Source: Pedobacter sp. ok626 (GTDB lineage Bacteria > Bacteroidota > Bacteroidia > Sphingobacteriales > Sphingobacteriaceae). From it: DNA of 64,000 bases. The translations under genes were made by a program, and so were the position numbers. A model generated the notes under the pieces. That model did no database searches and was not told the DNA's origin. It saw only the letters and a program-made list of their open reading frames with translations. Position 1 is the first letter of the stretch. Every line of letters begins with the position of its first letter. Shown here piece after piece: positions 1 to 64,000 of this stretch. The stretch is from assembly GCF_900100435.1 (NCBI RefSeq), contig NZ_FNEX01000013.1, positions 62,001-126,000 on the forward strand. The letters run 5' to 3'.

Positions 1-1373
1 GTGGCTTTCGGCGTAATGATACGGTATGGAATCTGGTAGGCGATGCCTCGACCTTCGATACGCGTTTTGGCAGGGAAGATGGTTCCTTCATTGATGAAGC
101 CACCACCAGGAGTTAAAATCCTTTGGCAGTCGTGCGAATCAATAGGGAAGGAGCCTATACCAATGGCATCGGGCTTTTCTTTGGTTTCCAGTATATCTTT
201 CTGCGTTAAAAAATACTCGCCAACCATGCGCCTGGCTTCTCTCACATACAGCACCGGTGGAAAATAGCCGTACTTCGCAAATTCATCTTTTGCATAGCCC
301 AGGTTTTTCATTCGCTCTCTTACGGCTTCGGGAACCGCAGAATCAGTCATCAGAAAATAGAGCAGACCTTCGGTATAATCGCGATGATGTTTCCATATTT
401 CTTGTCTGCGTTTTGGGTTTGCATCCGGGTAGTCCCAGTTTTCGCCCACTAAACCTGTAGACAGCTGTGCCCCGATACCATTATTGCCATCGAGCTTATT
501 TCCTGGAATCGGATAAAGGTCGAAAGGAATACCGGTTTTGGGTGCTGCTTTATAAAAGCGTCTGAATAGTTCGTATTGATCTGGGTTGTAACCAACAGGT
601 TTTTTAAAGGGAACCCGGTTTGCTGGATCTTCAGATAGACATAGGCGGAAGCTGTAAGTCATAATCCGATGATCGCCTTGTCCTTCTGGTGTAACTGCTG
701 TTCCGGTGATTAAAGGCAATGGTTTTCTATCCTGATCTGATGAGATTATACCCATTGCTTTCTTCTGGTAAACGGCACCAGCAAAAGATTCTCCGAACTC
801 ATCCCGGCCTTCGCGGCCTACCTTGTAAGTAACACCTGCGGCTGCCATCAGGTCGCCCTCATAACTGGCATCGATGAACATTTTTCCTGAAAACGTTTTG
901 CCCGATCTCATTTTAAGGCTTTGGATTGCCTTGTCGTTTAATTTTGCAGATTTTAAGGTTTCCTTAAGCACAACCTCAACACCTGCTTCTTTTAAAATGG
1001 TATGGAAAACAAGCTCTGCCACATGGGGCTCATAGGTCCAGAATTTAGTGTCTTTTTCATCAACCCGGTAATTGAGTTGTACGCCTCTTTTTGCGTAAAC
1101 TGCTTCTACACGCTTGTGAAATTCTTCGAAAAGACCGCCTAAGGTTTCTCTGAACATCTGGTTGGAATCACTAAAGCCAAGACCACCGCTCATCATACCA
1201 CCGGCAATAGGAAGTGGTTCGATCATGACAACGGATTTTCCTTCACGGGCGGCGGCTACAGCTGCAGTAATGCCTGCAGGTGTAGCGCCGTAAACCAGCA
1301 CATCATATTCCTTTTTGGGCTTCCAGGAAGTAAAAAGGAACAGGATTAAAATAGCTATATATGTGTACCTCAT
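1..1373 (-). CDS. FAD-dependent oxidoreductase, 3' end outside the window
   Basis: Reading leftward from the ATG at 1373, an open frame of 457 codons reaches the window edge without a stop, so the C-terminus is missing. It starts with a hydrophobic export signal (MRYTYIAILILFLF), then YDVLVYGATPAGITAA, a dinucleotide-binding fold with a variant GxxPxG loop, and later FIDASYEGDLMAAAGV. Both are typical of the FAD_oxidored family that is often encoded in Bacteroidota polysaccharide loci, sometimes labelled xanthan lyase-like. The substrate is unknown. It lies 26 bp downstream of the SusD gene on the same strand and is probably cotranscribed, which suggests periplasmic oxidation of an imported carbohydrate or related compound; that role is inference. 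Confidence 0.85.
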   Translation of the reverse strand, partial: MRYTYIAILILFLFTSWKPKKEYDVLVYGATPAGITAAVAAAREGKSVVMIEPLPIAGGMMSGGLGFSDSNQMFRETLGGLFEEFHKRVEAVYAKRGVQLNYRVDEKDTKFWTYEPHVAELVFHTILKEAGVEVVLKETLKSAKLNDKAIQSLKMRSGKTFSGKMFIDASYEGDLMAAAGVTYKVGREGRDEFGESFAGAVYQKKAMGIISSDQDRKPLPLITGTAVTPEGQGDHRIMTYSFRLCLSEDPANRVPFKKPVGYNPDQYELFRRFYKAAPKTGIPFDLYPIPGNKLDGNNGIGAQLSTGLVGENWDYPDANPKRRQEIWKHHRDYTEGLLYFLMTDSAVPEAVRERMKNLGYAKDEFAKYGYFPPVLYVREARRMVGEYFLTQKDILETKEKPDAIGIGSFPIDSHDCQRILTPGGGFINEGTIFPAKTRIEGRGIAYQIPYRIITPKA

Positions 1374-1399
1374 TTTTAATTCAATTAATGGTTTGCAGA

Positions 1400-2842
1400 C
1401 TAGTATCCCTGGTTTTGAGGGAGTAAAAGCGGATTAAGGTTGATCTCGCGGTAAGGAACAGGGAACAATTTCCTGTCGGCCGTGATGCTCATGTTAGAAA
1501 GCCTTGGATCAATAGAGAGGTATTTGGTTTTGAAGGCTTGCATGGTGGCCACTTCTTTACCCCATCGGATCAGGTCGTGCCAGCGATGACCTTCAAAGCA
1601 AAGCTCAAGTCTACGTTCTTTTTCTATGGCCAATTGTGTATCTGCTTTTGACAGGCCCGAAAGTGCAGGTAAATTTGCCCTTACCCGGGTTTTGCTGACA
1701 TAGGTTAAGGCGTCACCTGTTTTGTCGTTCTGGTTAAGCGCTTCGGCATACATCAGTAAAACATCTGCATAACGGAGCACAGGCCAGTCGGTCTCACCTT
1801 CATTTAAAATAGGCACACTGTATACAAATTTCTTTGCCCAATAAAAGATCTTAGGATTGGTTCCATCTTTAAAGACGCCCAGATAAGCTGTTTTACGCAA
1901 ATCTGTGCTTTCGAAGGCATCATACAGATCTTGTGTGCCGGTATTGTTACTGTTAGCTCCTAAGGCAACAATTGAAGTTCCTGATTTTTGAGGTGCAAAT
2001 GCGTAAGCAAATGAATTGCCCAGACCTACACCACCAGAAATGTACTGCACAGAGAAAATAGCTTCCGAGTTATTGTCATTTCCGACCCCAAAAAGCTTAG
2101 CTAAATTTGGTTCGAATGTATAAGCGGGAATAACCTGTTCGAGTATGGCTTCGGCTTCTGGCCATTTCTTCCGTTGCAGATAAACCTTGCCCAGTAAGGC
2201 TTTAGCTGCGCCACTCGTAGCACGACCTACATTTACCCCTGTAAATTTAGGAGGTAGCAGGGTTTGTGCATCTTTAAGGTCTTTTTCTATTTGCAGGTAT
2301 ACCTCATTGGCCGGACTTCGTTTATAAGTATAAGCTTCTTCTTCTGTTTTTAGTTCTTTTAAGACAAGGGGAGCATCACCATAGAATCTGACCATATTGA
2401 AATACATCAGGGCACGTAAAAATTTAGCTTCGCCGATGTATTGGTCTTTAAGTGCTGCGGTAATGGTTATATTTTCTATGCGCTCAAGAATAATATTTGT
2501 GGCCGCTATGGTGCGGTAAGACTGGTTCCATGGGCCTGCAACTCCGCCTGTAGAACGGTAAGTCAACCAATCGAACTCACCATAGCTGCCTTCATTCTCT
2601 GAAAATACCTGTGTATTATCGGAAGGCAGTTCGGCATAGATCCAGTAGGCATTGTAAATGTCCCTAAGGTTACCATAAGCTCCGGTTAGCACCGAACGGA
2701 TATCGGCCTCAGTTTTATAATAATTGCCAACATCAATTACATGCTCTGGGGTAAGGTCTACGAAACCTTTTCCGCAACCTCCAGTTATGATGATCATCCC
2801 TGCCAGGAGGGTTTTATATATTTTAGAAAGATAACGATCCAT
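1400..2842 (-). CDS. RagB/SusD family nutrient-binding outer membrane lipoprotein
   Basis: This is a 480-residue SusD-like protein. The N-terminus has a lipoprotein signal with lipobox ITGGC, so Cys23 would be lipidated and the protein anchored at the outer membrane surface. The C-terminal motif EGHRWHDLIRWGKEV is diagnostic of the family, and the N-terminal half should form TPR-like helices. SusD proteins cap the SusC transporter and bind the glycan or other ligand. The gene follows the SusC gene with a 31 bp gap. No glycoside hydrolase is visible in the window, so the ligand cannot be assigned. Confidence 0.95.
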   Translation of the reverse strand: MDRYLSKIYKTLLAGMIIITGGCGKGFVDLTPEHVIDVGNYYKTEADIRSVLTGAYGNLRDIYNAYWIYAELPSDNTQVFSENEGSYGEFDWLTYRSTGGVAGPWNQSYRTIAATNIILERIENITITAALKDQYIGEAKFLRALMYFNMVRFYGDAPLVLKELKTEEEAYTYKRSPANEVYLQIEKDLKDAQTLLPPKFTGVNVGRATSGAAKALLGKVYLQRKKWPEAEAILEQVIPAYTFEPNLAKLFGVGNDNNSEAIFSVQYISGGVGLGNSFAYAFAPQKSGTSIVALGANSNNTGTQDLYDAFESTDLRKTAYLGVFKDGTNPKIFYWAKKFVYSVPILNEGETDWPVLRYADVLLMYAEALNQNDKTGDALTYVSKTRVRANLPALSGLSKADTQLAIEKERRLELCFEGHRWHDLIRWGKEVATMQAFKTKYLSIDPRLSNMSITADRKLFPVPYREINLNPLLLPQNQGY

Positions 2843-2873
2843 AATTTTAATTTAAAAGAGATTTGAAAAATGG

Positions 2874-5800
2874 TTAAAAACCTACATTGACCCCGAAAAT
2901 AAAGACCCGGTTAGCGGGATATGTTCCCTGATCTACACCCGGTCGGTACACCGCATCATCGGTAACACTGGTAACACTGGTTTCGGGATTGTACCAGTTG
3001 TATTTGGTGAATGTGAGTAGGTTTTGGCCAGTAGCGTAGAAGCGGACGGTCTGCATTTTAATGCTTTTCAATAAACCGGCCGGAAGCCTATAGCCAACGG
3101 TAAGGTTACGGATGCGTAAAAATGAGGCATCTGAAACGGCTTTATTGGTTAAGTTGTTTAATGGTGTTACTCCTGAAGCTAATGGCGCCGGATATTCAAC
3201 ATCTCTGTCTGGATTCTGGCTGTCGAACATATTGTTAAAATAAGTAGGACTTGAATTGACATTGTGCACACCAAATTGGTGACGGATATTACCATTGATG
3301 ACGTTTACGCCCTGAACGCCCTGTACGATGAGCGAGAGATCGAAGTTTTTATATTGAAAAGTACTGGATAAGCCGTAAACGAAATCCGGAAAACCATGTC
3401 CAATGACAGCCATATCCTGCTCGTCAATTTTGCCATCGTTGTTTTGATCTTTAATGATCCAGTCGCCCACTTTATTGCCGGTAACCCATTGTGGGTATTT
3501 ACCCAGGTCTGCTGTGTTTTTAAATATGCCTTCCACCTGGTAGCCGCGCATCAAGCCCAGCGGATCACCAACTCTAACCTGGAATACATTGTCCCAACCA
3601 AAAATAGCTGCCTTTGCAGGAAGTGAGGAAGGGCCACCCAGGTCATCAACCTTAGTGCGGTTGGCCGAAACATTGGCGTCTAAAGTCCATTTTACTGCGC
3701 CCAGATTGAAATTGGCTTTTCCGCTAATTTCAAATCCGCGATTGCTTAGTCTACCAAGATTGGTGCGGAAAGTGGTCGCATATCCAATTATACTTGGCAG
3801 GTCTTTTTGAAACAACATGCCTTCTGTATGGCGTGAGTAATAATCAATGGAAAGGCTGTATTTATCGTTTAGAAAACCAGCTTCCAATCCAAGATCTGCC
3901 TGGCGGTTCTTTTCCCAGGTGAGGTTGTAATTGGCAAAGCCGGATTGTGCCGAGCCATAGCTGCGTTGTGAGCCTAAGCTGTAATCGCGATTGATGATGT
4001 TGTTAGACCAGGTAAAGTCGCCAATATTGGCATTCCCTGTTTCTCCATAACTCGCACGGATCTTTAGTTCATTCAGCACATTTTTTAGGGGCTGCATAAA
4101 GCTTTCCTGTGTAATGCGCCATGCACCTGAGACAGATGGGAAGACTGCAAAGCGTTTGTTTGGACCAAAGCGGGAGGAACCATCCTGACGTAGCGCTGCT
4201 GATAAGATATACTTGCCTTTGTAATCGTAGTTTATCCTTCCACCAAGGGATAAGAATGAGTTCTGACTATAGGCGAGCGAACCTACAAGATCTGAAGAGG
4301 CCAACGGGTTTTCGAGCAAATCTGTGGTATAGGTGCCTGATCTTCCGTTTACACCAGTTGATTTTGCGTGGTACTTTTGTAGGGAGTAGAGTAGTAGGGC
4401 ACTTAGATTATGGTTGCCCCCAAAAGTTTTATTATAAGATATGGTATTCTCCCAAAGCCAGTCTAGCACGGTAGACTGCGATTCTGATGAGTAAATTTGA
4501 GTCATTATTGGGTTACTACCACTGGCGGCAGGCGCACTTCCATTGGCTAAGGTAGCCGGAATATAAGCATACTGATCGTTCACGTTGAGCGTTGCCCCGA
4601 TAGATGTTTTGAATTTTAAGTCTTTAATCGGTTCGTATTCAATGAAATTATTGCCCAGAATACGGTATTCCCTTAGTCGGTTTTTATATAATTCGAGCAC
4701 GCCCAATGGGTTATAAAGCGCTGCTTGAAAAAACACGCCATTTGCAGAGTTTTTTAGTCCGCGGTATCCTTGCGCATAATCGCCATCAGCGGCATAAACC
4801 GGGACAACAGGAGGCATCAATACGGCAGAGTGGATTGGACTTGGAAGCGCTCTGGCTCCGGTGGTTTCGCTAGCTGAGGCTTCACTAAATTGACCGCCCG
4901 CAGGTTGTCTGAATTGCTGAGAGAAGGAGGGTGCCATGGAAATGCCTATTCTTAATTTCGGACTCAAGTCTGCATCCATATTGAAACGGATGTTATAACG
5001 GTCGTAAGTAGTTCCGATCATTGTTCCGTCTTGTTTGAAATAGCCACCTGAAATAGAATATCTAGCCTTTTCTGAACCACCTCGTGCTGAGATTTGAAAA
5101 TCAGAGATTGGCGCTTGTCTAAATATTACATCCTGCCAGTCTATATCCGGCAGGCTCTGCGGATCGGTATCAAAAATTGTTGGATAAGTGATGTTTCTCA
5201 TCCGCGCTGCGTATTTTGCATATTCAATGTACTGGTCGCGGCTAAGCAGATCTACTTTTTTAGCCACATTTTGTACACCGGTATAGGCAGATACGTTAAA
5301 GCTAGTTTTGCCGGCTTTACCACGTTTAGTTGTCACGATAACCACACCATTTGCAGCCCTTGAACCATAAATTGCTGCAGAAGCTGCATCTTTTAAAATG
5401 TCTATGGATTCAATATCAGCAGGGTTGATCAGGTTAAACTGGGTTGACTCCTGTAAAGGATAACCGTCGACCACATAAAGTGGGTCGCTGTCTGTTCCTA
5501 AAGAGCCTATTCCCCTGATTCTTACGGTTGGCGCTTCGCCAGGGTAACCTCCCCGGCCAGACTGAACCTGTACTCCGGAAACAAGGCCTGCCAGCGCTTC
5601 GCCAGGTGTAGAAACAGGTTGTATACCGATAAATTTACCTTCGACTCTTGAAATGGCTGTAGAGACTTTCTTTTTGGATTGTTCTCCATACCCAATTACG
5701 AGTACTTCCTCCAATGCATTTTTCTGCTCTCTTAATAGGACATTTATGTTTTTGCTGTCCTTTACCTGGATCTCGTAAGGTGTGAAACCTACATAAGAGA

Positions 5801-6401
5801 ACACCAGATAATCATTTTGATCGGCGACAAGGATTTTGTAATTACCGTTGGCATCTGTTACGACCGTATTGGACGTGTTTTTGGTTTTTACACTCACACC
5901 CGGTAGAGGAAGACCTTTTTCGTCGGTCACTTTTCCGGTTATGGGAATAGGGGCGCTGACCTGGATTTCTGCAATCGCGGCGTTTTTTTTTCTGATGACT
6001 ACGGTTTGTCCATTTCTAAAAAGAATTTCGACATCGCGTTGTGAGAAGCATTTGTCTAATATCTCCTTTATGGAAGCTTGTCGCACATTTATGGTAACGG
6101 GGCTGAGCTCCTTTATCAATCCGGCATCGCATATAAAGTTATATCCGGTTTGTTTGGTGAGTAGGGAGAAGACTTCTTTTATAGGCGCGTTTTTTACATT
6201 CAGGCTAGCCCTTTGCGCATAGCTTGCGGCATTGACTTGTAAAAAAGCAATAAGCAAAAAAGCAATGGTCAGTTTCATTCGGAGTACCCATTTAGTTTTT
6301 TCTGTCTTGTAAAACCTGCTTATCGGGTATACAAGTGCCAGAAACCTTAGCGCACAGGAGGTCGTGTCCCTGGACGTAAGTTCAGTAAAATTTTCATACA
6401 T
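2874..6401 (-). CDS. SusC/RagA family TonB-linked outer membrane transporter with STN domain
   Basis: The protein has 1175 residues. An N-terminal extension (MYENFTEL...) leads into a hydrophobic signal near residues 42-62. Then come an STN domain (about 66-137), a carboxypeptidase D regulatory-like repeat (about 154-224), a TonB-box-like EEVLVIGYG (231-239), the plug with the SusC signature DPLYVVDG (306-313), and a large beta-barrel. The STN domain means it can signal to an anti-sigma factor, and FecR and ECF sigma genes lie just upstream. The long start is kept because Sphingobacteriaceae SusC proteins often carry this extension; the alternative is the ATG of MKLTIAFLL at residue 42. It pairs with the SusD gene to import an unknown ligand. 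Confidence 0.95.
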   Translation of the reverse strand: MYENFTELTSRDTTSCALRFLALVYPISRFYKTEKTKWVLRMKLTIAFLLIAFLQVNAASYAQRASLNVKNAPIKEVFSLLTKQTGYNFICDAGLIKELSPVTINVRQASIKEILDKCFSQRDVEILFRNGQTVVIRKKNAAIAEIQVSAPIPITGKVTDEKGLPLPGVSVKTKNTSNTVVTDANGNYKILVADQNDYLVFSYVGFTPYEIQVKDSKNINVLLREQKNALEEVLVIGYGEQSKKKVSTAISRVEGKFIGIQPVSTPGEALAGLVSGVQVQSGRGGYPGEAPTVRIRGIGSLGTDSDPLYVVDGYPLQESTQFNLINPADIESIDILKDAASAAIYGSRAANGVVIVTTKRGKAGKTSFNVSAYTGVQNVAKKVDLLSRDQYIEYAKYAARMRNITYPTIFDTDPQSLPDIDWQDVIFRQAPISDFQISARGGSEKARYSISGGYFKQDGTMIGTTYDRYNIRFNMDADLSPKLRIGISMAPSFSQQFRQPAGGQFSEASASETTGARALPSPIHSAVLMPPVVPVYAADGDYAQGYRGLKNSANGVFFQAALYNPLGVLELYKNRLREYRILGNNFIEYEPIKDLKFKTSIGATLNVNDQYAYIPATLANGSAPAASGSNPIMTQIYSSESQSTVLDWLWENTISYNKTFGGNHNLSALLLYSLQKYHAKSTGVNGRSGTYTTDLLENPLASSDLVGSLAYSQNSFLSLGGRINYDYKGKYILSAALRQDGSSRFGPNKRFAVFPSVSGAWRITQESFMQPLKNVLNELKIRASYGETGNANIGDFTWSNNIINRDYSLGSQRSYGSAQSGFANYNLTWEKNRQADLGLEAGFLNDKYSLSIDYYSRHTEGMLFQKDLPSIIGYATTFRTNLGRLSNRGFEISGKANFNLGAVKWTLDANVSANRTKVDDLGGPSSLPAKAAIFGWDNVFQVRVGDPLGLMRGYQVEGIFKNTADLGKYPQWVTGNKVGDWIIKDQNNDGKIDEQDMAVIGHGFPDFVYGLSSTFQYKNFDLSLIVQGVQGVNVINGNIRHQFGVHNVNSSPTYFNNMFDSQNPDRDVEYPAPLASGVTPLNNLTNKAVSDASFLRIRNLTVGYRLPAGLLKSIKMQTVRFYATGQNLLTFTKYNWYNPETSVTSVTDDAVYRPGVDQGTYPANRVFIFGVNVGF

Positions 6402-6472
6402 TTGGTTAGGATTAATATTTGGTTGTCGTTCAATTGATTAGGTATCCTATAGCCTTTAAAAGCTAAATGAAG

Positions 6473-6497
6473 CCGGGAGTGGTCTAAACACTTCCGG
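6473..6497 (-). other. Hairpin between fecR and susC genes
   Basis: Two 9-nt arms (CCGGAAGTG and CACTCCCGG on the minus strand) pair with one mismatch around a 7-nt loop. No U-run follows, so it is not a typical terminator. It may stabilise or separate the fecR and susC parts of the transcript. Confidence 0.35.
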
Positions 6498-6518
6498 TTT
6501 TCAGGATATTATAAGTAC

Positions 6519-7646
6519 TTATTTAGCTATAACTTCGATCCTCCTTCCTTCGATTTTAAAATGGACTTTTTCGGTTAATTCTATATTTTCTAATAGACTT
6601 TCCAGGTCTTTATTGCGTGCATAATTTCCTACAAAAGAGACATGATCCAGGTTGCCTTTGAAAGTGATCTCTACGTTATACCATCTTGCAATCTTTTTCA
6701 TGATGCTTTTGATGTTTTCATCGTTAAAAATGAAAAGTCCGTTTTTCCATGCGATGGCCTCTTCGGTATTTATTTCAGTAACGTTGATCTTGTTGTTGTT
6801 TAAAGTTGATTGTTGACCAGGTTTTAGGATGACGTTCTCTGTTCTATTTAGGCTTACAATGTTGACAGATCCTTCGAGAAGGGTGGTCGTAGTGCTTTGC
6901 TCATCTGCATAGCTGTTGATGTTGAAATGCGTACCCAGCACTTTTACTTCTTGTTTGGCTGATTTTACGATAAAGGGACTGGTCTTGTTTTTAGCGATTT
7001 CAAAATAAGCTTCTCCAATAAGCTCTACTTTACGTGTTTTTAGGCTGGCAAAACTAGTTGGAAATGTAAGTGTTGAGGCTGCGTTGAGCCATACTTTGGA
7101 GCCGTCAGGTAAAATCAATTGATATTGACCGCCTTTTGGCGTTTCTATGGTGTTATAGCTGGTTTTTCCTGATGGATTAGGTTGATCTGTCAATTGATAC
7201 ACCAACATGCCTGTGGCGGTTTTTGTAATCTGTATTCCGGATTGTTCGGCAAGCTTCCCGTTTGTAGCATCAGTTAATGAGATTTTTTGTCCGTTTGAAA
7301 GGGTAAGGAAAGCTTTATTGCCACCTGGCGCTATGGGGCTTGTTTTTGTGGTTTGAACGAGCTGGACAGGCCGAACTGCGGAATAAAAATAAAAGGCGAG
7401 ACTAAGGCAGAGTAGGATCGAAGCAGCAATGCTAAGCTTTTTCCATAGTGGAATGGAAGGTTTGCTTGTATTTGGTTTAATTGCTGCCCAGTTTTGCTGA
7501 TGTGCAAGTTGGAGCTGTTCGTCAGAAAGACCATGCTCAATTTCGGCATTGAAGTTATGCAACCAATTTTCAAGCATTGCTTTTTCTTCAGCTGTAGCCT
7601 GTCCCTGGTGGTATTTTAATAATAATTCTCTGGCGTCTTTTTCCAT
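6519..7646 (-). CDS. FecR family anti-sigma factor
   Basis: This 375-residue membrane protein has an N-terminal cytosolic part with the start typical of Bacteroidota FecR (ELLLKYHQGQATAEEKAMLENWL). One transmembrane helix follows near residues 85-105 (LSIAASILLCLSLAFYFY), then a periplasmic FecR domain (about 165-260, including GGQYQLILPDGSKVWLNAASTL) and a C-terminal STN-like segment. It should hold the neighbouring ECF sigma factor inactive until the SusC STN domain reports substrate. It lies 79 bp downstream of the sigma gene and upstream of susC, all on one strand. Confidence 0.95.
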   Translation of the reverse strand: MEKDARELLLKYHQGQATAEEKAMLENWLHNFNAEIEHGLSDEQLQLAHQQNWAAIKPNTSKPSIPLWKKLSIAASILLCLSLAFYFYSAVRPVQLVQTTKTSPIAPGGNKAFLTLSNGQKISLTDATNGKLAEQSGIQITKTATGMLVYQLTDQPNPSGKTSYNTIETPKGGQYQLILPDGSKVWLNAASTLTFPTSFASLKTRKVELIGEAYFEIAKNKTSPFIVKSAKQEVKVLGTHFNINSYADEQSTTTTLLEGSVNIVSLNRTENVILKPGQQSTLNNNKINVTEINTEEAIAWKNGLFIFNDENIKSIMKKIARWYNVEITFKGNLDHVSFVGNYARNKDLESLLENIELTEKVHFKIEGRRIEVIAK

Positions 7647-7725
7647 GTTTATAGCGCTTTAATCTCTGACGATTATAGCAAAGACAGATCAGGATAGCCG
7701 AGTGGGTACTGTGATTGAAAAAAAA

Positions 7726-8298
7726 TTATAAGATGTGGCAGAAATAGATTAGGATCCCAAGTTTAGTCCTTAGAATTTTGAGCGCTCTTTTCATGTGCGT
7801 CTCTACTGTTTGTTCTGATATCCCTAATTGCTGTGCAATTTCCCGGTTGCTTAGGTATTGATTTTTTCTCAGTTCGAATACCTCGCGCATTTTTGGTGGA
7901 AGTGCGGCTATTTCGCGTTCAATTAAGCTAGTGATGTCTTTTTCACGGATTAAAAAATCGGCAGAGAGCGCATCTGTATCTATCGCGTGCTGAAGAGAGG
8001 ATATGTATTTCGTTTCGGATTGCTTGCGGGCAATGACATTCAATATCTTGTTTAATACCGATTTATAGAGGTAGCCTGGTAATGTAGTTTTAAGCTCAAA
8101 ATCTTTCCTGTTTCTCCATAAGTGTACAAAAACCTCTTGTACAATGTCTTTCGCTTCTTCTGAGTTCTGCAGTTTTTTATAAGCGTAAATGTAAAGTAAG
8201 CTATCAAAGCGTTTGAAGATTTCGCCAAATGCCAACTCGTTATCAGCCTTGAGCAAGGTCATGAGTTCAAAATCATCAAGATTGCTTATTAATTGCAT
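7726..8298 (-). CDS. ECF RNA polymerase sigma-70 factor
   Basis: The 190-residue protein has sigma region 2 (about 20-90, with DIVQEVFVHLWRNR) and region 4 (about 130-180, with LPPKMREVFELRKNQYLSNREIAQQLGISEQTVETHMKRA split over the helix-turn-helix). It matches the Bacteroidetes ECF subfamily that pairs with FecR. It most likely drives expression of the susC/susD genes downstream. It is the first gene of the minus-strand locus; its upstream region holds short direct repeats. Confidence 0.95.
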   Translation of the reverse strand: MQLISNLDDFELMTLLKADNELAFGEIFKRFDSLLYIYAYKKLQNSEEAKDIVQEVFVHLWRNRKDFELKTTLPGYLYKSVLNKILNVIARKQSETKYISSLQHAIDTDALSADFLIREKDITSLIEREIAALPPKMREVFELRKNQYLSNREIAQQLGISEQTVETHMKRALKILRTKLGILIYFCHIL

Positions 8299-8676
8299 TT
8301 AATACTATTTGGTTGGTTTGGTTTAAAAGGTATTGGGGTTTGGTTGGTTCTTAATGCCTTAAGCAATATTAAATAATTATTCTTTATTTTTCTTATATTT
8401 AGGCTCCGAGCGGTAAAAACATGCCGCGATAAAAAATCAGATTATTTTCAGAACGTTTTCAGGCTTGCAGGATCTCTGTATCGTGGCTCTTTACATAGTC
8501 GTTATTGCCTCGGACCTGGTTCGTCTCTCGTTCGTCTTTGTTCGGTAAAAAGCCAATTGCAAGATGACTACCAGAGGGGCCGCAGTAAAGCCATATTAGT
8601 GAGTGCTATCCGGGCTGCGAAAGCGCCGCTGAAAATCTGAAAAAAATATTTTGCCTAGTTGTATTGAGGTAGATGT
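8299..8676. other. Non-coding stretch upstream of the sigma factor gene
   Basis: No coding frame is convincing here. TTTGGTTGGTT occurs twice (8308-8318 and 8339-8349) just upstream of the sigma gene start. A second set of imperfect repeats, TTCGTCTCTCG / TTCGTCTTTG / TTCGG, sits at about 8520-8544. The sequence should hold the sigma gene promoter, but no clear TAnnTTTG was identified. Confidence 0.4.
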
Positions 8677-8829
8677 TTAAATATGTTTTGTATTAAATTT
8701 TGGGGCAAGTACTCTACAAATATTTGGGTGGCAATTTGTTTTAATGGCTTTGCTCCAGGCTTTCCAGACTTCAGATGAGTTGCTATTGATGATTATATTT
8801 TTACTATATGGCTTATTGGTATTGGGCAT
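8677..8829 (-). pseudogene. Remnant of an SRPBCC/AHSA1-domain gene
   Basis: The frame from the ATG at 8829 begins with the same residues as the intact SRPBCC protein at 14303-14746 (MPNTNKPYSKNIIINSN, one change before SEVWKA). It then jumps out of frame into sequence matching the 3' end of that gene and stops at 8677. About 357 bp of the gene body are missing. The break lies at a short TTTCCAG sequence that occurs at both ends of the missing part in the intact copy, which suggests slippage or recombination between short repeats. It is not expected to encode a working protein. Confidence 0.75.
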
Positions 8830-8852
8830 AATAAAATCTCAAAATAATAAGA

Positions 8853-8883
8853 AAGCGGGAATGATCTCCGACCACTCCCGCTT
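8853..8883. other. Hairpin, copy A (AAGCGGGA/TCCCGCTT)
   Basis: An 8-bp perfect stem around a 15-nt loop, repeated at 14773-14803. On the minus strand it is followed by a T-rich tract (CTTTCTTATTATTTT), so it may act as a terminator in that direction. Confidence 0.45.
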
Positions 8884-8910
8884 CATCTAAATTAACGCTC
8901 TCACATATAT

Positions 8911-8951
8911 AGACGCTATTTGTGGCTAGATATTGTGTTACCTGATAAAAT
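8911..8951. repeat. 42-bp element, copy 1 of 3
   Basis: It starts AGACGCTATTTGTGGCTAGA and ends GATAAAAT. Related copies lie at 10698-10738 and 14831-14871 in the same orientation. Copies 1 and 3 belong to the larger duplication; copy 2 is isolated. Confidence 0.7.
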
Positions 8952-8976
8952 AATTAGAAATTCGTTATATCCGTAA

Positions 8977-9103
8977 GCATATAACTCTGGCCTATATGTT
9001 TATATTATATCTATATGCATATAATTATTTGTATATCATATTTTTTATATTTATTTGCATATAATTTTGCTATATTTATCTAATTAGATGTAAATGCATA
9101 TAA
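8977..9103 (+). promoter_or_regulatory. Four phased GCATATAA boxes, candidate HipB operators
   Basis: GCATATAA occurs at 8977, 9017, 9057 and 9096, that is at 40, 40 and 39 bp spacing, in a very A/T-rich region directly before the hip operon. The second box sits inside a perfect palindrome (TATATGCATATA, 9012-9023), and the last one overlaps the start codon region. HipB-type antitoxins repress their own operon by binding repeated operators, so these are the natural candidate sites. Binding is inferred. Confidence 0.55.
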
Positions 9104-9321
9104 TGAAAGGATTAGCGTCATTTGTAAAAGAAAAAAGAAAGCTTGCTGGATTGACCCAGGAGGAGTTTGCTGAACGGGCCGGTGTAGCGCTCACGGTGAT
9201 CCGTAAAATTGAACAGGGAAAAGAAACATTGAACCTTTCCAGTGTGAATCAGGTTTTGCTGATGTTCGGGAGCATACTTGCGCCAGTTAGTACAAGGGAA
9301 ATAGAAATGGAGGCATCATGA
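9094..9321 (+). CDS. HipB-like XRE-family antitoxin/repressor
   Basis: A 75-residue helix-turn-helix protein with the XRE pattern (FVKEKRKLAGLTQEEFAERAGV... IRKIEQGKETLNLSSVNQVL). It is the first gene of a three-gene operon whose other members resemble the two halves of HipA. It should bind the operator boxes upstream. Two in-frame starts exist: 9094 (MHIMKG) and 9103 (MKG); the second would place a GCATATAA box over the start. Its stop overlaps the next start by 4 bp. Confidence 0.9.
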   Translation: MHIMKGLASFVKEKRKLAGLTQEEFAERAGVALTVIRKIEQGKETLNLSSVNQVLLMFGSILAPVSTREIEMEAS

Positions 9322-9653
9322 GAAAAGGCTTGGTATGGTATAACAATAAGCTTGCTGGTGAGTTGACTGAAACTGATGAGGGTGAATACGAATTTGAGTA
9401 TGATGAGTCTTATATCTTAGCTTACCCAGATCAGTTTATTACTTTTTCTTTACCGGTAAGAAAAGAGAAATATGTCTCGAACAGACTTTTTCCTTTTTTT
9501 GAGGGTTTAATCCCTGAGGGATGGTTGCTTGATATAGCCACTAAAAACTGGAAGCTGAACCCGAATGACCGCATGGGATTGGTTCTGGCCTGTTGCGGGA
9601 ATTGCATTGGGGCGGTAAGTGTTGAGCCTGTTAATCAAGAAGATGAATCGTAA
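9318..9653 (+). CDS. HipS-like protein (HipA N-terminal subdomain 1)
   Basis: This 111-residue protein matches only the N-terminal subdomain of HipA (LFPFFEGLIPEGWLL and GNCIGAVSV). In the E. coli O127 HipBST system the equivalent small protein, HipS, is the antitoxin that inhibits the kinase HipT. Gene order here is HTH, small subdomain, kinase, the same as in HipBST, and both junctions overlap, which suggests tight translational coupling. The antitoxin role is inferred from architecture only. Confidence 0.85.
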   Translation: MRKGLVWYNNKLAGELTETDEGEYEFEYDESYILAYPDQFITFSLPVRKEKYVSNRLFPFFEGLIPEGWLLDIATKNWKLNPNDRMGLVLACCGNCIGAVSVEPVNQEDES

Positions 9654-10590
9654 ATGTTTATATTGTTATAACGAACTGAAGGATGAAGTGGACTACCATG
9701 AAAAGTGTAGTCTTGAATTCTTTGGAACTAAGGTTCCTCCACTGATGGAGTATTCTCTAAAGGATATGGACAGGCTTGCAAAAGATGTCGTTGAGGGTAG
9801 CGTGGCGATTCCTGGTGTACAACCTAAGTTATCACTTACACTGGTCAAAAAGAGTTTGGATCAGGGGAGTGTTTCAAGACTTACCGTTGTTGGTGCATTG
9901 GGGGGGAACTATATATTCAAACCTCCTTCTATTCATTATAAGTGGATGCCTGAAAATGAACATGTAACCATGAGGATAGCAGAAGAATTCGGTATACCGG
10001 TAGTGATGTCATCGCTGATCCGGCTAGCTTCAGGTGAGCTTGGCTACATTACAAAAAGGATCGACCGTACTAAAGAAGGAGAAAAGATCCACATGTTGGA
10101 TATGTTCCAGATCCTGGAAGCAGTAGATAAATACAAGAGTTCTATGGAAAAGGTCGGTAAGGCTATCGGCGACCATTCTGTAAATACACAACTTGATAAA
10201 TTGTATTACTTTGAGCTTGCACTTTTCTCTTTTGTATCGGGAAACAGCGATATGCATCTGAAAAATTTTTCCATGATCCTATCTCCCCAGGGTTGGATAT
10301 TATCTCCCGCGTATGATCTATTAAATGTAACGCTGGCTAACCCTGCCGATAAGGAGGAGTTGGCACTGACTCTGGGAGCTAAAAAAAGAAAGATTGGCCG
10401 CCCCCAATTTGACGATCTTGCTGAGCGATTGGCTTTGACAATCAGACAACGGGACCGGGCCTACAATCGCCTACGAAAAAATCGGGATATAGCATTTGAC
10501 TGGATAAGCAAGTCATTTTTGTCCAATGAGGCAAAGGAAGAATATCTTTCTATTCTGGACTCCCGTTACAGGCAATTGGGGCTGTTATAA
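9643..10590 (+). CDS. HipT-like serine/threonine kinase toxin (HipA C-terminal domain)
   Basis: A 315-residue protein with the HipA kinase fold. Visible motifs are the Gly-rich loop IPGVQPKLSL, the catalytic loop SGNSDMHLKNFS and the metal-binding LSPAYDLLN. The ATG at 9643 overlaps the upstream gene by 11 bp and is preferred over 9619. The N-terminus carries CLYCYNEL...YHEKC, a possible CxxC/HxxC zinc knuckle. At the position matching HipA Ser150 there is Ala by eye (AIPGVQPK against SVAGAQEK), so autophosphorylation control may differ. HipA-type kinases phosphorylate aminoacyl-tRNA synthetases; the target here is unknown. Confidence 0.9.
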   Translation: MNRKCLYCYNELKDEVDYHEKCSLEFFGTKVPPLMEYSLKDMDRLAKDVVEGSVAIPGVQPKLSLTLVKKSLDQGSVSRLTVVGALGGNYIFKPPSIHYKWMPENEHVTMRIAEEFGIPVVMSSLIRLASGELGYITKRIDRTKEGEKIHMLDMFQILEAVDKYKSSMEKVGKAIGDHSVNTQLDKLYYFELALFSFVSGNSDMHLKNFSMILSPQGWILSPAYDLLNVTLANPADKEELALTLGAKKRKIGRPQFDDLAERLALTIRQRDRAYNRLRKNRDIAFDWISKSFLSNEAKEEYLSILDSRYRQLGLL

Positions 10591-10616
10591 ATTACAAAAG
10601 CCACAACATCCATTGT

Positions 10617-10648
10617 GCCTGGAATCGCAAGATCCCAGGCTTTTTGTT
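10617..10648 (+). terminator. Rho-independent terminator after the hip operon
   Basis: GCCTGG (10617-10622) pairs with CCAGGC (10635-10640), followed by TTTTTGTTT. It ends the hip transcript. Confidence 0.75.
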
Positions 10649-10697
10649 TACTAGGATTTGCTACCTGCAAATAACCTGAGTCCATAGATGAATCAAA

Positions 10698-10738
10698 AGA
10701 CGCTATTTATGGCTAGACATTGTCTGACCCGATAAAAT
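10698..10738. repeat. 42-bp element, copy 2 of 3
   Basis: It starts AGACGCTATTTATGGCTAGA and ends GATAAAAT, diverged from the copies at 8911 and 14831. It stands alone, directly upstream of the DUF885 gene, with no flanking duplication. Confidence 0.65.
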
Positions 10739-10754
10739 ATTGTTATTTTTATAA

Positions 10755-12527
10755 ATGAAAAAAATTATCTACTTCCTGATAGGTATAGCTGCATTTGCTG
10801 CCTGTAAACAAAAAGACGCTGGAAATGGACAGGAGAACAAGAATTTCTCCAAGCTTTGCGACCAATATTATGAAGAAGGTTTGAAGTTATTTCCCCTAAA
10901 CGCTACTTACGCGGGCGATGACAGATATAATGATCTCCTGCCTAACGATGGCTCTGTCCAGTTTATTCAGGAAACTAAAGATTATTATACCAAATATCTC
11001 GATAGTTTGAAAGGGTATGATCCTGAAAAACTTAACGAAAATGACAGGCTTTCCTATGATGTTTTAAAAGACGAGTTACAGGTTAGTTTGAATGGCTTGA
11101 AATATCATTTCGAATATTTGCCATTTAACCAGATGGTTTCTTTACCGCTGACTTTTGGGCAACTTGGATCTGGTACCGGCGCCCAACCTTTTAAAACGGT
11201 TAAAGATTATGACAACTGGCTAAAACGCGTATCTGCATTTTCTGTATGGGCCGATACTGCCATTGGTAACTTTAAAAAGGGAATACAAGCAGGAATCATA
11301 CTCCCAAGCGCACTGGTTGTTAAAATGTACCCACAGATGTACAGTATGGTGGTAACCGATCCGAAAAAAAGTCTTTTTTATGACCCTATTACCAACTTTC
11401 CAAAAGACTTTTCAGCGGAAGATAAAAAACGATTTACCGAATTATATAGTAAAGCTATCTTAAACGAAATCATCCCTTCTTATAAAAAAATGGGTGATTT
11501 TTTAAAGAACGATTATCTGCCAAAAGCGAGAACAAGCTCTGGTTTTTCTGCTTTGCCAGATGGTAAAGCCATGTATGTTTACCTGGTTGGACAACAAACT
11601 ACCACCACTAAATCACCGGAAGAAATTTACCAGACCGGCTTGAAAGAAGTGGCGCGGATCAAAAATCAAATGGATAGCATCAAGAATAAAGTTGGTTTCA
11701 AGGGCGATCTACATGCGTTCTTTGCGTATATGCGGAATGATCCTAAATTCACACCTTATAAAACGCCTAAACAAGTATTGGATGCTTTTGAGGACATCCA
11801 TAAGCGTATGGAACCAAACCTGAAAAAGATGTTTAACCATGTTCCTAAAACGCCTTTTGAAATCAGACAGACCGAAGCTTTTAGGGCAGCATCTGCTAGT
11901 GCCGAATACGTTCAGGGCTCTGCAGATGGGAAAAGACCAGGTATTTTTTACGTGCCTATTCTTGACGCTACTAAGTTTAACATTACTTCCGGAATGGAAT
12001 CTTTGTTTCTGCATGAGGCTATTCCGGGGCATCACTATCAAATCTCTTTGACCCAGGAAAATACCAGTTTACCAAAATTCCGAAGATTTGGCCTACACAA
12101 TGCCTATGTAGAAGGCTGGGCGCTATATTGTGAGTCTCTGGGTAAGGAACTAGGCTTGTATGCAGATCCTTATCAGCATATGGGTGCATTGGGTGATGAA
12201 ATGCATCGTGCCATTCGTTTAGTGGTTGATGTGGCCATTCATACCAAGAATATGAGCAGGGAGCAGGCCATTAAATATATGATGGACAATGAAGCCATTA
12301 ATGAGCAGGGGGCAACTGCAGAAATTGAGCGGTATATGGGGATGCCTGCACAGGCTTTAGGCTACAAGATTGGTGCAATGAAAATCCGTGAGTTGCGTAC
12401 TAGATATGAAAAGGAGCTAGGTAGCAAATTTGACCTGGCTGAATTCCATAATCAGGTGCTTAAAGATGGTTCGTTGCCTTTAAGTGTATTTGAAAGTAAA
12501 ATGGATGCCTGGGCTAAAGAATTGTAG
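10755..12527 (+). CDS. DUF885 family lipoprotein, probable zinc peptidase-like
   Basis: The 590-residue protein starts with a lipoprotein signal (MKKIIYFLIGIAAFAAC, Cys17 as the lipid anchor). The rest matches DUF885, a broad family of putative metallopeptidases. The key motif is FLHEAIPGHHYQ near residue 418, an HExxxGHH pattern suited to metal binding, with a later Glu (YVEGWALYCE) that may complete the site. It is likely in the periplasm or at the outer membrane. No substrate is known. It lies alone between the hip terminator and a DUF5694 gene. Confidence 0.9.
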   Translation: MKKIIYFLIGIAAFAACKQKDAGNGQENKNFSKLCDQYYEEGLKLFPLNATYAGDDRYNDLLPNDGSVQFIQETKDYYTKYLDSLKGYDPEKLNENDRLSYDVLKDELQVSLNGLKYHFEYLPFNQMVSLPLTFGQLGSGTGAQPFKTVKDYDNWLKRVSAFSVWADTAIGNFKKGIQAGIILPSALVVKMYPQMYSMVVTDPKKSLFYDPITNFPKDFSAEDKKRFTELYSKAILNEIIPSYKKMGDFLKNDYLPKARTSSGFSALPDGKAMYVYLVGQQTTTTKSPEEIYQTGLKEVARIKNQMDSIKNKVGFKGDLHAFFAYMRNDPKFTPYKTPKQVLDAFEDIHKRMEPNLKKMFNHVPKTPFEIRQTEAFRAASASAEYVQGSADGKRPGIFYVPILDATKFNITSGMESLFLHEAIPGHHYQISLTQENTSLPKFRRFGLHNAYVEGWALYCESLGKELGLYADPYQHMGALGDEMHRAIRLVVDVAIHTKNMSREQAIKYMMDNEAINEQGATAEIERYMGMPAQALGYKIGAMKIRELRTRYEKELGSKFDLAEFHNQVLKDGSLPLSVFESKMDAWAKEL

Positions 12528-12677
12528 TAAAAATATCTCTATTTTTAGCTTCAAAAATTAACTTATAATTCAAAGTATCCTTAAAAAATTTTACTGATGC
12601 CATTTTACGGCTGGAATAACTAAATTAGCGGCTATTATTACCGCAGAGACATAAAAGTAACAACCAAAACAAAATAT

Positions 12678-13478
12678 ATGAAAATATTAACGCTAATTTT
12701 CGCTTTAACTTTTGGGCTTACAGCATTCGGACAGGCTCAGAAAACAAAAATTTTATTAATTGGAACCGTTCATTTTGAAACCCCACATACAGATACATTT
12801 GAATTAAAAACGGACGATTTTTTAAGTGCTAAGCGACAAAGTGAATTAGAAGACTTAACTAATGCACTATCTCAAACAAAAGCGACCAAAGTAATGATTG
12901 AAAGATCAGTTGACAAGCAACGTTCCAGCGACAGTTTGTATAGTTCATATTTAACAGATCATTATAAACTTCCAGTTACGGAAAGAGAACAAATTGGCTT
13001 TAGGCTAGCTAAAAAATTAAAATTAAATCATGTAAATTGTGTTGACAAATTTTATGGAATGTCGCACGATAGCTTATTGGCTGCGACTGCAAAAGAAAAT
13101 AATCAACTTTTTTTGCTGAAAGATTTAGGGACCGAGGCCAATTTAATGAAAAATGATTATGATAATCAATTGAAAAAAGGCACAATAACCGAAGTTTTAA
13201 AACACATAAATAAACCCGAGGAATTAAAGAAAAATTTATCACTTTATCTAAAGTTTATGGCAAAGGTTGGAGCTGGTAAAAATTTTGCTGGAGCAGAATA
13301 TGTATCAGATTGGTATTTAAGAAATCTTGCTATTTATTCAAACATTGTAAATCAAGTTGAACCTTCGGACAAATATGTTGTTTTAATTTTTGGGCAAGGA
13401 CACATTCCAATATTAAAACATCTTTTAGAAAACAATGATAACTTTGATGTTGTGGAACTTAAGAACGTATTGAAATAA
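12678..13478 (+). CDS. DUF5694 domain protein, exported
   Basis: This 266-residue protein has a signal peptide (MKILTLIFALTFGLTAFGQAQ) and begins its mature part with KILLIGTVHFETPHTDTF, typical of DUF5694, a family loosely like TraB/GumN. A conserved HxE-like pair (VHFE) and the later GQGHIPIL near the C-terminus fit that family. Function is unknown. The gene is visibly more A/T-rich than most of the window, which may mean recent acquisition. The next gene begins 19 bp downstream. Confidence 0.75.
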   Translation: MKILTLIFALTFGLTAFGQAQKTKILLIGTVHFETPHTDTFELKTDDFLSAKRQSELEDLTNALSQTKATKVMIERSVDKQRSSDSLYSSYLTDHYKLPVTEREQIGFRLAKKLKLNHVNCVDKFYGMSHDSLLAATAKENNQLFLLKDLGTEANLMKNDYDNQLKKGTITEVLKHINKPEELKKNLSLYLKFMAKVGAGKNFAGAEYVSDWYLRNLAIYSNIVNQVEPSDKYVVLIFGQGHIPILKHLLENNDNFDVVELKNVLK

Positions 13479-13497
13479 TATCATAAATATATTAAAA

Positions 13498-14034
13498 ATG
13501 AAAATATTCGCATTTGCAGGAAGTAATTCTTCTACCTCTATTAACAAACAACTGGTAAAATTTGTATTGAAAAGTTTTGAAGGGAATGAAATTAATTTGA
13601 TTGACCTTAACGATTATGCAATGCCTGTTTTTTCTGTAGATCTGGAAAAAAATGGATTCCCGGAAGCGGCACACTTATTTTTGAAAAATATCGAGGATTG
13701 TGATATGATCATATGTTCACTAGCAGAAAACAATCGCTCTTATAGTGTAGCATTCAAAAATACTTTCGACTGGGCTTCCCGGATTAATGTAAAAGTTTTC
13801 CAGAACAAACCGATGTTTCTGATGACTACTTCTCCAGGTGGGTTTGGCGGTGGAAATGTAATGGCTGAAGCGTCGAAGTTTTTTCCACAATTTGGAGCTG
13901 ATATTAAAGAAGTCTTTTCATTGCCGAAGTTTTATGAGAATTTTGATGTCCATAATGGCGTTATAAATCAGGAATCATTGACTGAATTGAATGCAAAAAT
14001 CGAAAACTTCAAAATCCAGCTAGCAAAGCCGTAA
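13498..14034 (+). CDS. NADPH-dependent FMN reductase family protein
   Basis: The 178-residue protein has the flavodoxin-like fold of the FMN reductase family. The phosphate-binding loop is GSNSSTSINKQL (residues 8-19), and a second signature is TTSPGGFGGGN near residue 110. Such enzymes use NAD(P)H to reduce FMN, quinones or chromate in the cytoplasm. The physiological acceptor cannot be told from sequence. It is probably cotranscribed with the DUF5694 gene. Confidence 0.9.
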   Translation: MKIFAFAGSNSSTSINKQLVKFVLKSFEGNEINLIDLNDYAMPVFSVDLEKNGFPEAAHLFLKNIEDCDMIICSLAENNRSYSVAFKNTFDWASRINVKVFQNKPMFLMTTSPGGFGGGNVMAEASKFFPQFGADIKEVFSLPKFYENFDVHNGVINQESLTELNAKIENFKIQLAKP

Positions 14035-14302
14035 TGATCTTCTTACTCAGCGAATCACTCAGGTATATTAAATTTACAAAAAAATATCTGGTTTATATGT
14101 TATCATAGTAATTTAGGGGTATATCTTTGGTCAAAATAGTTCGCACAATAATACAGAAATAGGTTCATTTGGTCCTTCTTTATGGGATTCAGTTTCCATG
14201 TGAGGTACATTGGCTCTATTGTTGAGGGAATTATTCCAACCGATTTGAAATCTCTTTAAAAAAATAACATACGCTCTACAAATATTTGGGTGGCAATTTG
14301 TT

Positions 14303-14746
14303 TTAATGACTTTGCTCGAGGAATTTTCTCAGGATTTCCAGGGTAGTGTTCCAGTAAAAGACCAGATGTTTATAGATGATCTCTGTGGGAAAGCTGCGCA
14401 GATGAATGGTTAAGCTTGTGCCTTTTTCAATGGAACTGAGCTGGAATTCAATGATCGTATAATTTTCACTTTCTTCGGGTAAGTTTGATAGCGAGCTTAA
14501 ATGGCTATAGGCCAGGAGTTTCTCGGGGTTGAATTGAAGGACTTCGCCTTTGTTTTCGAATGGTGTCTGGGAGAGTATGCCACGGATGATCATAGGGCTT
14601 CCGATTGTCCAGTCTGTATGGATTTCTATAGGAGATTCTGACATCCATTGTTGCATGAGTTTTGGATCGGTCAGTGCTTTCCAGACTTCAGAAGGGTTGC
14701 TATTGATGATTATGTTTTTACTATATGGCTTATTGGTATTGGGCAT
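14303..14746 (-). CDS. SRPBCC (AHSA1/START-like) domain protein
   Basis: A 147-residue single-domain protein. It begins KNIIINSNPSEVWKALTDPKLMQQWM, the usual first strand and helix of activator-of-Hsp90 C-terminal-like SRPBCC proteins, and contains a hydrophobic ligand-cavity fold. Members bind small lipophilic ligands or act as stress-related regulators; the ligand here is unknown. A broken copy of the same gene lies at 8677-8829, upstream of the hip operon. Confidence 0.9.
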   Translation of the reverse strand: MPNTNKPYSKNIIINSNPSEVWKALTDPKLMQQWMSESPIEIHTDWTIGSPMIIRGILSQTPFENKGEVLQFNPEKLLAYSHLSSLSNLPEESENYTIIEFQLSSIEKGTSLTIHLRSFPTEIIYKHLVFYWNTTLEILRKFLEQSH

Positions 14747-14772
14747 AATATTGAAATCTCAAAATAATAAGA

Positions 14773-14803
14773 AAGCGGGAATGATCTCCGACCACTCCCG
14801 CTT
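14773..14803 (-). terminator. Possible terminator between opuB-like and SRPBCC genes
   Basis: Same hairpin as at 8853-8883: an 8-bp stem with a T-rich tract on its minus-strand 3' side. It could end the minus-strand transcript coming from the transporter genes at 14969-20537. Confidence 0.45.
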
Positions 14804-14830
14804 CATCTAAATTAACGCTCTCACATATAT

Positions 14831-14871
14831 AGACGCTATTTACGGCTAGATATTGTGTTACCCGATAAAAT
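14831..14871. repeat. 42-bp element, copy 3 of 3
   Basis: It starts AGACGCTATTTACGGCTAGA and ends GATAAAAT, within duplicated segment B. It is closest to copy 1. Confidence 0.7.
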
Positions 14872-14968
14872 ATTAGAAATTCGTTGTATCCATAAGCATA
14901 TAACTTAATTGATCAATTATCCTTACACCCAGTAGAAGTGCTGTATGATGCCCTATTATGACCGATGC

Positions 14969-16543
14969 TCATTTTCTTTCATTTTTTAAATAGCCCACCA
15001 AATCTGTAATGCTATTTATATGCAGCTGTCTAGCTTGTGTTCTTCGCATCATTAGTGCATAGGTGTTGTTAAAGCCTATCGGAGAAAGCCATTTCAGGTT
15101 GTATCGGTCTTTGAAAGACTTTGAAACAAAATCAAACACTTTTTCCCTTGAAGTAATTAAGCTGTCAATAATTTTCTCTTTTGGTTTAAGTATCACTAAT
15201 AAACCTGTGCCGGTATATTCGGGATACATATCAATCTGGTCGTTGATCAATGCTTCAAAAACAATGTTTGTTCCACCCAAGCCCGTTTTTGTAGCTACAT
15301 TAAGATCTGTGTATCCTTTAATCAGCATCGCATACATGTTGCTTAAAATGTATTGTTCGGCGAAAATCTTTGATCCGATTCGTATCGTTCCTTTTTTACC
15401 ATTGCGTGGTTCACGCCATAGCAGATTGGCCAGTAGGAAATCTTTGGCAATTTTTTCGGGATCCTGATGCAGATAGTCCGCTTTGTAATTAAGATCCGTC
15501 ATCACCGAATCAGAAATACGGTTTGATAAAAGTTCAAGTACATTTTCGAGTTCGGGGTATTTTAAAAGCGTTTCATTTCTGATTACAGGTGCAGCATAAT
15601 AGGGCGGAAAAACATTTTTGTCATCAATAAGTGTGGTTAAATCAAAGGCTTTTAATCGTCCGTCCGTACTATAGCCGCTAATCACATCAAGTTCCTTCTC
15701 ATAGGTGGCTTTATACATTACAGCGTCACTTATGACCACGTTGCGAATGTTGAGCCCATATTTGTTTTTAAGGCCTGGGTATCCATCTGCTCTTCCAATA
15801 AATTCAGGAGTAAATCCAGCCTGTAACCCAGTATTGTAGCTATTGGGAATAGTATAAAATGAGGAAAGCAGGAGGGGGAGTAAAAAAAATGAGAAGTGGG
15901 CGACACGAAACTTTCTAAAATTAACCTTTTGAATTTTTCCCAATAAAAAATCAAAAGCTATCGCCAACAAGGCAGCCGGTATTGCCCCAGCTAAAATCAT
16001 ATTACTGTTATTCAATGCTATTCCACCAAAGATAAATTCGCCCAAACCTCCTGCCGCTATGTATGCAGCAAGTGTAGCTACACCCACATTAATAACTGTT
16101 GCGGTACGAATGCCGGCAAATATTACCGGCATAGCCAGCGGTAATTCTACTTTGAATAATACCTGCATATTGGTCATTCCTAATCCTTTTGCTGCTTCAG
16201 TTATCTCTTCACTCACACCATTTATCCCCGTAAACGTATTTCTTATGATGGGTAATAATGCATATAATAATAAAGCTATAATTGCTGATTTGGGCCCTAT
16301 ACCTAAGAGTGGTATCATAAATCCTAATAGTGCAATACTTGGAATTGTTTGTAATATACCGGCGAAACCTAAGACTGGTTTTGCAAATATTTTTTTTCGG
16401 GAAATAAATACACCAAGAGGCAGACCAATCAGAACGGAAATAAATAAGGATAAAAAAGTAAGACTGATATGCTGTAGCGTTTGCTCTAACAACTTATCTG
16501 AATGTGCAAGAATGAATTGTCCTAATGTTTGTGTATCCTCCAT
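14969..16543 (-). CDS. Fused ABC permease/substrate-binding protein of the OpuB/EgtU type, binding domain circularly permuted
   Basis: The 524-residue protein has a permease domain at residues 1-210, with the EAA loop EAAKGLGMTNMQVLFKVELPLAMP (116-139, read in two parts), an extra helix at 216-232, then an OpuAC-type binding domain. The order of the binding domain is unusual. Residues 241-370 match the usual C-terminal half (RADGYPGL, YSTDGRLKAFDL, FPPYYAAPV, LNYKAD), and 386-517 match the usual N-terminal half (IRIGSKIFAEQYIL, PEYTGTG, GFNNTYAL, SITDL). The family imports choline, glycine betaine or, in EgtU, ergothioneine. Its start overlaps the ATPase stop by 1 bp. Confidence 0.93.
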   Translation of the reverse strand: MEDTQTLGQFILAHSDKLLEQTLQHISLTFLSLFISVLIGLPLGVFISRKKIFAKPVLGFAGILQTIPSIALLGFMIPLLGIGPKSAIIALLLYALLPIIRNTFTGINGVSEEITEAAKGLGMTNMQVLFKVELPLAMPVIFAGIRTATVINVGVATLAAYIAAGGLGEFIFGGIALNNSNMILAGAIPAALLAIAFDFLLGKIQKVNFRKFRVAHFSFFLLPLLLSSFYTIPNSYNTGLQAGFTPEFIGRADGYPGLKNKYGLNIRNVVISDAVMYKATYEKELDVISGYSTDGRLKAFDLTTLIDDKNVFPPYYAAPVIRNETLLKYPELENVLELLSNRISDSVMTDLNYKADYLHQDPEKIAKDFLLANLLWREPRNGKKGTIRIGSKIFAEQYILSNMYAMLIKGYTDLNVATKTGLGGTNIVFEALINDQIDMYPEYTGTGLLVILKPKEKIIDSLITSREKVFDFVSKSFKDRYNLKWLSPIGFNNTYALMMRRTQARQLHINSITDLVGYLKNERK

Positions 16544-17511
16544 CAGAAATTATTTTTATATTGGACAAATGCATTCATTAATTCTTCTAGCGTAGCGCGC
16601 TTGTTTTGGTCATCATTTTTTAATTGAACATTAACCTGTGTATCATTTTTCTTGTTTAGGGTTAGCACTTCAATTACTTTCCAAAGACTGGTTTCGGGCG
16701 CAAAATCAAGTTTAATATTGGAGTTATTCGGCTCATTTGCGTTTACATATGACCATATATCATTTAAAAAAGTAGTAGTCACACTCAACTGAAAATGCGT
16801 TTGCTCAAAAAACTGTTGCACAAAGTCGTTAGCAGGTCGAAAAAGTAATTCCTTTGGCGTACCAACCTGCATGATTTTACCCTTATCAATTAAACAAATC
16901 CTGTCGGCTAATTCAAAAGCTTCCTGCACATCGTGAGTTACCATAAGAATGGTTTTTTTTTTAAATTCTTCCAGTTCACTAAACTCTTTTCTTATTGAAA
17001 TGCGGGTAACAGGATCGAGTGCGCCAAAAGGTTCATCCATCAAAAGAACTGCGGGGTTAGCAATAATTGCACGGGCAAGATTTACGCGTTGGGCTTCACC
17101 ACCACTTAATTCATTTGGATAGGAGGAAAGTCGCTCTTTGGGCAACCGAAATTTATGCAAAAGTGCAACGGTCTTTTCTTCAATCTTTTTTTTATCCCAA
17201 TGCAATAATTTTGGAACAACAGCAATGTTTTCGGCTACTGTATAGTGTGGAAATAAACTATTTCTTTGTAAAACATATCCGATTTCCCTTCTCAGCTTTT
17301 CAACCGGGATGTCCAGTACATTTTTATGGTTCAGATGGATAGTTCCTGAGGATGGGCTAATGAGCCTATTGATCATTCTTAGCATCGTTGTTTTGCCTGA
17401 TCCACTTGTGCCCAATAAAATAAAGTTTTCTCCTTCCTTTATTTCAAAAGAAATGTTATTGACGGCAATATTTTTTCCAAAACTCTTGCTGATGTTGGCG
17501 ACCTTTATCAT
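16543..17511 (-). CDS. ABC transporter ATP-binding protein (OpuBA/EgtV-like)
   Basis: A 322-residue ATPase with Walker A GTSGSGKT (34-41), Q-loop YVLQRNSLFPHYTV, signature LSGGEAQRVNLARA, Walker B LLMDEPFGALD and the switch His in MVTHD. The C-terminal extension after residue 230 lacks an obvious pair of CBS domains of the OpuA/ProV type. It powers the fused permease/binding protein encoded immediately downstream. The gene follows the disulfide reductase gene by 7 bp, so all are probably one transcript. Confidence 0.95.
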   Translation of the reverse strand: MIKVANISKSFGKNIAVNNISFEIKEGENFILLGTSGSGKTTMLRMINRLISPSSGTIHLNHKNVLDIPVEKLRREIGYVLQRNSLFPHYTVAENIAVVPKLLHWDKKKIEEKTVALLHKFRLPKERLSSYPNELSGGEAQRVNLARAIIANPAVLLMDEPFGALDPVTRISIRKEFSELEEFKKKTILMVTHDVQEAFELADRICLIDKGKIMQVGTPKELLFRPANDFVQQFFEQTHFQLSVTTTFLNDIWSYVNANEPNNSNIKLDFAPETSLWKVIEVLTLNKKNDTQVNVQLKNDDQNKRATLEELMNAFVQYKNNF

Positions 17512-17518
17512 TAGGGTG

Positions 17519-18907
17519 TTACTTGCTAATTTTCATAAAAAGATTATTAACTGCTTCAGCATAGGTTGGGTGTGCAAAAATCTGGGATTTCAAGAGATCT
17601 ACTGTAATTCCCCCAAGCATACACATCTGTAACAGGCTCATGATCTCGCCGCCTCCAAATCCTAGAATTGACACGCCAAGAATCTCCTTTGTATCCATAT
17701 CCACAATTGCCTTCATAAAGCCTTTAGTTTCCCCCGCCTCAATCGCCCTCGCAACATAATTCATGGGCAATTTGAATACCTGGTAATTGAGTCCAGCTCT
17801 TTTTGCTTCATTTTCATTTAGGCCCACACGAGCAAATTCGGGGTCAATAAAGACACAATAGGGTATTTGTCTTTTATCAATCGTCATGTTGCCATTTTCC
17901 AACAGATTGGTTGCCACTATCACAAAATCATTATAAGAAACATGTGTGAATGCAGGCCCTGGCTTTACGTCACCCAAAGCATAAATATGCGCTATATTTG
18001 TTTCTAACTTCGAATTGGTTTTGATGTACCCTTTTTCATCAATTTGGACACCAGTCTTTTCAAGATTCAGCTCGTCGGTATTTGGCATTCGGCCAGTGGC
18101 AATTAGTAATTGAGAAGCAATTATTGTTTCTTCCTTTGCGCTGGTGGACACCGTAATAGAAATAGCTTGGTCAGCTAAAAGCGCAACTGATTTTACGGTT
18201 GTGCCTGTGAGTATCTCAATTCCTTCCTGGCGTAATATTTTCGAAATCTCTTCGGAGATATCATCATCTTCTTTTTGTAGAATACGATCAGAACGTTCTA
18301 ATATGGTAACCTTACTCCCGAAACGAGCAAACATCTGGCCGAATTCCAGAGCGATATAGCTTCCTCCAATGATGACAAGATGTTCTGGCACTTTATCCAA
18401 CTTCATAATTGATGTAGAAGTGAGAAATGGAATTGTGGATAGGCCCGGCGTATCTGGTATGCTCGGTCTTGCGCCTGTGTTAATAAAAATATATGTTGCG
18501 GTAATAGTTTGAGTACCTCCCGAAGAAAGCTCAATGGTTAGTGTTTTATTTTCGGAAAATGTAGCTTTCCCATAGATCAATTGAATATTCTGGGAATTTG
18601 CAAATCCTTTTTCAATGCTTTTCCGAGCATTTTTAATTATTGTATCTTTTCTTTCAACTACTGCGGCCAGATTAACAATAATATTATTTGTGTTTATGCC
18701 ATATTCATTTGATCTCCGAGCCTGAAAAGCCATTTTTGCTGAAGAGACCATGGCTTTAGTAGGGGTACAGCCGTTGTTGATACACGTTCCGCCAACGAAT
18801 TCTTTTTCAATAATCGCCACTTGCCAACCCTCAGCAGCAAGTCTTTGTGCAAGTGGCTTTCCGGCCTGCCCGGTGCCAATTATTATAGCATCAAATTTCT
18901 GAATCAT
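17519..18907 (-). CDS. Class I flavoprotein disulfide reductase (mercuric reductase-like)
   Basis: The 462-residue enzyme has the FAD-binding GTGQAGKPLA (11-20), the redox-active cysteines Cys42 and Cys47 in GGTCINNGCTPTK, a second nucleotide-binding motif (IIGGSYIALEFG) and the C-terminal FAHPTYAEAVNNLF with the catalytic His-Glu pair. It resembles proteins annotated as mercuric reductase, but it has no heavy-metal domain at the N-terminus and no C-terminal Cys pair, so Hg(II) reduction is doubtful. It probably reduces a disulfide or quinone with NAD(P)H. Its placement with an importer fits thiol or redox metabolism; this is inference. Confidence 0.9.
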   Translation of the reverse strand: MIQKFDAIIIGTGQAGKPLAQRLAAEGWQVAIIEKEFVGGTCINNGCTPTKAMVSSAKMAFQARRSNEYGINTNNIIVNLAAVVERKDTIIKNARKSIEKGFANSQNIQLIYGKATFSENKTLTIELSSGGTQTITATYIFINTGARPSIPDTPGLSTIPFLTSTSIMKLDKVPEHLVIIGGSYIALEFGQMFARFGSKVTILERSDRILQKEDDDISEEISKILRQEGIEILTGTTVKSVALLADQAISITVSTSAKEETIIASQLLIATGRMPNTDELNLEKTGVQIDEKGYIKTNSKLETNIAHIYALGDVKPGPAFTHVSYNDFVIVATNLLENGNMTIDKRQIPYCVFIDPEFARVGLNENEAKRAGLNYQVFKLPMNYVARAIEAGETKGFMKAIVDMDTKEILGVSILGFGGGEIMSLLQMCMLGGITVDLLKSQIFAHPTYAEAVNNLFMKISK

Positions 18908-18989
18908 TCTAGTGATTTTTAGTAAAAGCTTCTCTTAATCAATATAACTCTTTTTTGTGTAGATTGGTAGGATCGAGACTAACAGTATT

Positions 18990-20537
18990 TTATGAGGCTA
19001 TATTTTTTAGCGCGTTTTTTTTTACAAATCCGAGCGACATCAATGCCCCTAAAAAGCAGAGGATTGCGGAAAATAGCATGACATGCACATAGGAATCGAT
19101 AAAACCTTCGTGATACTGCTTTTGAATCAAAGCAGCCATTTCGAAAGACAGATTTTTGGGCGCAGTTGCATTACCTAAGTTAACCGATTGCGCCATCACT
19201 TCTTGTTTGCTTCTTTCATCTAAATTCAAGGTTGTTAAATTGTCTTTTAGGTGTCTCGTAAAAAGTAAAACGGCCAATGCCCCAAAAATGGCATTGGCGA
19301 AAACACTGGATATGCGAGAAATGGCATTATTCACGCCTGAAGCTGTGCCAGAATAACGATCGCTTACCGAGCCCATTATTGTAGCTGTGAGTGGCGCAAC
19401 AGTAATAGACATGCCAAAACCGAATACCAGGATGCCAGGAAAAAAACTGATCCAATAATCCTTTGGGCCTTGTGTTTGATGTACAAACGACAAAAGCGAT
19501 AACCCTATCCCGGCAATCGTTGGACCGATGATCAAAAAAAATCTCGGCCCGTATTTATCAGAAAGGGTACCGGCATAACGGGCCAGCATAATCATTAAAA
19601 TAGTAAATGGCAAGAAAGCGAGTCCGGATTGCAATTGGCTATAACCCTGTACCTGCACAAGATTCAATCCAATAAACAACATTGCCCCTCCAAGGCCAGC
19701 ATAGAGGAAAAATGTGAGCAGATTAGTCCCGGTAAAGGTCATATTCTTAAAAAGCCAAAGCGGCATCATGGGATACATGCTTTTTTTTTCGATGAAAAAA
19801 AACGCGAACAAAAGCAACAGACCGGTGGATAAGGATGTCCAGATTTCCCAATTATAAAAGCCAATGGCGGGTGCTCGCAAGAAACCAAATGTCAATAATG
19901 CTAAGCCCATGGCCAAGGAAAGCGCACCGGCTATATCTAGCGATCTGTTGCTTGTTTCGTCCTTTATTTCTTTAACGTATCGGTTTAAAAAAAAGAGTGC
20001 AAATAATCCAATCGGTATATTGATAAAAAAGATATAACGCCACAAGCCTGCATCGCCCAAAGCTCCTCCCAGAATAGGTCCGCCAAGTGTGACCATAGTG
20101 GTTACAGAGGACCAGGTGCCTATGGCCTTGCCTCTTTCTTTTTCGTTGATGGAAGAAGAAATGAGCGAAAGACTGCCGGGTATCATCAATGCACCACCAA
20201 TTCCTTGTACAATTCTGAAAATGATTAGCTGCATCACGTTCGTAACAAGTCCGCAGAGCCCAGACCCGATAATAAAAATAAGTATCCCCCACATAAACAC
20301 TTTCTTACGCCCCAGCTTGTCGCCTAACGAGCCTCCTATCAATATCAACGAAGCAAGTACCAACATGTAAGCGTTCAAAATCCAAAAAACGGACGCACCG
20401 GTAGCATGAAGGCTTTTTTGTAAAGAGGGTAATACTACATTGAGGGCTGTGCCATCGATAAAGGTCATGGCTGATGCCATGATGGTGGTTATCATTACGC
20501 ATTTTCCTTCCCAACTATTTAAGGCAACGGTAGTCAT
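18990..20537 (-). CDS. MFS transporter, DHA2 (EmrB/QacA) family
   Basis: A 515-residue membrane protein with about 14 predicted helices. Family signatures are FIDGTALNVVLPSL in helix 1, LGGSLGDKLGRKK-like sequence (LIGGSLGDKLGRKKVF) after helix 2, and FRIVQGIGGALMIPGSLSLI in helix 4 to 5. DHA2 members export drugs or small organic compounds in exchange for protons. It is the first gene of the minus-strand group that continues with the disulfide reductase and the ABC importer; the gap to the next gene is 82 bp. Confidence 0.95.
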   Translation of the reverse strand: MTTVALNSWEGKCVMITTIMASAMTFIDGTALNVVLPSLQKSLHATGASVFWILNAYMLVLASLILIGGSLGDKLGRKKVFMWGILIFIIGSGLCGLVTNVMQLIIFRIVQGIGGALMIPGSLSLISSSINEKERGKAIGTWSSVTTMVTLGGPILGGALGDAGLWRYIFFINIPIGLFALFFLNRYVKEIKDETSNRSLDIAGALSLAMGLALLTFGFLRAPAIGFYNWEIWTSLSTGLLLLFAFFFIEKKSMYPMMPLWLFKNMTFTGTNLLTFFLYAGLGGAMLFIGLNLVQVQGYSQLQSGLAFLPFTILMIMLARYAGTLSDKYGPRFFLIIGPTIAGIGLSLLSFVHQTQGPKDYWISFFPGILVFGFGMSITVAPLTATIMGSVSDRYSGTASGVNNAISRISSVFANAIFGALAVLLFTRHLKDNLTTLNLDERSKQEVMAQSVNLGNATAPKNLSFEMAALIQKQYHEGFIDSYVHVMLFSAILCFLGALMSLGFVKKNALKNIAS

Positions 20538-20603
20538 AGATGTGAATTTTTGTCAGACTATTGAGCGAACCCATTAGATAACAGTGAAATCATACCTTTG
20601 GTT
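20538..20603. other. Short non-coding stretch before an SRPBCC relic
   Basis: It lies upstream of the MFS gene and must contain that gene's promoter on the minus strand. No clear TAnnTTTG motif was seen. Confidence 0.3.
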
Positions 20604-20771
20604 TTGAATAGGGGGATCACGCTGTTGGTTTACACTTTAATAGAACAAAATGGAAAGACGGATCTAGAAATCATACAAGAAGACAACAGACCAAATGCTG
20701 TACATGCAGAAGTACAAGGAGAAGGCAATTCTATTTTAAAAATGTTGAAGGAAATAGCAGAGACAAATTGA
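20604..20771 (+). pseudogene. C-terminal fragment of an SRPBCC-family protein
   Basis: One frame reads TLLVYTLIEQNGKTDLEII, then QEDNRPNA, and ends in ILKMLKEIAETN before a TGA at 20769. This resembles the last 50 residues of SRPBCC domain proteins (QED..RP and a final amphipathic helix). No start codon or N-terminal part exists upstream, where stops interrupt the frame. It looks like a truncated relic; the family call is by eye and only moderately certain. Confidence 0.45.
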
Positions 20772-20888
20772 GAAAAACAACGAACGGCTAATAAGGTATT
20801 GAAAAAAGCGGGGCTGAATGGCTTCGATTGGAGATTTGTGTGGATTATGATCCGGAATTCATGCGAAAATTGTAAACCTTTAGAATGC

Positions 20889-20922
20889 AAAAAGCCTGAG
20901 ATCTTACGATTTCAGGCTTTTT
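20889..20922 (+). terminator. Rho-independent terminator
   Basis: AAAAGCCTGA pairs with TTCAGGCTTTTT around an 11-nt loop. It follows the SRPBCC relic and precedes the convergent tRNA gene; it can work in both directions. Confidence 0.75.
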
Positions 20923-20945
20923 ATATGGTTTTGATGACCATTGTG

Positions 20946-21032
20946 CGGAGAGTGGGGGATTCGAACCCGCGGACCCTTTGACAAGTCAACAGTTTTCAAG
21001 ACTGCCGCAATCGACCACTCTGCCAACTCTCC
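20946..21032 (-). tRNA. tRNA-Ser (anticodon UGA)
   Basis: The minus strand folds into an 87-nt class II tRNA. The acceptor arms are GGAGAGT (5') and ACTCTCC (3') with a G discriminator, the anticodon stem-loop is CAGTCTTGAAAACTG with anticodon TGA, there is a long variable arm (TTGACTTGTCAA region), and the T arm has GGGTTCGAATCCC. The CCA end is not encoded. Confidence 0.97.
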
Positions 21033-21129
21033 GCGACAAAAGTACGAATACCCCTTGATTTTGCAAACTAAGGCAATATTATTTTAACGATAATTTGTTA
21101 ATGGCTTAAAAATGAGTCAGAAAATTTTT

Positions 21130-22119
21130 CTATTCTTCCGAATTATGGGTGTTTTGAGCCGGTTTTTTGAACATATTGAAGTTAGGCTTAATGATTTTTA
21201 CACTGCGTTTCGACAGATCTACGCTTGCATTCAGCTCAAAGCCGATCAAAAGTATCAAGGAATTTAAATAAAGCCAGATCATCAGGACAATCAATACACT
21301 GATGGAACCATAAACTTTATTGTAAGAACTGAAGTTGTTGATGTAAAAAGAAAAGCCCAGAATAGTTAAAAAGGCCAGGATCGTTGCCAACCAGGAACCT
21401 GCACTAAAAAAGCGCCATTTCTTTGCATGCGCAGGGCCGTACCTATACAAAATTGAGATGGTTACAAAATACAATACGCCCAATAAAGACCACCTTGTCA
21501 ATTGAATGAGGTAAGCAATGAAGTTGCCCTTTAAGTCCAATTGGGTATCGATATAATTTAAGGCATACTCGCCAATAAACATTGCCGTAATGCAGATGAT
21601 CACAGACAAGGCAATAATCACCGTCAATACAATCGCAATAAGTCTTTGCTTTACCCAGCTACGGGTTTCAATGATAAGAGATGATTTATTAAAAGCCATC
21701 ATTAGGCTATGCACCCCATTTGTGGCAAAAAATAGGGACAGGAGGAAACCAAAGGATAACAATCCTCCGTTTTGCTTGTTCACGATCTCATTTAAGGTCG
21801 TCCCAAAGGCTTTATAAGCGTCGCCCGGTAAGATGAGCTGGATAAACTCCATAAGTTGCTCCTGGAAGCCGATACGTTTCGGTATAAAAGGAATTAGCGT
21901 AAATAAGAAGATGATGGCCGGAAAAAGGGCCAGCATGAAATTATAAGCCAGTGATGAAGCTTTATTGATTAAGGAATCTTTACCAATCTCTTTGAAAAAG
22001 AAAGTTGCAACAGTATAAAGGGGAAGTGGACTGAATCCTGGGAGCACACAAACCTTGGTCCAGTCTATGAATAAAGCGTAATATTTGATTTTTAACAGCT
22101 GCTTATGAACCCACTCCAT
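21130..22119 (-). CDS. YihY/virulence factor BrkB family membrane protein
   Basis: A 329-residue inner membrane protein with about six helices in the YihY/BrkB arrangement (FKEIGKDSLINKASSLAYNFMLALFPAIIFLF near residue 45, SYNKVYGSISVLIVLMIWLYL near 270). The proteins were once proposed to be RNase BN, but that was withdrawn; the true function is unknown and may be transport. It is the last gene of a minus-strand operon with the PASTA protein, MltG and a thioesterase, with a 9 bp gap. Confidence 0.93.
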   Translation of the reverse strand: MEWVHKQLLKIKYYALFIDWTKVCVLPGFSPLPLYTVATFFFKEIGKDSLINKASSLAYNFMLALFPAIIFLFTLIPFIPKRIGFQEQLMEFIQLILPGDAYKAFGTTLNEIVNKQNGGLLSFGFLLSLFFATNGVHSLMMAFNKSSLIIETRSWVKQRLIAIVLTVIIALSVIICITAMFIGEYALNYIDTQLDLKGNFIAYLIQLTRWSLLGVLYFVTISILYRYGPAHAKKWRFFSAGSWLATILAFLTILGFSFYINNFSSYNKVYGSISVLIVLMIWLYLNSLILLIGFELNASVDLSKRSVKIIKPNFNMFKKPAQNTHNSEE

Positions 22120-22128
22120 CCACCAAAT

Positions 22129-22536
22129 TTAGTTAAAAAATACCTTTAACTTCTCCATAAAATTTTCTGGAGGGGAGCAAGGTTTATTCCTGGCCATATC
22201 CACAAAAACAAGCGTAGTTGTGCCAATGTTAATCAGCTCTTCGGCCTGGTTAAACAATTCATACTTGAAATGAATCCGAACACCGGGCAGATCTTGAATA
22301 GTCGTTTTAATCGTTATTTCCTGATCATAAAGGGCAGGTTTGATGTATTTGCAGTTCAGTTCCAACACGGGCATCATCACCCCGCTGCTTTCCATTGAAG
22401 CATAATCCATACCTAGGCTTCTTAGCATTTCTACCCTTGCCACCTCGTAATATTCAGCATAATTACCATAGTAAACATATCCCATCTGGTCTGTTTCACC
22501 ATACCGCACCCTAATCTTCGTACTATGTGTATACAT
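22129..22536 (-). CDS. Acyl-CoA thioesterase, 4HBT (YbgC/FadM) family
   Basis: This 135-residue hotdog-fold protein has the family core VRYGETDQMGYVYYGNYAEYYEVAR, with the likely catalytic Asp17 in ETDQMG. It should hydrolyse short- or medium-chain acyl-CoA in the cytoplasm. It starts directly after the mltG stop codon with no gap, so translation may be coupled. A second 4HBT protein is encoded at 29143-29562. Confidence 0.92.
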   Translation of the reverse strand: MYTHSTKIRVRYGETDQMGYVYYGNYAEYYEVARVEMLRSLGMDYASMESSGVMMPVLELNCKYIKPALYDQEITIKTTIQDLPGVRIHFKYELFNQAEELINIGTTTLVFVDMARNKPCSPPENFMEKLKVFFN

Positions 22537-23589
22537 CTATTTGAAAATGTTTCTTTTGTTTAAAGCTTCTCTGTATTTCTTTGCGTTTAGCTCATGCTCT
22601 TGCACAGTTACAGCAAAATTGTGGTAACCTGAAAAATCTTCTTTGGCGCACATGTAGATGTAATTGTTTTTCTCCCTGTTTAATACAGCATCAATAGCAT
22701 TGATACTAGGCATCATGATAGGACCCGGAGGCAAACCTGCATATTTATAAGTGTTGTATTTTGACTGTACCTGTAACAAGGAGTTGGTAACGCGTTTTAC
22801 CGTGAAATCATTGTTGGCATAAATCACAGTAGGATCGGCCTGAAGCAAGATTCCTTTATTCAATCGGTTTAAGTATAAACCTGCGATGATTGGCATTTCT
22901 TTGTCGTATAAGGCTTCAGCATCCACAATAGAGGCCAATATCGAAACTTGTATAGGCGTAAGGTTTAGCGCGGCAGCTTTTTGCTTACGTTCGGCATTCC
23001 AAAACTTCTCATATTCGGTATGCATCCTGTCGAAAAACTCCAATGCGGTCACATTCCAATACATCTCGTAAGTGTTAGGAATAAACATCACATAGCTGTT
23101 GTCTTGATTAAATCCGTATTTCTCTATCAGCGCAGCTGAATCCAATACACTCATAAAAGTTAAGGAATCAGGTTCTAAGTTATTGGCTAAGTAGCCGGCA
23201 AAGTTTTCCTTTTTTCTAAGGTTTTGAAACTTAAGTTTTACCGGATCCTGGTTTCCTGATTTCAGCATGTTAATGATGCTGCGGTTGTTCATCCCTTTGG
23301 TTAATTTATAACGTCCAGGTTTTAAAGAACGAGCCAGATCCATTTTGGCGGCTGCCTGACTAAAAGTACCAATCTCTGTTAAAATATCCTTGCGGCGAAG
23401 CTCTTCGAACAAGTTATCCAGGTTACTGCCAGTTCTTACATATAGGTATTTCTCTTTTCCAGTTGTATTTGGAGCGAAGAAAACTTTATAAAATTTTATT
23501 CCAAAATAGCCGCCCACTGCTAAAACAACTAATAAACTAAGCAATATTATTTTAGTGCCAGTTTTCATGCTTTTCTTTTCGTTAGTCAT
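22537..23589 (-). CDS. mltG: Endolytic murein transglycosylase MltG
   Basis: The 350-residue protein has a short cytosolic end, one transmembrane helix (residues 13-30), a LysM-like region and the YceG/MltG catalytic domain. The active-site region reads ASIVDAEALYDKEM, keeping the Glu that matches E. coli MltG Glu218, and LQADPTVIYAN follows. MltG cuts nascent glycan strands and sets their length at the inner membrane. The ATG at 23568 is an alternative start. It is in an operon behind the PASTA protein, which fits peptidoglycan assembly. Confidence 0.95.
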   Translation of the reverse strand: MTNEKKSMKTGTKIILLSLLVVLAVGGYFGIKFYKVFFAPNTTGKEKYLYVRTGSNLDNLFEELRRKDILTEIGTFSQAAAKMDLARSLKPGRYKLTKGMNNRSIINMLKSGNQDPVKLKFQNLRKKENFAGYLANNLEPDSLTFMSVLDSAALIEKYGFNQDNSYVMFIPNTYEMYWNVTALEFFDRMHTEYEKFWNAERKQKAAALNLTPIQVSILASIVDAEALYDKEMPIIAGLYLNRLNKGILLQADPTVIYANNDFTVKRVTNSLLQVQSKYNTYKYAGLPPGPIMMPSINAIDAVLNREKNNYIYMCAKEDFSGYHNFAVTVQEHELNAKKYREALNKRNIFK

Positions 23590-23605
23590 ATGCTAAAAAT
23601 AAATA

Positions 23606-24370
23606 TTATTTGTTGGAAAGGGTGATGTTTATTGGGGTACCAGCTTTAACCTTAATTAATGAGTCGGTAGCAAAAGGATCTTGTTTAACCACCACAGCAG
23701 TAGCGGAATCAGTAATTGTACCCTCATAGGTAATAATCCCTAAGTTTAGTTTAGCACCACTTCTAATTGCAAATATCGCTTCATCCTTTGTTAAACCGAG
23801 TAATACAGGGATTTCTCTTTCCTCCTCTCCTTGACCATTGCCAAGTACTAAATCAATACGTGAACCTTTTGGTAAGTTTTCTCCAGCTTTAATGACACGA
23901 CCTTTGAAAGACGCTTGAAGTACATCTGTGCTCATATCAGGTTTAAAAGTAGTATCACCCAATTTAAAACCAAAACTCTCCAACATGGCTTGTGCTTCTC
24001 TTAATGATTTGAATTCTATATCCGGGAATTTTGCATCCGGAGCAAGCGCTGTATTTATAGTGAGGTAAATGGTACGGTTATCCTTTACAAAGGTGCCTGA
24101 ACTTGGGTCCTGATCTACCACAATACCCGGAGGGGAATCCATGATGTAAACAGAATCCACTTCGTAACGTAGCCCTAGTTCTTCCAGTTTACTAACTGCT
24201 TGCTCAAAAGCGAGTCCTTTTAAAGTCGGTACACTTAGTCCCTGGCCATGTTTGGTGTAATATCTTAAGCTAAAGAAAGCAGCCATTAAGAGCACAACTA
24301 CGGTAAGCACAGCGGCAATAAGGTTGTTTCTAAAAGAGGTAGTCTTTAAATAAGATATGAATTTGGCCAT
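23606..24370 (-). CDS. PASTA domain membrane protein
   Basis: A 254-residue protein with one N-terminal transmembrane helix (about 15-35, LIAAVLTVVVLLMAAFF) and three PASTA repeats in the periplasm. The repeats start at about 46 (VPTLKGLAFEQAVSKLEELG), 115 and 185 (IPVLLGLTKDEAIFAIRSG). PASTA repeats bind muropeptides or beta-lactams in other proteins. No kinase or penicillin-binding domain is attached. It leads the operon with mltG and is divergent from ddl, which fits a cell-wall role. Confidence 0.93.
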   Translation of the reverse strand: MAKFISYLKTTSFRNNLIAAVLTVVVLLMAAFFSLRYYTKHGQGLSVPTLKGLAFEQAVSKLEELGLRYEVDSVYIMDSPPGIVVDQDPSSGTFVKDNRTIYLTINTALAPDAKFPDIEFKSLREAQAMLESFGFKLGDTTFKPDMSTDVLQASFKGRVIKAGENLPKGSRIDLVLGNGQGEEEREIPVLLGLTKDEAIFAIRSGAKLNLGIITYEGTITDSATAVVVKQDPFATDSLIKVKAGTPINITLSNK

Positions 24371-24460
24371 ATTGATATTGTTTCATTTAAGGTATAGGGG
24401 CCAAATTTAGACTAAAAAAATATTTTATTGGAATTAAAATAACATCTGGACCAACTAATT

Positions 24461-24468
24461 TATATTTG
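24461..24468 (+). promoter_or_regulatory. Candidate -7 element of the ddl promoter
   Basis: TATATTTG matches the Bacteroidota -7 consensus TAnnTTTG, 34 bp before the ddl start. No TTG at the proper -33 distance was found. Confidence 0.4.
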
Positions 24469-24502
24469 TGGTTGTACAAGATCATGTATAGATATTAAAT
24501 AA

Positions 24503-25489
24503 ATGAAGAAAATAATAGCGTTGCTAACCGGGGGAACTACCGGAGAATGGGTGATTTCTGTTAAGAGTGCAGCTACCATCGCCCAAAATCTGGATGCAGA
24601 TAAGTATGAGGTGTATAAAATTATGCTTACTCAACAAGGATGGTTTTATGAGCCGGCTGATTCTATGAAAATTGAAGTGGATCGGAACGACTTCTCTTTG
24701 ACCATAAAAGGGAAAAAGATAACCTTTGATGGTGTTTTTATAGCCATACATGGTGCACCAGGTGAAGATGGTAAATTGCAAGGGTATTTTGATATGATTG
24801 GTTTGCCCTATACTACTTGCGATGCGCTGACTTCGGCCGTAACTATGAATAAGGGCTATACGAAGGCGATAGTGAATGGAATTGATCAGTTGCATATTGC
24901 TAAATCTGCACAGATTTTTAAAGGTGGCGACTATAGTCTTGAACAATTGAAAAAAGACCTTAAGGCTCCTTATTTTGTGAAACCTAATAATGGCGGTAGC
25001 AGTATCGGCATGACAAAGGTTAATCATCCTAATGATTTACAGGCTGCACTTGATAAAGCTTTTAAAGAGGATAGTCAGGTCTTAATCGAAGAGTTTATCT
25101 CTGGACGTGAGTTTACTATTGGTGTGGTAAAGCTGGATGGAAAGATTACGGCTTTGCCAGCTACTGAAGTAGAAACTGCTAAAGAGTTTTTTGATTTTGA
25201 GGCTAAATATACGCCGGGTGTGGCCACAGAAACTACGCCAGCGCTAATCAGAGATGAAACACGTGTGCGTGTAGAGCAGATTGCCAAAAGAGTATATGAA
25301 AAGCTGAACTGTAGGGGGGTGGTGCGTATTGATTTTATCCTAACTGAAGATGAAGGTGATTTTTACTTTATCGAGATCAATACGATACCGGGACAAACTG
25401 CAACTAGTTTTATACCGCAACAGGTTGCTGCTGCTGGAATGAAATTGAATGATTTTTATACCAAATTGATCAAAGAAACGATTGGTTAA
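24503..25489 (+). CDS. ddl: D-alanine--D-alanine ligase
   Basis: The 328-residue ATP-grasp enzyme joins two D-Ala for peptidoglycan precursors in the cytoplasm. Visible signatures are the N-terminal LLTGGTTGEWVISVKSA, the flexible loop KPNNGGSSIGMTKV, the ATP-binding FIEEF-like segment (VLIEEFISGREFTIGVV) and the metal-binding EINTIPGQT near the C-terminus. Length is normal. It is divergent from the PASTA-mltG operon and ends at a strong terminator. Confidence 0.95.
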   Translation: MKKIIALLTGGTTGEWVISVKSAATIAQNLDADKYEVYKIMLTQQGWFYEPADSMKIEVDRNDFSLTIKGKKITFDGVFIAIHGAPGEDGKLQGYFDMIGLPYTTCDALTSAVTMNKGYTKAIVNGIDQLHIAKSAQIFKGGDYSLEQLKKDLKAPYFVKPNNGGSSIGMTKVNHPNDLQAALDKAFKEDSQVLIEEFISGREFTIGVVKLDGKITALPATEVETAKEFFDFEAKYTPGVATETTPALIRDETRVRVEQIAKRVYEKLNCRGVVRIDFILTEDEGDFYFIEINTIPGQTATSFIPQQVAAAGMKLNDFYTKLIKETIG

Positions 25490-25500
25490 TATGTTTACAT

Positions 25501-25538
25501 AAAAAAGCCTGGCGCAATTATTTGCGCCAGGCTTTTTT
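25501..25538. terminator. Strong bidirectional terminator
   Basis: A perfect stem with arms AAAAAAGCCTGGCGCAA and TTGCGCCAGGCTTTTTT and a 4-nt loop lies between the convergent ddl and DUF3575-like genes and can stop transcription from both. Confidence 0.92.
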
Positions 25539-25557
25539 ATGTGTTTTCTGATTTCGA

Positions 25558-26355
25558 TTAGAACCTGAAACCTATACTTAAACCAGCTCTAAGGTTTGCC
25601 CAAGGACCATCAAAGTCAACTTTTGCACCTTCACTGTTCACTTCAGATTTAACTTTAACCAATGGAAGGTCTTCAAGATCTTTAAGCTGCTCTCTTAATT
25701 CTTGCTGTTCTTCAGTTGACATGTTCTTTTTACCTGAAATGCTTCCAGATGAAGTACCATAACTAGCACCGATAATCCACCAATCCAAATAAACCAATTT
25801 GCTTAATTTCCATTGTGCGCCCAAAAGCAAACCTCCAGTGAATGTTTTGATATCTCCACTAAGTGGGATTACACCTTTTTGAGTAACATCAGTGCCACTC
25901 ACATTAACAGTTACATCGTAGTTATATGGACCTTCTACCGTATACTTTGCATATCTGGCAAATGGTGCTAAATAGAAGCCTCTGAAAACACCTTGTCCCA
26001 TATAGAATCTAACCTCAGGAGTAATCGCAAAGTTTCCTGTTTTAAAATCTTTGATACTGTTCCAGGTATCTTCATCGTCGATTAATTTTTCGAATTGCGA
26101 TTTAAATGGAACACCTGATTTTGGTGCAAATCTTACGCCTAAGGCCACAGATATTTTCTTGCTTACCGCGCGCTCATATTGGAGCGAATAGTTTTTCAGC
26201 GCCATGGCTGCAAAATTCCATTTTACAAGGTTCTTGCCTTCAACTTCGCTTTCTTGCGTAGCTTTGTTTTTTTCTTGTGCATTTACTGTTCCGAGAGAAC
26301 ATAAAATTAACACAAGAGATGGTAATAGTAGGTTTTTAGTAAAGCTTGTTTGCAT
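25558..26355 (-). CDS. Outer membrane beta-barrel protein, DUF3575-like
   Basis: A 265-residue protein with a signal peptide (LLLPSLVLILCSLGTVNAQ). The mature part begins with an acidic stretch, then NLVKWNFAAMALKNYSLQYERAVS, the start of a DUF3575-type barrel. Strands alternate to the end with a terminal aromatic (GLSIGFRF), as in outer membrane proteins. Function is unknown. Opposite strand to the adjacent Crp-type regulator, with an inverted repeat between them. Confidence 0.85.
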   Translation of the reverse strand: MQTSFTKNLLLPSLVLILCSLGTVNAQEKNKATQESEVEGKNLVKWNFAAMALKNYSLQYERAVSKKISVALGVRFAPKSGVPFKSQFEKLIDDEDTWNSIKDFKTGNFAITPEVRFYMGQGVFRGFYLAPFARYAKYTVEGPYNYDVTVNVSGTDVTQKGVIPLSGDIKTFTGGLLLGAQWKLSKLVYLDWWIIGASYGTSSGSISGKKNMSTEEQQELREQLKDLEDLPLVKVKSEVNSEGAKVDFDGPWANLRAGLSIGFRF

Positions 26356-26409
26356 AATTATTGGTTTTAGTTTAAATTTTTATCGGCGAAGTTACGTTAT
26401 GTTCGTGAT

Positions 26410-26441
26410 TTTAAAAATACCCATTCCTAGGTATTTTTAAA
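26410..26441. promoter_or_regulatory. 12-bp perfect inverted repeat between divergent genes
   Basis: TTTAAAAATACC and GGTATTTTTAAA flank an 8-nt spacer, 43 bp before the Crp-type gene and 54 bp before the outer membrane protein gene. Terminators are not needed between divergent genes, so an operator is more likely. Confidence 0.45.
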
Positions 26442-26483
26442 TGCTATAGTTACCTTCGAAGAGCTCAAATATTATACGATCTT

Positions 26484-27071
26484 ATGATTATAAAGTACCT
26501 GTTAAGCAATAATTATCAGGCAGTTCATTATAAAAAAGGAGCTGTCATTTACCAACCGGGGGCAGAACCTAGAGCCGTTTACTTCATTAAAAGCGGTGAA
26601 GTGCGGATGGTGACCGTGAATGACGATGGCAAAGAATTTATACAAGGCATCTTTAAAGCGAACCAATATTTTGGGGAACCTGCTTTGCTTTTAAATAAAC
26701 CGTACCTGGCTTTTACCATTGTAACCAGGGATGCTGAAATTATAGCTGTAAATAAGAATGAGTTCTTTAAATTGATAGAAGAAGACCGTTCTTTTAGCAT
26801 GGAATTGATCAAAACTTTAAGCAATAGGTTATTTTACAAATCTATGATGCTTGAGGAACTGGCCAATGAACAGGCTGAGCATCGCGTAAAAACTTTAGTT
26901 GCTTATTTGCTCAAAAATCTGGAAAAAGGGGCTTCATTGGACATTACAAGGCAACAATTGGCCGATATGAGTGGCTTAAGAGTGGAGACTGTAATCCGTA
27001 TAGTAAAGAAATTGGCCGACGAAAAGGTGTTGAAGTTGCAGAAGGGAAAGATCATTAAAATGGAAACATGA
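26484..27071 (+). CDS. Crp/Fnr family transcriptional regulator
   Basis: The 195-residue protein has an N-terminal cyclic-nucleotide-binding-like barrel (residues 15-115, KKGAVIYQPGAEPRAVYFIKSGEVRM) and a C-terminal winged helix-turn-helix (TRQQLADMSGLRVETVIRIVKKL). There are no N-terminal cysteines of the Fnr iron-sulfur type. The effector is unknown. It may regulate itself and the divergent outer membrane protein through the inverted repeat upstream. Confidence 0.93.
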   Translation: MIIKYLLSNNYQAVHYKKGAVIYQPGAEPRAVYFIKSGEVRMVTVNDDGKEFIQGIFKANQYFGEPALLLNKPYLAFTIVTRDAEIIAVNKNEFFKLIEEDRSFSMELIKTLSNRLFYKSMMLEELANEQAEHRVKTLVAYLLKNLEKGASLDITRQQLADMSGLRVETVIRIVKKLADEKVLKLQKGKIIKMET

Positions 27072-27084
27072 TCTATATCATAAA

Positions 27085-27111
27085 TTGAAAATAGGGGCTT
27101 GCGTATCTTTG
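27085..27111 (+). promoter_or_regulatory. Candidate promoter of the DUF983 gene
   Basis: TTG at 27085-27087 and TATCTTTG at 27104-27111, 16 bp apart, resemble the Bacteroidota TTG/TAnnTTTG promoter with a slightly short spacer. Confidence 0.45.
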
Positions 27112-27123
27112 TACTAACATAAT

Positions 27124-27534
27124 ATGATAGATATGAAACCGATCTCAAAATTACAGGCAGTTGTAGAATGTAAATGTCCAAGATGTCGCGAAGGTGCTAT
27201 CTTTCCGGGCAAGATGTATTCTTTTAAAGGGCAAGGAATAAACGAGAATTGTCCGGTTTGCAACCTACGCTTTGAACGTGAACCCGGATATTTTTATGTA
27301 GCCATGTTTATTAGCTACGCGATGAATTGTGCTGAAATGATTACCATAAGTGTGGCCACTTATATATTAGGTGTTGCATTGATTTATGAAAACCTATGGG
27401 TTTATGCAGGTATTATCGCGGCAGGCGTGATTTTGTTTGCACCATTCAATTATAGATATTCACGCGTTTTCCTTTTACATTGGTTAACTCCAGGTTTAGG
27501 CTATGTGCCCAAACCTGAAGGAATAAAGTCTTAA
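27124..27534 (+). CDS. DUF983 family membrane protein
   Basis: A 136-residue protein with two zinc-ribbon-like CxxC pairs at the N-terminus (CKCPRC and CPVC), followed by two hydrophobic helices (FYVAMFISYAMNCAEM and WVYAGIIAAGVILFAPF). This is the standard DUF983 layout; the function is not known. Its stop overlaps the stop of the convergent MATE gene. Confidence 0.93.
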   Translation: MIDMKPISKLQAVVECKCPRCREGAIFPGKMYSFKGQGINENCPVCNLRFEREPGYFYVAMFISYAMNCAEMITISVATYILGVALIYENLWVYAGIIAAGVILFAPFNYRYSRVFLLHWLTPGLGYVPKPEGIKS

Positions 27535-28958
27535 ACTTTAACCGTTTTCCATTTCCCTTTTTTAAACAGAATGAAAGCCGCAACAGCAATGGCTGTTTCG
27601 GCTACGGGGATGGCGATAAATACGCCGACAGGACCTAAGTCGAAATGTTTTGCCAATAGATAGGCCAATGGGATTTGGAACATCCAGAATCCGAAAAAGT
27701 TAATCCATGTAGGTGTCCAGGTATCACCTGCACCATTAAAGGTGCTCATCAACACCATTGCTATACCGTAGCAAATATACCCCACACTCATGATTCGCAA
27801 GGCTTTTATAGCCATTTCCTGAATCAAGACATCATTGGTAAAGAAAGCAATAAAAAACTGACCACCAATAAAAGTGAATATCATCACAGATAACATATAG
27901 ATAACGATATATTTTGCTGTTTTCATGACCGATTGCTCTGCTCTGTCGATCTGTTTGGCACCTAAGTTTTGTCCTACCAATGTAGCTGCTGCATTACTCA
28001 TACCCCATGCAGGTAGCATAAAGAACATCATTAACCTTAATGCCGTTTGATAACCTGCTGATCCGTGATCTCCACCGGTGGTGGCTACCAATTGTGCTAA
28101 GAATATCCAGCTGCAGGAAGCGATTACAAATTGGAAAATACCGGGAGTTGCTATTTTTAGTAAGGCCGTAATTTGTTCCCAATGTGGTTTTAAGTAAGCC
28201 AATTTGATCTTTAAAACACCTCGGCCATTAAATAAATGATACAATTGATAGCATACGCCAATGCCGCGACCTACGGAAGTAGCTATCGCCGCACCGGTTA
28301 AGCCAAATGCAGGTATGGGGCCAAATCCATTAATCAGAACAGGGCATAGGATGATGTTGGCAATATTGGCTATCCATAAGCTTTTCATGGCTATGGCCGC
28401 ATTTCCTGCTCCCCTGAATATCCCGTTGATGAGGAAAAGTAAGACAATGATTACACTTCCACCCATCATAATACGCATGAAAGGAGTACCTTGAATTGCG
28501 GTTTCTGCTGACGCGCCCATCAATAGTAAAATGTCTGTAGCGAAAATTAGTCCGACTACACTGATGATGATGTTGAACACCACAGCGATAAAGATGGCTT
28601 GCATACCTGCCTTGCCAGCGGCTTCAGGGTTCTTTTCGCCAACTCTACGGGCGACTACAGCTGTTGCGGCCATACTCATACCGATGGCTAGTGAGTAAAT
28701 AATAGTAAGTACTGATTCGGTTAAACCTACGGTTTGTATGGCGTGACTGCTATTGTGTAAATGACCAACGAAATAGAGATCGACCAATGCGAAAACTGAT
28801 TCCATTGCCATTTCCAGCATCATAGGAATGGCTAGTAGGAGTACGGCCCTGCGCATACTGCCTTGCGTAAAGTCGAGATCTTCGCCTTTAAGCGCTTGTT
28901 TTAAAAGGGTGAAAATTTGAGATAGCTTGCCCATGGAAGCTGTTTGTTGTTGTGGCAT
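27531..28958 (-). CDS. MATE family efflux transporter
   Basis: The membrane protein (about 475 residues from the chosen start) has 12 predicted helices and the MATE pattern, for example LAIPMMLEMAMESVFALVDLYFVGHL and FLINGIFRGAGNAAIAMKSL. MATE proteins export cationic drugs or metabolites using Na+ or H+. The frame extends to a GTG at 28994, but the ATG at 28958 is preferred; ATG at 28934 is also possible. A structured leader of 100 nt or more and a palindrome over the promoter precede it. Confidence 0.93.
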   Translation of the reverse strand: MPQQQTASMGKLSQIFTLLKQALKGEDLDFTQGSMRRAVLLLAIPMMLEMAMESVFALVDLYFVGHLHNSSHAIQTVGLTESVLTIIYSLAIGMSMAATAVVARRVGEKNPEAAGKAGMQAIFIAVVFNIIISVVGLIFATDILLLMGASAETAIQGTPFMRIMMGGSVIIVLLFLINGIFRGAGNAAIAMKSLWIANIANIILCPVLINGFGPIPAFGLTGAAIATSVGRGIGVCYQLYHLFNGRGVLKIKLAYLKPHWEQITALLKIATPGIFQFVIASCSWIFLAQLVATTGGDHGSAGYQTALRLMMFFMLPAWGMSNAAATLVGQNLGAKQIDRAEQSVMKTAKYIVIYMLSVMIFTFIGGQFFIAFFTNDVLIQEMAIKALRIMSVGYICYGIAMVLMSTFNGAGDTWTPTWINFFGFWMFQIPLAYLLAKHFDLGPVGVFIAIPVAETAIAVAAFILFKKGKWKTVKV

Positions 28959-28984
28959 AAAAAAAAAGAAAAAATAAAGTATAA

Positions 28985-29090
28985 ACCAGTACACAGCATG
29001 AGATGCTGTAATTAGATGTTTTCGGGAAGGGTGGAGTCCTTGGTTTTTAGAACCTCAAACGGACTGCAACTACTCTCATCGTAATGCGGT
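28985..29090 (-). ncRNA. Candidate structured leader of the MATE gene
   Basis: On the minus strand the leader can form an outer stem ATGAGA/TCTCAT, an inner stem AGTCC/GGACT enclosing GGTT/AACC, and a competing hairpin ACAGCAT-CTC-ATGCTGT near the start codon. Such mutually exclusive stems are typical of riboswitches. I did not recognise a known class. Confidence 0.35.
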
Positions 29091-29102
29091 TATGTGATAA
29101 GG

Positions 29103-29122
29103 CAAAGATATAATTATATCTT
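29103..29122 (-). promoter_or_regulatory. MATE gene -7 element within an 18-bp palindrome
   Basis: On the minus strand TATCTTTG (29103-29110) matches the -7 consensus. It overlaps the perfect palindrome AAGATATAATTATATCTT at 29105-29122, a likely repressor site. Confidence 0.5.
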
Positions 29123-29142
29123 CAAAATAAAAATGTGGAGTA

Positions 29143-29562
29143 TTATATACTGTAGGCCTGGATCATTTCTTCGGTTACCTTGCAGCCTCTTCCTGTTGTG
29201 GTATCAATCATTACATAATCAAACCAACCATCAGAAGCCACTTTTCCGCTGCGTTTATTTACAATCTCAAATTGTACACGGCAGCCTTTTTCATTAATGG
29301 TCAGGATTCCGGTGCGGATCAGGATGACATCACCCAAAACAAGTGGACGTTTGAAATCAACAAGCGCCGTACGAACTACCCAGCCGAAACCACTTTTTAG
29401 AAAGGATTCCATTGGCATTTTATAAAATTCGGCCATTTGATCATAGCGGGCAGCAAGTACGTAGTCGAAGTATTTGCTGTTGTGCACATGGTTAAACATG
29501 TCTATATCATCCGGACGTACTTTTAGTTCACTCTCGAATATGCTATATTGATTTTTTTCCAT
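29143..29562 (-). CDS. Acyl-CoA thioesterase, 4HBT family
   Basis: A 139-residue hotdog-fold protein with the core VRPDDIDMFNHVHNSKYFDYVLAARYDQM, in which the Asp of DIDMFNH sits where the YbgC-type catalytic Asp is found. It is longer-tailed than the paralogue at 22129-22536 and not closely similar to it. It probably cleaves acyl-CoA or acyl-ACP; the substrate is unknown. Confidence 0.9.
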   Translation of the reverse strand: MEKNQYSIFESELKVRPDDIDMFNHVHNSKYFDYVLAARYDQMAEFYKMPMESFLKSGFGWVVRTALVDFKRPLVLGDVILIRTGILTINEKGCRVQFEIVNKRSGKVASDGWFDYVMIDTTTGRGCKVTEEMIQAYSI

Positions 29563-29669
29563 GAGACATTTTTATGATGGCGCAAAAATATGATTTAGAA
29601 TTTACTTATGTTTGATAGGAGTACTTATAATTAAAACAAGATGACATTTCGATCTCTTCTGAGATATAC

Positions 29670-29700
29670 TTGGTAATCTTTAAAACATACAGTATCTTTG
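29670..29700 (+). promoter_or_regulatory. rpsO promoter (TTG-N20-TATCTTTG)
   Basis: TTG at 29670-29672, 20 bp, then TATCTTTG at 29693-29700: a full match to the Bacteroidota housekeeping promoter, 43 bp before the rpsO start. Confidence 0.7.
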
Positions 29701-29743
29701 CAGCAATTAATTAATTTATAAACAACTTTAGTATCATTCAAGA

Positions 29744-30046
29744 ATGTATTTAAGTAAAGAAGTAAAAGCCGATATTTTCAAAAAACACGGCGAAGTAGAA
29801 ACAAACACGGGTTCTGCAGAAGGTCAAGTAGCGTTATTTACATACCGTATTGCGCACTTAACAGAGCACTTAAAGAAAAATCGTAAAGATTTTTCTACTC
29901 AGTTATCACTACAAAAATTAGTAGGTAAACGCCGCGGTATTTTGGCTTACCTATTTAAAAAAGATATTAATCGTTACCGTGCTATCATTAAGACTTTAGG
30001 TCTAAGGGATATTATCAAACCTTTAGGGGTTAGAGACGGTAAATAA
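29744..30046 (+). CDS. rpsO: 30S ribosomal protein S15
   Basis: The 100-residue protein carries the S15 core TNTGSAEGQVALFTYRIAHL, LTEHLKKNRKDFSTQ, and RRGILAYLFKKDINRY. It binds 16S rRNA early in small-subunit assembly. It is about 10 residues longer than E. coli S15 because of a basic C-terminal tail (DIIKPLGVRDGK). As in many bacteria, pnp follows, here after a terminator-like hairpin. Confidence 0.97.
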   Translation: MYLSKEVKADIFKKHGEVETNTGSAEGQVALFTYRIAHLTEHLKKNRKDFSTQLSLQKLVGKRRGILAYLFKKDINRYRAIIKTLGLRDIIKPLGVRDGK

Positions 30047-30063
30047 TCGTATTTTTATCAAGA

Positions 30064-30093
30064 AAAGCCATTCTTTAGGGAATGGCTTTTTTA
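30064..30093 (+). terminator. Terminator between rpsO and pnp
   Basis: AAAAGCCATTC pairs with GAATGGCTTTTTT. It may be partial, letting some transcripts continue into pnp. Confidence 0.75.
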
Positions 30094-30164
30094 ATTGAAA
30101 AGTAAAAAAACTATATATAAACAAGGTGTGTCGAAAGAGGAAAATGCACCATAACTATTATTAA

Positions 30165-32312
30165 ATGAATGTAATAAAAAAATCGTTCGATCTGGGCGAT
30201 GGAAGAACAATTGAAATCGAAACAGGTAAATTAGCTAAACAGGCTGATGGTTCTGTAGTTGTTAGAATGGGTGATACCATGTTGTTGGCTACTGTAGTAT
30301 CTACAGTTGGTGCAAAAGCTGGTGTTGATTTTTTACCTTTATCGGTAGATTACCAAGAAAAATACGCTGCTGCTGGACGTATTCCAGGTGGATTTTTACG
30401 TCGTGAGGCTAGATTATCAGACTATGAAGTTTTAATTTCTCGTTTGGTTGACCGTGCTTTGCGTCCGATGTTCCCTGAGGATTATCACTCAGATACGCAA
30501 GTAATGATCTCATTGATCTCTTCTGACAAAAATATAATGCCTGATTGTTTAGCGGGTTTAGCGGCTTCTGCTGCTATCGCGGTTTCAGATATTCCTTTTA
30601 ACGGACCTATCTCTGAAGTACGTGTTGCTAAAATTGATGGTAAATTGGTCATCAACCCTTACGTAAGCGATTTAGAGCGTGCTACAATGGAATTCCTTGT
30701 TGCAGGTACTGACAAAGACATCGTAATGGTTGAAGGTGAATGTGATGAGATCTCTGAAACTGAAATGGTTGAAGCGATTGAATTTGCACACAAAGCTATC
30801 GTTATTCAGGTTCAAGCTCAAAAAGAACTTGCTGAATTAGTAGGTAAAACAGTAAAACGTCCTTATTCTCATGAAAACAGTAACCCTGAGTTAAGAGCGG
30901 AAATATTTGCTGCTACTTACGATAAAGTATATGCTGTTGCAAAAAGCAATACAAGCAAAGGAGAGCGTGGTGAGGCATTTGCTAACATCCTTGCTGAATT
31001 TGTCCTGACTTTAGGCGAAGGAATTGACGAAGTAACTAGCTTCTTAACTAAAAAATATTTCCATGATGTGCAATACGATGCCATCCGTAACCTGGTATTA
31101 GACGAAGGAATTCGTTTAGACGGTCGTGATGTGCGTACAGTACGTCCTATCTGGAGTGAAGTTGGTTATTTACCTGCTGCTCACGGATCGGCTGTATTTA
31201 CACGTGGTGAAACTCAATCATTAACTACTGTTACTTTAGGTTCTAAAGATGATGAGCAAATGATTGATGGTGCATTCATCAATGGATACAACAAATTCTT
31301 ATTGCACTATAATTTCCCTGGTTTCTCTACTGGCGAGGTTCGTCCGAACAGAGGAGCTGGTCGTCGTGAAATTGGTCATGGTAACTTAGCAATGCGTTCA
31401 TTGAAGAAAGTATTGCCAGGATTGGAAGAAAATCCATATACCATCCGTATCGTTTCTGATATTTTAGAATCTAACGGTTCTTCATCTATGGCAACTGTTT
31501 GTGCTGGTACGCTAGCATTAATGGACGCTGGTATTAAAATCAAAGCTCCGGTATCGGGTATCGCAATGGGTTTAATTACTGATGAGAAAACTGGTAAATA
31601 TGCAATCCTTTCTGATATCTTAGGTGATGAAGATCACTTAGGTGATATGGACTTTAAAGTTACTGGTACTGAAAAAGGTATTGTAGCTTGTCAGATGGAC
31701 TTAAAAATCAATGGTTTGAAATGGGAAGTGTTAACTAACGCTTTAAACCAGGCTAAAGAAGCTCGTTTACACATCTTAAATGAGATGAAGAAAACGATTT
31801 CTGCACCTCGCGAAGATTACAAGGATCATGCTCCGCGTATCGTTTCTTTAAGTATTGATAAAGAATTTATTGGTGCTGTAATTGGCCCAGGCGGTAAAAT
31901 TATTCAGGAAATGCAACGTGAAACTGGCGCTTCAATCTCTATTGAAGAGGTTGGTAACAAAGGTATCGTTGAAATCTTTGCTGATAATAAAGCTGCAATT
32001 GATGCTGCTGTTGCGCGTATCAATGCAATCGCTGCTAAACCAGAAATAGGTGCTACTTATGATGGTAAAGTAAAATCAATCATGCCTTTCGGTGCGTTTG
32101 TTGAAATCATGCCAGGTAAAGACGGTTTATTGCACATCTCTGAGATTGCATGGGAGCGTTTAGAAACTATGGATGGTGTACTTAAAGAAGGTGATAAAAT
32201 CCAGGTTAAACTTTTGGATGTTGATAAACAAGGAAAAATGAAGCTTTCAAGAAAAGCACTATTGCCTCGTCCACCAAGACCAGAAGCTGCACCAGCAGAA
32301 AAACCTGCTTAA
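30165..32312 (+). CDS. pnp: Polyribonucleotide nucleotidyltransferase (PNPase)
   Basis: A 715-residue phosphorolytic 3'-5' exoribonuclease of the RNA degradation machinery. Two RNase PH domains (about 1-225 and 310-530, the second with [15 protein letters not shown]), then a KH domain ([21 protein letters not shown]) and an S1 domain ([33 protein letters not shown]) are all visible. Length is normal. It follows rpsO and ends at a strong hairpin. Confidence 0.97.
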
Positions 32313-32340
32313 TTAGCACGATTTATAATATAGCATACTT

Positions 32341-32370
32341 AAAACCCCGCAATTCGCGGGGTTTTTTATT
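32341..32370 (+). terminator. Terminator after pnp
   Basis: AACCCCGC and GCGGGGTT form the stem around AATTC, followed by a T-run. Confidence 0.85.
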
Positions 32371-32420
32371 TACATGGGTTATTTATTTATATTTACAGCA
32401 TAATCAACGCCAAGCGAAAT

Positions 32421-33092
32421 ATGAAACATCTAATAGCCCCTTCCGTACTTTCAGCTGACTTTGCAAACTTGCAACGCGACATAGAAATGATCAATTCAAG
32501 TGAGGCTGATTGGTTTCATGTAGATGTGATGGACGGGGTGTTCGTTCCAAATATTTCTTTTGGTTTTCCGGTACTGGCTGCACTAAACAAGTACGCTAAG
32601 AAGCCACTGGATGTACATTTGATGATCGTTAATCCTGATCAGTATATTGAGCGCTTTGCTGCTGCAGGAGCGGAGTTGATTACAGTTCATTACGAAGCCT
32701 GCACACATTTACACCGAACAATTCAGGCTATTCAGGCAACAGGTTGTAAGGCTAGTGTAGCTTTAAATCCGCATACTCCGGTAGCGGTGTTGAAAGATAT
32801 ACTGGCTGATCTGGATATGGTGTTGATCATGTCGGTGAATCCCGGTTTTGGTGGACAACAATTTATCCCTAATTCTCTTCGTAAAATTGCAGAGTTAAGA
32901 GCTATGGCCGCAGAGGTAAATCCTGCATTGTTGATAGAGGTTGACGGCGGAATAGGTGTTCATAATACGGGTGCTTTACTACGCGCCGGTGCCAACGTCT
33001 TGGTAGCTGGAAATGCAATCTTTGCAGCGCCATCGCCAGCAGAAATGATTGCCGAATTGAAAGAAGTTGATGGCCGCATATTAGAAAGTTAA
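32421..33092 (+). CDS. rpe: Ribulose-phosphate 3-epimerase
   Basis: The 223-residue TIM-barrel enzyme interconverts ribulose 5-phosphate and xylulose 5-phosphate in the pentose phosphate pathway. Signatures are APSVLSADFANL at the N-terminus, FHVDVMDGVFVPNISFG, VHLMI, MSVNPGFGGQQFI and EVDGGIG, covering the metal-binding His/Asp residues. The stop codon overlaps the next ATG by 1 bp, so the downstream TonB receptor may be translationally coupled. Confidence 0.97.
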   Translation: MKHLIAPSVLSADFANLQRDIEMINSSEADWFHVDVMDGVFVPNISFGFPVLAALNKYAKKPLDVHLMIVNPDQYIERFAAAGAELITVHYEACTHLHRTIQAIQATGCKASVALNPHTPVAVLKDILADLDMVLIMSVNPGFGGQQFIPNSLRKIAELRAMAAEVNPALLIEVDGGIGVHNTGALLRAGANVLVAGNAIFAAPSPAEMIAELKEVDGRILES

Positions 33093-35470
33093 TGCTCAGA
33101 ACCTGTCTGTTGCTATTTGCTGTTTTACTTGGAGTTACGCAGCTAAGTGCACAGCCACTGATCAAGATATCAGGTCTGGTGGCCGACGAAGCCAAACATC
33201 CTTTACAGCAAGTAACAGTTACCATATTGGGACAAAGTCAGTCTACCGTAACTGATGTGCATGGTGTCTATCATATCTATTCAAGAAGCAAAGTCTTCAC
33301 TTTAAAATATTCGCTTTTGGGTTACAACCCTGTTTTGGTTAATGTTAGTCAAGACAAGGCTGGCCGAATTGTGCAAGATGTTACCTTGGGCATTAATCCG
33401 AATGAGCTGGAGCAGGTAACCATTACCAATAAACAAAACCAGTTGAGTAATAGCATCACCATAAACATTAATGATGTTACCTCCTTGCCTTCGGTATCTG
33501 GAAATTTTGAGACCATTCTAAAAACTTTACCGGGCGTAGCTCCTAATAATGAACTGAGCGCCCAATATAGTGTTCGTGGGGGGAATTTTGATGAGAATCT
33601 GATCTATGTAAACGATATAGAAATCAACAGACCGGTGCTGGTTAGAAATGCCCAGCAGGAAGGATTGAGCTTTATAAATAATGATTTACTGAGCTCCGCC
33701 AAGTTCTCGGCCGGTGGTTTTGAAGCGCGATATGGTGATAAACTTTCGTCGGTATTGGATGTAAAGTACGATAGGCCCGACAGCAGTACGGCGATTTTAA
33801 ATGCAGGCTTGCTTGGTCTGTCTTTTAGTTCAAAAATTGTCGCCGAAAAGAGTTACCTGTTGGCAGGAATAAGATACAAGAACAACACTGGAATATTAAG
33901 TAAACAAGACAGTAAGGGCGTTTATACGCCTAATTTTACCGATGTTCAGGTCATTTATAACCATGACTTATCTAAAAAACTTAGCTTAAATTTATTGGGT
34001 AATTTTAACAGTGGAACGTTTAACCTGATCCCCGAAAGTCGTGAGACAGAGTTCGGTACTTTTAATGCAACTATGCGTTTAAATGTGGATTATACGGGGG
34101 AAGAAAAGGATAGTTATCAAACGGCTGGTGGGGCGGTAACTTTAAAGTTTATTCCGAAGCCAAATTATGTGATGAAATGGATAAATAGCTATTTCAGAAC
34201 AGATGAAAAAGAGCATATTGATTTGGACGCCACTTATAGTTTTTACAAGGGTATTATTCCTGGAAATCAAACTTCACATTGGGGAACTGGGGGTTACTCT
34301 AATTTTGCCATGAATGCACTCCGTTCCCAGAATTTTAGTTCGGAGTTAAAGGCCGATCAGACTTTTAAAAGCCATACATTTTCCTGGGGAATAAGGTTTG
34401 AACAAAAGGATTACAATGATAACTTAAAGGAGTATAGTTGGATCGAATCACCTACAGCTAACCTCAATCAACTGCCTAATTTTTACCAGGATAACAACAT
34501 CGATGCAGCAAATAAGGTAACCATCAGCTATTATACTGCATATGCGCAGGATAGTTACCGTTTATCGGGCAAGACCGATTTGCAATTGGGCATAAGAGGA
34601 AGTTATAACGATTTAAGTACGGAGATTTTGCTGAGTCCGCGCTTGTTATTGGCTTACAGGCCTGCTAGTAACAACAAGATATTTCGTTTTACTGCAGGTG
34701 TATACCAGCAAGCTCCCGATTACAGGAGCATAAGAGATTTTAGTGGAATACTTAATTTAAGTCAGAAATCACAGCGGGCTTATAATACTTCGGCTGGGCT
34801 GGATTATGCATTTGATGGATTGGGTACCCGTTTAAAGTTTAGCTCGGAGCTTTACTTTAAGTACCTGGATAGATTGATTCCATACATGATTGATAATGTA
34901 CGCATAAAGTACCTTGCGAGTGAGGAGGCCAAAGGTTATACTTATGGTGCTGATTTCGGTATAGGAGGGGAGTTTGTTAAGGATTTATTGTCTTATTTCA
35001 GACTTTCGCTGATGAAGTCCAATCAGGACATTAAGGGGGATGCTTATGGGTATATGAAACGTCCTACAGATCAGCGATTAAATTTCTCTGCCTACTTTCA
35101 GGATCGCTTATTGAACAGTCCGACTTACAAGGTGCATTTGAGTTTACTTTATGGATCTAAACTGCCGATAGGATCGCCTCTTATTCAACGATATTCGGAT
35201 GATTTTCATATCCCGGCTTATAAGCGGGTAGATATTGGTTTCTCGAAAGATTTTTTAGATGATTTTGCCGTAAAAAAATCGAGTCTTTTGGAGAAATATT
35301 TTAGTTCGTTTACCGCATATGTTGAAGTATTTAATTTGTTGAATATCAACAATACAGTTTCTTATTTATGGTTGAGAGATATGGATAACGTACAATATGC
35401 TGTCCCTAACTACCTAACGAGCAGGAGGCTTAACCTGAAATTGGTGGTTAAGTTTAAAAAATCGAAATAA
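33092..35470 (+). CDS. TonB-dependent receptor with carboxypeptidase-like N-terminal domain
   Basis: The 792-residue outer membrane protein has a signal peptide (LLLFAVLLGVTQLSAQ), a carboxypeptidase D regulatory-like domain (about 25-110), a plug (PGVAPNNELSAQYSVRGGNFDENLIYVNDIE at about 150-180) and a beta-barrel. It has no STN domain, and no SusD partner follows, so it is not a SusC-type pair. The ligand is unknown. Its coupling to rpe is probably positional only. Confidence 0.93.
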   Translation: MLRTCLLLFAVLLGVTQLSAQPLIKISGLVADEAKHPLQQVTVTILGQSQSTVTDVHGVYHIYSRSKVFTLKYSLLGYNPVLVNVSQDKAGRIVQDVTLGINPNELEQVTITNKQNQLSNSITININDVTSLPSVSGNFETILKTLPGVAPNNELSAQYSVRGGNFDENLIYVNDIEINRPVLVRNAQQEGLSFINNDLLSSAKFSAGGFEARYGDKLSSVLDVKYDRPDSSTAILNAGLLGLSFSSKIVAEKSYLLAGIRYKNNTGILSKQDSKGVYTPNFTDVQVIYNHDLSKKLSLNLLGNFNSGTFNLIPESRETEFGTFNATMRLNVDYTGEEKDSYQTAGGAVTLKFIPKPNYVMKWINSYFRTDEKEHIDLDATYSFYKGIIPGNQTSHWGTGGYSNFAMNALRSQNFSSELKADQTFKSHTFSWGIRFEQKDYNDNLKEYSWIESPTANLNQLPNFYQDNNIDAANKVTISYYTAYAQDSYRLSGKTDLQLGIRGSYNDLSTEILLSPRLLLAYRPASNNKIFRFTAGVYQQAPDYRSIRDFSGILNLSQKSQRAYNTSAGLDYAFDGLGTRLKFSSELYFKYLDRLIPYMIDNVRIKYLASEEAKGYTYGADFGIGGEFVKDLLSYFRLSLMKSNQDIKGDAYGYMKRPTDQRLNFSAYFQDRLLNSPTYKVHLSLLYGSKLPIGSPLIQRYSDDFHIPAYKRVDIGFSKDFLDDFAVKKSSLLEKYFSSFTAYVEVFNLLNINNTVSYLWLRDMDNVQYAVPNYLTSRRLNLKLVVKFKKSK

Positions 35471-35519
35471 TAAACGGCTTAAAAATGTTACATTTACAGC
35501 AATAAAACTACTATAAAAA

Positions 35520-36584
35520 ATGAGACACAATTTCGGCGCAGGACCCTGCATTTTACCGCAGGAAGTATTCAAGCAAGCATCAAGAGCTGTTCTAGATTTC
35601 AAAGACGGCCTGTCTATCCTAGAAATCTCTCATCGTACTTCAGAGTTTGAAGGCGTTGTTGAAGAGACTGAAAAATTGGTTAAAGAATTGTTAAATGTTC
35701 CAGCCGGTTATTCCGTTTTATTTCTACAAGGAGGCGCTAGCTTACAATTTGCCATGGTACCAATGAACCTACTACCAGAAGGTAAAACAGCAAGTTATCT
35801 GGAAACAGGTGTTTGGGCTAATAAAGCTATTAAAGAAGTGAAATTCTTTGGAAAAGCGAACATTGTTGCTTCTTCGAAAGATGCGAACTATACTTTTATT
35901 CCAAAAGATTATAGCATCCCTGAGGACAGTGCTTATTTCCACTGCACTTCTAACAATACCATTTATGGTACTGAGATGTTCAGTTTGCCTGAAACCAAGG
36001 TTCCTGTAGTTTGTGATATGTCATCTGACATCATGAGTCGCGTAATTGATGTTTCTAAATATGATTTGATCTATGCTGGTGCTCAAAAAAATATTGGCCC
36101 GGCTGGTTTAACCATCGTAATTGTTAAAGATGAGATTTTAGGTAAATCAGGTAGAGGAATTCCTTCAATGTTGGACTATAAAGTTCATATTGATGGTGGA
36201 TCGATGTACAACACTCCGCCAGTATTTTCTATCTATGTTGCTATGTTAAACCTAAGGTGGTTAAAAGCTAAAGGTGGTGTAGCTGAAATTGAAAAGGAAA
36301 ACATTGCAAAAGCGAATGCTTTATATACTGAAATTGACAGAAACCCTTTATTTAAAGGTACCTGCGCAGTGGAAGACCGTTCTAGAATGAACGTGTGCTT
36401 TGTTATGGAGAATCCTGAGCTGGAAAAACCTTTCTTGAAATTTGCTGAAGAGAATGGTATTGAAGGTATCAAAGGACATAGAAGTGTTGGCGGTTTCAGA
36501 GCATCAATGTACAATGCTTTGCCAATCACAAGCGTTCACGCCCTAATAGATTTAATGCAGACTTTTGCTGAGAACCACAAATAA
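35520..36584 (+). CDS. serC: Phosphoserine aminotransferase
   Basis: A 354-residue PLP enzyme of class V. It begins [15 protein letters not shown] and contains [18 protein letters not shown], the PLP lysine in [18 protein letters not shown] and the C-terminal [17 protein letters not shown]. It converts 3-phosphohydroxypyruvate to phosphoserine in serine synthesis (and acts in PLP synthesis). It is followed after 10 bp by a serA-like dehydrogenase. Confidence 0.97.
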
Positions 36585-36594
36585 AAATAAATTG

Positions 36595-37545
36595 ATGATT
36601 AAAATACTTGCAAACGATGGGATTGATCCTATCGGTAAAAAAATATTAGAAGATGCTGGTTTTGTAGTGGATACCGAGACTGTTCCTCAGGATCAGTTGG
36701 TTGAAGCTTTAAAAAACTATGACGGTATTACCGTTAGAAGTGCAACCAAATTACGTAAGGATTTGATTGACCAGGTGCCTAACTTAAAATTGATTGGTAG
36801 AGGTGGTGTTGGAATGGATAATATTGATGTAGAATACGCCCGTAGTAAAGGCATTGCAGTGGTAAATACACCTGCAGCTTCGTCATTGTCTGTTGCTGAA
36901 CTGGTTTTTGCACATTTGTTTACTGGTATCCGTTTTTTACAGGATGCTAACAGAAAAATGCCTGTTGAAGGTGCTACTAAGTTTAATGCTTTGAAAAAAG
37001 CTTATGCTGGTGGTGTTGAATTACAAGGCAAAACTATGGGTATTATCGGTTTCGGTCGTATTGGTCGTGAAACTGCTAAAGTTGCCCTTAGATTAGGTAT
37101 GAATGTATTGGCTTATGATCTTTATCCTGCTGAAGGTACTTTACCTTTGACTTTCCAGGGTGGTGTTTCTGTAGAGATTCCTTTCAAAACTGTATCCTTA
37201 GATGAGGTAATTGCAAACAGTGATTTCATTAGCTTACATACTCCATTTGCAGATAAGCCTATTTTGGGTGCTGAAGAGTTTGCTAAGATGAAAGCAGGTG
37301 TTGGTGTAGTGAACTGCTCTAGAGGTGGTACGATTGATGAGGCGGCTTTAATTGCGGCTTTAGACAGTGGTCAAGTTTCTTTTGCAGGATTAGACGTTTT
37401 TGATAACGAACCTACTCCAGATGCAGCTATTTTACAGCATGCAAAAATATCTTTAACGCCTCATATTGGTGCTGCAACCAATGAAGCTCAGGAACGTATT
37501 GGTACGGAACTAGCTTCGTTAATTATTGAGCACTTTAATAAATAA
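36595..37545 (+). CDS. serA: D-3-phosphoglycerate dehydrogenase-like 2-hydroxyacid dehydrogenase
   Basis: The protein has 316 residues from the ATG at 36595 (MIKILANDGID). It has the NAD-binding GxGxxG in GIIGFGRIGRETAKVAL and the catalytic Arg, Glu and His (NCSRGGTIDE, NEPTPDA, LTPHIGA). It is the short form of SerA without an ACT regulatory domain. Placement after serC supports the first step of serine synthesis. The name is given from that context. Confidence 0.88.
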   Translation: MIKILANDGIDPIGKKILEDAGFVVDTETVPQDQLVEALKNYDGITVRSATKLRKDLIDQVPNLKLIGRGGVGMDNIDVEYARSKGIAVVNTPAASSLSVAELVFAHLFTGIRFLQDANRKMPVEGATKFNALKKAYAGGVELQGKTMGIIGFGRIGRETAKVALRLGMNVLAYDLYPAEGTLPLTFQGGVSVEIPFKTVSLDEVIANSDFISLHTPFADKPILGAEEFAKMKAGVGVVNCSRGGTIDEAALIAALDSGQVSFAGLDVFDNEPTPDAAILQHAKISLTPHIGAATNEAQERIGTELASLIIEHFNK

Positions 37546-37560
37546 GTAAAGTATAAAGAA

Positions 37561-37595
37561 GGGTACCCAATAATTGAATTGGGTGCCCTTTTATT
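37561..37595 (+). terminator. Terminator after serA
   Basis: GGGTACCCAA and TTGGGTGCCC pair with small mismatches, followed by TTTTATTTT. Confidence 0.7.
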
Positions 37596-37605
37596 TTAAC
37601 CAAAT

Positions 37606-38850
37606 ATGCCCTGTATTAAACCCTTCTGCGCATTTATGCCCGCAGTGTCTTTGCAATCGTTGGTTGTGACGCGTCCGCTTGAAAATTATAGTATGGGCGA
37701 AGCACGGTTAATTGCTTCCGAAAATGCATGTAGTTTTCTTCATTTGATTGACCCGGAGCTGGATAATCCCTACTTGCGTGGCACAAGACAAGAACTCATC
37801 TTTAAAAAGATCAGCGAGAACTTAGAAGGCTTTATTGAGCATAAATATTTGGTGAAACAAACTGCTCCTTCCATTTACATATACCAGGTAAAACACGATG
37901 ACCTGATCCAAACGGGAATATGGACGCTTACGCATATTGATGATTACCTGGAAGGCAGGATAAAAAAACACGAATCTACAGTAGAACGCAGAGAAAAGCT
38001 ATTGGCCGATTATCTGCAACAAACAGGGTTGGATGCGAATCCGGTTCTGGTTACCTATCATCCCGATAGGGTTGTTGATCGGGTAATAAAGCAATATTTA
38101 CAGCTAGCGCCTAATCTTGATTTTGTCTTTGCAGATGGTACGGAGCATAAAATCTGGTCCATTTCTGATGAAACTGATTTGGCTGCTATTGTAACCGCAT
38201 TTGCGCAGATGCCTGCGGTTTATATTGCAGACGGACATCATCGCGCCGCGTCTATGGCGAAAATGGGAATGCAAAAGAAAATGCTGAATGGTGCTAAGCA
38301 CAATGGTACCGAAGCCTATAACTATTTCAGTACGGTTTACATGAATACCAATGAGGTAAAGGTGCTGGAGTTTAATCGGTTGATCCGGGATATTGGAACT
38401 TTAACTGGAGCCGAGTTTATCACAGCGCTGCATAAGTCATTCCTTGTCGAAAAATCGGACATTCCGGTAAAACCTAATGCTTTACATAAAATCGGGATGT
38501 ATTTTGATCATCAATGGTATGTACTTAGGCCGAAGTCTGGAATATACAATGAAAAGGATCCGGTGGAAGTGCTTGATGTGAGTATTTTGCAGAACTTTAT
38601 ATTGGAGCCGATATTGAAGATTAACGATCCAAGAACGGATGCACGAATTACTTTTGAAGGGGGAAGGACCCCTGTAGCTGATTTGCAAACTAAGGTAGAT
38701 AATAGCCTGTTTGCAGTAGCTTTTGTGTTGCACCCAACTTCTGTAGCACAAGTGATCGCTGTAGCTGATGCAGGCGGGGTAATGCCGCCTAAGTCGACCT
38801 GGGTTGAGCCTAAGTTTCTTGTAGGCCTACTCACCAGCTATTTTAACTAA
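37606..38850 (+). CDS. DUF1015 domain protein
   Basis: The 414-residue protein covers the whole DUF1015 family (IKPFCAFMPA near the start, YIADGHHRAASMAKM in the middle, LHPTSVAQVIAVADAGGVMPPKSTWVEPKFLVGLL at the end, read in parts). The GHHR motif suggests catalysis or phosphate binding, but function is not established. The cluster serC-serA-DUF1015 is common in Bacteroidota. Its stop overlaps the convergent small gene by 3 bp. Confidence 0.93.
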   Translation: MPCIKPFCAFMPAVSLQSLVVTRPLENYSMGEARLIASENACSFLHLIDPELDNPYLRGTRQELIFKKISENLEGFIEHKYLVKQTAPSIYIYQVKHDDLIQTGIWTLTHIDDYLEGRIKKHESTVERREKLLADYLQQTGLDANPVLVTYHPDRVVDRVIKQYLQLAPNLDFVFADGTEHKIWSISDETDLAAIVTAFAQMPAVYIADGHHRAASMAKMGMQKKMLNGAKHNGTEAYNYFSTVYMNTNEVKVLEFNRLIRDIGTLTGAEFITALHKSFLVEKSDIPVKPNALHKIGMYFDHQWYVLRPKSGIYNEKDPVEVLDVSILQNFILEPILKINDPRTDARITFEGGRTPVADLQTKVDNSLFAVAFVLHPTSVAQVIAVADAGGVMPPKSTWVEPKFLVGLLTSYFN

Positions 38851-38990
38851 AGCGAGTTGGTAACTGTCCAGTATTTGTAGCCGAGTATTGCTTTTTGCAC
38901 GTTGGTTAATTTCATAGGATCGACCTTGTACAGTTTGGGCAATAGTAGTTTATTGAGCTTCACAAGTATTTTAAAGAATTGCTTTTTCAT
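38847..38990 (-). CDS. Small basic protein, 47 residues
   Basis: A 48-codon frame starts MKKQFFKILVKLNKLLLPKL and ends YWTVTNSL. It is strongly basic and probably helical. It starts 2 bp after the ABM-domain gene ends on the same strand, and overlaps the DUF1015 stop. Similar short proteins are found in other Bacteroidota and are sometimes labelled SsrA-binding protein without basis. I would call it a conserved small protein of unknown function; the recollection needs a search. Confidence 0.65.
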   Translation of the reverse strand: MKKQFFKILVKLNKLLLPKLYKVDPMKLTNVQKAILGYKYWTVTNSL

Positions 38991-38992
38991 TA

Positions 38993-39277
38993 CTAAGTAT
39001 CAAGCAAACTCCATGCCTCAGCTTTCATTTTAAAATTAGGCTTTACGACTGCCCATGTGGTCTTGAATAGTTCTGAGTCGCGGTAGGCATTTAAATGCGT
39101 CTCATCGGCCCAATGGCTTATGGTGAAGTATATTTCAGGGTTGTTGTGATCTTGTAGCAATTGTACACCAGTGCAGCCTTTGAAGGTCGCAATTTTAGGC
39201 TGTACAGATTTGAACAGGACTTTGAACTCGGCTATAAAGGCCGGAGAAAAATGCATTTTAACTACACGAACTAACAT
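38993..39277 (-). CDS. Antibiotic biosynthesis monooxygenase (ABM) domain protein
   Basis: A 94-residue protein with the ferredoxin-like ABM fold: MLVRVVKMHFSPAFIAEF at the N-terminus and FTISHWADETHLNAYRDSELF in the second half. Such small dimers include quinol monooxygenases and haem-degrading enzymes, but the conserved residues needed to separate these are not clear. It sits between the SAM hydrolase gene (9 bp gap) and the 47-residue gene, probably as one operon. Confidence 0.9.
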   Translation of the reverse strand: MLVRVVKMHFSPAFIAEFKVLFKSVQPKIATFKGCTGVQLLQDHNNPEIYFTISHWADETHLNAYRDSELFKTTWAVVKPNFKMKAEAWSLLDT

Positions 39278-39286
39278 AAGGGGTGT

Positions 39287-40066
39287 TTAAGAGTGGAATT
39301 CGACCCTAACGATATCGTTAAGGTGTAGGCCAAGTAATCCGCTGGCCTTGCCCTTGTTGATGGCAATTTCGAGGTGGTTACTGATGCCAAATAAGCAGAG
39401 CTTTTCTCCTTCCGGAACTTCATTGTAATGCCAGCTCAACTGGTTGATGGTTTCATTTTTACGGAAGTAAAGCGTGAAATCTCTATTCTGTTGAATTTTG
39501 GTAAACAATTCTTTAGTAATGTTGGTGATCACATTGCTAAAGGTATCGATGTATATTACACTTCCCCTAATGATATCGCGTTCGATAACAGGGTTTAGTA
39601 GCATTCTTTCTTCGATGTTGTCGGTGGTAACGCCAATATCTTGCAGTTTGGCGCCTTTGGCCAGCTGAGTTGCGGCCTTAACGAAAATATCGACAAGGGG
39701 GAAGTGCAGGTATTTTAGATCCTGCATAATGTTTAGTTCCACAATTTCTTCGGGTTTTTCGTCAAACAGTAAAGAGAAAATACCATTATCGGCACCTACA
39801 AAAAAATGATCTTTATATTTTAAAGCGATGTATTTAGTGTGTTGACTGAATACAGAATCGATCCCAATCAGGTGAACTGTCCCTTTTGGGAAGTAGGGGT
39901 AGACGTTCTTTAAAACAAAAGCTGCGTGCGAAATATTAAAGGATGGCACTTCATGTGTTACATCAACAATTGTAGCTGTAGGTAAGATACTCAGTATACT
40001 TCCCTTAAGGGCAGCCTGATAGAAATCTTTTGAACCTAAATCTGTTGTTAAAGTAATAATGGCCAT
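39287..40066 (-). CDS. SAM hydrolase (DUF62, SAM hydroxide adenosyltransferase)
   Basis: The 259-residue protein, from the ATG at 40066 (MAIITLTTDLGSKDFY), has the DUF62 signature TLTTDLGSKDFY, HEVPSFNISHAAFVL, VHLIGIDSVFS and FFVGADNGIFS. Family members split SAM into adenosine and methionine with hydroxide; fluorinases and chlorinases are distant relatives. A longer frame up to 40126 is rejected because it would cross an inverted repeat and lacks family similarity. It is divergent from phoH. Confidence 0.92.
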   Translation of the reverse strand: MAIITLTTDLGSKDFYQAALKGSILSILPTATIVDVTHEVPSFNISHAAFVLKNVYPYFPKGTVHLIGIDSVFSQHTKYIALKYKDHFFVGADNGIFSLLFDEKPEEIVELNIMQDLKYLHFPLVDIFVKAATQLAKGAKLQDIGVTTDNIEERMLLNPVIERDIIRGSVIYIDTFSNVITNITKELFTKIQQNRDFTLYFRKNETINQLSWHYNEVPEGEKLCLFGISNHLEIAINKGKASGLLGLHLNDIVRVEFHS

Positions 40067-40067
40067 T

Positions 40068-40131
40068 AAAAATTGAATATTTATTCTTAATCTTGCGTAA
40101 GCGGCAAATCGCGTACAAATATTCAATTTTT
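40068..40131. promoter_or_regulatory. 15-bp perfect inverted repeat in a divergent promoter region
   Basis: AAAAATTGAATATTT (40068-40082) and AAATATTCAATTTTT (40117-40131) are exact reverse complements, 34 bp apart. The left arm begins 1 bp after the SAM hydrolase start codon ends, and the right arm ends 37 bp before the phoH start, so a protein or loop could control both genes. Confidence 0.6.
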
Positions 40132-40168
40132 ATATCAAAATATACACTCCTATCTAAAAAACAATATT

Positions 40169-41137
40169 TTGAACGAACTGAAATTAACATTAGAATCGGT
40201 AGATCCAGCCCAGTTTTGGGGCACAAACAATGAGCATTACGAGCTTATAAAAAATGCTTTTCCCAAGTTAAAATTGGTAGCAAGAGGCACAGACGTAAAG
40301 GTACTTGGTGAAGATCAGGAGCTTAAAGGATTTGAGTATAAGTATTACCAGCTGCTTGAGCATCTGGAGAAATACAGCGCTTTAACCCCAAATGATGTGG
40401 AGGCAATTTTAGGCTCAAAAAAAATATCAGACACTATTGAACCGGGCACAGAAAAGCCTGCCAATACCGGAGGTGGCGGCGAGGTAATCGTTTTTGGTAC
40501 GAATGGTTTATTGGTAAAGGCCAGAACCGCCAATCAGCGTAAGATGGTGGAGAGTATGGGGAAGAATGATGTACTTTTTGCTATTGGTCCTGCCGGAACT
40601 GGAAAGACCTATACTGCTGTAGCCTTAGCGGTTAGAGCATTGAAAAACAAAGAGATCAAACGCATCATATTAACCCGTCCTGCCGTAGAGGCTGGTGAAA
40701 ACTTAGGTTTTCTTCCGGGAGATTTGAAGGAAAAGGTTGATCCATATCTTCGCCCCTTGTATGATGCATTGGATGATATGATCCCTGCTGAGAAATTAAA
40801 GACTTATATAGAAAACAGAACAATTGAGATTGCTCCTCTGGCATTTATGCGTGGAAGGACATTGGATAACTGTTATGTGATTTTAGATGAGGCGCAGAAT
40901 TCGACAGATTTACAATTGAAAATGTTTTTGACCCGTATGGGGCCTTCTGCAAAGATGATTGTAACTGGAGATATCACTCAAATAGATTTACCGAAGAAAC
41001 AGATGTCGGGACTGCACAATGCATTGCGTATACTTGATGATATACCTGGCATTGATATCATTTATCTGAATGGGGATGATGTGGTAAGGCATAAGTTGGT
41101 GAAAAGAATATTAAAAGCCTACGGCGATATACAATAA
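40169..41137 (+). CDS. PhoH family ATPase
   Basis: The 322-residue protein has an N-terminal extension with a KH-like part, then the PhoH P-loop [17 protein letters not shown] (Walker A), [20 protein letters not shown] and the Walker [11 protein letters not shown]. The start is TTG at 40169; no ATG gives a full-length N-terminus. PhoH is a predicted RNA-related ATPase. purC follows 35 bp downstream. Confidence 0.93.
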
Positions 41138-41172
41138 TTAAAAACAATACAAAAAGCTTTTTGGCAAATACC

Positions 41173-42117
41173 ATGACAGCAATTAAAGAAACAAATTTTA
41201 GCTTTCCAAAGCAGACCAATTTTTATAAGGGAAAAGTGCGCGACGTGTACACTATCGATAACCAGTTTATGGCTATGGTGGTTACAGATAGAATATCTGC
41301 GTTTGATGTGGTTTTACCTGAAGCAATACCTTTTAAAGGACAGGTGTTAAACCAGATTGCGGCTAAGTTTTTAAATGCCACAAAGGATATCGTGCCTAAC
41401 TGGGTAATTAGTGTACCTGATGAAATGGTAACCGTAGGTCGCATTTGCGATCCTTTTAAAGTTGAAATGGTAGTGCGTGGATACCTGGCAGGACATGCCT
41501 GGAGAGAATACAGTGCAGGCAGACGTAGCGTATGCGGCGTTGCTTTACCAGAAGGATTGAAAGAAAATGACAAGCTTCCTCAGCCGATCATTACACCTAC
41601 TACCAAAGCGGCTGTTGGTCATGATGAGGATATTTCGAGGGAAGATATCTTAGCAAAAGGCATTGTGTCTGAAGCTGATTATGTACAGCTTGAAAAATAT
41701 ACTTTCGCTTTATATGAGCGTGGTACACAAATGGCTGCTGATAGGGGATTGATCCTGGTTGATACCAAATATGAGTTCGGCAAAGTTGGCGAAGAGATAT
41801 TTTTGATCGATGAGATTCATACTCCAGATTCTTCGCGTTATTTTTACGCAGAAGGCTATGCCGAGCGACAAGATAAGCTTGAGCCTCAGAAGCAACTGTC
41901 GAAAGAGTTTGTGCGCAAATGGTTAATCGAGAATGGCTTTCAAGGGAAAGACGGGCAAACAGTGCCTATAATGACACCTGAGATCGTAAATTCTATATCG
42001 GATCGTTATATTGAGCTTTATGAGCAAATCACCGGTGATCAGTTCATCAAAAATGAACAATCGGATGTGGTAGCTCGTATTGAAAAGAATGTATTAGGGT
42101 TTTTAAATAGCCTTTAA
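41173..42117 (+). CDS. purC: Phosphoribosylaminoimidazole-succinocarboxamide synthase
   Basis: The 314-residue SAICAR synthetase of purine synthesis carries [28 protein letters not shown] (read in two parts), [15 protein letters not shown] and LVDTKYEFG. The ATG at 41173 (MTAIKE) is preferred over the TTG at 41161. It is slightly longer than E. coli PurC, as in many Bacteroidota. It follows phoH closely. Confidence 0.97.
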
Positions 42118-42255
42118 TCTTTTAATTGTACATATTGCCTTGTGCAATATGTACAAATGTTGTAAAGTGCCTGTTTAAATAAGGATAAGTTTTAAACAGG
42201 TATTCATATACAGATAAAATTAATTACTTTCGCATTAGACTAAATTATCAATATC

Positions 42256-42642
42256 ATGAAATTTTCAGTAGATAAGCATGAAAAGTATGTTGTTTTAAAA
42301 CTCAACGAATCGAAGTTAACAAATGACAATACACCGAAGTTGAAATCTGAGTTCATTTTATTGAACACAGAAGGATACTGTAACATCGTATTAGATTTAT
42401 CAGCGGTAAAACAGTGTGAAGATTCACAGGATTTGAGCAGTTTGCTTTTTGGAGACAGGCTTTGCAAAAAAGCAAATGGGTTGTTTATTGTTACGGGCGT
42501 AAATAGCGTTGTAGCAAAGATTTTAGAGATGTCAAATCTTGACCAGTCGCTAACTATCGTTTCCAAAGTGGACGAAGCTACCGACTTGATCTTTATGGAA
42601 GAAATCGAAAAAGAACTTTTAGGAAGTGTAGACAAAGGTTAA
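42256..42642 (+). CDS. STAS domain protein (anti-sigma factor antagonist-like)
   Basis: A 128-residue single-domain protein with the STAS pattern (VVLKLNESKLTNDNTPKLKSEF, NIVLDLSAVKQCEDSQDLSSLL). In SpoIIAA a Ser in this loop is phosphorylated; here DSQDLSS supplies candidate Ser residues. No anti-sigma kinase is adjacent. The stop overlaps the RNase Z start by 1 bp, so the two are translationally coupled. Function is uncertain. Confidence 0.88.
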   Translation: MKFSVDKHEKYVVLKLNESKLTNDNTPKLKSEFILLNTEGYCNIVLDLSAVKQCEDSQDLSSLLFGDRLCKKANGLFIVTGVNSVVAKILEMSNLDQSLTIVSKVDEATDLIFMEEIEKELLGSVDKG

Positions 42643-43553
42643 TGAAGTTTGAGGTTACTATTTTAGGCAGTAGTTCTGCTACCCCTGTATACAATAGGAA
42701 TCCTACGGCACAGCTTTTAAACTGCAATGAAAAGTTCTATCTGATAGATTGCGGTGAAGGTACCCAACAACAGCTCATCAGATTTGGGTTTAAAGCAAAT
42801 AAAATAGATTTTATTTTCATCAGCCATTTACATGGTGATCACTATTTCGGATTGATTGGATTGCTTTCTAGTCTACATTTAAACGGACGTGTGAAGCCGA
42901 TGATCATATTTGCTCCTGTTGCGCTGCAGGAAATACTTGCTTTGCAGTTTAAGCATTCCGAAACGGTTATTAGGTATCCTATTGAGTTTGTCGCCATAGA
43001 AGCGGATAAGCCAACCCAGATTTTTGAGAATGCAGATTTGACCGTTGAAACTATTGTTTTAAATCATAGGATTCCATGTACAGGCTTTTCTTTTGTACAA
43101 AAGAAAAGGTTGCGTAAGCTGATGGTTGAAAAACTGGAAGCGGAACAGATTCCATTGGAATATTACCCTTTGCTAAAAAGGGGCGTAGACCTGGATTTAC
43201 CTGATGGCAGAGTTTTGCTAAACGCAGATTATACGACCGATTCAGAACGTCCGAAAAAGTATTGCTACTGCTCGGATACTTTATTTGATGAAGGTTATTT
43301 TGAAACAATAAAAGGGGCTGATACCCTATATCACGAAGCTACCTTTTTGCATGAGATGTTAGATAGGGCCAATCAAACTCATCATACGACTGCATTACAG
43401 GCGGCTCAGATCGCTAAAGAGACTGGCGCTGCTAAATTGCTTATTGGGCACTTTTCATCCCGATACAAGACCTTACAGCCCTTGTTGGAAGAAGCCCGAT
43501 CGGTGTTTGAAAATACCGAGCTCGCTATAGAAGGAAATACTTATTCCATATAA
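42642..43553 (+). CDS. rnz: Ribonuclease Z
   Basis: The 303-residue metallo-beta-lactamase-fold enzyme matures tRNA 3' ends. It has the zinc motif HLHGDHYFG, the following His in LNHRIPCTGFSF, the Asp in YCSDT, and a later HHTTALQAAQIA and GHFSSRY. Length fits the short bacterial form. It ends at a strong hairpin. Confidence 0.95.
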   Translation: MKFEVTILGSSSATPVYNRNPTAQLLNCNEKFYLIDCGEGTQQQLIRFGFKANKIDFIFISHLHGDHYFGLIGLLSSLHLNGRVKPMIIFAPVALQEILALQFKHSETVIRYPIEFVAIEADKPTQIFENADLTVETIVLNHRIPCTGFSFVQKKRLRKLMVEKLEAEQIPLEYYPLLKRGVDLDLPDGRVLLNADYTTDSERPKKYCYCSDTLFDEGYFETIKGADTLYHEATFLHEMLDRANQTHHTTALQAAQIAKETGAAKLLIGHFSSRYKTLQPLLEEARSVFENTELAIEGNTYSI

Positions 43554-43556
43554 AAC

Positions 43557-43593
43557 AAAAAGGCTTCAGCATTTGCTGAAGCCTTTTTGTTTT
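43557..43593. terminator. Bidirectional terminator after rnz
   Basis: AAAAAGGCTTCAGCA pairs with TGCTGAAGCCTTTTT with a short loop, between convergent rnz and the MCE gene. Confidence 0.9.
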
Positions 43594-43608
43594 AATGATA
43601 ATTTTTGC

Positions 43609-44553
43609 TTATTTATCTTTTTTACCAAAGATAGAGAAATGAACATAACGTTTAGGATGTTGCTTCAAATCTATCATCAGGCTATCCAGATTTTTAGAGG
43701 CATTGGTTAAATTTTCGTACATCTTAGTGTCATTAACCAAAAGGCCTAAAGTGCCCTTTCCGTTATTAATTTTACCTACTATGCCCTGCAGATCGCTGAC
43801 AGCTTTATTTGCATTCTCAATAGTCTGTTTAAAGTTAGCGGCAGCTACCTGATCAGAGATGTTATGGATATTATTTAAAATGGCATTGATTTTTTCGTTG
43901 TTCTTCTTCAAGTTGCCGGAGATCGACTCTGCATTGGCTAAAATTGCAGAAATCCTGGAACTTTCAGATCCTACCAGGTTATCAACCTTTTTTGAGGTGC
44001 CTTCTAAAGAAGATAGGGTAGAAGCGATGCTGTTAAAGCTCTTGTCTACGTTTTTCTGGAAGTTCGGATTTAAAATAGTGTTCACACTGGTTAGTATAGA
44101 ATCCATTTTTCCAATAATCAATTCTGCTTTTTTCTGAACTGGCTGAACCGTTTCAAGCAATCCTTTTGCAACATTGGCGTTTAGGAAGTCGCCATCTTTG
44201 GCATAGTCAGTACCTGTCCCCAGCGTCAACACAATGGCTTTACTGCCTAAAAGATCAGTTCCTTCCAGTCTTGCAATACTGTTTTTTGGGATTTCATACT
44301 GGCCTTTGATTTTTAAAGTAGCCAAAATAGATCCATCTGCTTGCAATTCTAGTTTATCAACACGTCCAATCTGAAAACCGTTGATTAAAACTGGTTTCGA
44401 TACACCGAGTCCATCAACTCTGGGATATTTAGCAAACAGCACGGTCTCATCCGAAAAAATGGCATTACCTTTTAAGAAATTATAACCTACAATTAGTAGG
44501 GCGATAGAAAAGGCTGCTAATATGCCTACTTTAGTTTCGTTTGCGATCTTCAT
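43609..44553 (-). CDS. MlaD/MCE family protein
   Basis: A 314-residue protein with one N-terminal transmembrane helix (GILAAFSIALLIVGYNFL), an MCE domain (about 38-115, LFAKYPRVDGLGVSKPVLINGFQIGRV), and a long helical C-terminal half with repeated Asn-rich segments. MCE proteins form hexameric rings that move phospholipids between membranes. No MlaE or MlaF genes lie nearby in the window. It is last in a minus-strand group with two amidases. Confidence 0.93.
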   Translation of the reverse strand: MKIANETKVGILAAFSIALLIVGYNFLKGNAIFSDETVLFAKYPRVDGLGVSKPVLINGFQIGRVDKLELQADGSILATLKIKGQYEIPKNSIARLEGTDLLGSKAIVLTLGTGTDYAKDGDFLNANVAKGLLETVQPVQKKAELIIGKMDSILTSVNTILNPNFQKNVDKSFNSIASTLSSLEGTSKKVDNLVGSESSRISAILANAESISGNLKKNNEKINAILNNIHNISDQVAAANFKQTIENANKAVSDLQGIVGKINNGKGTLGLLVNDTKMYENLTNASKNLDSLMIDLKQHPKRYVHFSIFGKKDK

Positions 44554-44571
44554 TCAGTATGAGTTATTAAT

Positions 44572-45417
44572 TTAATTTATCTCAGTTTCTTTTTTATATG
44601 TTTTTACAGCTTTATAAATGGAGTTCACAATCTCGTCCTGTCCCTCAGCCGAGTTCATGTAGTCCTCTTCATTAGGGTTGGATATAAATCCAATTTCTGT
44701 TAAAACTGCAGGCATTCCACATCTTTGTAAAATTAGCAATCCTTGTTCTTTCACCCCTCTGTTTACTCTTTTGCTGTCATCTGTATAAGCATTTTGAATT
44801 AACCGGGCTAACTTTAGGCTTTTATCTCTAAAGGTATTTTTGAACAAAGATAGTATAATAAACGTTTCAGGATCATTAGGGTCATAACCATCGTAATTTT
44901 CCTTATAATTTTTTTCCAGCTTGATATCGGCGTTCTCTCTGATCGCTGCATCTTGCTCATTTAAGCGGTGTGATCCTGCAACAAATGTTTCTGTTCCACT
45001 TGTTGAAGTGTTTTTTACATAGGCATATTTTGGGGTCTTTGTCCCGTTTCTGCCTTTGGTGTAGCCTGTTATAACTCTTCTATCAGGCATAGAATTACAG
45101 TGTATGGAGATGAATATATCTGCTTTATTGTCATTGGCCAATGCTGCTCTCTTATGAAATTCGACATCTATGTCTGTTTTTCTGGTGTAAAGTATCTTTA
45201 CATCTGGCATTTCCTCTTCAAACTTCTTGCCGAGTTTTAAGGCGACTTTTAAAGCCACATTTTTTTCTAGTGAATAGCTTCCGGCCGCACCGGATTTAGG
45301 GCCGCCATGCCCTGCATCAATGACAATTGTTTTAACCTTATATCCTTGAGAAAAAGCTGCGTGTGTACTTATAAATAATGGAATGGCTAATAGGAATACA
45401 ATTTTTTTTAATCTCAT
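44572..45417 (-). CDS. N-acetylmuramoyl-L-alanine amidase, Amidase_3 family (copy 1)
   Basis: This 281-residue exported protein (signal MRLKKIVFLLAIPLFISTHAAFSQ) has the zinc amidase motifs TIVIDAGHGGPKSGA, LEKNVALKVALKL, DIFISIHCNSMP and AVLTEIGFISNPNEEDYMNS, giving the Glu and His ligands. It cleaves the stem peptide from MurNAc in the periplasm. It is a tandem paralogue of the gene at 45458-46336, with a 40 bp gap. Both end right at the catalytic domain with no SPOR or LysM part. Confidence 0.95.
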   Translation of the reverse strand: MRLKKIVFLLAIPLFISTHAAFSQGYKVKTIVIDAGHGGPKSGAAGSYSLEKNVALKVALKLGKKFEEEMPDVKILYTRKTDIDVEFHKRAALANDNKADIFISIHCNSMPDRRVITGYTKGRNGTKTPKYAYVKNTSTSGTETFVAGSHRLNEQDAAIRENADIKLEKNYKENYDGYDPNDPETFIILSLFKNTFRDKSLKLARLIQNAYTDDSKRVNRGVKEQGLLILQRCGMPAVLTEIGFISNPNEEDYMNSAEGQDEIVNSIYKAVKTYKKETEIN

Positions 45418-45457
45418 CTCTCTTTAATCTTTGTTTTAATTGCGCTGTACCGAATAA

Positions 45458-46336
45458 CTATCCTTCGATACCTTTTTTATAATTCTCAATAGCTTTTAGT
45501 AAGCAATCTGTAATTTCTTTTTGTCCGGCTTCGGAGTTCATGTAATTTTCTTCATCAGGATTACTGATAAATCCAATCTCTGTTAATATCGCAGGCATTC
45601 CGGCTCTGGCCAGAACTGCGAGACTTTTCTCTTGAACACCACGATCTACACGACCCACTCGTATATATTGATCCTGAACCAATTTTGCCAACTTTAAGCT
45701 TTGCGTTCTAAAAGTATTCTTCATCAAAGATAGGATAATATAATTTTCTGGATTGTTGGGATCAAAGCCCTCGTAGTTTTCCTTATAATTATCCTCTAAG
45801 AAGATGGCCGCATTTTCCCTTTTGATCACTTCGTCCTGCTCATTTAATCTTCCCATACCCGAAACAAAGGTTTCTACACCTCTGGTAGAAGTGCTTTTGC
45901 GGGACACCGTTTCAGTGATCGGTATTTTTTTACCTTTTTTGCCTTTTCTATAGCCGGTAACGATGGTTGATCGATATACTGGCATGTCATTGCAATGAAT
46001 AGAGATAAATAAATCCGCTTTGGCATTGTTTGCAATAGCGATTCGCTCATAAAGTGGGATAAATACATCTGTTGAACGGGTATAAATCACTTTTACATCT
46101 TTCATATTAGCTTCTATAGCAGCGCCCAGGTGTAATGCAGTCTTTAAGGCGACATCTTTTTCTGTGGAATATAAACCATGCGTTGAGCCGTCACGACCAC
46201 CATGCCCGGCGTCAATAACGATAGTTTTTATTTTATATTCTTGTGTAAATGCTTGGTTACCAGTTGTAATGATTATAATTATAGAAATAAATAGAATCAA
46301 AATTACATTTGGTCTAAGCAATGGTATATTTTTCAT
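45458..46336 (-). CDS. N-acetylmuramoyl-L-alanine amidase, Amidase_3 family (copy 2)
   Basis: The 292-residue protein starts from the ATG at 46336 (MKNIPLLRPNVILILFISIII). The motifs match copy 1: TIVIDAGHGGRDGSTHG, DLFISIHCNDMP, AILTEIGFISNPDEENYMNS. The middle insert carries a basic KKGKKGKK-like stretch. Together the two copies suggest a tandem duplication with later divergence. It is divergent from the lptD-like gene. Confidence 0.94.
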   Translation of the reverse strand: MKNIPLLRPNVILILFISIIIIITTGNQAFTQEYKIKTIVIDAGHGGRDGSTHGLYSTEKDVALKTALHLGAAIEANMKDVKVIYTRSTDVFIPLYERIAIANNAKADLFISIHCNDMPVYRSTIVTGYRKGKKGKKIPITETVSRKSTSTRGVETFVSGMGRLNEQDEVIKRENAAIFLEDNYKENYEGFDPNNPENYIILSLMKNTFRTQSLKLAKLVQDQYIRVGRVDRGVQEKSLAVLARAGMPAILTEIGFISNPDEENYMNSEAGQKEITDCLLKAIENYKKGIEG

Positions 46337-46392
46337 TAATTTTGGACGTTTTGGATTAAACATTAATGCAAAAATAACATTCACACACGAAT

Positions 46393-49143
46393 TTGAAACT
46401 TTTACGCTACATCATTTTTTTTAAAACGATTGTTTTATTAACATCTGTTAGTAATCATGCGCTAGCATTCACTTCTTTTTCGACCTTTCAGGTTGTAAGG
46501 CAAATAGATACAACCAGGAAGGATACAACAAAGAATAATGCGCTTAACAAGGCAAAGGTACAGAGCAACCCAAAAGATACTACAAAAAACAACGCGCTTA
46601 ATAAGGGAAGTGTTCAGAGCAATCCGAAGGACACTACAGCTTCAGAAAAAATTCAATACACCGCCAGAGATTCTATTTCTTTTAGCAAAGACAGTAGCAT
46701 TGTGTATTTGTACGGTAAAGCCCGGGTGATTTACCAGGGACTGGAGTTGGATGCTGATTACATTTCTTTTAACAACAAGACCAGTATTATTTATGCCCGA
46801 GGCACTATAAATGATAAAGGGAAATATATTGGGCGGCCAATTTTTAAAATGGAGGGACAGGGGACTTCTATGGCTGATTCGTTAAGATTTAATACCGTAA
46901 CCAAAGCCGGTAATATATTCGGGGTATATACAGAACAGGAAGGTGGCTTTTTTACGGGGGGAAAGGCTAAGAAGCAGCCTGATGATGAGATACACAGTAA
47001 AGGGCAGACTTTTAGTACCTGTAATTTGCCGCATCCCCATTTTGGCATACATTTTACAAAGGCCATTGTAACGGAGAATCAGATCATTGCAGGGCCACTT
47101 TATTTAAAGATTGAAGACATTCCTTTACCACTTGGGTTGCCTTTTGCCTTTTTTCCCAAGCCGAATAAGAAGAGTTCAGGGATTATTTTACCAACTCCTG
47201 GTGAGGATTTCTCCAGAGGTTTTTTCTTGCAGGATGGTGGATATTATATTGGTTTAAGTGATTATTGGGATGCGAAGCTAACTGGTACGATCTATTCTTA
47301 TGGCTCATTTAGTGCAAGGGGAGCCTCAACTTATACCAAAAGATATAAGTTTAATGGAAATATTGATTTAAATTATGCTTTTAATCAGTATGGAACTAAA
47401 GGGACAGCAGATTATAATTCGAGTAAGGATTTTAGGATCAACTGGAGTCACTCACAAAACCCAAATGCAAAGCCAGGAACAACTTTTTCTGCAAGCGTAA
47501 ATGCGGGAACCATTAGTTACGATAGGTTAACTGCTGGGGGGGGGACTTACGATCCTCGTCAAACTGCAAATAACACTTTGTCTTCTAGTATTTCCTACAG
47601 TAAAATTTTTGGAAAGGGTATCAATTTTTCTGGTGCATTACGTCATTCTCAGGAAACGCAGGCTAAGACTGTAAGTTTAACATTACCTGATATTACCTTG
47701 TCTGTACCTACATTTAATCCATTTGATTCAAAAGAGCGTGTAGGTGAGCAAAAGTGGTATCAAAAAATATCGGTAGGGTATAGCATGCAAGCGGCCAACA
47801 TGATCAATACTGTAGATTCCTTGCTGTTTAAAAAAGAAAGCTTATATAAGTTTAGAAATGGGATGCAGCATAACATCCCTATTAGTATGTCTTTTAATGT
47901 ATTGAAGTATTTTAACTTTAATACGGGAGTAACTTATCTGGAAAGATGGCATTTGCAATCAATTAGAAAAACTTACGCCAAAGTGCCAAATCAGCAGGAC
48001 GCTGTTTTTATTGATACAATACCTGGTTTTAACAGGTCTGGCCAATATTCAATTAACGGTGGATTATCTACCAAGATATACTCAACAGCGCAGTTTAAAA
48101 ACTTTGGTAATTTTAAGGCATTACGTCACGTGATGACTCCGAGTATTAGTTTCGGGTATACACCTGATTTTTCTGATCCTAGCAAAGGAAATTATAAGTA
48201 CGCCTATTATCAGGATGGATCTCCGGTATTTACCACGGACTACCAAGGGAAACCAGAGCAACTCAAATATTCTATTCACGAAAGCTCTTATTATGGAGGT
48301 CCAGGAGCCGGCAAAAGCGCTTCTATTTCGTTCTCATTAGACAATACTGTAGAGGCCAAGTTCTTATCTCCAAAAGATACTACAGGAACGGGAGAAAAGA
48401 AGATTCCAATTATTCAGGGCTTAGGCATTAGCGGATCTTACAACCTGCTTGCGAAGGAGTTTAAATTATCAACTTTAAGTTTTAGTGGTCGTTCCCAATT
48501 TACCGATAAGCTTGGGATTAACTATTACGGTACATTGAACCCGTATTTATATGAAGATGTGTTAGATACCGCTACGAACCTTACCAACAGAAAGCTTGTA
48601 AATAAATATACCTGGTCAAAAGGTCAATTACCTCGTTTAACCAATTTTGGTTTCTCCTTTAGCTATAGCTTAAATCCAGAAGCCCTTAAACGTAAAAATG
48701 AGACTGATGATAAGATAAAGGAACAAAAGAATACTGGTGCAATATCACCCGAACAAGCAGAAGCGCTGGCTAAAGTAAGTCGTGACCCAAATGCTTTTGT
48801 TGACTTTAATATTCCATGGAACTTTGCATTTTCTTATACCTTTAACTACAGTACCACTGATGTTGGGCAAATGCCTACCGTAACGAACACGTTAAACTTT
48901 AACGGGGACATGAATCTTACCCCTAAATGGAAAGTGACTTTTAGCTCGGGTTGGGATTTCAAGAATAAAACAATTTCTCAGACCAATTTTGCAATTTATA
49001 GGGACTTACATTGCTGGGATATGGCCTTTACCTGGGTGCCTTTTGGTTTTTACCAGAGTTATTCTGTTGATATTAAGGTTAAGGCTTCAATCCTTCAGGA
49101 TTTGAAACTGAGCAAAAGAAAAGGATACTACAGCAAATTCTAA
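46393..49143 (+). CDS. LptD-like LPS assembly outer membrane protein
   Basis: The 916-residue protein has a signal peptide, a low-complexity linker (residues about 38-80), an OstA/LptA-like beta-jellyroll (about 90-230) and a large C-terminal barrel rich in aromatics (FNYAFN-like strands). This is the Bacteroidota form of LptD, which inserts LPS into the outer leaflet. The start is TTG at 46393 (reads KLLRYIIFF). Two copies of an 18-residue unit containing NNALNK and VQSNPKDTT occur in the linker. cinA follows after 12 bp. Confidence 0.88.
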   Translation: MKLLRYIIFFKTIVLLTSVSNHALAFTSFSTFQVVRQIDTTRKDTTKNNALNKAKVQSNPKDTTKNNALNKGSVQSNPKDTTASEKIQYTARDSISFSKDSSIVYLYGKARVIYQGLELDADYISFNNKTSIIYARGTINDKGKYIGRPIFKMEGQGTSMADSLRFNTVTKAGNIFGVYTEQEGGFFTGGKAKKQPDDEIHSKGQTFSTCNLPHPHFGIHFTKAIVTENQIIAGPLYLKIEDIPLPLGLPFAFFPKPNKKSSGIILPTPGEDFSRGFFLQDGGYYIGLSDYWDAKLTGTIYSYGSFSARGASTYTKRYKFNGNIDLNYAFNQYGTKGTADYNSSKDFRINWSHSQNPNAKPGTTFSASVNAGTISYDRLTAGGGTYDPRQTANNTLSSSISYSKIFGKGINFSGALRHSQETQAKTVSLTLPDITLSVPTFNPFDSKERVGEQKWYQKISVGYSMQAANMINTVDSLLFKKESLYKFRNGMQHNIPISMSFNVLKYFNFNTGVTYLERWHLQSIRKTYAKVPNQQDAVFIDTIPGFNRSGQYSINGGLSTKIYSTAQFKNFGNFKALRHVMTPSISFGYTPDFSDPSKGNYKYAYYQDGSPVFTTDYQGKPEQLKYSIHESSYYGGPGAGKSASISFSLDNTVEAKFLSPKDTTGTGEKKIPIIQGLGISGSYNLLAKEFKLSTLSFSGRSQFTDKLGINYYGTLNPYLYEDVLDTATNLTNRKLVNKYTWSKGQLPRLTNFGFSFSYSLNPEALKRKNETDDKIKEQKNTGAISPEQAEALAKVSRDPNAFVDFNIPWNFAFSYTFNYSTTDVGQMPTVTNTLNFNGDMNLTPKWKVTFSSGWDFKNKTISQTNFAIYRDLHCWDMAFTWVPFGFYQSYSVDIKVKASILQDLKLSKRKGYYSKF

Positions 49144-49155
49144 ACATATTATTTT

Positions 49156-50403
49156 ATGCTAGCAGAAATTATAACCATTGGTGACGAAATACTGATTGGT
49201 CAGATTGTGGATACGAATTCGGCCTGGATGGCTGAGCAACTGAATCTGATCGGTATAAAGGTTAAACAAGTTAGCTCGGTTTCTGATGATGCAGATCATA
49301 TCATTGAAGCCTTGCAGCTTGCAGAAAAAAGAGCTGATATTATTCTGATTACTGGTGGTTTGGGACCGACTAAGGATGACATCACTAAAATAACGATGGC
49401 CAGGTATTTTAACATGGGCCTTAGAAGAGATCAGGAAACATTGGAGCATGTAACCGATATTTTTGTCCGTTATAATAAACCGATGATAGAGTCGAACCGT
49501 AAACAAGCTGATGTGCCTGATGGTTGTACGGTCATCAAGAACAAGAACGGCACTGCGCCTTGTATGTGGTTTGAAGAACACGGCAAAGTATTTGTTTCTA
49601 TGCCGGGTGTTCCTTTTGAAATGAAATACCTGATGGAAGAGGAGATTCTTCCGAGATTGAAGAAGGCGTTTAAGCTTCCTGCGATCATTCATAAGACAAT
49701 ATTGACGGCAAATATCGGAGAGTCTTTTTTGGCTGTAGAGCTGGAAGAGATAGAGGACAGTTTACCTGCACATATTAAATTAGCTTATTTGCCTAAGCTG
49801 GGTCAAATTAGGTTAAGGTTAAGCGGATCCGGTGATGATGAGCATTTACTCAAAGCAGAGGTGGAAGCTTATGCACAGCAGATCATCCATAAAGTAAGAA
49901 AGTATGTAGTGATTGATCAGGATATTGCTTTGGAGAAGGCAATTTTGGATATCATGGAGGCGAATAACCTTACATTATCTACGGCGGAGAGCTGTACAGG
50001 TGGGTATATTGCACATCTGATTACACAACATCCCGGATGTTCAGCGGTGTACGCAGGAGGTGCAGTAACTTATTCTAACGCGCTTAAAATGTCTGTTTTA
50101 GGGGTTCATGCTGAAACTTTGCAGACTTACGGTGCCGTAAGTGAACAAACCGTAAAAGAAATGGCCTACGGTGCAAGAATTAATTTTAAAACTGATTATG
50201 CTGTGGCAGTGAGTGGGGTGGCCGGGCCTGATGGTGGTACCGAGGATAAACCTGTTGGTACTGTGTGGGTTGCGGTAGCTAATAGTCACCATGTAATTGC
50301 AAGATTATTTAATTTTAGTAACCGCAGGGCACAAAATATTGAGCGTTCTGCCATAGCTGCGTTGTCTATGGTTTTGAATGAGATTAAACAAGATGTGGGT
50401 TAA
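49156..50403 (+). CDS. cinA: CinA family nicotinamide-nucleotide amidohydrolase
   Basis: A 415-residue two-domain protein. The N-terminal molybdopterin-binding-like domain begins AEIITIGDEILIGQIVDTNSAWMA and includes ITGGLGPTKDDITK; the C-terminal PncC-like domain has STAESCTGGYIAHLIT and VSGVAGPDGGTEDKPVGTVWVAV. It should deamidate NMN in the NAD cycle, and may hydrolyse ADP-ribose. Length is full. Confidence 0.96.
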   Translation: MLAEIITIGDEILIGQIVDTNSAWMAEQLNLIGIKVKQVSSVSDDADHIIEALQLAEKRADIILITGGLGPTKDDITKITMARYFNMGLRRDQETLEHVTDIFVRYNKPMIESNRKQADVPDGCTVIKNKNGTAPCMWFEEHGKVFVSMPGVPFEMKYLMEEEILPRLKKAFKLPAIIHKTILTANIGESFLAVELEEIEDSLPAHIKLAYLPKLGQIRLRLSGSGDDEHLLKAEVEAYAQQIIHKVRKYVVIDQDIALEKAILDIMEANNLTLSTAESCTGGYIAHLITQHPGCSAVYAGGAVTYSNALKMSVLGVHAETLQTYGAVSEQTVKEMAYGARINFKTDYAVAVSGVAGPDGGTEDKPVGTVWVAVANSHHVIARLFNFSNRRAQNIERSAIAALSMVLNEIKQDVG

Positions 50404-50453
50404 GTCTGTAAAATACTTTACTTTTGCAGCTGATACAAATCATAAAATAAAAA

Positions 50454-51788
50454 ATGGCTCAATACGAATTATTGTTACCTAAAATGGGGGAGAGCGTTGC
50501 AGAAGCAACCATTATTAAGTGGGTTAAACAGCCTGGCGACAAGATTGAAATGGATGATACCATTTTAGAGATTGCAACCGATAAGGTGGATTCTGAAGTT
50601 CCGTCGCCAGTAATAGGTAGATTAGTAAAGCAATTGTTTAAAGAAGACGATATTGTACAAGTGGGTGCTGTAATTGCAATTATAGAAACAGATATGGATG
50701 CCTCGGTAAGTACTGAAGCAGTTGCGGCGCCTGTTGCGGTACCAGAGAAGGTTTCTGAGCCAGTTATAGAAAATATACCAGGACTTGATCAACTTTCTGC
50801 TGAAAGTTCTTCAGATCGCTTTTATTCTCCTTTAGTGAAGAATATCGCAGCCCAGGAAGGAATTCATTTGACTGAGTTGGATGGTATCGCAGGAACAGGA
50901 TCTGATGGAAGATTGACCAAAGACGATTTATTAAGTTATATTCAAAATAAAGGTAGAAAAGCTCCTGCTGTTGCAGCTAGTACTGCTACAGCGCCAGTAT
51001 CAGCGCCTGTAGTGCAATCATCTGCTGCTGCGCAACCGGTAAAAGCACCGGCTCCACAACCTGCTACAAGCGTAAGTGGTGGTGATGAAATTATAGAGAT
51101 GGACAGGATGCGCAAGCTGATTGCCGATCACATGACCATGAGCAAGCAAACCTCAGCACACGTAACTTCTTTTGTGGAAGCGGATGTGACCAATATGGTG
51201 ATGTGGCGTGAGAAAGTGAAGAGGAATTTTGAAAAACGGGAAAATGAAAAAATCACTTTTACACCAATCTTTGTAGAAGCGGTGAGTAAAGCGATCAAAG
51301 ATTTTCCAATGATCAATGTATCTGTAAAGGGTACCCAAATTATTAAGAAAAAAGATATCAATATTGGTATGGCAGCTGCTTTACCTAGCGGAAACCTGAT
51401 TGTGCCAGTGATAAAAAATGCAGATGAGTTGAACCTGATAGGTTTAACCAAAGCAGTGAACGACCTGGCTAGCCGTGCCCGTAGCTCTAAGTTGAAACCG
51501 GATGAAACCCAAAATGGTACTTTTACGCTAACCAATGTGGGCTCTTTTGGTAATGTGATGGGTACGCCAATCATCAACCAACCACAAGTGGCTATTCTTG
51601 CTGTAGGTGCGATTAAAAAGAAACCCGCAGTGTTGGAAACGGAATTTGGTGATGTTATTGCCATCAGACATATGATGTTCCTTTCTTTATCGTATGATCA
51701 TAGGGTCGTAGATGGTGCGCTTGGCGGATCGTTTGTGCGCCGTGTGGCCGATTACCTGGAGAACTGGGATATGAACAGAGAAATCTGA
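50454..51788 (+). CDS. 2-oxo acid dehydrogenase E2 component (dihydrolipoamide acyltransferase)
   Basis: A 444-residue protein with an N-terminal lipoyl domain (lipoyl Lys in EIATDKVDSEVPSP), an Ala/Pro/Val-rich linker, an E3/E1-binding domain (FYSPLVKNIAAQEGI... GRLTKDDLLSYI), a second linker and a catalytic domain ending with DHRVVDGALGG. The His and Asp of DHRVVDG are the active-site residues. It could serve branched-chain or 2-oxoglutarate dehydrogenase; E1 and E3 are not adjacent, so specificity is open. Confidence 0.95.
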   Translation: MAQYELLLPKMGESVAEATIIKWVKQPGDKIEMDDTILEIATDKVDSEVPSPVIGRLVKQLFKEDDIVQVGAVIAIIETDMDASVSTEAVAAPVAVPEKVSEPVIENIPGLDQLSAESSSDRFYSPLVKNIAAQEGIHLTELDGIAGTGSDGRLTKDDLLSYIQNKGRKAPAVAASTATAPVSAPVVQSSAAAQPVKAPAPQPATSVSGGDEIIEMDRMRKLIADHMTMSKQTSAHVTSFVEADVTNMVMWREKVKRNFEKRENEKITFTPIFVEAVSKAIKDFPMINVSVKGTQIIKKKDINIGMAAALPSGNLIVPVIKNADELNLIGLTKAVNDLASRARSSKLKPDETQNGTFTLTNVGSFGNVMGTPIINQPQVAILAVGAIKKKPAVLETEFGDVIAIRHMMFLSLSYDHRVVDGALGGSFVRRVADYLENWDMNREI

Positions 51789-51804
51789 ACTACGATATAA
51801 ACTA

Positions 51805-51830
51805 CAAAAGGCCCCAATTGGGGCCTTTTG
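51805..51830. terminator. Bidirectional terminator, 26-bp perfect palindrome
   Basis: The arms CAAAAGGCCCCAA and TTGGGGCCTTTTG meet with no spacer, between the convergent E2 and homoserine dehydrogenase genes. Confidence 0.85.
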
Positions 51831-51851
51831 TATAATCAAAACAAATACTAG

Positions 51852-53093
51852 TTAACCAACTAGTGTGGCTTCATTTGCTACAGTTTGAATCTGTTGCTCG
51901 GTATAGGTATATTTCCCTGTTTGGGCAATAAATACATCTTTTTGCTCTAACAACTCACGGTTAGCGATCAAGCTTTTCAAGCTTACATTTCCAATCACGT
52001 ATTTGTAGTCATCACGAGAGAATCTTTCTACAATGTTTTCAATCTTCAATTTCTCTACAGTATATTCATGAACATAGCGTAGATAAATTTCGATGTTTAC
52101 ATCATCGGTATGGATCAGTCCGTTGTGTTGGTGATATTTCTTGTATTCATAACGGTAACCATATCTTAAAGCAGCAATGTCCGACAATACGGCTGCGCCT
52201 GTTGGGTGACCGCCAGCTCCCTTTCCAAAAAAGAATTGTTTATCAGCGAAAGCAGCTTGAACAGTTACGCCGTTATATTCATTTTCTACATTGAAAAGGA
52301 AATCGTCAGACTTCACAAATTTTGGCAATACATAAGTAACTACTTGTTTAGTGCTGATTTTACGTGCAGTAGGTACTAGTTTAATTTTAAAGTTCTTTTC
52401 TCTTGCATACCTGATGTCGTTCTCAGAAAGGTTCTGAATACCAACGTTAAGAATTTTATCAGGATTGATAAATAAACCGTAGGCATGCGCAGTTGCAATG
52501 GCCAATTTAAATTTAGGATCGAATCCACCTACATCCATAATTGGGTTGGTTTCGGCAAAGCCTAAGTCTTGTGCTTGTTTTAAAGCTACACCATATTCCA
52601 TGTTCTCGTTAAATATTTTAGACAAAATATAGTTTGATGAACCATTGAATATACCGCTGATGCCGTGAAGCAACTCATTGTCGTAATACTCTTCCAGGTT
52701 ACGAATGATTGGAATACTACCACATACTGCTCCTTCGTAAAGTAGGGAAGCATCGTGTTTTTCCTGTAATTCAACCAATTCTGCAAGGTGTGTGGCAATC
52801 ATTTTTTTATTGGCAGAAACTACGTTTTTACCACTAATTAATGCTCTTTTAACAATGTTGTAAGCAACATCAGCATCATCTATCAATTCTACGATTGTAT
52901 TGATTTCACTGTTGTTTAACAGTTCGTCATGATCGGTTGTAAAAAGGTGCGCATCTAAAGTACGTTTCTTCTCAGGGTTTTTGATGGCGATTTTAATGAT
53001 TTCAAGATTTAAATCCTGACCACGGATAATATCATGTAATCCCTGTCCAACTACCCCAAAACCAAATAAACCAATTTTAAGTTTCTTGCTCAT
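51852..53093 (-). CDS. hom: Homoserine dehydrogenase
   Basis: The 413-residue enzyme reduces aspartate semialdehyde to homoserine. It has the N-terminal NAD(P)-binding IGLFGFGVVGQGLHDII, VSANKKMIA, and the catalytic region GISGIFNGSSNYILSKI and DVGGFDPKFKLAIATAHAYG. The C-terminal ACT-like region has lower similarity. It is the last gene of the riboswitch-controlled metY-metX-hom operon, with a 7 bp gap, supplying homoserine for methionine. Confidence 0.95.
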   Translation of the reverse strand: MSKKLKIGLFGFGVVGQGLHDIIRGQDLNLEIIKIAIKNPEKKRTLDAHLFTTDHDELLNNSEINTIVELIDDADVAYNIVKRALISGKNVVSANKKMIATHLAELVELQEKHDASLLYEGAVCGSIPIIRNLEEYYDNELLHGISGIFNGSSNYILSKIFNENMEYGVALKQAQDLGFAETNPIMDVGGFDPKFKLAIATAHAYGLFINPDKILNVGIQNLSENDIRYAREKNFKIKLVPTARKISTKQVVTYVLPKFVKSDDFLFNVENEYNGVTVQAAFADKQFFFGKGAGGHPTGAAVLSDIAALRYGYRYEYKKYHQHNGLIHTDDVNIEIYLRYVHEYTVEKLKIENIVERFSRDDYKYVIGNVSLKSLIANRELLEQKDVFIAQTGKYTYTEQQIQTVANEATLVG

Positions 53094-53100
53094 CTAATTA

Positions 53101-54159
53101 TTATGCTGTTTTATGTAATTTAATTATTTTCTTGTTGACACTTTCCTTCAGGAAATTGCCAATGATATTTGTAAGTGCATCTGTTTCAATCAGGAATCCG
53201 TCATGACCATATGCTGATTTAAGGCTATGAAATTCTGCGCCCGAAATGTTGTTTGCCAGAAACTCCTGTTCAGAGATTGGGAAAAGTACATCGTTATCGA
53301 TGCCAATCACTAAGGTGTTTGCTTTGATCAATGCCAAAGCATCAGTTACGCTGTTTCTACCTCTGCCAACGTTATGGCTGTCCATAACTTTGCTTAGGTA
53401 CCAGTAGCTGTAAGCATTAAAACGCTTGCAAAGTTTTTCTCCCTGGTAGTTCTGATAAGAAGAAGCTCTGAAATTACCCGTCTTATCATTTACACTTTCT
53501 AACTGTGTAGCTGTATAAGCATCGTAAGTTCTGTACGACAATAAAGCGATACTTCTGGCAACTTTTAATCCTTTTAGACCACCATCAGGTTTTTGTGCGT
53601 AAAAACTACGGTCTGTGCTTATCGCTAAGCGCTGACTTTCATTAAAGGCAATGCCCCATGGAGAGTGAACCGCATTTGTTGCAACCAGGATAAGGTTGTC
53701 AATAATTGCAGGGTCCATAATTGCCCATTCCATAGCCTGCTGTCCGCCTAAAGAGCCACCTATCAGTACTTTGATGTGCTGGATGCCAAAATGTGTAGCC
53801 AGCAAGCGGTGCGCCGAAACCTGATCCCTTACTGTCAGTTCAGGGAAGGAAAGGTAGTAAGGTAAACCTGTTACCGGGTTTTCACTTAAAGGGTTGGTGC
53901 TACCATAATGCGAGCCAAGAACGTTAGTGCAGATGATAAAATGCTCATCAGGATTAAATAATGCATTGTTGCCAAATAATCCCTTCCACCAATCTAATAC
54001 GTCAGAGTTAGCAGTAAGTGCATGGCAGGCCCAAATTACATTATCCTTTTTGGTATTTAGTTTACCATAAGTTTGATAGGCAATTTCAAGCTTACGGAGC
54101 TTCTTGCCACTTTCAAGCTTAAAGGTCTTATTGTAATTATATGTGGATATTGTACTCAT
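53101..54159 (-). CDS. metX: Homoserine O-acetyltransferase
   Basis: A 352-residue alpha/beta-hydrolase-fold enzyme. The nucleophile Ser lies in VLIGGSLGGQQAMEWAI, and the catalytic Asp and His lie in IDNDVLFPI and AYGHDGFL. It makes O-acetylhomoserine from homoserine and acetyl-CoA (MetX and MetA types cannot be fully told apart in substrate). It lies 3 bp after metY, so the operon makes and sulfhydrylates its own substrate. Confidence 0.95.
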   Translation of the reverse strand: MSTISTYNYNKTFKLESGKKLRKLEIAYQTYGKLNTKKDNVIWACHALTANSDVLDWWKGLFGNNALFNPDEHFIICTNVLGSHYGSTNPLSENPVTGLPYYLSFPELTVRDQVSAHRLLATHFGIQHIKVLIGGSLGGQQAMEWAIMDPAIIDNLILVATNAVHSPWGIAFNESQRLAISTDRSFYAQKPDGGLKGLKVARSIALLSYRTYDAYTATQLESVNDKTGNFRASSYQNYQGEKLCKRFNAYSYWYLSKVMDSHNVGRGRNSVTDALALIKANTLVIGIDNDVLFPISEQEFLANNISGAEFHSLKSAYGHDGFLIETDALTNIIGNFLKESVNKKIIKLHKTA

Positions 54160-54162
54160 TGC

Positions 54163-55612
<1,450 letters not shown>

Positions 55613-55690
55613 TTATTGCATGCGACAGCACATACACATGGTAAGCTGTGGGCAACAATAATGATTAAGATTAGAATTAATAGTTTTCAT
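55613..55690 (-). CDS. Cys/Met-rich leader peptide, 25 residues
   Basis: The frame starts at the ATG 9 nt after the aptamer P1 stem and ends CCPQLTMCMCCRMQ before TAA. It has 5 Cys and 4 Met (with the start) among 25 residues, far above chance for a random frame. A stem ACAGC/GCTGT spans the Met/Cys codons. It resembles amino-acid attenuator leader peptides, here for the sulfur amino acids that the operon makes. Function is inferred; no known family was recognised. Confidence 0.55.
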   Translation of the reverse strand: MKTINSNLNHYCCPQLTMCMCCRMQ

Positions 55691-55698
55691 ACGTTTAA

Positions 55699-55810
55699 AT
55701 TTATCTTTCCAAACGGCACCATGCCGGCTGGTCAGGAATTGGCACCTTCTCCATTTTGGGAGGGTTGCCAGTGGGTCAAAGAGCCTGTCTCTCGCCACTT
55801 CTTTATAAAT
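55699..55810 (-). promoter_or_regulatory. SAM-I riboswitch (S box)
   Basis: The minus strand shows the conserved pieces in order: AAAGAAGTGGCGAGAGACAG, then TGACCCACTGGCAACC, then GGTGCCAATTCCTGAC and GAAAGATAAAT. P1 can form from ATTTAT (5') and ATAAAT (3'). This matches the SAM-I consensus that ends GAAAGATGAG. It precedes metY-metX-hom, so high SAM should lower expression. The downstream platform (terminator or start sequestration) is not clear. Confidence 0.9.
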
Positions 55811-55861
55811 CAAACCTTGAATAAAGAAGGTTGACTTGATTAGCTTTCGCTAAATAATATT

Positions 55862-55892
55862 CAAATGTAGGCGTATCTTACAAAATATCCAA
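55862..55892 (-). promoter_or_regulatory. metY operon promoter
   Basis: On the minus strand TTG (55890-55892), 20 bp, then TACATTTG (55862-55869) match the Bacteroidota consensus. Transcription would start near 55855, about 45 nt before the aptamer. Confidence 0.65.
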
Positions 55893-55917
55893 AATTTAAT
55901 TCTGAATATTTTGTAAG
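55877..55917. promoter_or_regulatory. 12-bp inverted repeat over the metY promoter
   Basis: CTTACAAAATAT (55877-55888) and ATATTTTGTAAG (55906-55917) are exact reverse complements around a 17-nt spacer. The first arm lies in the -33/-7 spacer, so a bound dimer could block transcription. No U-run follows, which argues against a terminator. Confidence 0.5.
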
Positions 55918-55965
55918 TCATTGTTTTTTAGTTATATAAAGTTGTTTGTTTGTTTGGGTTTGTAG

Positions 55966-57087
55966 CTATTTCTTCGCTAAAGCTTGCTCAAAATCGGCTA
56001 TTAAGTCCTCAATATGTTCAAGTCCTACAGATATCCGAATTAAATTTTGTGGAGTTTTAGTGTCTGGACCTTCGACAGATGCACGATGTTCTATTAAGCT
56101 TTCAACACCACCAAGGCTTGTTGCCTGTGCAAATAGCTTTACCTGATTTACGATCTTATGGGCCTCTGTAGCACCACCTTTAACAAGAATGGACATCATT
56201 CCCCCGAAATCGCTCATTTGTTTCTTTGCAATTTCATGGCCGGGGTGGCTAGGTAGTCCGGGATAGTATACAGTTTCAACTGCAGGATGATTTTGAAGAT
56301 AAAAGGCTAGAGCCATTCCATTTTCACAATGTCCACGCATTCTATACGGTAATGTTTTAATACTTCGTACCAGTAAGAAACAGTCGAAAGGAGAGGGAAC
56401 TGCTCCACCAATCTGTTGTATGTTTCTGATCTTTTCCCAGAACTCGTTTTTCTCAGCGGTAATTAAAACACCCCCCAATACATCACTATGCCCCCCAATA
56501 TATTTGGTTGATGAATGCATGACCAGGTCAGCTCCCAGGGAAATTGGATTTTGCAGACAAGGGGAAGCGAAGGTGCTGTCGCAGGCCAGGATCAATCCGT
56601 TTGATTTACTGATCTCGGCTATGGCGGCAATATCGGTGATTTTTAATAATGGGTTGGACGGTGTTTCTGTCCAGATCATCACTGTATTTGGTTTAATGTG
56701 CTGCTTAATAAGCTCAATATCCGTGAGGTCGATGAAGTCAATAGATAAGGTATCGGCAAAGATGGTTTGTAGCTGTCTTTTAAAGCCCCAGTACATGTCA
56801 TCGGGCGCAATGATATGGCTTCCTGGTTTAAAGGCCTGGAAAACGGACATGCCAGCGGTATTTCCAGAAGAGAATGCACAGGCTTCAGCTCCTTTTTCTA
56901 ATTCAGCGATAATGTTTTCAAGGGCTGACCTGTTTGGATTGCTGACTCTGCTGTACATGTGTCCACCAGAATATCCACCCTCAGCATTTCTTAAAAAAGT
57001 TGTAGATAAATTTATAGGGGGTGTAACATCTTGTGTACTGATGTCATATAAATTTCCGGCATGTATTGCTAGGGTTTCTGCTCTCAT
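55966..57087 (-). CDS. Cystathionine gamma-synthase/lyase family PLP enzyme
   Basis: A 373-residue Cys/Met metabolism PLP enzyme with the cofactor Lys in VMHSSTKYIGGHSDVLGGV and PPINLSTTFLRNAEGGYSGG near the start. Whether it synthesises or cleaves cystathionine cannot be decided by eye. It lies upstream of the metY riboswitch on the same strand but is outside the aptamer's control. The gap to the metY promoter region is about 50 bp. Confidence 0.93.
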   Translation of the reverse strand: MRAETLAIHAGNLYDISTQDVTPPINLSTTFLRNAEGGYSGGHMYSRVSNPNRSALENIIAELEKGAEACAFSSGNTAGMSVFQAFKPGSHIIAPDDMYWGFKRQLQTIFADTLSIDFIDLTDIELIKQHIKPNTVMIWTETPSNPLLKITDIAAIAEISKSNGLILACDSTFASPCLQNPISLGADLVMHSSTKYIGGHSDVLGGVLITAEKNEFWEKIRNIQQIGGAVPSPFDCFLLVRSIKTLPYRMRGHCENGMALAFYLQNHPAVETVYYPGLPSHPGHEIAKKQMSDFGGMMSILVKGGATEAHKIVNQVKLFAQATSLGGVESLIEHRASVEGPDTKTPQNLIRISVGLEHIEDLIADFEQALAKK

Positions 57088-57202
57088 TATTATGGGGTTA
57101 AATGCTTAATAACTGCGTTAAGCGATGATGAGGTTAAAGGTAAAAATTATTACGCTGAAGTTTTGGCAAGATTTATGTATTTAAAAAGTAAAAATACTTG
57201 AT

Positions 57203-57688
57203 ATGAAAAGAATATTCCTGATAGCAGCCATTTTTTGCAGTGCAATAATGGTGTTGCAAAGCTGCTCACCAAAAGGTGCAGCAACAACTCAACCCGTAAG
57301 AAGAGGTGATATTACCGGTAACTGGGTTTTAAATGACATTACATTTGATGGAGTTCCTCAAACTTCTGTTAAATCGTTGTTTGGTGAGTCGTCTTACAAG
57401 TGTTTTGTGGGTAGTGCCTGGAGATTAACCAATAGTGGCAATGGAAGTTATACACTAGGTGGTGAATGTGGTGCTAAAATGCAAACGATTTTTTGGTCGG
57501 CTAGTCCTAAAGACGATACTTTCCAATTTAAAAAACTGTATGAAGGTGATAAAGCTAAAAATGTAACTGAAGGTTATAGAATGGTGATCGCCTCTGCTAA
57601 CGGTGATAGCATGGTGATTAAAACACCTGTAGAGTATGGAAATGCAACGGCTTATATCGTGTTGAATTTCACTAAGGCTCAGAAATAA
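57203..57688 (+). CDS. Lipocalin-like lipoprotein
   Basis: A 161-residue protein with a lipoprotein signal (lipobox VLQSC, Cys21). The mature part begins ITGNWVLNDITFDG, the GxW pattern of bacterial lipocalin-like domains, followed by alternating strands and the terminal YIVLNFTK. It is probably outer membrane-anchored and binds a small hydrophobic ligand; the ligand is unknown. It is divergent from the cystathionine enzyme gene. Confidence 0.88.
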   Translation: MKRIFLIAAIFCSAIMVLQSCSPKGAATTQPVRRGDITGNWVLNDITFDGVPQTSVKSLFGESSYKCFVGSAWRLTNSGNGSYTLGGECGAKMQTIFWSASPKDDTFQFKKLYEGDKAKNVTEGYRMVIASANGDSMVIKTPVEYGNATAYIVLNFTKAQK

Positions 57689-57692
57689 ACGA

Positions 57693-57775
57693 AAAAATTA
57701 CCGTTCTCTTCCAGAGCTGCATTGCCTCGCTGAAGAAGCGAAGAACGCTGGGCTCTCTCTGAGAAGGTAATTTTT
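57693..57775. ncRNA. 83-nt long hairpin with internal bubble, 6S-like candidate
   Basis: Nested perfect stems are AAAAATTACC/GGTAATTTTT (57693-57702 with 57766-57775), TTCTC/GAGAA, AGAGC/GCTCT and TCGCT/AGCGA (57727-57731 with 57737-57741), with a roughly symmetric bubble of 9-10 nt per side in the middle. The rod with a central bubble recalls 6S RNA. A Bacteroidota 6S family (6S-Flavo) is known, but I cannot match its sequence by eye. The strand is undecided. It could instead be the 3' UTR of the lipoprotein gene. Confidence 0.35.
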
Positions 57776-57810
57776 CTGGCCACAAAGCACATACAACATT
57801 GTTTAAACAT

Positions 57811-57850
57811 AAAAAAGGAACTTACTGATTGGTAAGTTCCTTTTTTTTTA
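57811..57850. terminator. Bidirectional terminator
   Basis: AAAAAAGGAACTTAC pairs with GTAAGTTCCTTTTTT around an 8-nt loop, between convergent lipoprotein and NIPSNAP genes. Confidence 0.9.
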
Positions 57851-57883
57851 TGCCTGCTTTTTAAAACGTAATTGTTGTTTTTT

Positions 57884-58678
57884 TTAAATGTCGGAGTAAT
57901 CGGTTGGAGTCAAGAAACGAGTATCGTTTTTAGATACATTGTTCTGGTATTCGGGCATAGATTTTAGTTTTAGCCAGTATTCATCTTTTCCAAATGTTTT
58001 CCAGTGTTCATCACGGTCTGCTTTATTTTCAAAGGTTGTTAGGTACATGAGGTTAGGCATTCGGCTTCCGGAGATTACTTCAGCATAAAACACTGCGTTA
58101 AAGCCAAGTCTTTTAAAGAGACCGATTTCACCGCCTTTATTGAACATCTCTACTTTGTTTTTATAACGCTTTTCAGTGGGACCTTCGTAGCTACGGAGTT
58201 CGTAAACACGCTCTTTCTTTGGGGAGCTTAATTTGGGTAAGTTGAATTTCGGACTACCTTCAAAAGCGTTAAGTAGGATGCTTTCTATTCTTTCAAATGG
58301 GGCATCTGTATGTAAAGCATCGAGGTATGCTTTTCCGTCCTCCTGGAACTTGAGATCTTTTTGAAGGATGCTTTCAAGTTTAGCGAAATCGGTATAGGAC
58401 TTGAAAGGAATAAAAACATAAACCAGTTTTTCGTTATTTTCAGGCGCTTGGGTGTTGGTGTTTTGTACGGGCTTGAAAATGCCTATGTTATTGATTCCGG
58501 CACGATGTAAAGCGGGGAGGTATGCCGTTTTTAAAAAATCATCCACTGTTTTCTCCTGCTCACTATTTTTTAAATGATAGACTTTTATTTGATAGAAATC
58601 TCTGCTGCCAGCATTTGCATAAATATAGCTAATGGGCGTAATGAGCAAGACGAGGAAGAGGGTGGATAATTTATTCAT
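57884..58678 (-). CDS. NIPSNAP family protein, exported
   Basis: The 264-residue protein has a signal peptide (LSTLFLVLLITPISYIYANA) and two NIPSNAP-like ferredoxin-fold domains. The second contains YELRSYEGPTEKRYKNKVEMFN and MYLTTFENKADRDEHWKTF. Function is unknown; secreted NIPSNAP proteins are common in Sphingobacteriaceae. Its start overlaps the stop of the small gene upstream by 8 bp. Confidence 0.92.
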   Translation of the reverse strand: MNKLSTLFLVLLITPISYIYANAGSRDFYQIKVYHLKNSEQEKTVDDFLKTAYLPALHRAGINNIGIFKPVQNTNTQAPENNEKLVYVFIPFKSYTDFAKLESILQKDLKFQEDGKAYLDALHTDAPFERIESILLNAFEGSPKFNLPKLSSPKKERVYELRSYEGPTEKRYKNKVEMFNKGGEIGLFKRLGFNAVFYAEVISGSRMPNLMYLTTFENKADRDEHWKTFGKDEYWLKLKSMPEYQNNVSKNDTRFLTPTDYSDI

Positions 58679-58880
58679 GCTGGTTTTCTATGATTTCTTT
58701 GATTTTTATGAGGCGGTCGTAAAAGCACTCAAAAGGTCTCACATTTCCATGGATTTTTAATAGGGTAATGTGGGTATCGATGCACTTGGCCACATCGTTT
58801 AGTTTGGTTCCTGGGTAAAGTTCTAATGATTGAGGTAAATCTATTCCTGAAAAATGAGCTTCTAGTTCTTCAATTGTCAT
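58671..58880 (-). CDS. Small conserved protein, DUF6965-like
   Basis: A 69-residue protein from the ATG at 58880 (MTIEELEAHFSGIDLPQSLEL). It contains TKLNDVAKCIDTHITLLKIHG and is likely helical. The family name is from memory and uncertain. A longer frame to 58919 is rejected because the family core begins at MTIEEL. It is coupled to the NIPSNAP gene by an 8 bp overlap. Confidence 0.75.
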   Translation of the reverse strand: MTIEELEAHFSGIDLPQSLELYPGTKLNDVAKCIDTHITLLKIHGNVRPFECFYDRLIKIKEIIENQHE

Positions 58881-59005
58881 GTTGCAAATGTAGCCAAATA
58901 ATGAGATTCTTTGACGCATGTATTTCCTTTTCCAAAGGGAAGCTCTTTTACATAATGCTGACAGCTAAAATCGGTTAAAAAAAGAAGTATCTAATGATTT
59001 TATGC

Positions 59006-59013
59006 TATTTTTG
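59006..59013 (+). promoter_or_regulatory. Candidate -7 element of the mqnE promoter
   Basis: TATTTTTG fits TAnnTTTG, 17 bp before the start codon. No TTG at a proper -33 distance was found. Confidence 0.4.
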
Positions 59014-59030
59014 CTCATTATACATCATAA

Positions 59031-60224
59031 ATGGATACGACTTCAAAACTTGCGTTGATTTTAGCTGATGCTGATCTTTCAGCTGAACTAAAATCAATTG
59101 CCCTCAAAGTTCAAAATAAGGAAAGGATTACATTTGATGAAGGTGTTTACCTTTATGAACATGGCGAGCTAGGCTACCTTGGTGTACTGGCTAATTACAT
59201 CCGGGAACAGCGGCATGGCGACAATACTTATTTCAACCGTAATTTTCATATCGAACCTACAAACGTTTGTGTGTACGATTGTAAGTTTTGTTCTTATTCG
59301 CGTCTGATTAAAGAGCGTGAATCTGGATGGGAAATGAGTGTTGATGGCATGATCGATGTATTGAAGAAATACGATAATGAACCAGTAACTGAAGTGCACA
59401 TTACCGGTGGTGTAGTGCCTAAGCAAAACCTGGAGTTTTATAGCGACTTTTTTAGAAAAGCAAAAGCACATCGTCCTGATCTTCATATTAAAGCCCTTAC
59501 TCCGGTAGAGTATTACTATATCTTTAAAAAGGCGAAATTAAGTCATTATGATGGTATGAAATATATGCAGGAAGCCGGTTTGGATTCTATGCCAGGCGGT
59601 GGTGCTGAAATCTTCCATCCTGAAGTAAGAGAAAAGATCGCTCATGATAAATGCAATGCCGAGCAATGGCTTGATATACATGAGCAAGCACATAAATTAG
59701 GTATGAAGACCAATGCAACGATGTTGTATGGACATATAGAGCAATTTTGGCATAGGGTAGACCATATGGAACGCCTACGTCAGCAGCAAGATAAAAGTGG
59801 AGGCTTTCAGGCATTTATACCACTTAAGTTCAGGAATCAAAACAACCAGATGGACAATGTTCCAGAGGTTTCAGTGATTGAGGATTTGAGGAATTATGCC
59901 ATTGCCCGTATTTATATGGATAATTTTGATCACATCAAGGCTTATTGGGCGATGATCAGTAGACAAACCGCACAGTTATCGCTGAATTTTGGTGTAGATG
60001 ATATCGACGGTACCTTAGATGATACGACTAAAATCTACTCTATGGCAGGGGCAGAAGAGCAAACCCCAGCTATGAATACCCAGGAGCTGGTAAACCTGAT
60101 TAAACAGGTAAACCGCAAACCAATTGAACGGGATACTTTATACAATGTGGTAACCGATTATACCAATGTTGTATTTGAAGACGAAGTGAAACCTCAGTAT
60201 TATAAATTGCCCGTAATCAATTAA
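59031..60224 (+). CDS. mqnE: Aminofutalosine synthase MqnE
   Basis: The 397-residue radical SAM enzyme has the cluster motif CVYDCKFC (Cys of CxxxCxxC), VTEVHITGGV, and a C-terminal stretch with QTAQLSLNFGVDDIDGTL. MqnE joins the 3-[(1-carboxyvinyl)oxy]benzoate made by MqnA to SAM in menaquinone synthesis. The distinction from MqnC rests on the LSLNFGVDDIDGT pattern and on clustering with mqnA. Only 1 bp separates it from the next gene. Confidence 0.93.
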   Translation: MDTTSKLALILADADLSAELKSIALKVQNKERITFDEGVYLYEHGELGYLGVLANYIREQRHGDNTYFNRNFHIEPTNVCVYDCKFCSYSRLIKERESGWEMSVDGMIDVLKKYDNEPVTEVHITGGVVPKQNLEFYSDFFRKAKAHRPDLHIKALTPVEYYYIFKKAKLSHYDGMKYMQEAGLDSMPGGGAEIFHPEVREKIAHDKCNAEQWLDIHEQAHKLGMKTNATMLYGHIEQFWHRVDHMERLRQQQDKSGGFQAFIPLKFRNQNNQMDNVPEVSVIEDLRNYAIARIYMDNFDHIKAYWAMISRQTAQLSLNFGVDDIDGTLDDTTKIYSMAGAEEQTPAMNTQELVNLIKQVNRKPIERDTLYNVVTDYTNVVFEDEVKPQYYKLPVIN

Positions 60225-60225
60225 A

Positions 60226-60837
60226 ATGGATAAGGAAATATACATCATCAGGCATGGTGAAACAGATTTAAATAAACAAGGAATAGTACAAGGTAGAGGG
60301 ATCAATAGCGATCTGAATGATACCGGAAGAGCACAGGCTGCTGCATTTTATGCTACCTATAAAGATGTTCCTTTTGACAAGGTATATACCTCTAAATTAA
60401 AACGTACTCATCAGACTGTTAAAGGTTTTATTGATGCAGGTACGGCATGGGAACAGCTTGCCGGATTAGATGAGCTTGCCTGGGGTGAATGGGAAGGTAA
60501 ACCCAATGATGAGAATGCCATCACCGCTTTTAAGGGCTTAGTAGAGAAATGGGAGAGCGGAGATTATGATGCTCGTTTCGAAGGCGGTGAAAGTCCGAAT
60601 GATGTATTGTTGCGCGAAAAAGAAGCGATCGAGGTTATTAAAAGCGCAACTGACGAGAAAACCATTTTGATCTGTATGCATGGTCGCGCAATGCGCTTGT
60701 TTCTATGTTTGCTTACCAACACTCCGATCTCCGAAATGACTGCATTTCCGCATCAGAATACTACCCTATATAAAGTTGAACTTACAGGTGATCAATTTGT
60801 GATTACTGAGTTTAACAATACTGATCATTTAAAATAG
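60226..60837 (+). CDS. Histidine phosphatase family protein
   Basis: A 203-residue phosphoglycerate mutase-like protein. The catalytic motif is YIIRHGETDLN (RHG with the nucleophile His), and the second His lies in LICMHGRAMR. The substrate is unknown. It is set between mqnE and mqnA in a tight operon (1 and 9 bp gaps), so a role in that pathway or in nucleotide salvage is possible but not shown. Confidence 0.93.
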   Translation: MDKEIYIIRHGETDLNKQGIVQGRGINSDLNDTGRAQAAAFYATYKDVPFDKVYTSKLKRTHQTVKGFIDAGTAWEQLAGLDELAWGEWEGKPNDENAITAFKGLVEKWESGDYDARFEGGESPNDVLLREKEAIEVIKSATDEKTILICMHGRAMRLFLCLLTNTPISEMTAFPHQNTTLYKVELTGDQFVITEFNNTDHLK

Positions 60838-60846
60838 CATTTACTG

Positions 60847-61572
60847 TTGAATAAGATTAAAATTTCTGCCGTTTCCTATACCAATACCAAGCCTTTTATT
60901 TACGGAATTGAACATTCAGCCTTGCTGGATCAAATCGATTTGAGCTTAGATATTCCTACAGATTGTGCTGCTAAATTGATTGATGGACAGGTGGATATCG
61001 GATTGATTCCTGTTGCTGCGATTCCCAATGTGCCTAATGCTAATATTGTCGCCGATTACTGTATCGGATCAGTAGGCGCGGTAAACTCTGTGTTCATCTT
61101 TAGTAAAGTTCCGGTTGTCGAAATCAAGACGGTAAGACTGGATAGTCACTCACGAACCTCTAACAATCTGGCTAAGGTTTTATTGAAATTTCATTTTGAA
61201 CAAGCTGTCAGCTATGTTACAGATGAGCCTATTGATGCAGATGCAATTGTTTTAATTGGTGACCGCACTTTTGGTAGAAGGGATGATTTTCCTTATGCCT
61301 ACGATATGGGTGAGGAGTGGATGAATTTTACCGGATTACCATTTGTTTATGCGGCATGGGTGGCTAATAGAACTATCCCGCAAGCATTCATCAATGATTT
61401 TAATCAGGCATTGGCCTTTGGCTTGTCAAAACGTAAGGAACTGCTGTTGGATTTACCCAAGCTTGATAACTTTGATTTGGAAGATTACCTGATGCATAAA
61501 TTAGATTTTGAGCTAACAGATAAAAAACGCGAAGCGCTGGCTTTGTTTTTATCGTACATAGCAAAACTATAA
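60847..61572 (+). CDS. mqnA: Chorismate dehydratase MqnA
   Basis: A 241-residue periplasmic-binding-like-fold enzyme (KISAVSYTNTKPFIYGIE, DIGLIPVAAIPN, RTSNNLAKVLL). It removes water from chorismate as the first step of the futalosine menaquinone pathway. The start is TTG at 60847; the ATG codons further in would cut the conserved N-terminus. With mqnE it shows the organism uses the futalosine route. Confidence 0.93.
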   Translation: MNKIKISAVSYTNTKPFIYGIEHSALLDQIDLSLDIPTDCAAKLIDGQVDIGLIPVAAIPNVPNANIVADYCIGSVGAVNSVFIFSKVPVVEIKTVRLDSHSRTSNNLAKVLLKFHFEQAVSYVTDEPIDADAIVLIGDRTFGRRDDFPYAYDMGEEWMNFTGLPFVYAAWVANRTIPQAFINDFNQALAFGLSKRKELLLDLPKLDNFDLEDYLMHKLDFELTDKKREALALFLSYIAKL

Positions 61573-61658
61573 ACCTATTCACATTTTTTTAATTTTCAAC
61601 AAAACGTAAAGCCTACGCCTCAAATAGTATCTTTACGATTTTGTAAACTGAAATCATT

Positions 61659-64000
61659 TTGGCTAAAGATAATACTAAGGAAACCCCGTTAATGCAACAA
61701 TACAACGCTATTAAAGTGAAGTATCCGGGTGCATTATTACTTTTTAGAGTAGGCGATTTTTATGAAACGTTTGGTGAGGATGCGGTAAAGACAGCCCAGA
61801 TTCTTGGGATTGTATTAACCCGCAGGGGTATAGGACCAAATGGGGCAATTGAATTGGCTGGTTTTCCCCACCATTCATTAGATAATTACCTTTCAAAACT
61901 GGTTAGAGCGGGACAAAGGGTGGCCATATGTGACCAGCTGGAAGATCCTAAAACAACTAAGACTATTGTAAAAAGAGGCGTAACTGAATTGATTACGCCA
62001 GGGGTGGCTTATAGTGACAATATCGTTAGCCAGAAATCTAATAATTATTTAGCCGCTGTTTACTTTGACAAAACACAGTTAGGTGTTTCTTTTGTGGACA
62101 TTTCTACCGGAGAATTTCATGTAGCCCAGGGAAGTTCAGAGTATATTGATAAGCTTTTACAAGGCTTTAAACCCAATGAGGTTGTTTTTCAAAAGAGTAA
62201 AAGAAAAGAATTTTTAGAGCTATTTGGTGATCGCTTTTATACTTATCATCTGGACGAGTGGGCTTTTACCAGTGACTATGCCAATGAGATTTTAACTAAA
62301 CATTTCGAAGTTAACTCTTTAAAAGGTTTTGGAGTAGATCGATTGCAAATCGGTATTGTCGCAGCTGGTGTGGCTCTACACTATTTAAATGAAACAGAGC
62401 ACCGCAATTTAAAACACATTACTTCCATATCTCGTTTGGAAGAAGATAAGTATATGTGGTTGGATAGGTTTACTATCCGAAATTTGGAATTGGTAAGTTC
62501 AGCCAACGAGAATGCTGTAACACTTTTCCAGATACTTGATGAGACTAGTACGCCAATGGGTGCCCGTTTGCTCCATAAGTGGATCATTATGCCGTTGAAG
62601 GAGTTAAAGCCGATTGAAGAACGTTTAGGAATGGTCGATTTTCTGGTGAAAAATGATCCATTACTCCAAGAGTTTTTAACGCATATTAAGCAGATCGGTG
62701 ATCTCGAGAGGCTAATTTCTAAAGTTGGCTTACTGAGGGTTGGCCCTAGGGAATTGGTTCAGTTAAAGAAATCTTTATACCACATAGAAACAGTAAAGAA
62801 GCTTGCTGAAGAAAGCCAAAATCCTTTTCTGTTGGCATTGGCCGATCAGTTGGATCCTTGCTTAAGTATCAGAGCGAAGCTGGAAAGAGAGTTGCAGGAA
62901 GATCCTCCTGCATTGCTAATTAAGGGAAATGTAATTGCAGATGGAATAGACGAGGAGCTTGACCGTTTGCGTAAAATTTCATTCGGTGGAAAAGACTACC
63001 TCGTAGAAATTCAGAAAAGAGAAGCTGCAATAACAGGTATTCCTTCATTAAAAGTAGCTTTCAATAATGTTTTTGGATACTATTTAGAGGTTACGCATAC
63101 ACATAAAGATAAAGTGCCGGCCGACTGGATCAGGAAACAAACCCTAGTTAGCGCCGAACGCTATATTACCCCGGAATTAAAAGAATACGAAGAGCAGATA
63201 TTAGGTGCTGAAGAAAAGATTCAACAAATAGAGGTAAGACTTTATACAGAATTGATTAATCAGGTAGCGGCTTATATCAGGCCAATACAACTGAATGCAT
63301 TTCTGGTTGCGCAACTGGATGTATTGCTTTGCTTTGCTCAGTTAGCGGTTAAAAACCACTATGTAAAACCTGTACTGAACAAGAAAAAGGTATTGGATAT
63401 AAAGGGTGGTAGACATCCCGTAATAGAAAAGCGCCTTCCTGTAGGGGAAGAGTACATCACCAATGATGTGTTTCTTGACAACGATACGCAACAACTCATC
63501 ATCATTACCGGTCCCAATATGTCCGGTAAGTCGGCCATATTGCGCCAAACAGGTCTAATCGTACTGATGGGCCAGATGGGATGTTTTGTGCCTGCTAAGG
63601 CCGCTACAATAGGCCTGGTGGATAAGATATTTACCCGTGTGGGTGCTTCTGATAATTTATCATCCGGAGAAAGTACATTCATGGTAGAAATGAATGAAAC
63701 TGCCAGTATCTTGAATAACATCTCTGATAACAGTTTAATTTTACTGGATGAAATCGGTCGGGGTACAAGTACTTATGATGGAATTTCCATTGCCTGGGCT
63801 ATTGCGGAATTTTTGCACACCCACCCAACAGCAAAACCAAAGACACTTTTTGCAACGCATTACCATGAGCTAAATGAATTGGCTACCACCATGAACCGCG
63901 TTAAAAACTTTAATGTCTCGATAAAAGAAGTAGGAAATAAGGTAATCTTTTTAAGGAAGTTGATTCCTGGTGGTAGCGAGCATAGTTTTGGTATCCATGT
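61659..64000 (+). CDS. mutS: DNA mismatch repair protein MutS, 3' end outside the window
   Basis: About 780 codons are present and the frame is open at the window edge. The start is TTG at 61659 (reads [20 protein letters not shown]); ATG at 61692 is the alternative but loses usual residues. The mismatch-binding GxFYE-like motif is [12 protein letters not shown], Walker A is [16 protein letters not shown], and Walker B is [14 protein letters not shown]. MutS recognises mismatches and loops. Confidence 0.95.

Follow-up and report, generated by a model that had tools for sequence, protein, structure and literature searches.

An OpuCC/EgtU-type binding domain in circularly permuted order, fused to an ABC permease in Pedobacter and other Bacteroidota

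The window analyzed in this study is a stretch of 64,000 nucleotides from Pedobacter sp. ok626, and one of its genes poses a question of protein topology: the product appears to join an ABC permease to a substrate-binding domain whose two halves stand in swapped order. Is this domain a true circular permutation of a known family, where was the chain opened, how did the arrangement arise, and what does the transporter carry?

Domain layout, half order and the site of the cut

The open reading frame of 524 amino acids (positions 14969..16543, minus strand, as are all features below) is read from Pfam matches and full-length homologues as a permease followed by a membrane helix and a circularly permuted, putatively quaternary-amine-binding domain; the plus-strand frame over the same positions is full of stops. 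The permease domain occupies residues 1-212 (15908..16543), where BPD_transp_1 (PF00528) matches at 40-212 (5.3e-22) and ProW-type NCBIfam models match below cut-off. The extra helix that the original prediction had placed between permease and binding domain was confirmed by hydropathy at residues 214-232 (15848..15904; best 19-residue mean 1.66) and coincides with a low-confidence model helix at 209-235; it anchors the binding domain. A hydrophobic segment follows the permease in all 77 fused members measured (median 2.15, lowest 1.43). The canonical C-terminal half is placed first (residues 240-371; 15431..15826; PF04069 model positions 115-255, EgtUC 139-271) and consists of the second part of lobe 2, then the C-part of lobe 1. 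Residues 372-385 (15389..15430), the gap between the two profile matches, form a linker from the old C-terminus to the old N-terminus. The canonical N-terminal half is placed last (residues 386-524; 14972..15388; PF04069 model positions 2-113, with an OsmF-type NCBIfam match at 386-521 below cut-off) and consists of the N-part of lobe 1, then the start of lobe 2. The motifs stand in the order first claimed, with DGYPG, YSTDGR, FPPYY and LNYKAD in 240-371, and IRIGS, PEYTGT, GFNNTYA and SITDL in 386-516.

Pfam splits the permuted proteins into two partial matches. In the window protein, the OpuAC family (PF04069, 5.8e-55) matches in two stretches of swapped order, and in the genome search the upstream piece corresponds to model positions 115-255 (protein 240-370) and the downstream piece to positions 2-113, both above cut-off. 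Likewise, EgtUC, OpuCC, OpuBC, AfProX, and the nicotine- and acetylcholine-sensor scaffolds among the PDB sequences each match the native-order query in two stretches. Once the halves are restored to canonical order, PDB chains match about 270 residues in one stretch, for instance EgtUC 7txl (8-280 with 5-270, 182.5 bits), AfProX (11-280 with 8-269), and the nicotine-sensor binding protein 7s7x (3-280 with 11-284). Among the 27 PDB sequences listed for the restored query, two stretches are seen only in four chimeras carrying an inserted fluorescent protein.

A profile built from 65 canonical binding domains gave swapped pieces in 79/79 members of the permuted set and in 0/65 canonical proteins; 64 of the latter form one colinear piece, and the remaining one forms two pieces in canonical order. 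The boundaries are nearly constant, the N-part ending at model positions 122-127 in 79/79 members (at 125 in 67) and the C-part starting at 124-128 in 74/79 (at 126 or 127 in 60). Both moved halves are similarly close to canonical EgtU/OpuCC-type proteins (33-48% identity), which makes the permutation traceable residue by residue; permutants with unpermuted relatives this near serve as informative natural experiments. By sequence over both halves, the domain belongs to the OpuCC/EgtU/AfProX-type family within PF04069, but its half order is not the canonical one; since the order is swapped in 79/79 members, we consider it a variant rather than a standard member of this family.

The structure prediction that had been proposed as a check returned a single bilobal fold. 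AlphaFold2, run on residues 234-524 with 44 aligned members, gave one confident model (pLDDT 93.1, pTM 0.90), in which the permuted domain is predicted to fold as one Venus-flytrap whose ligand cage would be formed by residues in swapped order. The full-length model is poor (pLDDT 78.5, pTM 0.61, with the helix-to-domain junction 230-237 under 50), so the docking of the binding domain on the permease is not visible in it. The first Foldseek match in the PDB is B. subtilis OpuAC, aligned over the whole model (296-311 columns, 13-15% identity, rmsd 4.7-5.4), whereas for most sequence relatives (30-46% identity) the alignment covers a single half (132-143 columns, rmsd 1.0-3.0) and a few canonical relatives span the full model at rmsd 8.4-9.7 (8dp6, 8dp7, 4z7e, 5nxy_A, 6eyq). 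This combination of half-only matches to close relatives and a whole-domain match to a distant one is what a permutation produces. VIA likewise places OpuAC first (Z 20.0, 242 residues, rmsd 3.3), the next family being GlnPQ domain 1 (Z 10.4); canonical relatives are not among the best 50 VIA matches listed, which is uninformative by itself. A colinear alignment to an OpuAC domain, named beforehand as evidence that would speak against a permutation, does occur at the structural level with B. subtilis OpuAC (13% identity), yet the permutation claim stands because B. subtilis OpuAC is a permutant too, by comparison with its own family.

The new ends are not where they were first placed. The hinge had been proposed as the cut site, and this is wrong: both ends fall inside lobe 2 when mapped onto S. 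pneumoniae EgtU, for which the available parts of PMC9732360 give lobe 2 as 341-432 and lobe 1 as 233-331 plus 445-506. The EgtU ligand residues were mapped via the E. faecalis protein, where the spacings of 51, 97 and 99 from K242 agree; the mapped spacings beyond the junction are 6 short, presumably because the domain extraction drops 6 residues there. By this mapping, the termini lie after the first helix of lobe 2, at about EgtU 362-370, L240 being equivalent to roughly EgtU 368, and the C-terminal residue of the 524-residue protein to EgtU 370 at most. The old ends would thus be joined by the short linker and the new ones opened in the loop after this helix, which begins with S-x-x-D-L in both the window protein and the permuted OpuAC-type proteins. 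In the permuted chain, lobe 1 is uninterrupted, lobe 2 is made of two segments, and it is into lobe 2 that the membrane helix leads.

The proposal of a circularly permuted OpuCC/EgtU-type domain fused to an ABC permease is supported alike by sequence, profile, tree, and structure prediction. We hold with high confidence that the binding domain is a true circular permutation of the canonical OpuCC/EgtU/AfProX-type domain in a quaternary-amine importer, with a topology that OpuAC-type proteins reached independently.

Distribution and origin of the permuted fusion

In the genus of the window, the permuted fusion was found in 24 of 36 genomes, the window's own included; the half order was read at the window and 11 further loci, and the other copies were judged by colinear full-length matches. 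Of 72 loci in the genome contigs, 43 hold a full-length permuted fusion; truncated or split copies also occur. In 395 Bacteroidota genomes, with matches at E 1e-25 or better, the order permease, C-half, N-half (P-C-N) occurs in 22 genomes (again counting the window's own) and the domain-first canonical order N-C-P in 31, and no P-N-C fusion is seen among the matches. The hosts of the permuted fusion named at the family level are Chitinophagaceae, Sphingobacteriaceae, and Hymenobacteraceae. A search for homologs with the same order had been proposed as a check for a lineage trait, and it is one, all 79 members of the permuted set showing this order.

The N-C-P fusions of the same phylum (L108-L115, L124-L146) have a related permease (40-57% identity) and a related binding domain, but this domain is N-terminal and in canonical order. 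They were considered as a source of the permuted form and rejected, as a simple rotation of N-C-P yields P-N-C or C-P-N and never P-C-N, and the N-C-P domains form a clade of their own (100/99). The permuted fused rows also form one clade (100/99), nested among the canonical OpuCC/EgtU-type set in a careful tree of 53 domains. In the permease tree, the permuted rows are not one group (2 changes).

Tandem duplication followed by trimming is the textbook route to a circular permutation, and the fused form could have originated in this way, by duplication of the domain and loss of the outer halves. Duplicated intermediates (tandem domains or P-N-C-N-C) are absent among the ORFs of 157 loci. One locus labeled N-C-C (L068) was rejected as an intermediate, as the whole-domain profile shows two pieces of one canonical domain.

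The window copy itself groups in the SBD tree with Chitinophagaceae-type rows (71% identity to Flavipsychrobacter) and not with the copies of its own genus (63-66%, L004-L014). This placement suggests that the gene may have been acquired by horizontal transfer; the permease tree does not resolve the grouping of the window copy. For these trees, thinning at 82% identity kept 97 of 145 SBD rows and thinning at 85% kept 95 of 164 permease rows; two long rows were dropped from the quick SBD tree and seven from the permease tree. The 53- and 61-row trees consist of hand-picked representatives.

Other phyla, named according to record titles, were searched with profile A1 at E 1e-46, a cut-off below which diverged permuted forms would escape. 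In Bacillota, stand-alone permuted proteins were found in 7 of 398 genomes (8 ORFs), two more genomes giving half matches only. Six of these seven loci (L171-L177) contain permease ORFs, and seven of the eight proteins have a lipobox-like Cys pattern, the eighth being a near match by eye. We know of no description of this stand-alone group. At the same cut-off and with no positive control, the searches gave 0/398 genomes in Pseudomonadota, 0/201 in the phylum of the Anaerolineales locus, and 0/149 in the phylum of the Spirochaetaceae locus. A single hit, a fused form, came from the 146 genomes in the phylum of the Microcoleus locus. This permuted fusion (L178) lies in a 2.3 Mb genome (G1345) and may reflect transfer or a misplaced genome. 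Another locus, titled Rubrobacter (L066), adjoins a Chloroflexia sequence in the SBD tree and has the same phylum genome list as the Anaerolineales genome, so it may be mislabeled.

The stand-alone proteins bear on whether the fused Bacteroidota form descends from a permutation shared with Bacillota, with fusion to the permease coming later. Their order and cut are the same (N-part end at model position 125 in 8/8, C-part start at 126-128), and one clade of fused and stand-alone forms is not rejected when OpuAC rows are in the tree (p-AU 0.098). On the other hand, the best tree separates the two (forks 82/96 and 88/93, not starred), p-AU falls to 0.030 without the OpuAC rows, and the pocket letters differ, the I243-equivalent being E in 6/7 and the Y419-equivalent F in 7/7. 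A shared permutation is thus a serious possibility that we lean slightly against, and the Bacillota stand-alone proteins may represent a third origin of the permutation.

Gene neighborhood, ligand pocket and related systems

The permuted gene is preceded by a ProV-like ABC ATPase gene (16543..17511, minus strand; TIGR01186 proV 1.6e-84, below cut-off), whose stop overlaps the start of the permease gene (TGATG). In 35 of 43 homologous loci, the ATPase ORF ends at most 80 nt from the start of the permuted ORF. With a BPD_transp_1 permease beside a ProV-like ATPase gene, the system is assigned to the Type I ABC importers of the OpuA/ProW type. A further gene, 17519..18907 (minus strand), encodes a FAD/pyridine-nucleotide-disulphide oxidoreductase (PF07992, PF02852) and is a probable operon partner; its best NCBIfam match, NF004992 (3.4e-162), is below cut-off, and TIGR01350, dihydrolipoyl dehydrogenase, exceeds its cut-off by 0.4 bits. 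In 23 of the 43 permuted-fusion loci (L015-L058, L072), the gene immediately preceding that of the adjacent ATPase encodes a MerA/RclA/lipoamide-dehydrogenase-like FAD oxidoreductase. A distant relative (26% over 159 aa) is also found after an EgtU-type operon in Lacticaseibacillus (L123).

The gene product would supply both the membrane part and the binding part of an ABC importer that takes up a quaternary amine. Together with the upstream ATPase, the fused protein could form a homodimeric transporter carrying a pair of tethered binding domains, ATP driving import and each permuted domain being held by the helix plus about seven residues.

The pocket residues stand at matching EgtU positions, as these are given in the available parts of PMC9732360: the aromatic cage Y443, Y495, Y291 and Y315 with N493, and the carboxylate contacts K392, R251 and T446. 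Across 80 permuted sequences, the K, T and N, as well as Tyr at the EgtU F293 and Y443 positions, are invariant; the EgtU Y341 position is Tyr in 79 and Trp in one, and the R is kept in 79, with a gap in one. The EgtU Y419 cage position is more variable (67 Tyr, 12 Ser, 1 Asn), and members of the permuted family may therefore differ in ligand. The three marks of high-affinity ergothioneine binding, G244, F293 and Y337, are present in all four EgtU-like canonical fusions compared and absent from the window protein, which has F394, Y443 and F491. In the 80 permuted sequences, the G244 position is F in 76, the F293 position Y in 80, and the Y337 position F in 79. F/Y/F at these positions is the glycine-betaine state of AfProX, which points to a carboxylated quaternary amine such as glycine betaine. 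Judged from the sequence, the ligand is probably of this class, glycine betaine being the most likely candidate.

Ergothioneine, the EgtU substrate, would be the other candidate. The closest solved domains include EgtUC, and the disulphide-reductase-type operon neighbor in 23/43 loci has its distant relative after the Lacticaseibacillus EgtU-type operon. Some EgtU relatives without the marks take up ergothioneine at lower affinity (PMC9732360, in the parts available), which limits the confidence in the ligand class, weak ergothioneine binding being compatible with absent marks. Against ergothioneine as the ligand stands the replacement of all three marks defined there in nearly the whole permuted set (F 76/80, Y 80/80, F 79/80), and we consider it unlikely. 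A simple betaine is the ligand that we prefer.

Among known systems, EgtU and the BilEB/OpuF-type fusions have the same domain content, quaternary-amine pocket scaffold, and adjacent ATPase as the window protein. The canonical EgtU-type fusions also carry permease, helix and binding domain in one chain, with the extra helix at the same place (by eye), but in canonical order, so that the helix enters lobe 1 rather than lobe 2, and they have the marks G/F/Y in place of F/Y/F. OpuBC/OpuCC and A. fulgidus ProX contain a homologous aromatic-cage domain (30-37% identity over the Foldseek-aligned half; 3mam, 3o66, 3ppn, 5nxy_C) but are separate, unfused proteins in canonical order.

Treponema TpMglB-2, a tethered binding protein of Type Ic, has also been described as a natural circular permutant; it differs in its Type I fold, sugar ligand and cut, in the poor conservation of the moved part, and in being unfused, and its authors name tethering as a possible reason for the permuted topology (PMC4990184, in the parts available). 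Since canonical tethered fusions exist (EgtU, L. lactis OpuA), tethering alone does not require permutation. Among the open-access papers listed, no title or abstract beginning was seen to describe a permuted binding domain joined to a permease.

The same loop opened in OpuAC-type proteins

PF04069 also splits and swaps the OpuAC-type proteins of Niallia and Listeria (115-257 then 2-112; 114-257 then 2-116). The canonical fusions of Niallia, E. faecalis, and Listeria follow it in one piece, from position 1 or 2 to 256 or 257, so the Pfam model named OpuAC runs in canonical order. The Listeria OpuAC-type protein, which we take to be GbuC, is colinear with B. subtilis OpuAC (2b4l) and swapped relative to 3l6g/7ahc of L. 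lactis OpuA (161-262 with 3-103 and 2-153 with 105-255), whose homologous domain is canonical, unlike B. subtilis OpuAC. Of ten OpuAC-family proteins drawn from the plasmid collection, three have the permuted order and seven the canonical one. In the OpuAC family trees, two canonical proteins (L159, L160, the latter on a long branch) stand among the three permuted ones (L152, L153, L158), hinting at more than one permutation there, or at a reversal.

Natural permutation among glycine-betaine-binding proteins is already known; according to the available parts of PMC2395249, it was reported from structures in 2008 and exemplified by 2b4l, 1r9l and 1sw1. PMC2861598, on the L. lactis OpuA domain, contains none of the terms permut, swap and disloc. 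The window protein is a real and widespread variant. The OpuAC/GbuC-type proteins have the same permuted topology and cut loop as its binding domain (Z 20.0) but are separate lipoproteins of a different sequence family (13-15% identity) and of independent origin; they are Trp-cage glycine betaine binders (PMC9732360, in the parts available).

The shared topology and cut loop could mean that the fused form inherited or captured its permutation from B. subtilis OpuAC/GbuC-type proteins, and a quick tree with two OpuAC rows did join the long OpuAC branch to the permuted clade at 99*. This two-row outgroup (branch about 5) had an unstable place, and the 99* grouping is gone with ten rows. In the 53-domain tree, with its ten OpuAC-family rows, the split between the OpuAC and OpuCC/EgtU-type families has support 100/100, and each permuted group falls inside its own canonical family; forcing the permuted OpuAC and permuted fused rows into one clade costs 285 log units and is rejected (p-AU 5.7e-7). 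Identity to OpuAC is 13-15%, against 30-46% to canonical OpuCC/EgtU/AfProX-type proteins. Inheritance or capture from OpuAC-type proteins is therefore very improbable: the window domain has their topology and cut, but no ancestry in common with them that would exclude the canonical OpuCC-type. The OpuAC-type and Bacteroidota permutations are independent, and the same loop was opened in both.

The permutation thus recurs in a second family and may do so in a third group, all of them proteins with an actual or apparent membrane tether. We tentatively propose that the loop following the first lobe 2 helix is a permutation hot spot in quaternary-amine-binding domains, opened at least three times independently (in OpuAC-type lipoproteins, Bacillota OpuCC-type stand-alone proteins, and Bacteroidota permease fusions) and always with tethering through lobe 2; if so, this would suggest selection on where the tether enters the domain. 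The use of the same loop by two lineages is a testable statement on foldability and on how a tethered domain is held above its permease. This loop could also be a candidate opening site for engineered sensors based on this domain.

Two further explanations of the swapped order deny a permutation of one domain. Recombination could in principle have assembled two half-domains from different binding proteins, but the permuted fused rows form one group in each of the N-half and C-half trees (supports 96* and 89; the grouping was compared, not the sister groups), each half resembles EgtU/OpuCC-type proteins to a similar degree (33-48% identity), and the pocket residues of the two halves are conserved together, which leaves a chimera hardly credible. 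Misassembly is able to produce a swapped order, but an assembly error or a dead gene is a negligible prospect when 79 sequences of many genera share this order, almost all of them have an open frame, and the pocket residues are conserved. Interruptions are apparent in two members of the permuted set (L057, L091), one a Hymenobacter copy that spans two frames, the other the copy of genome G135, with a single in-frame stop.
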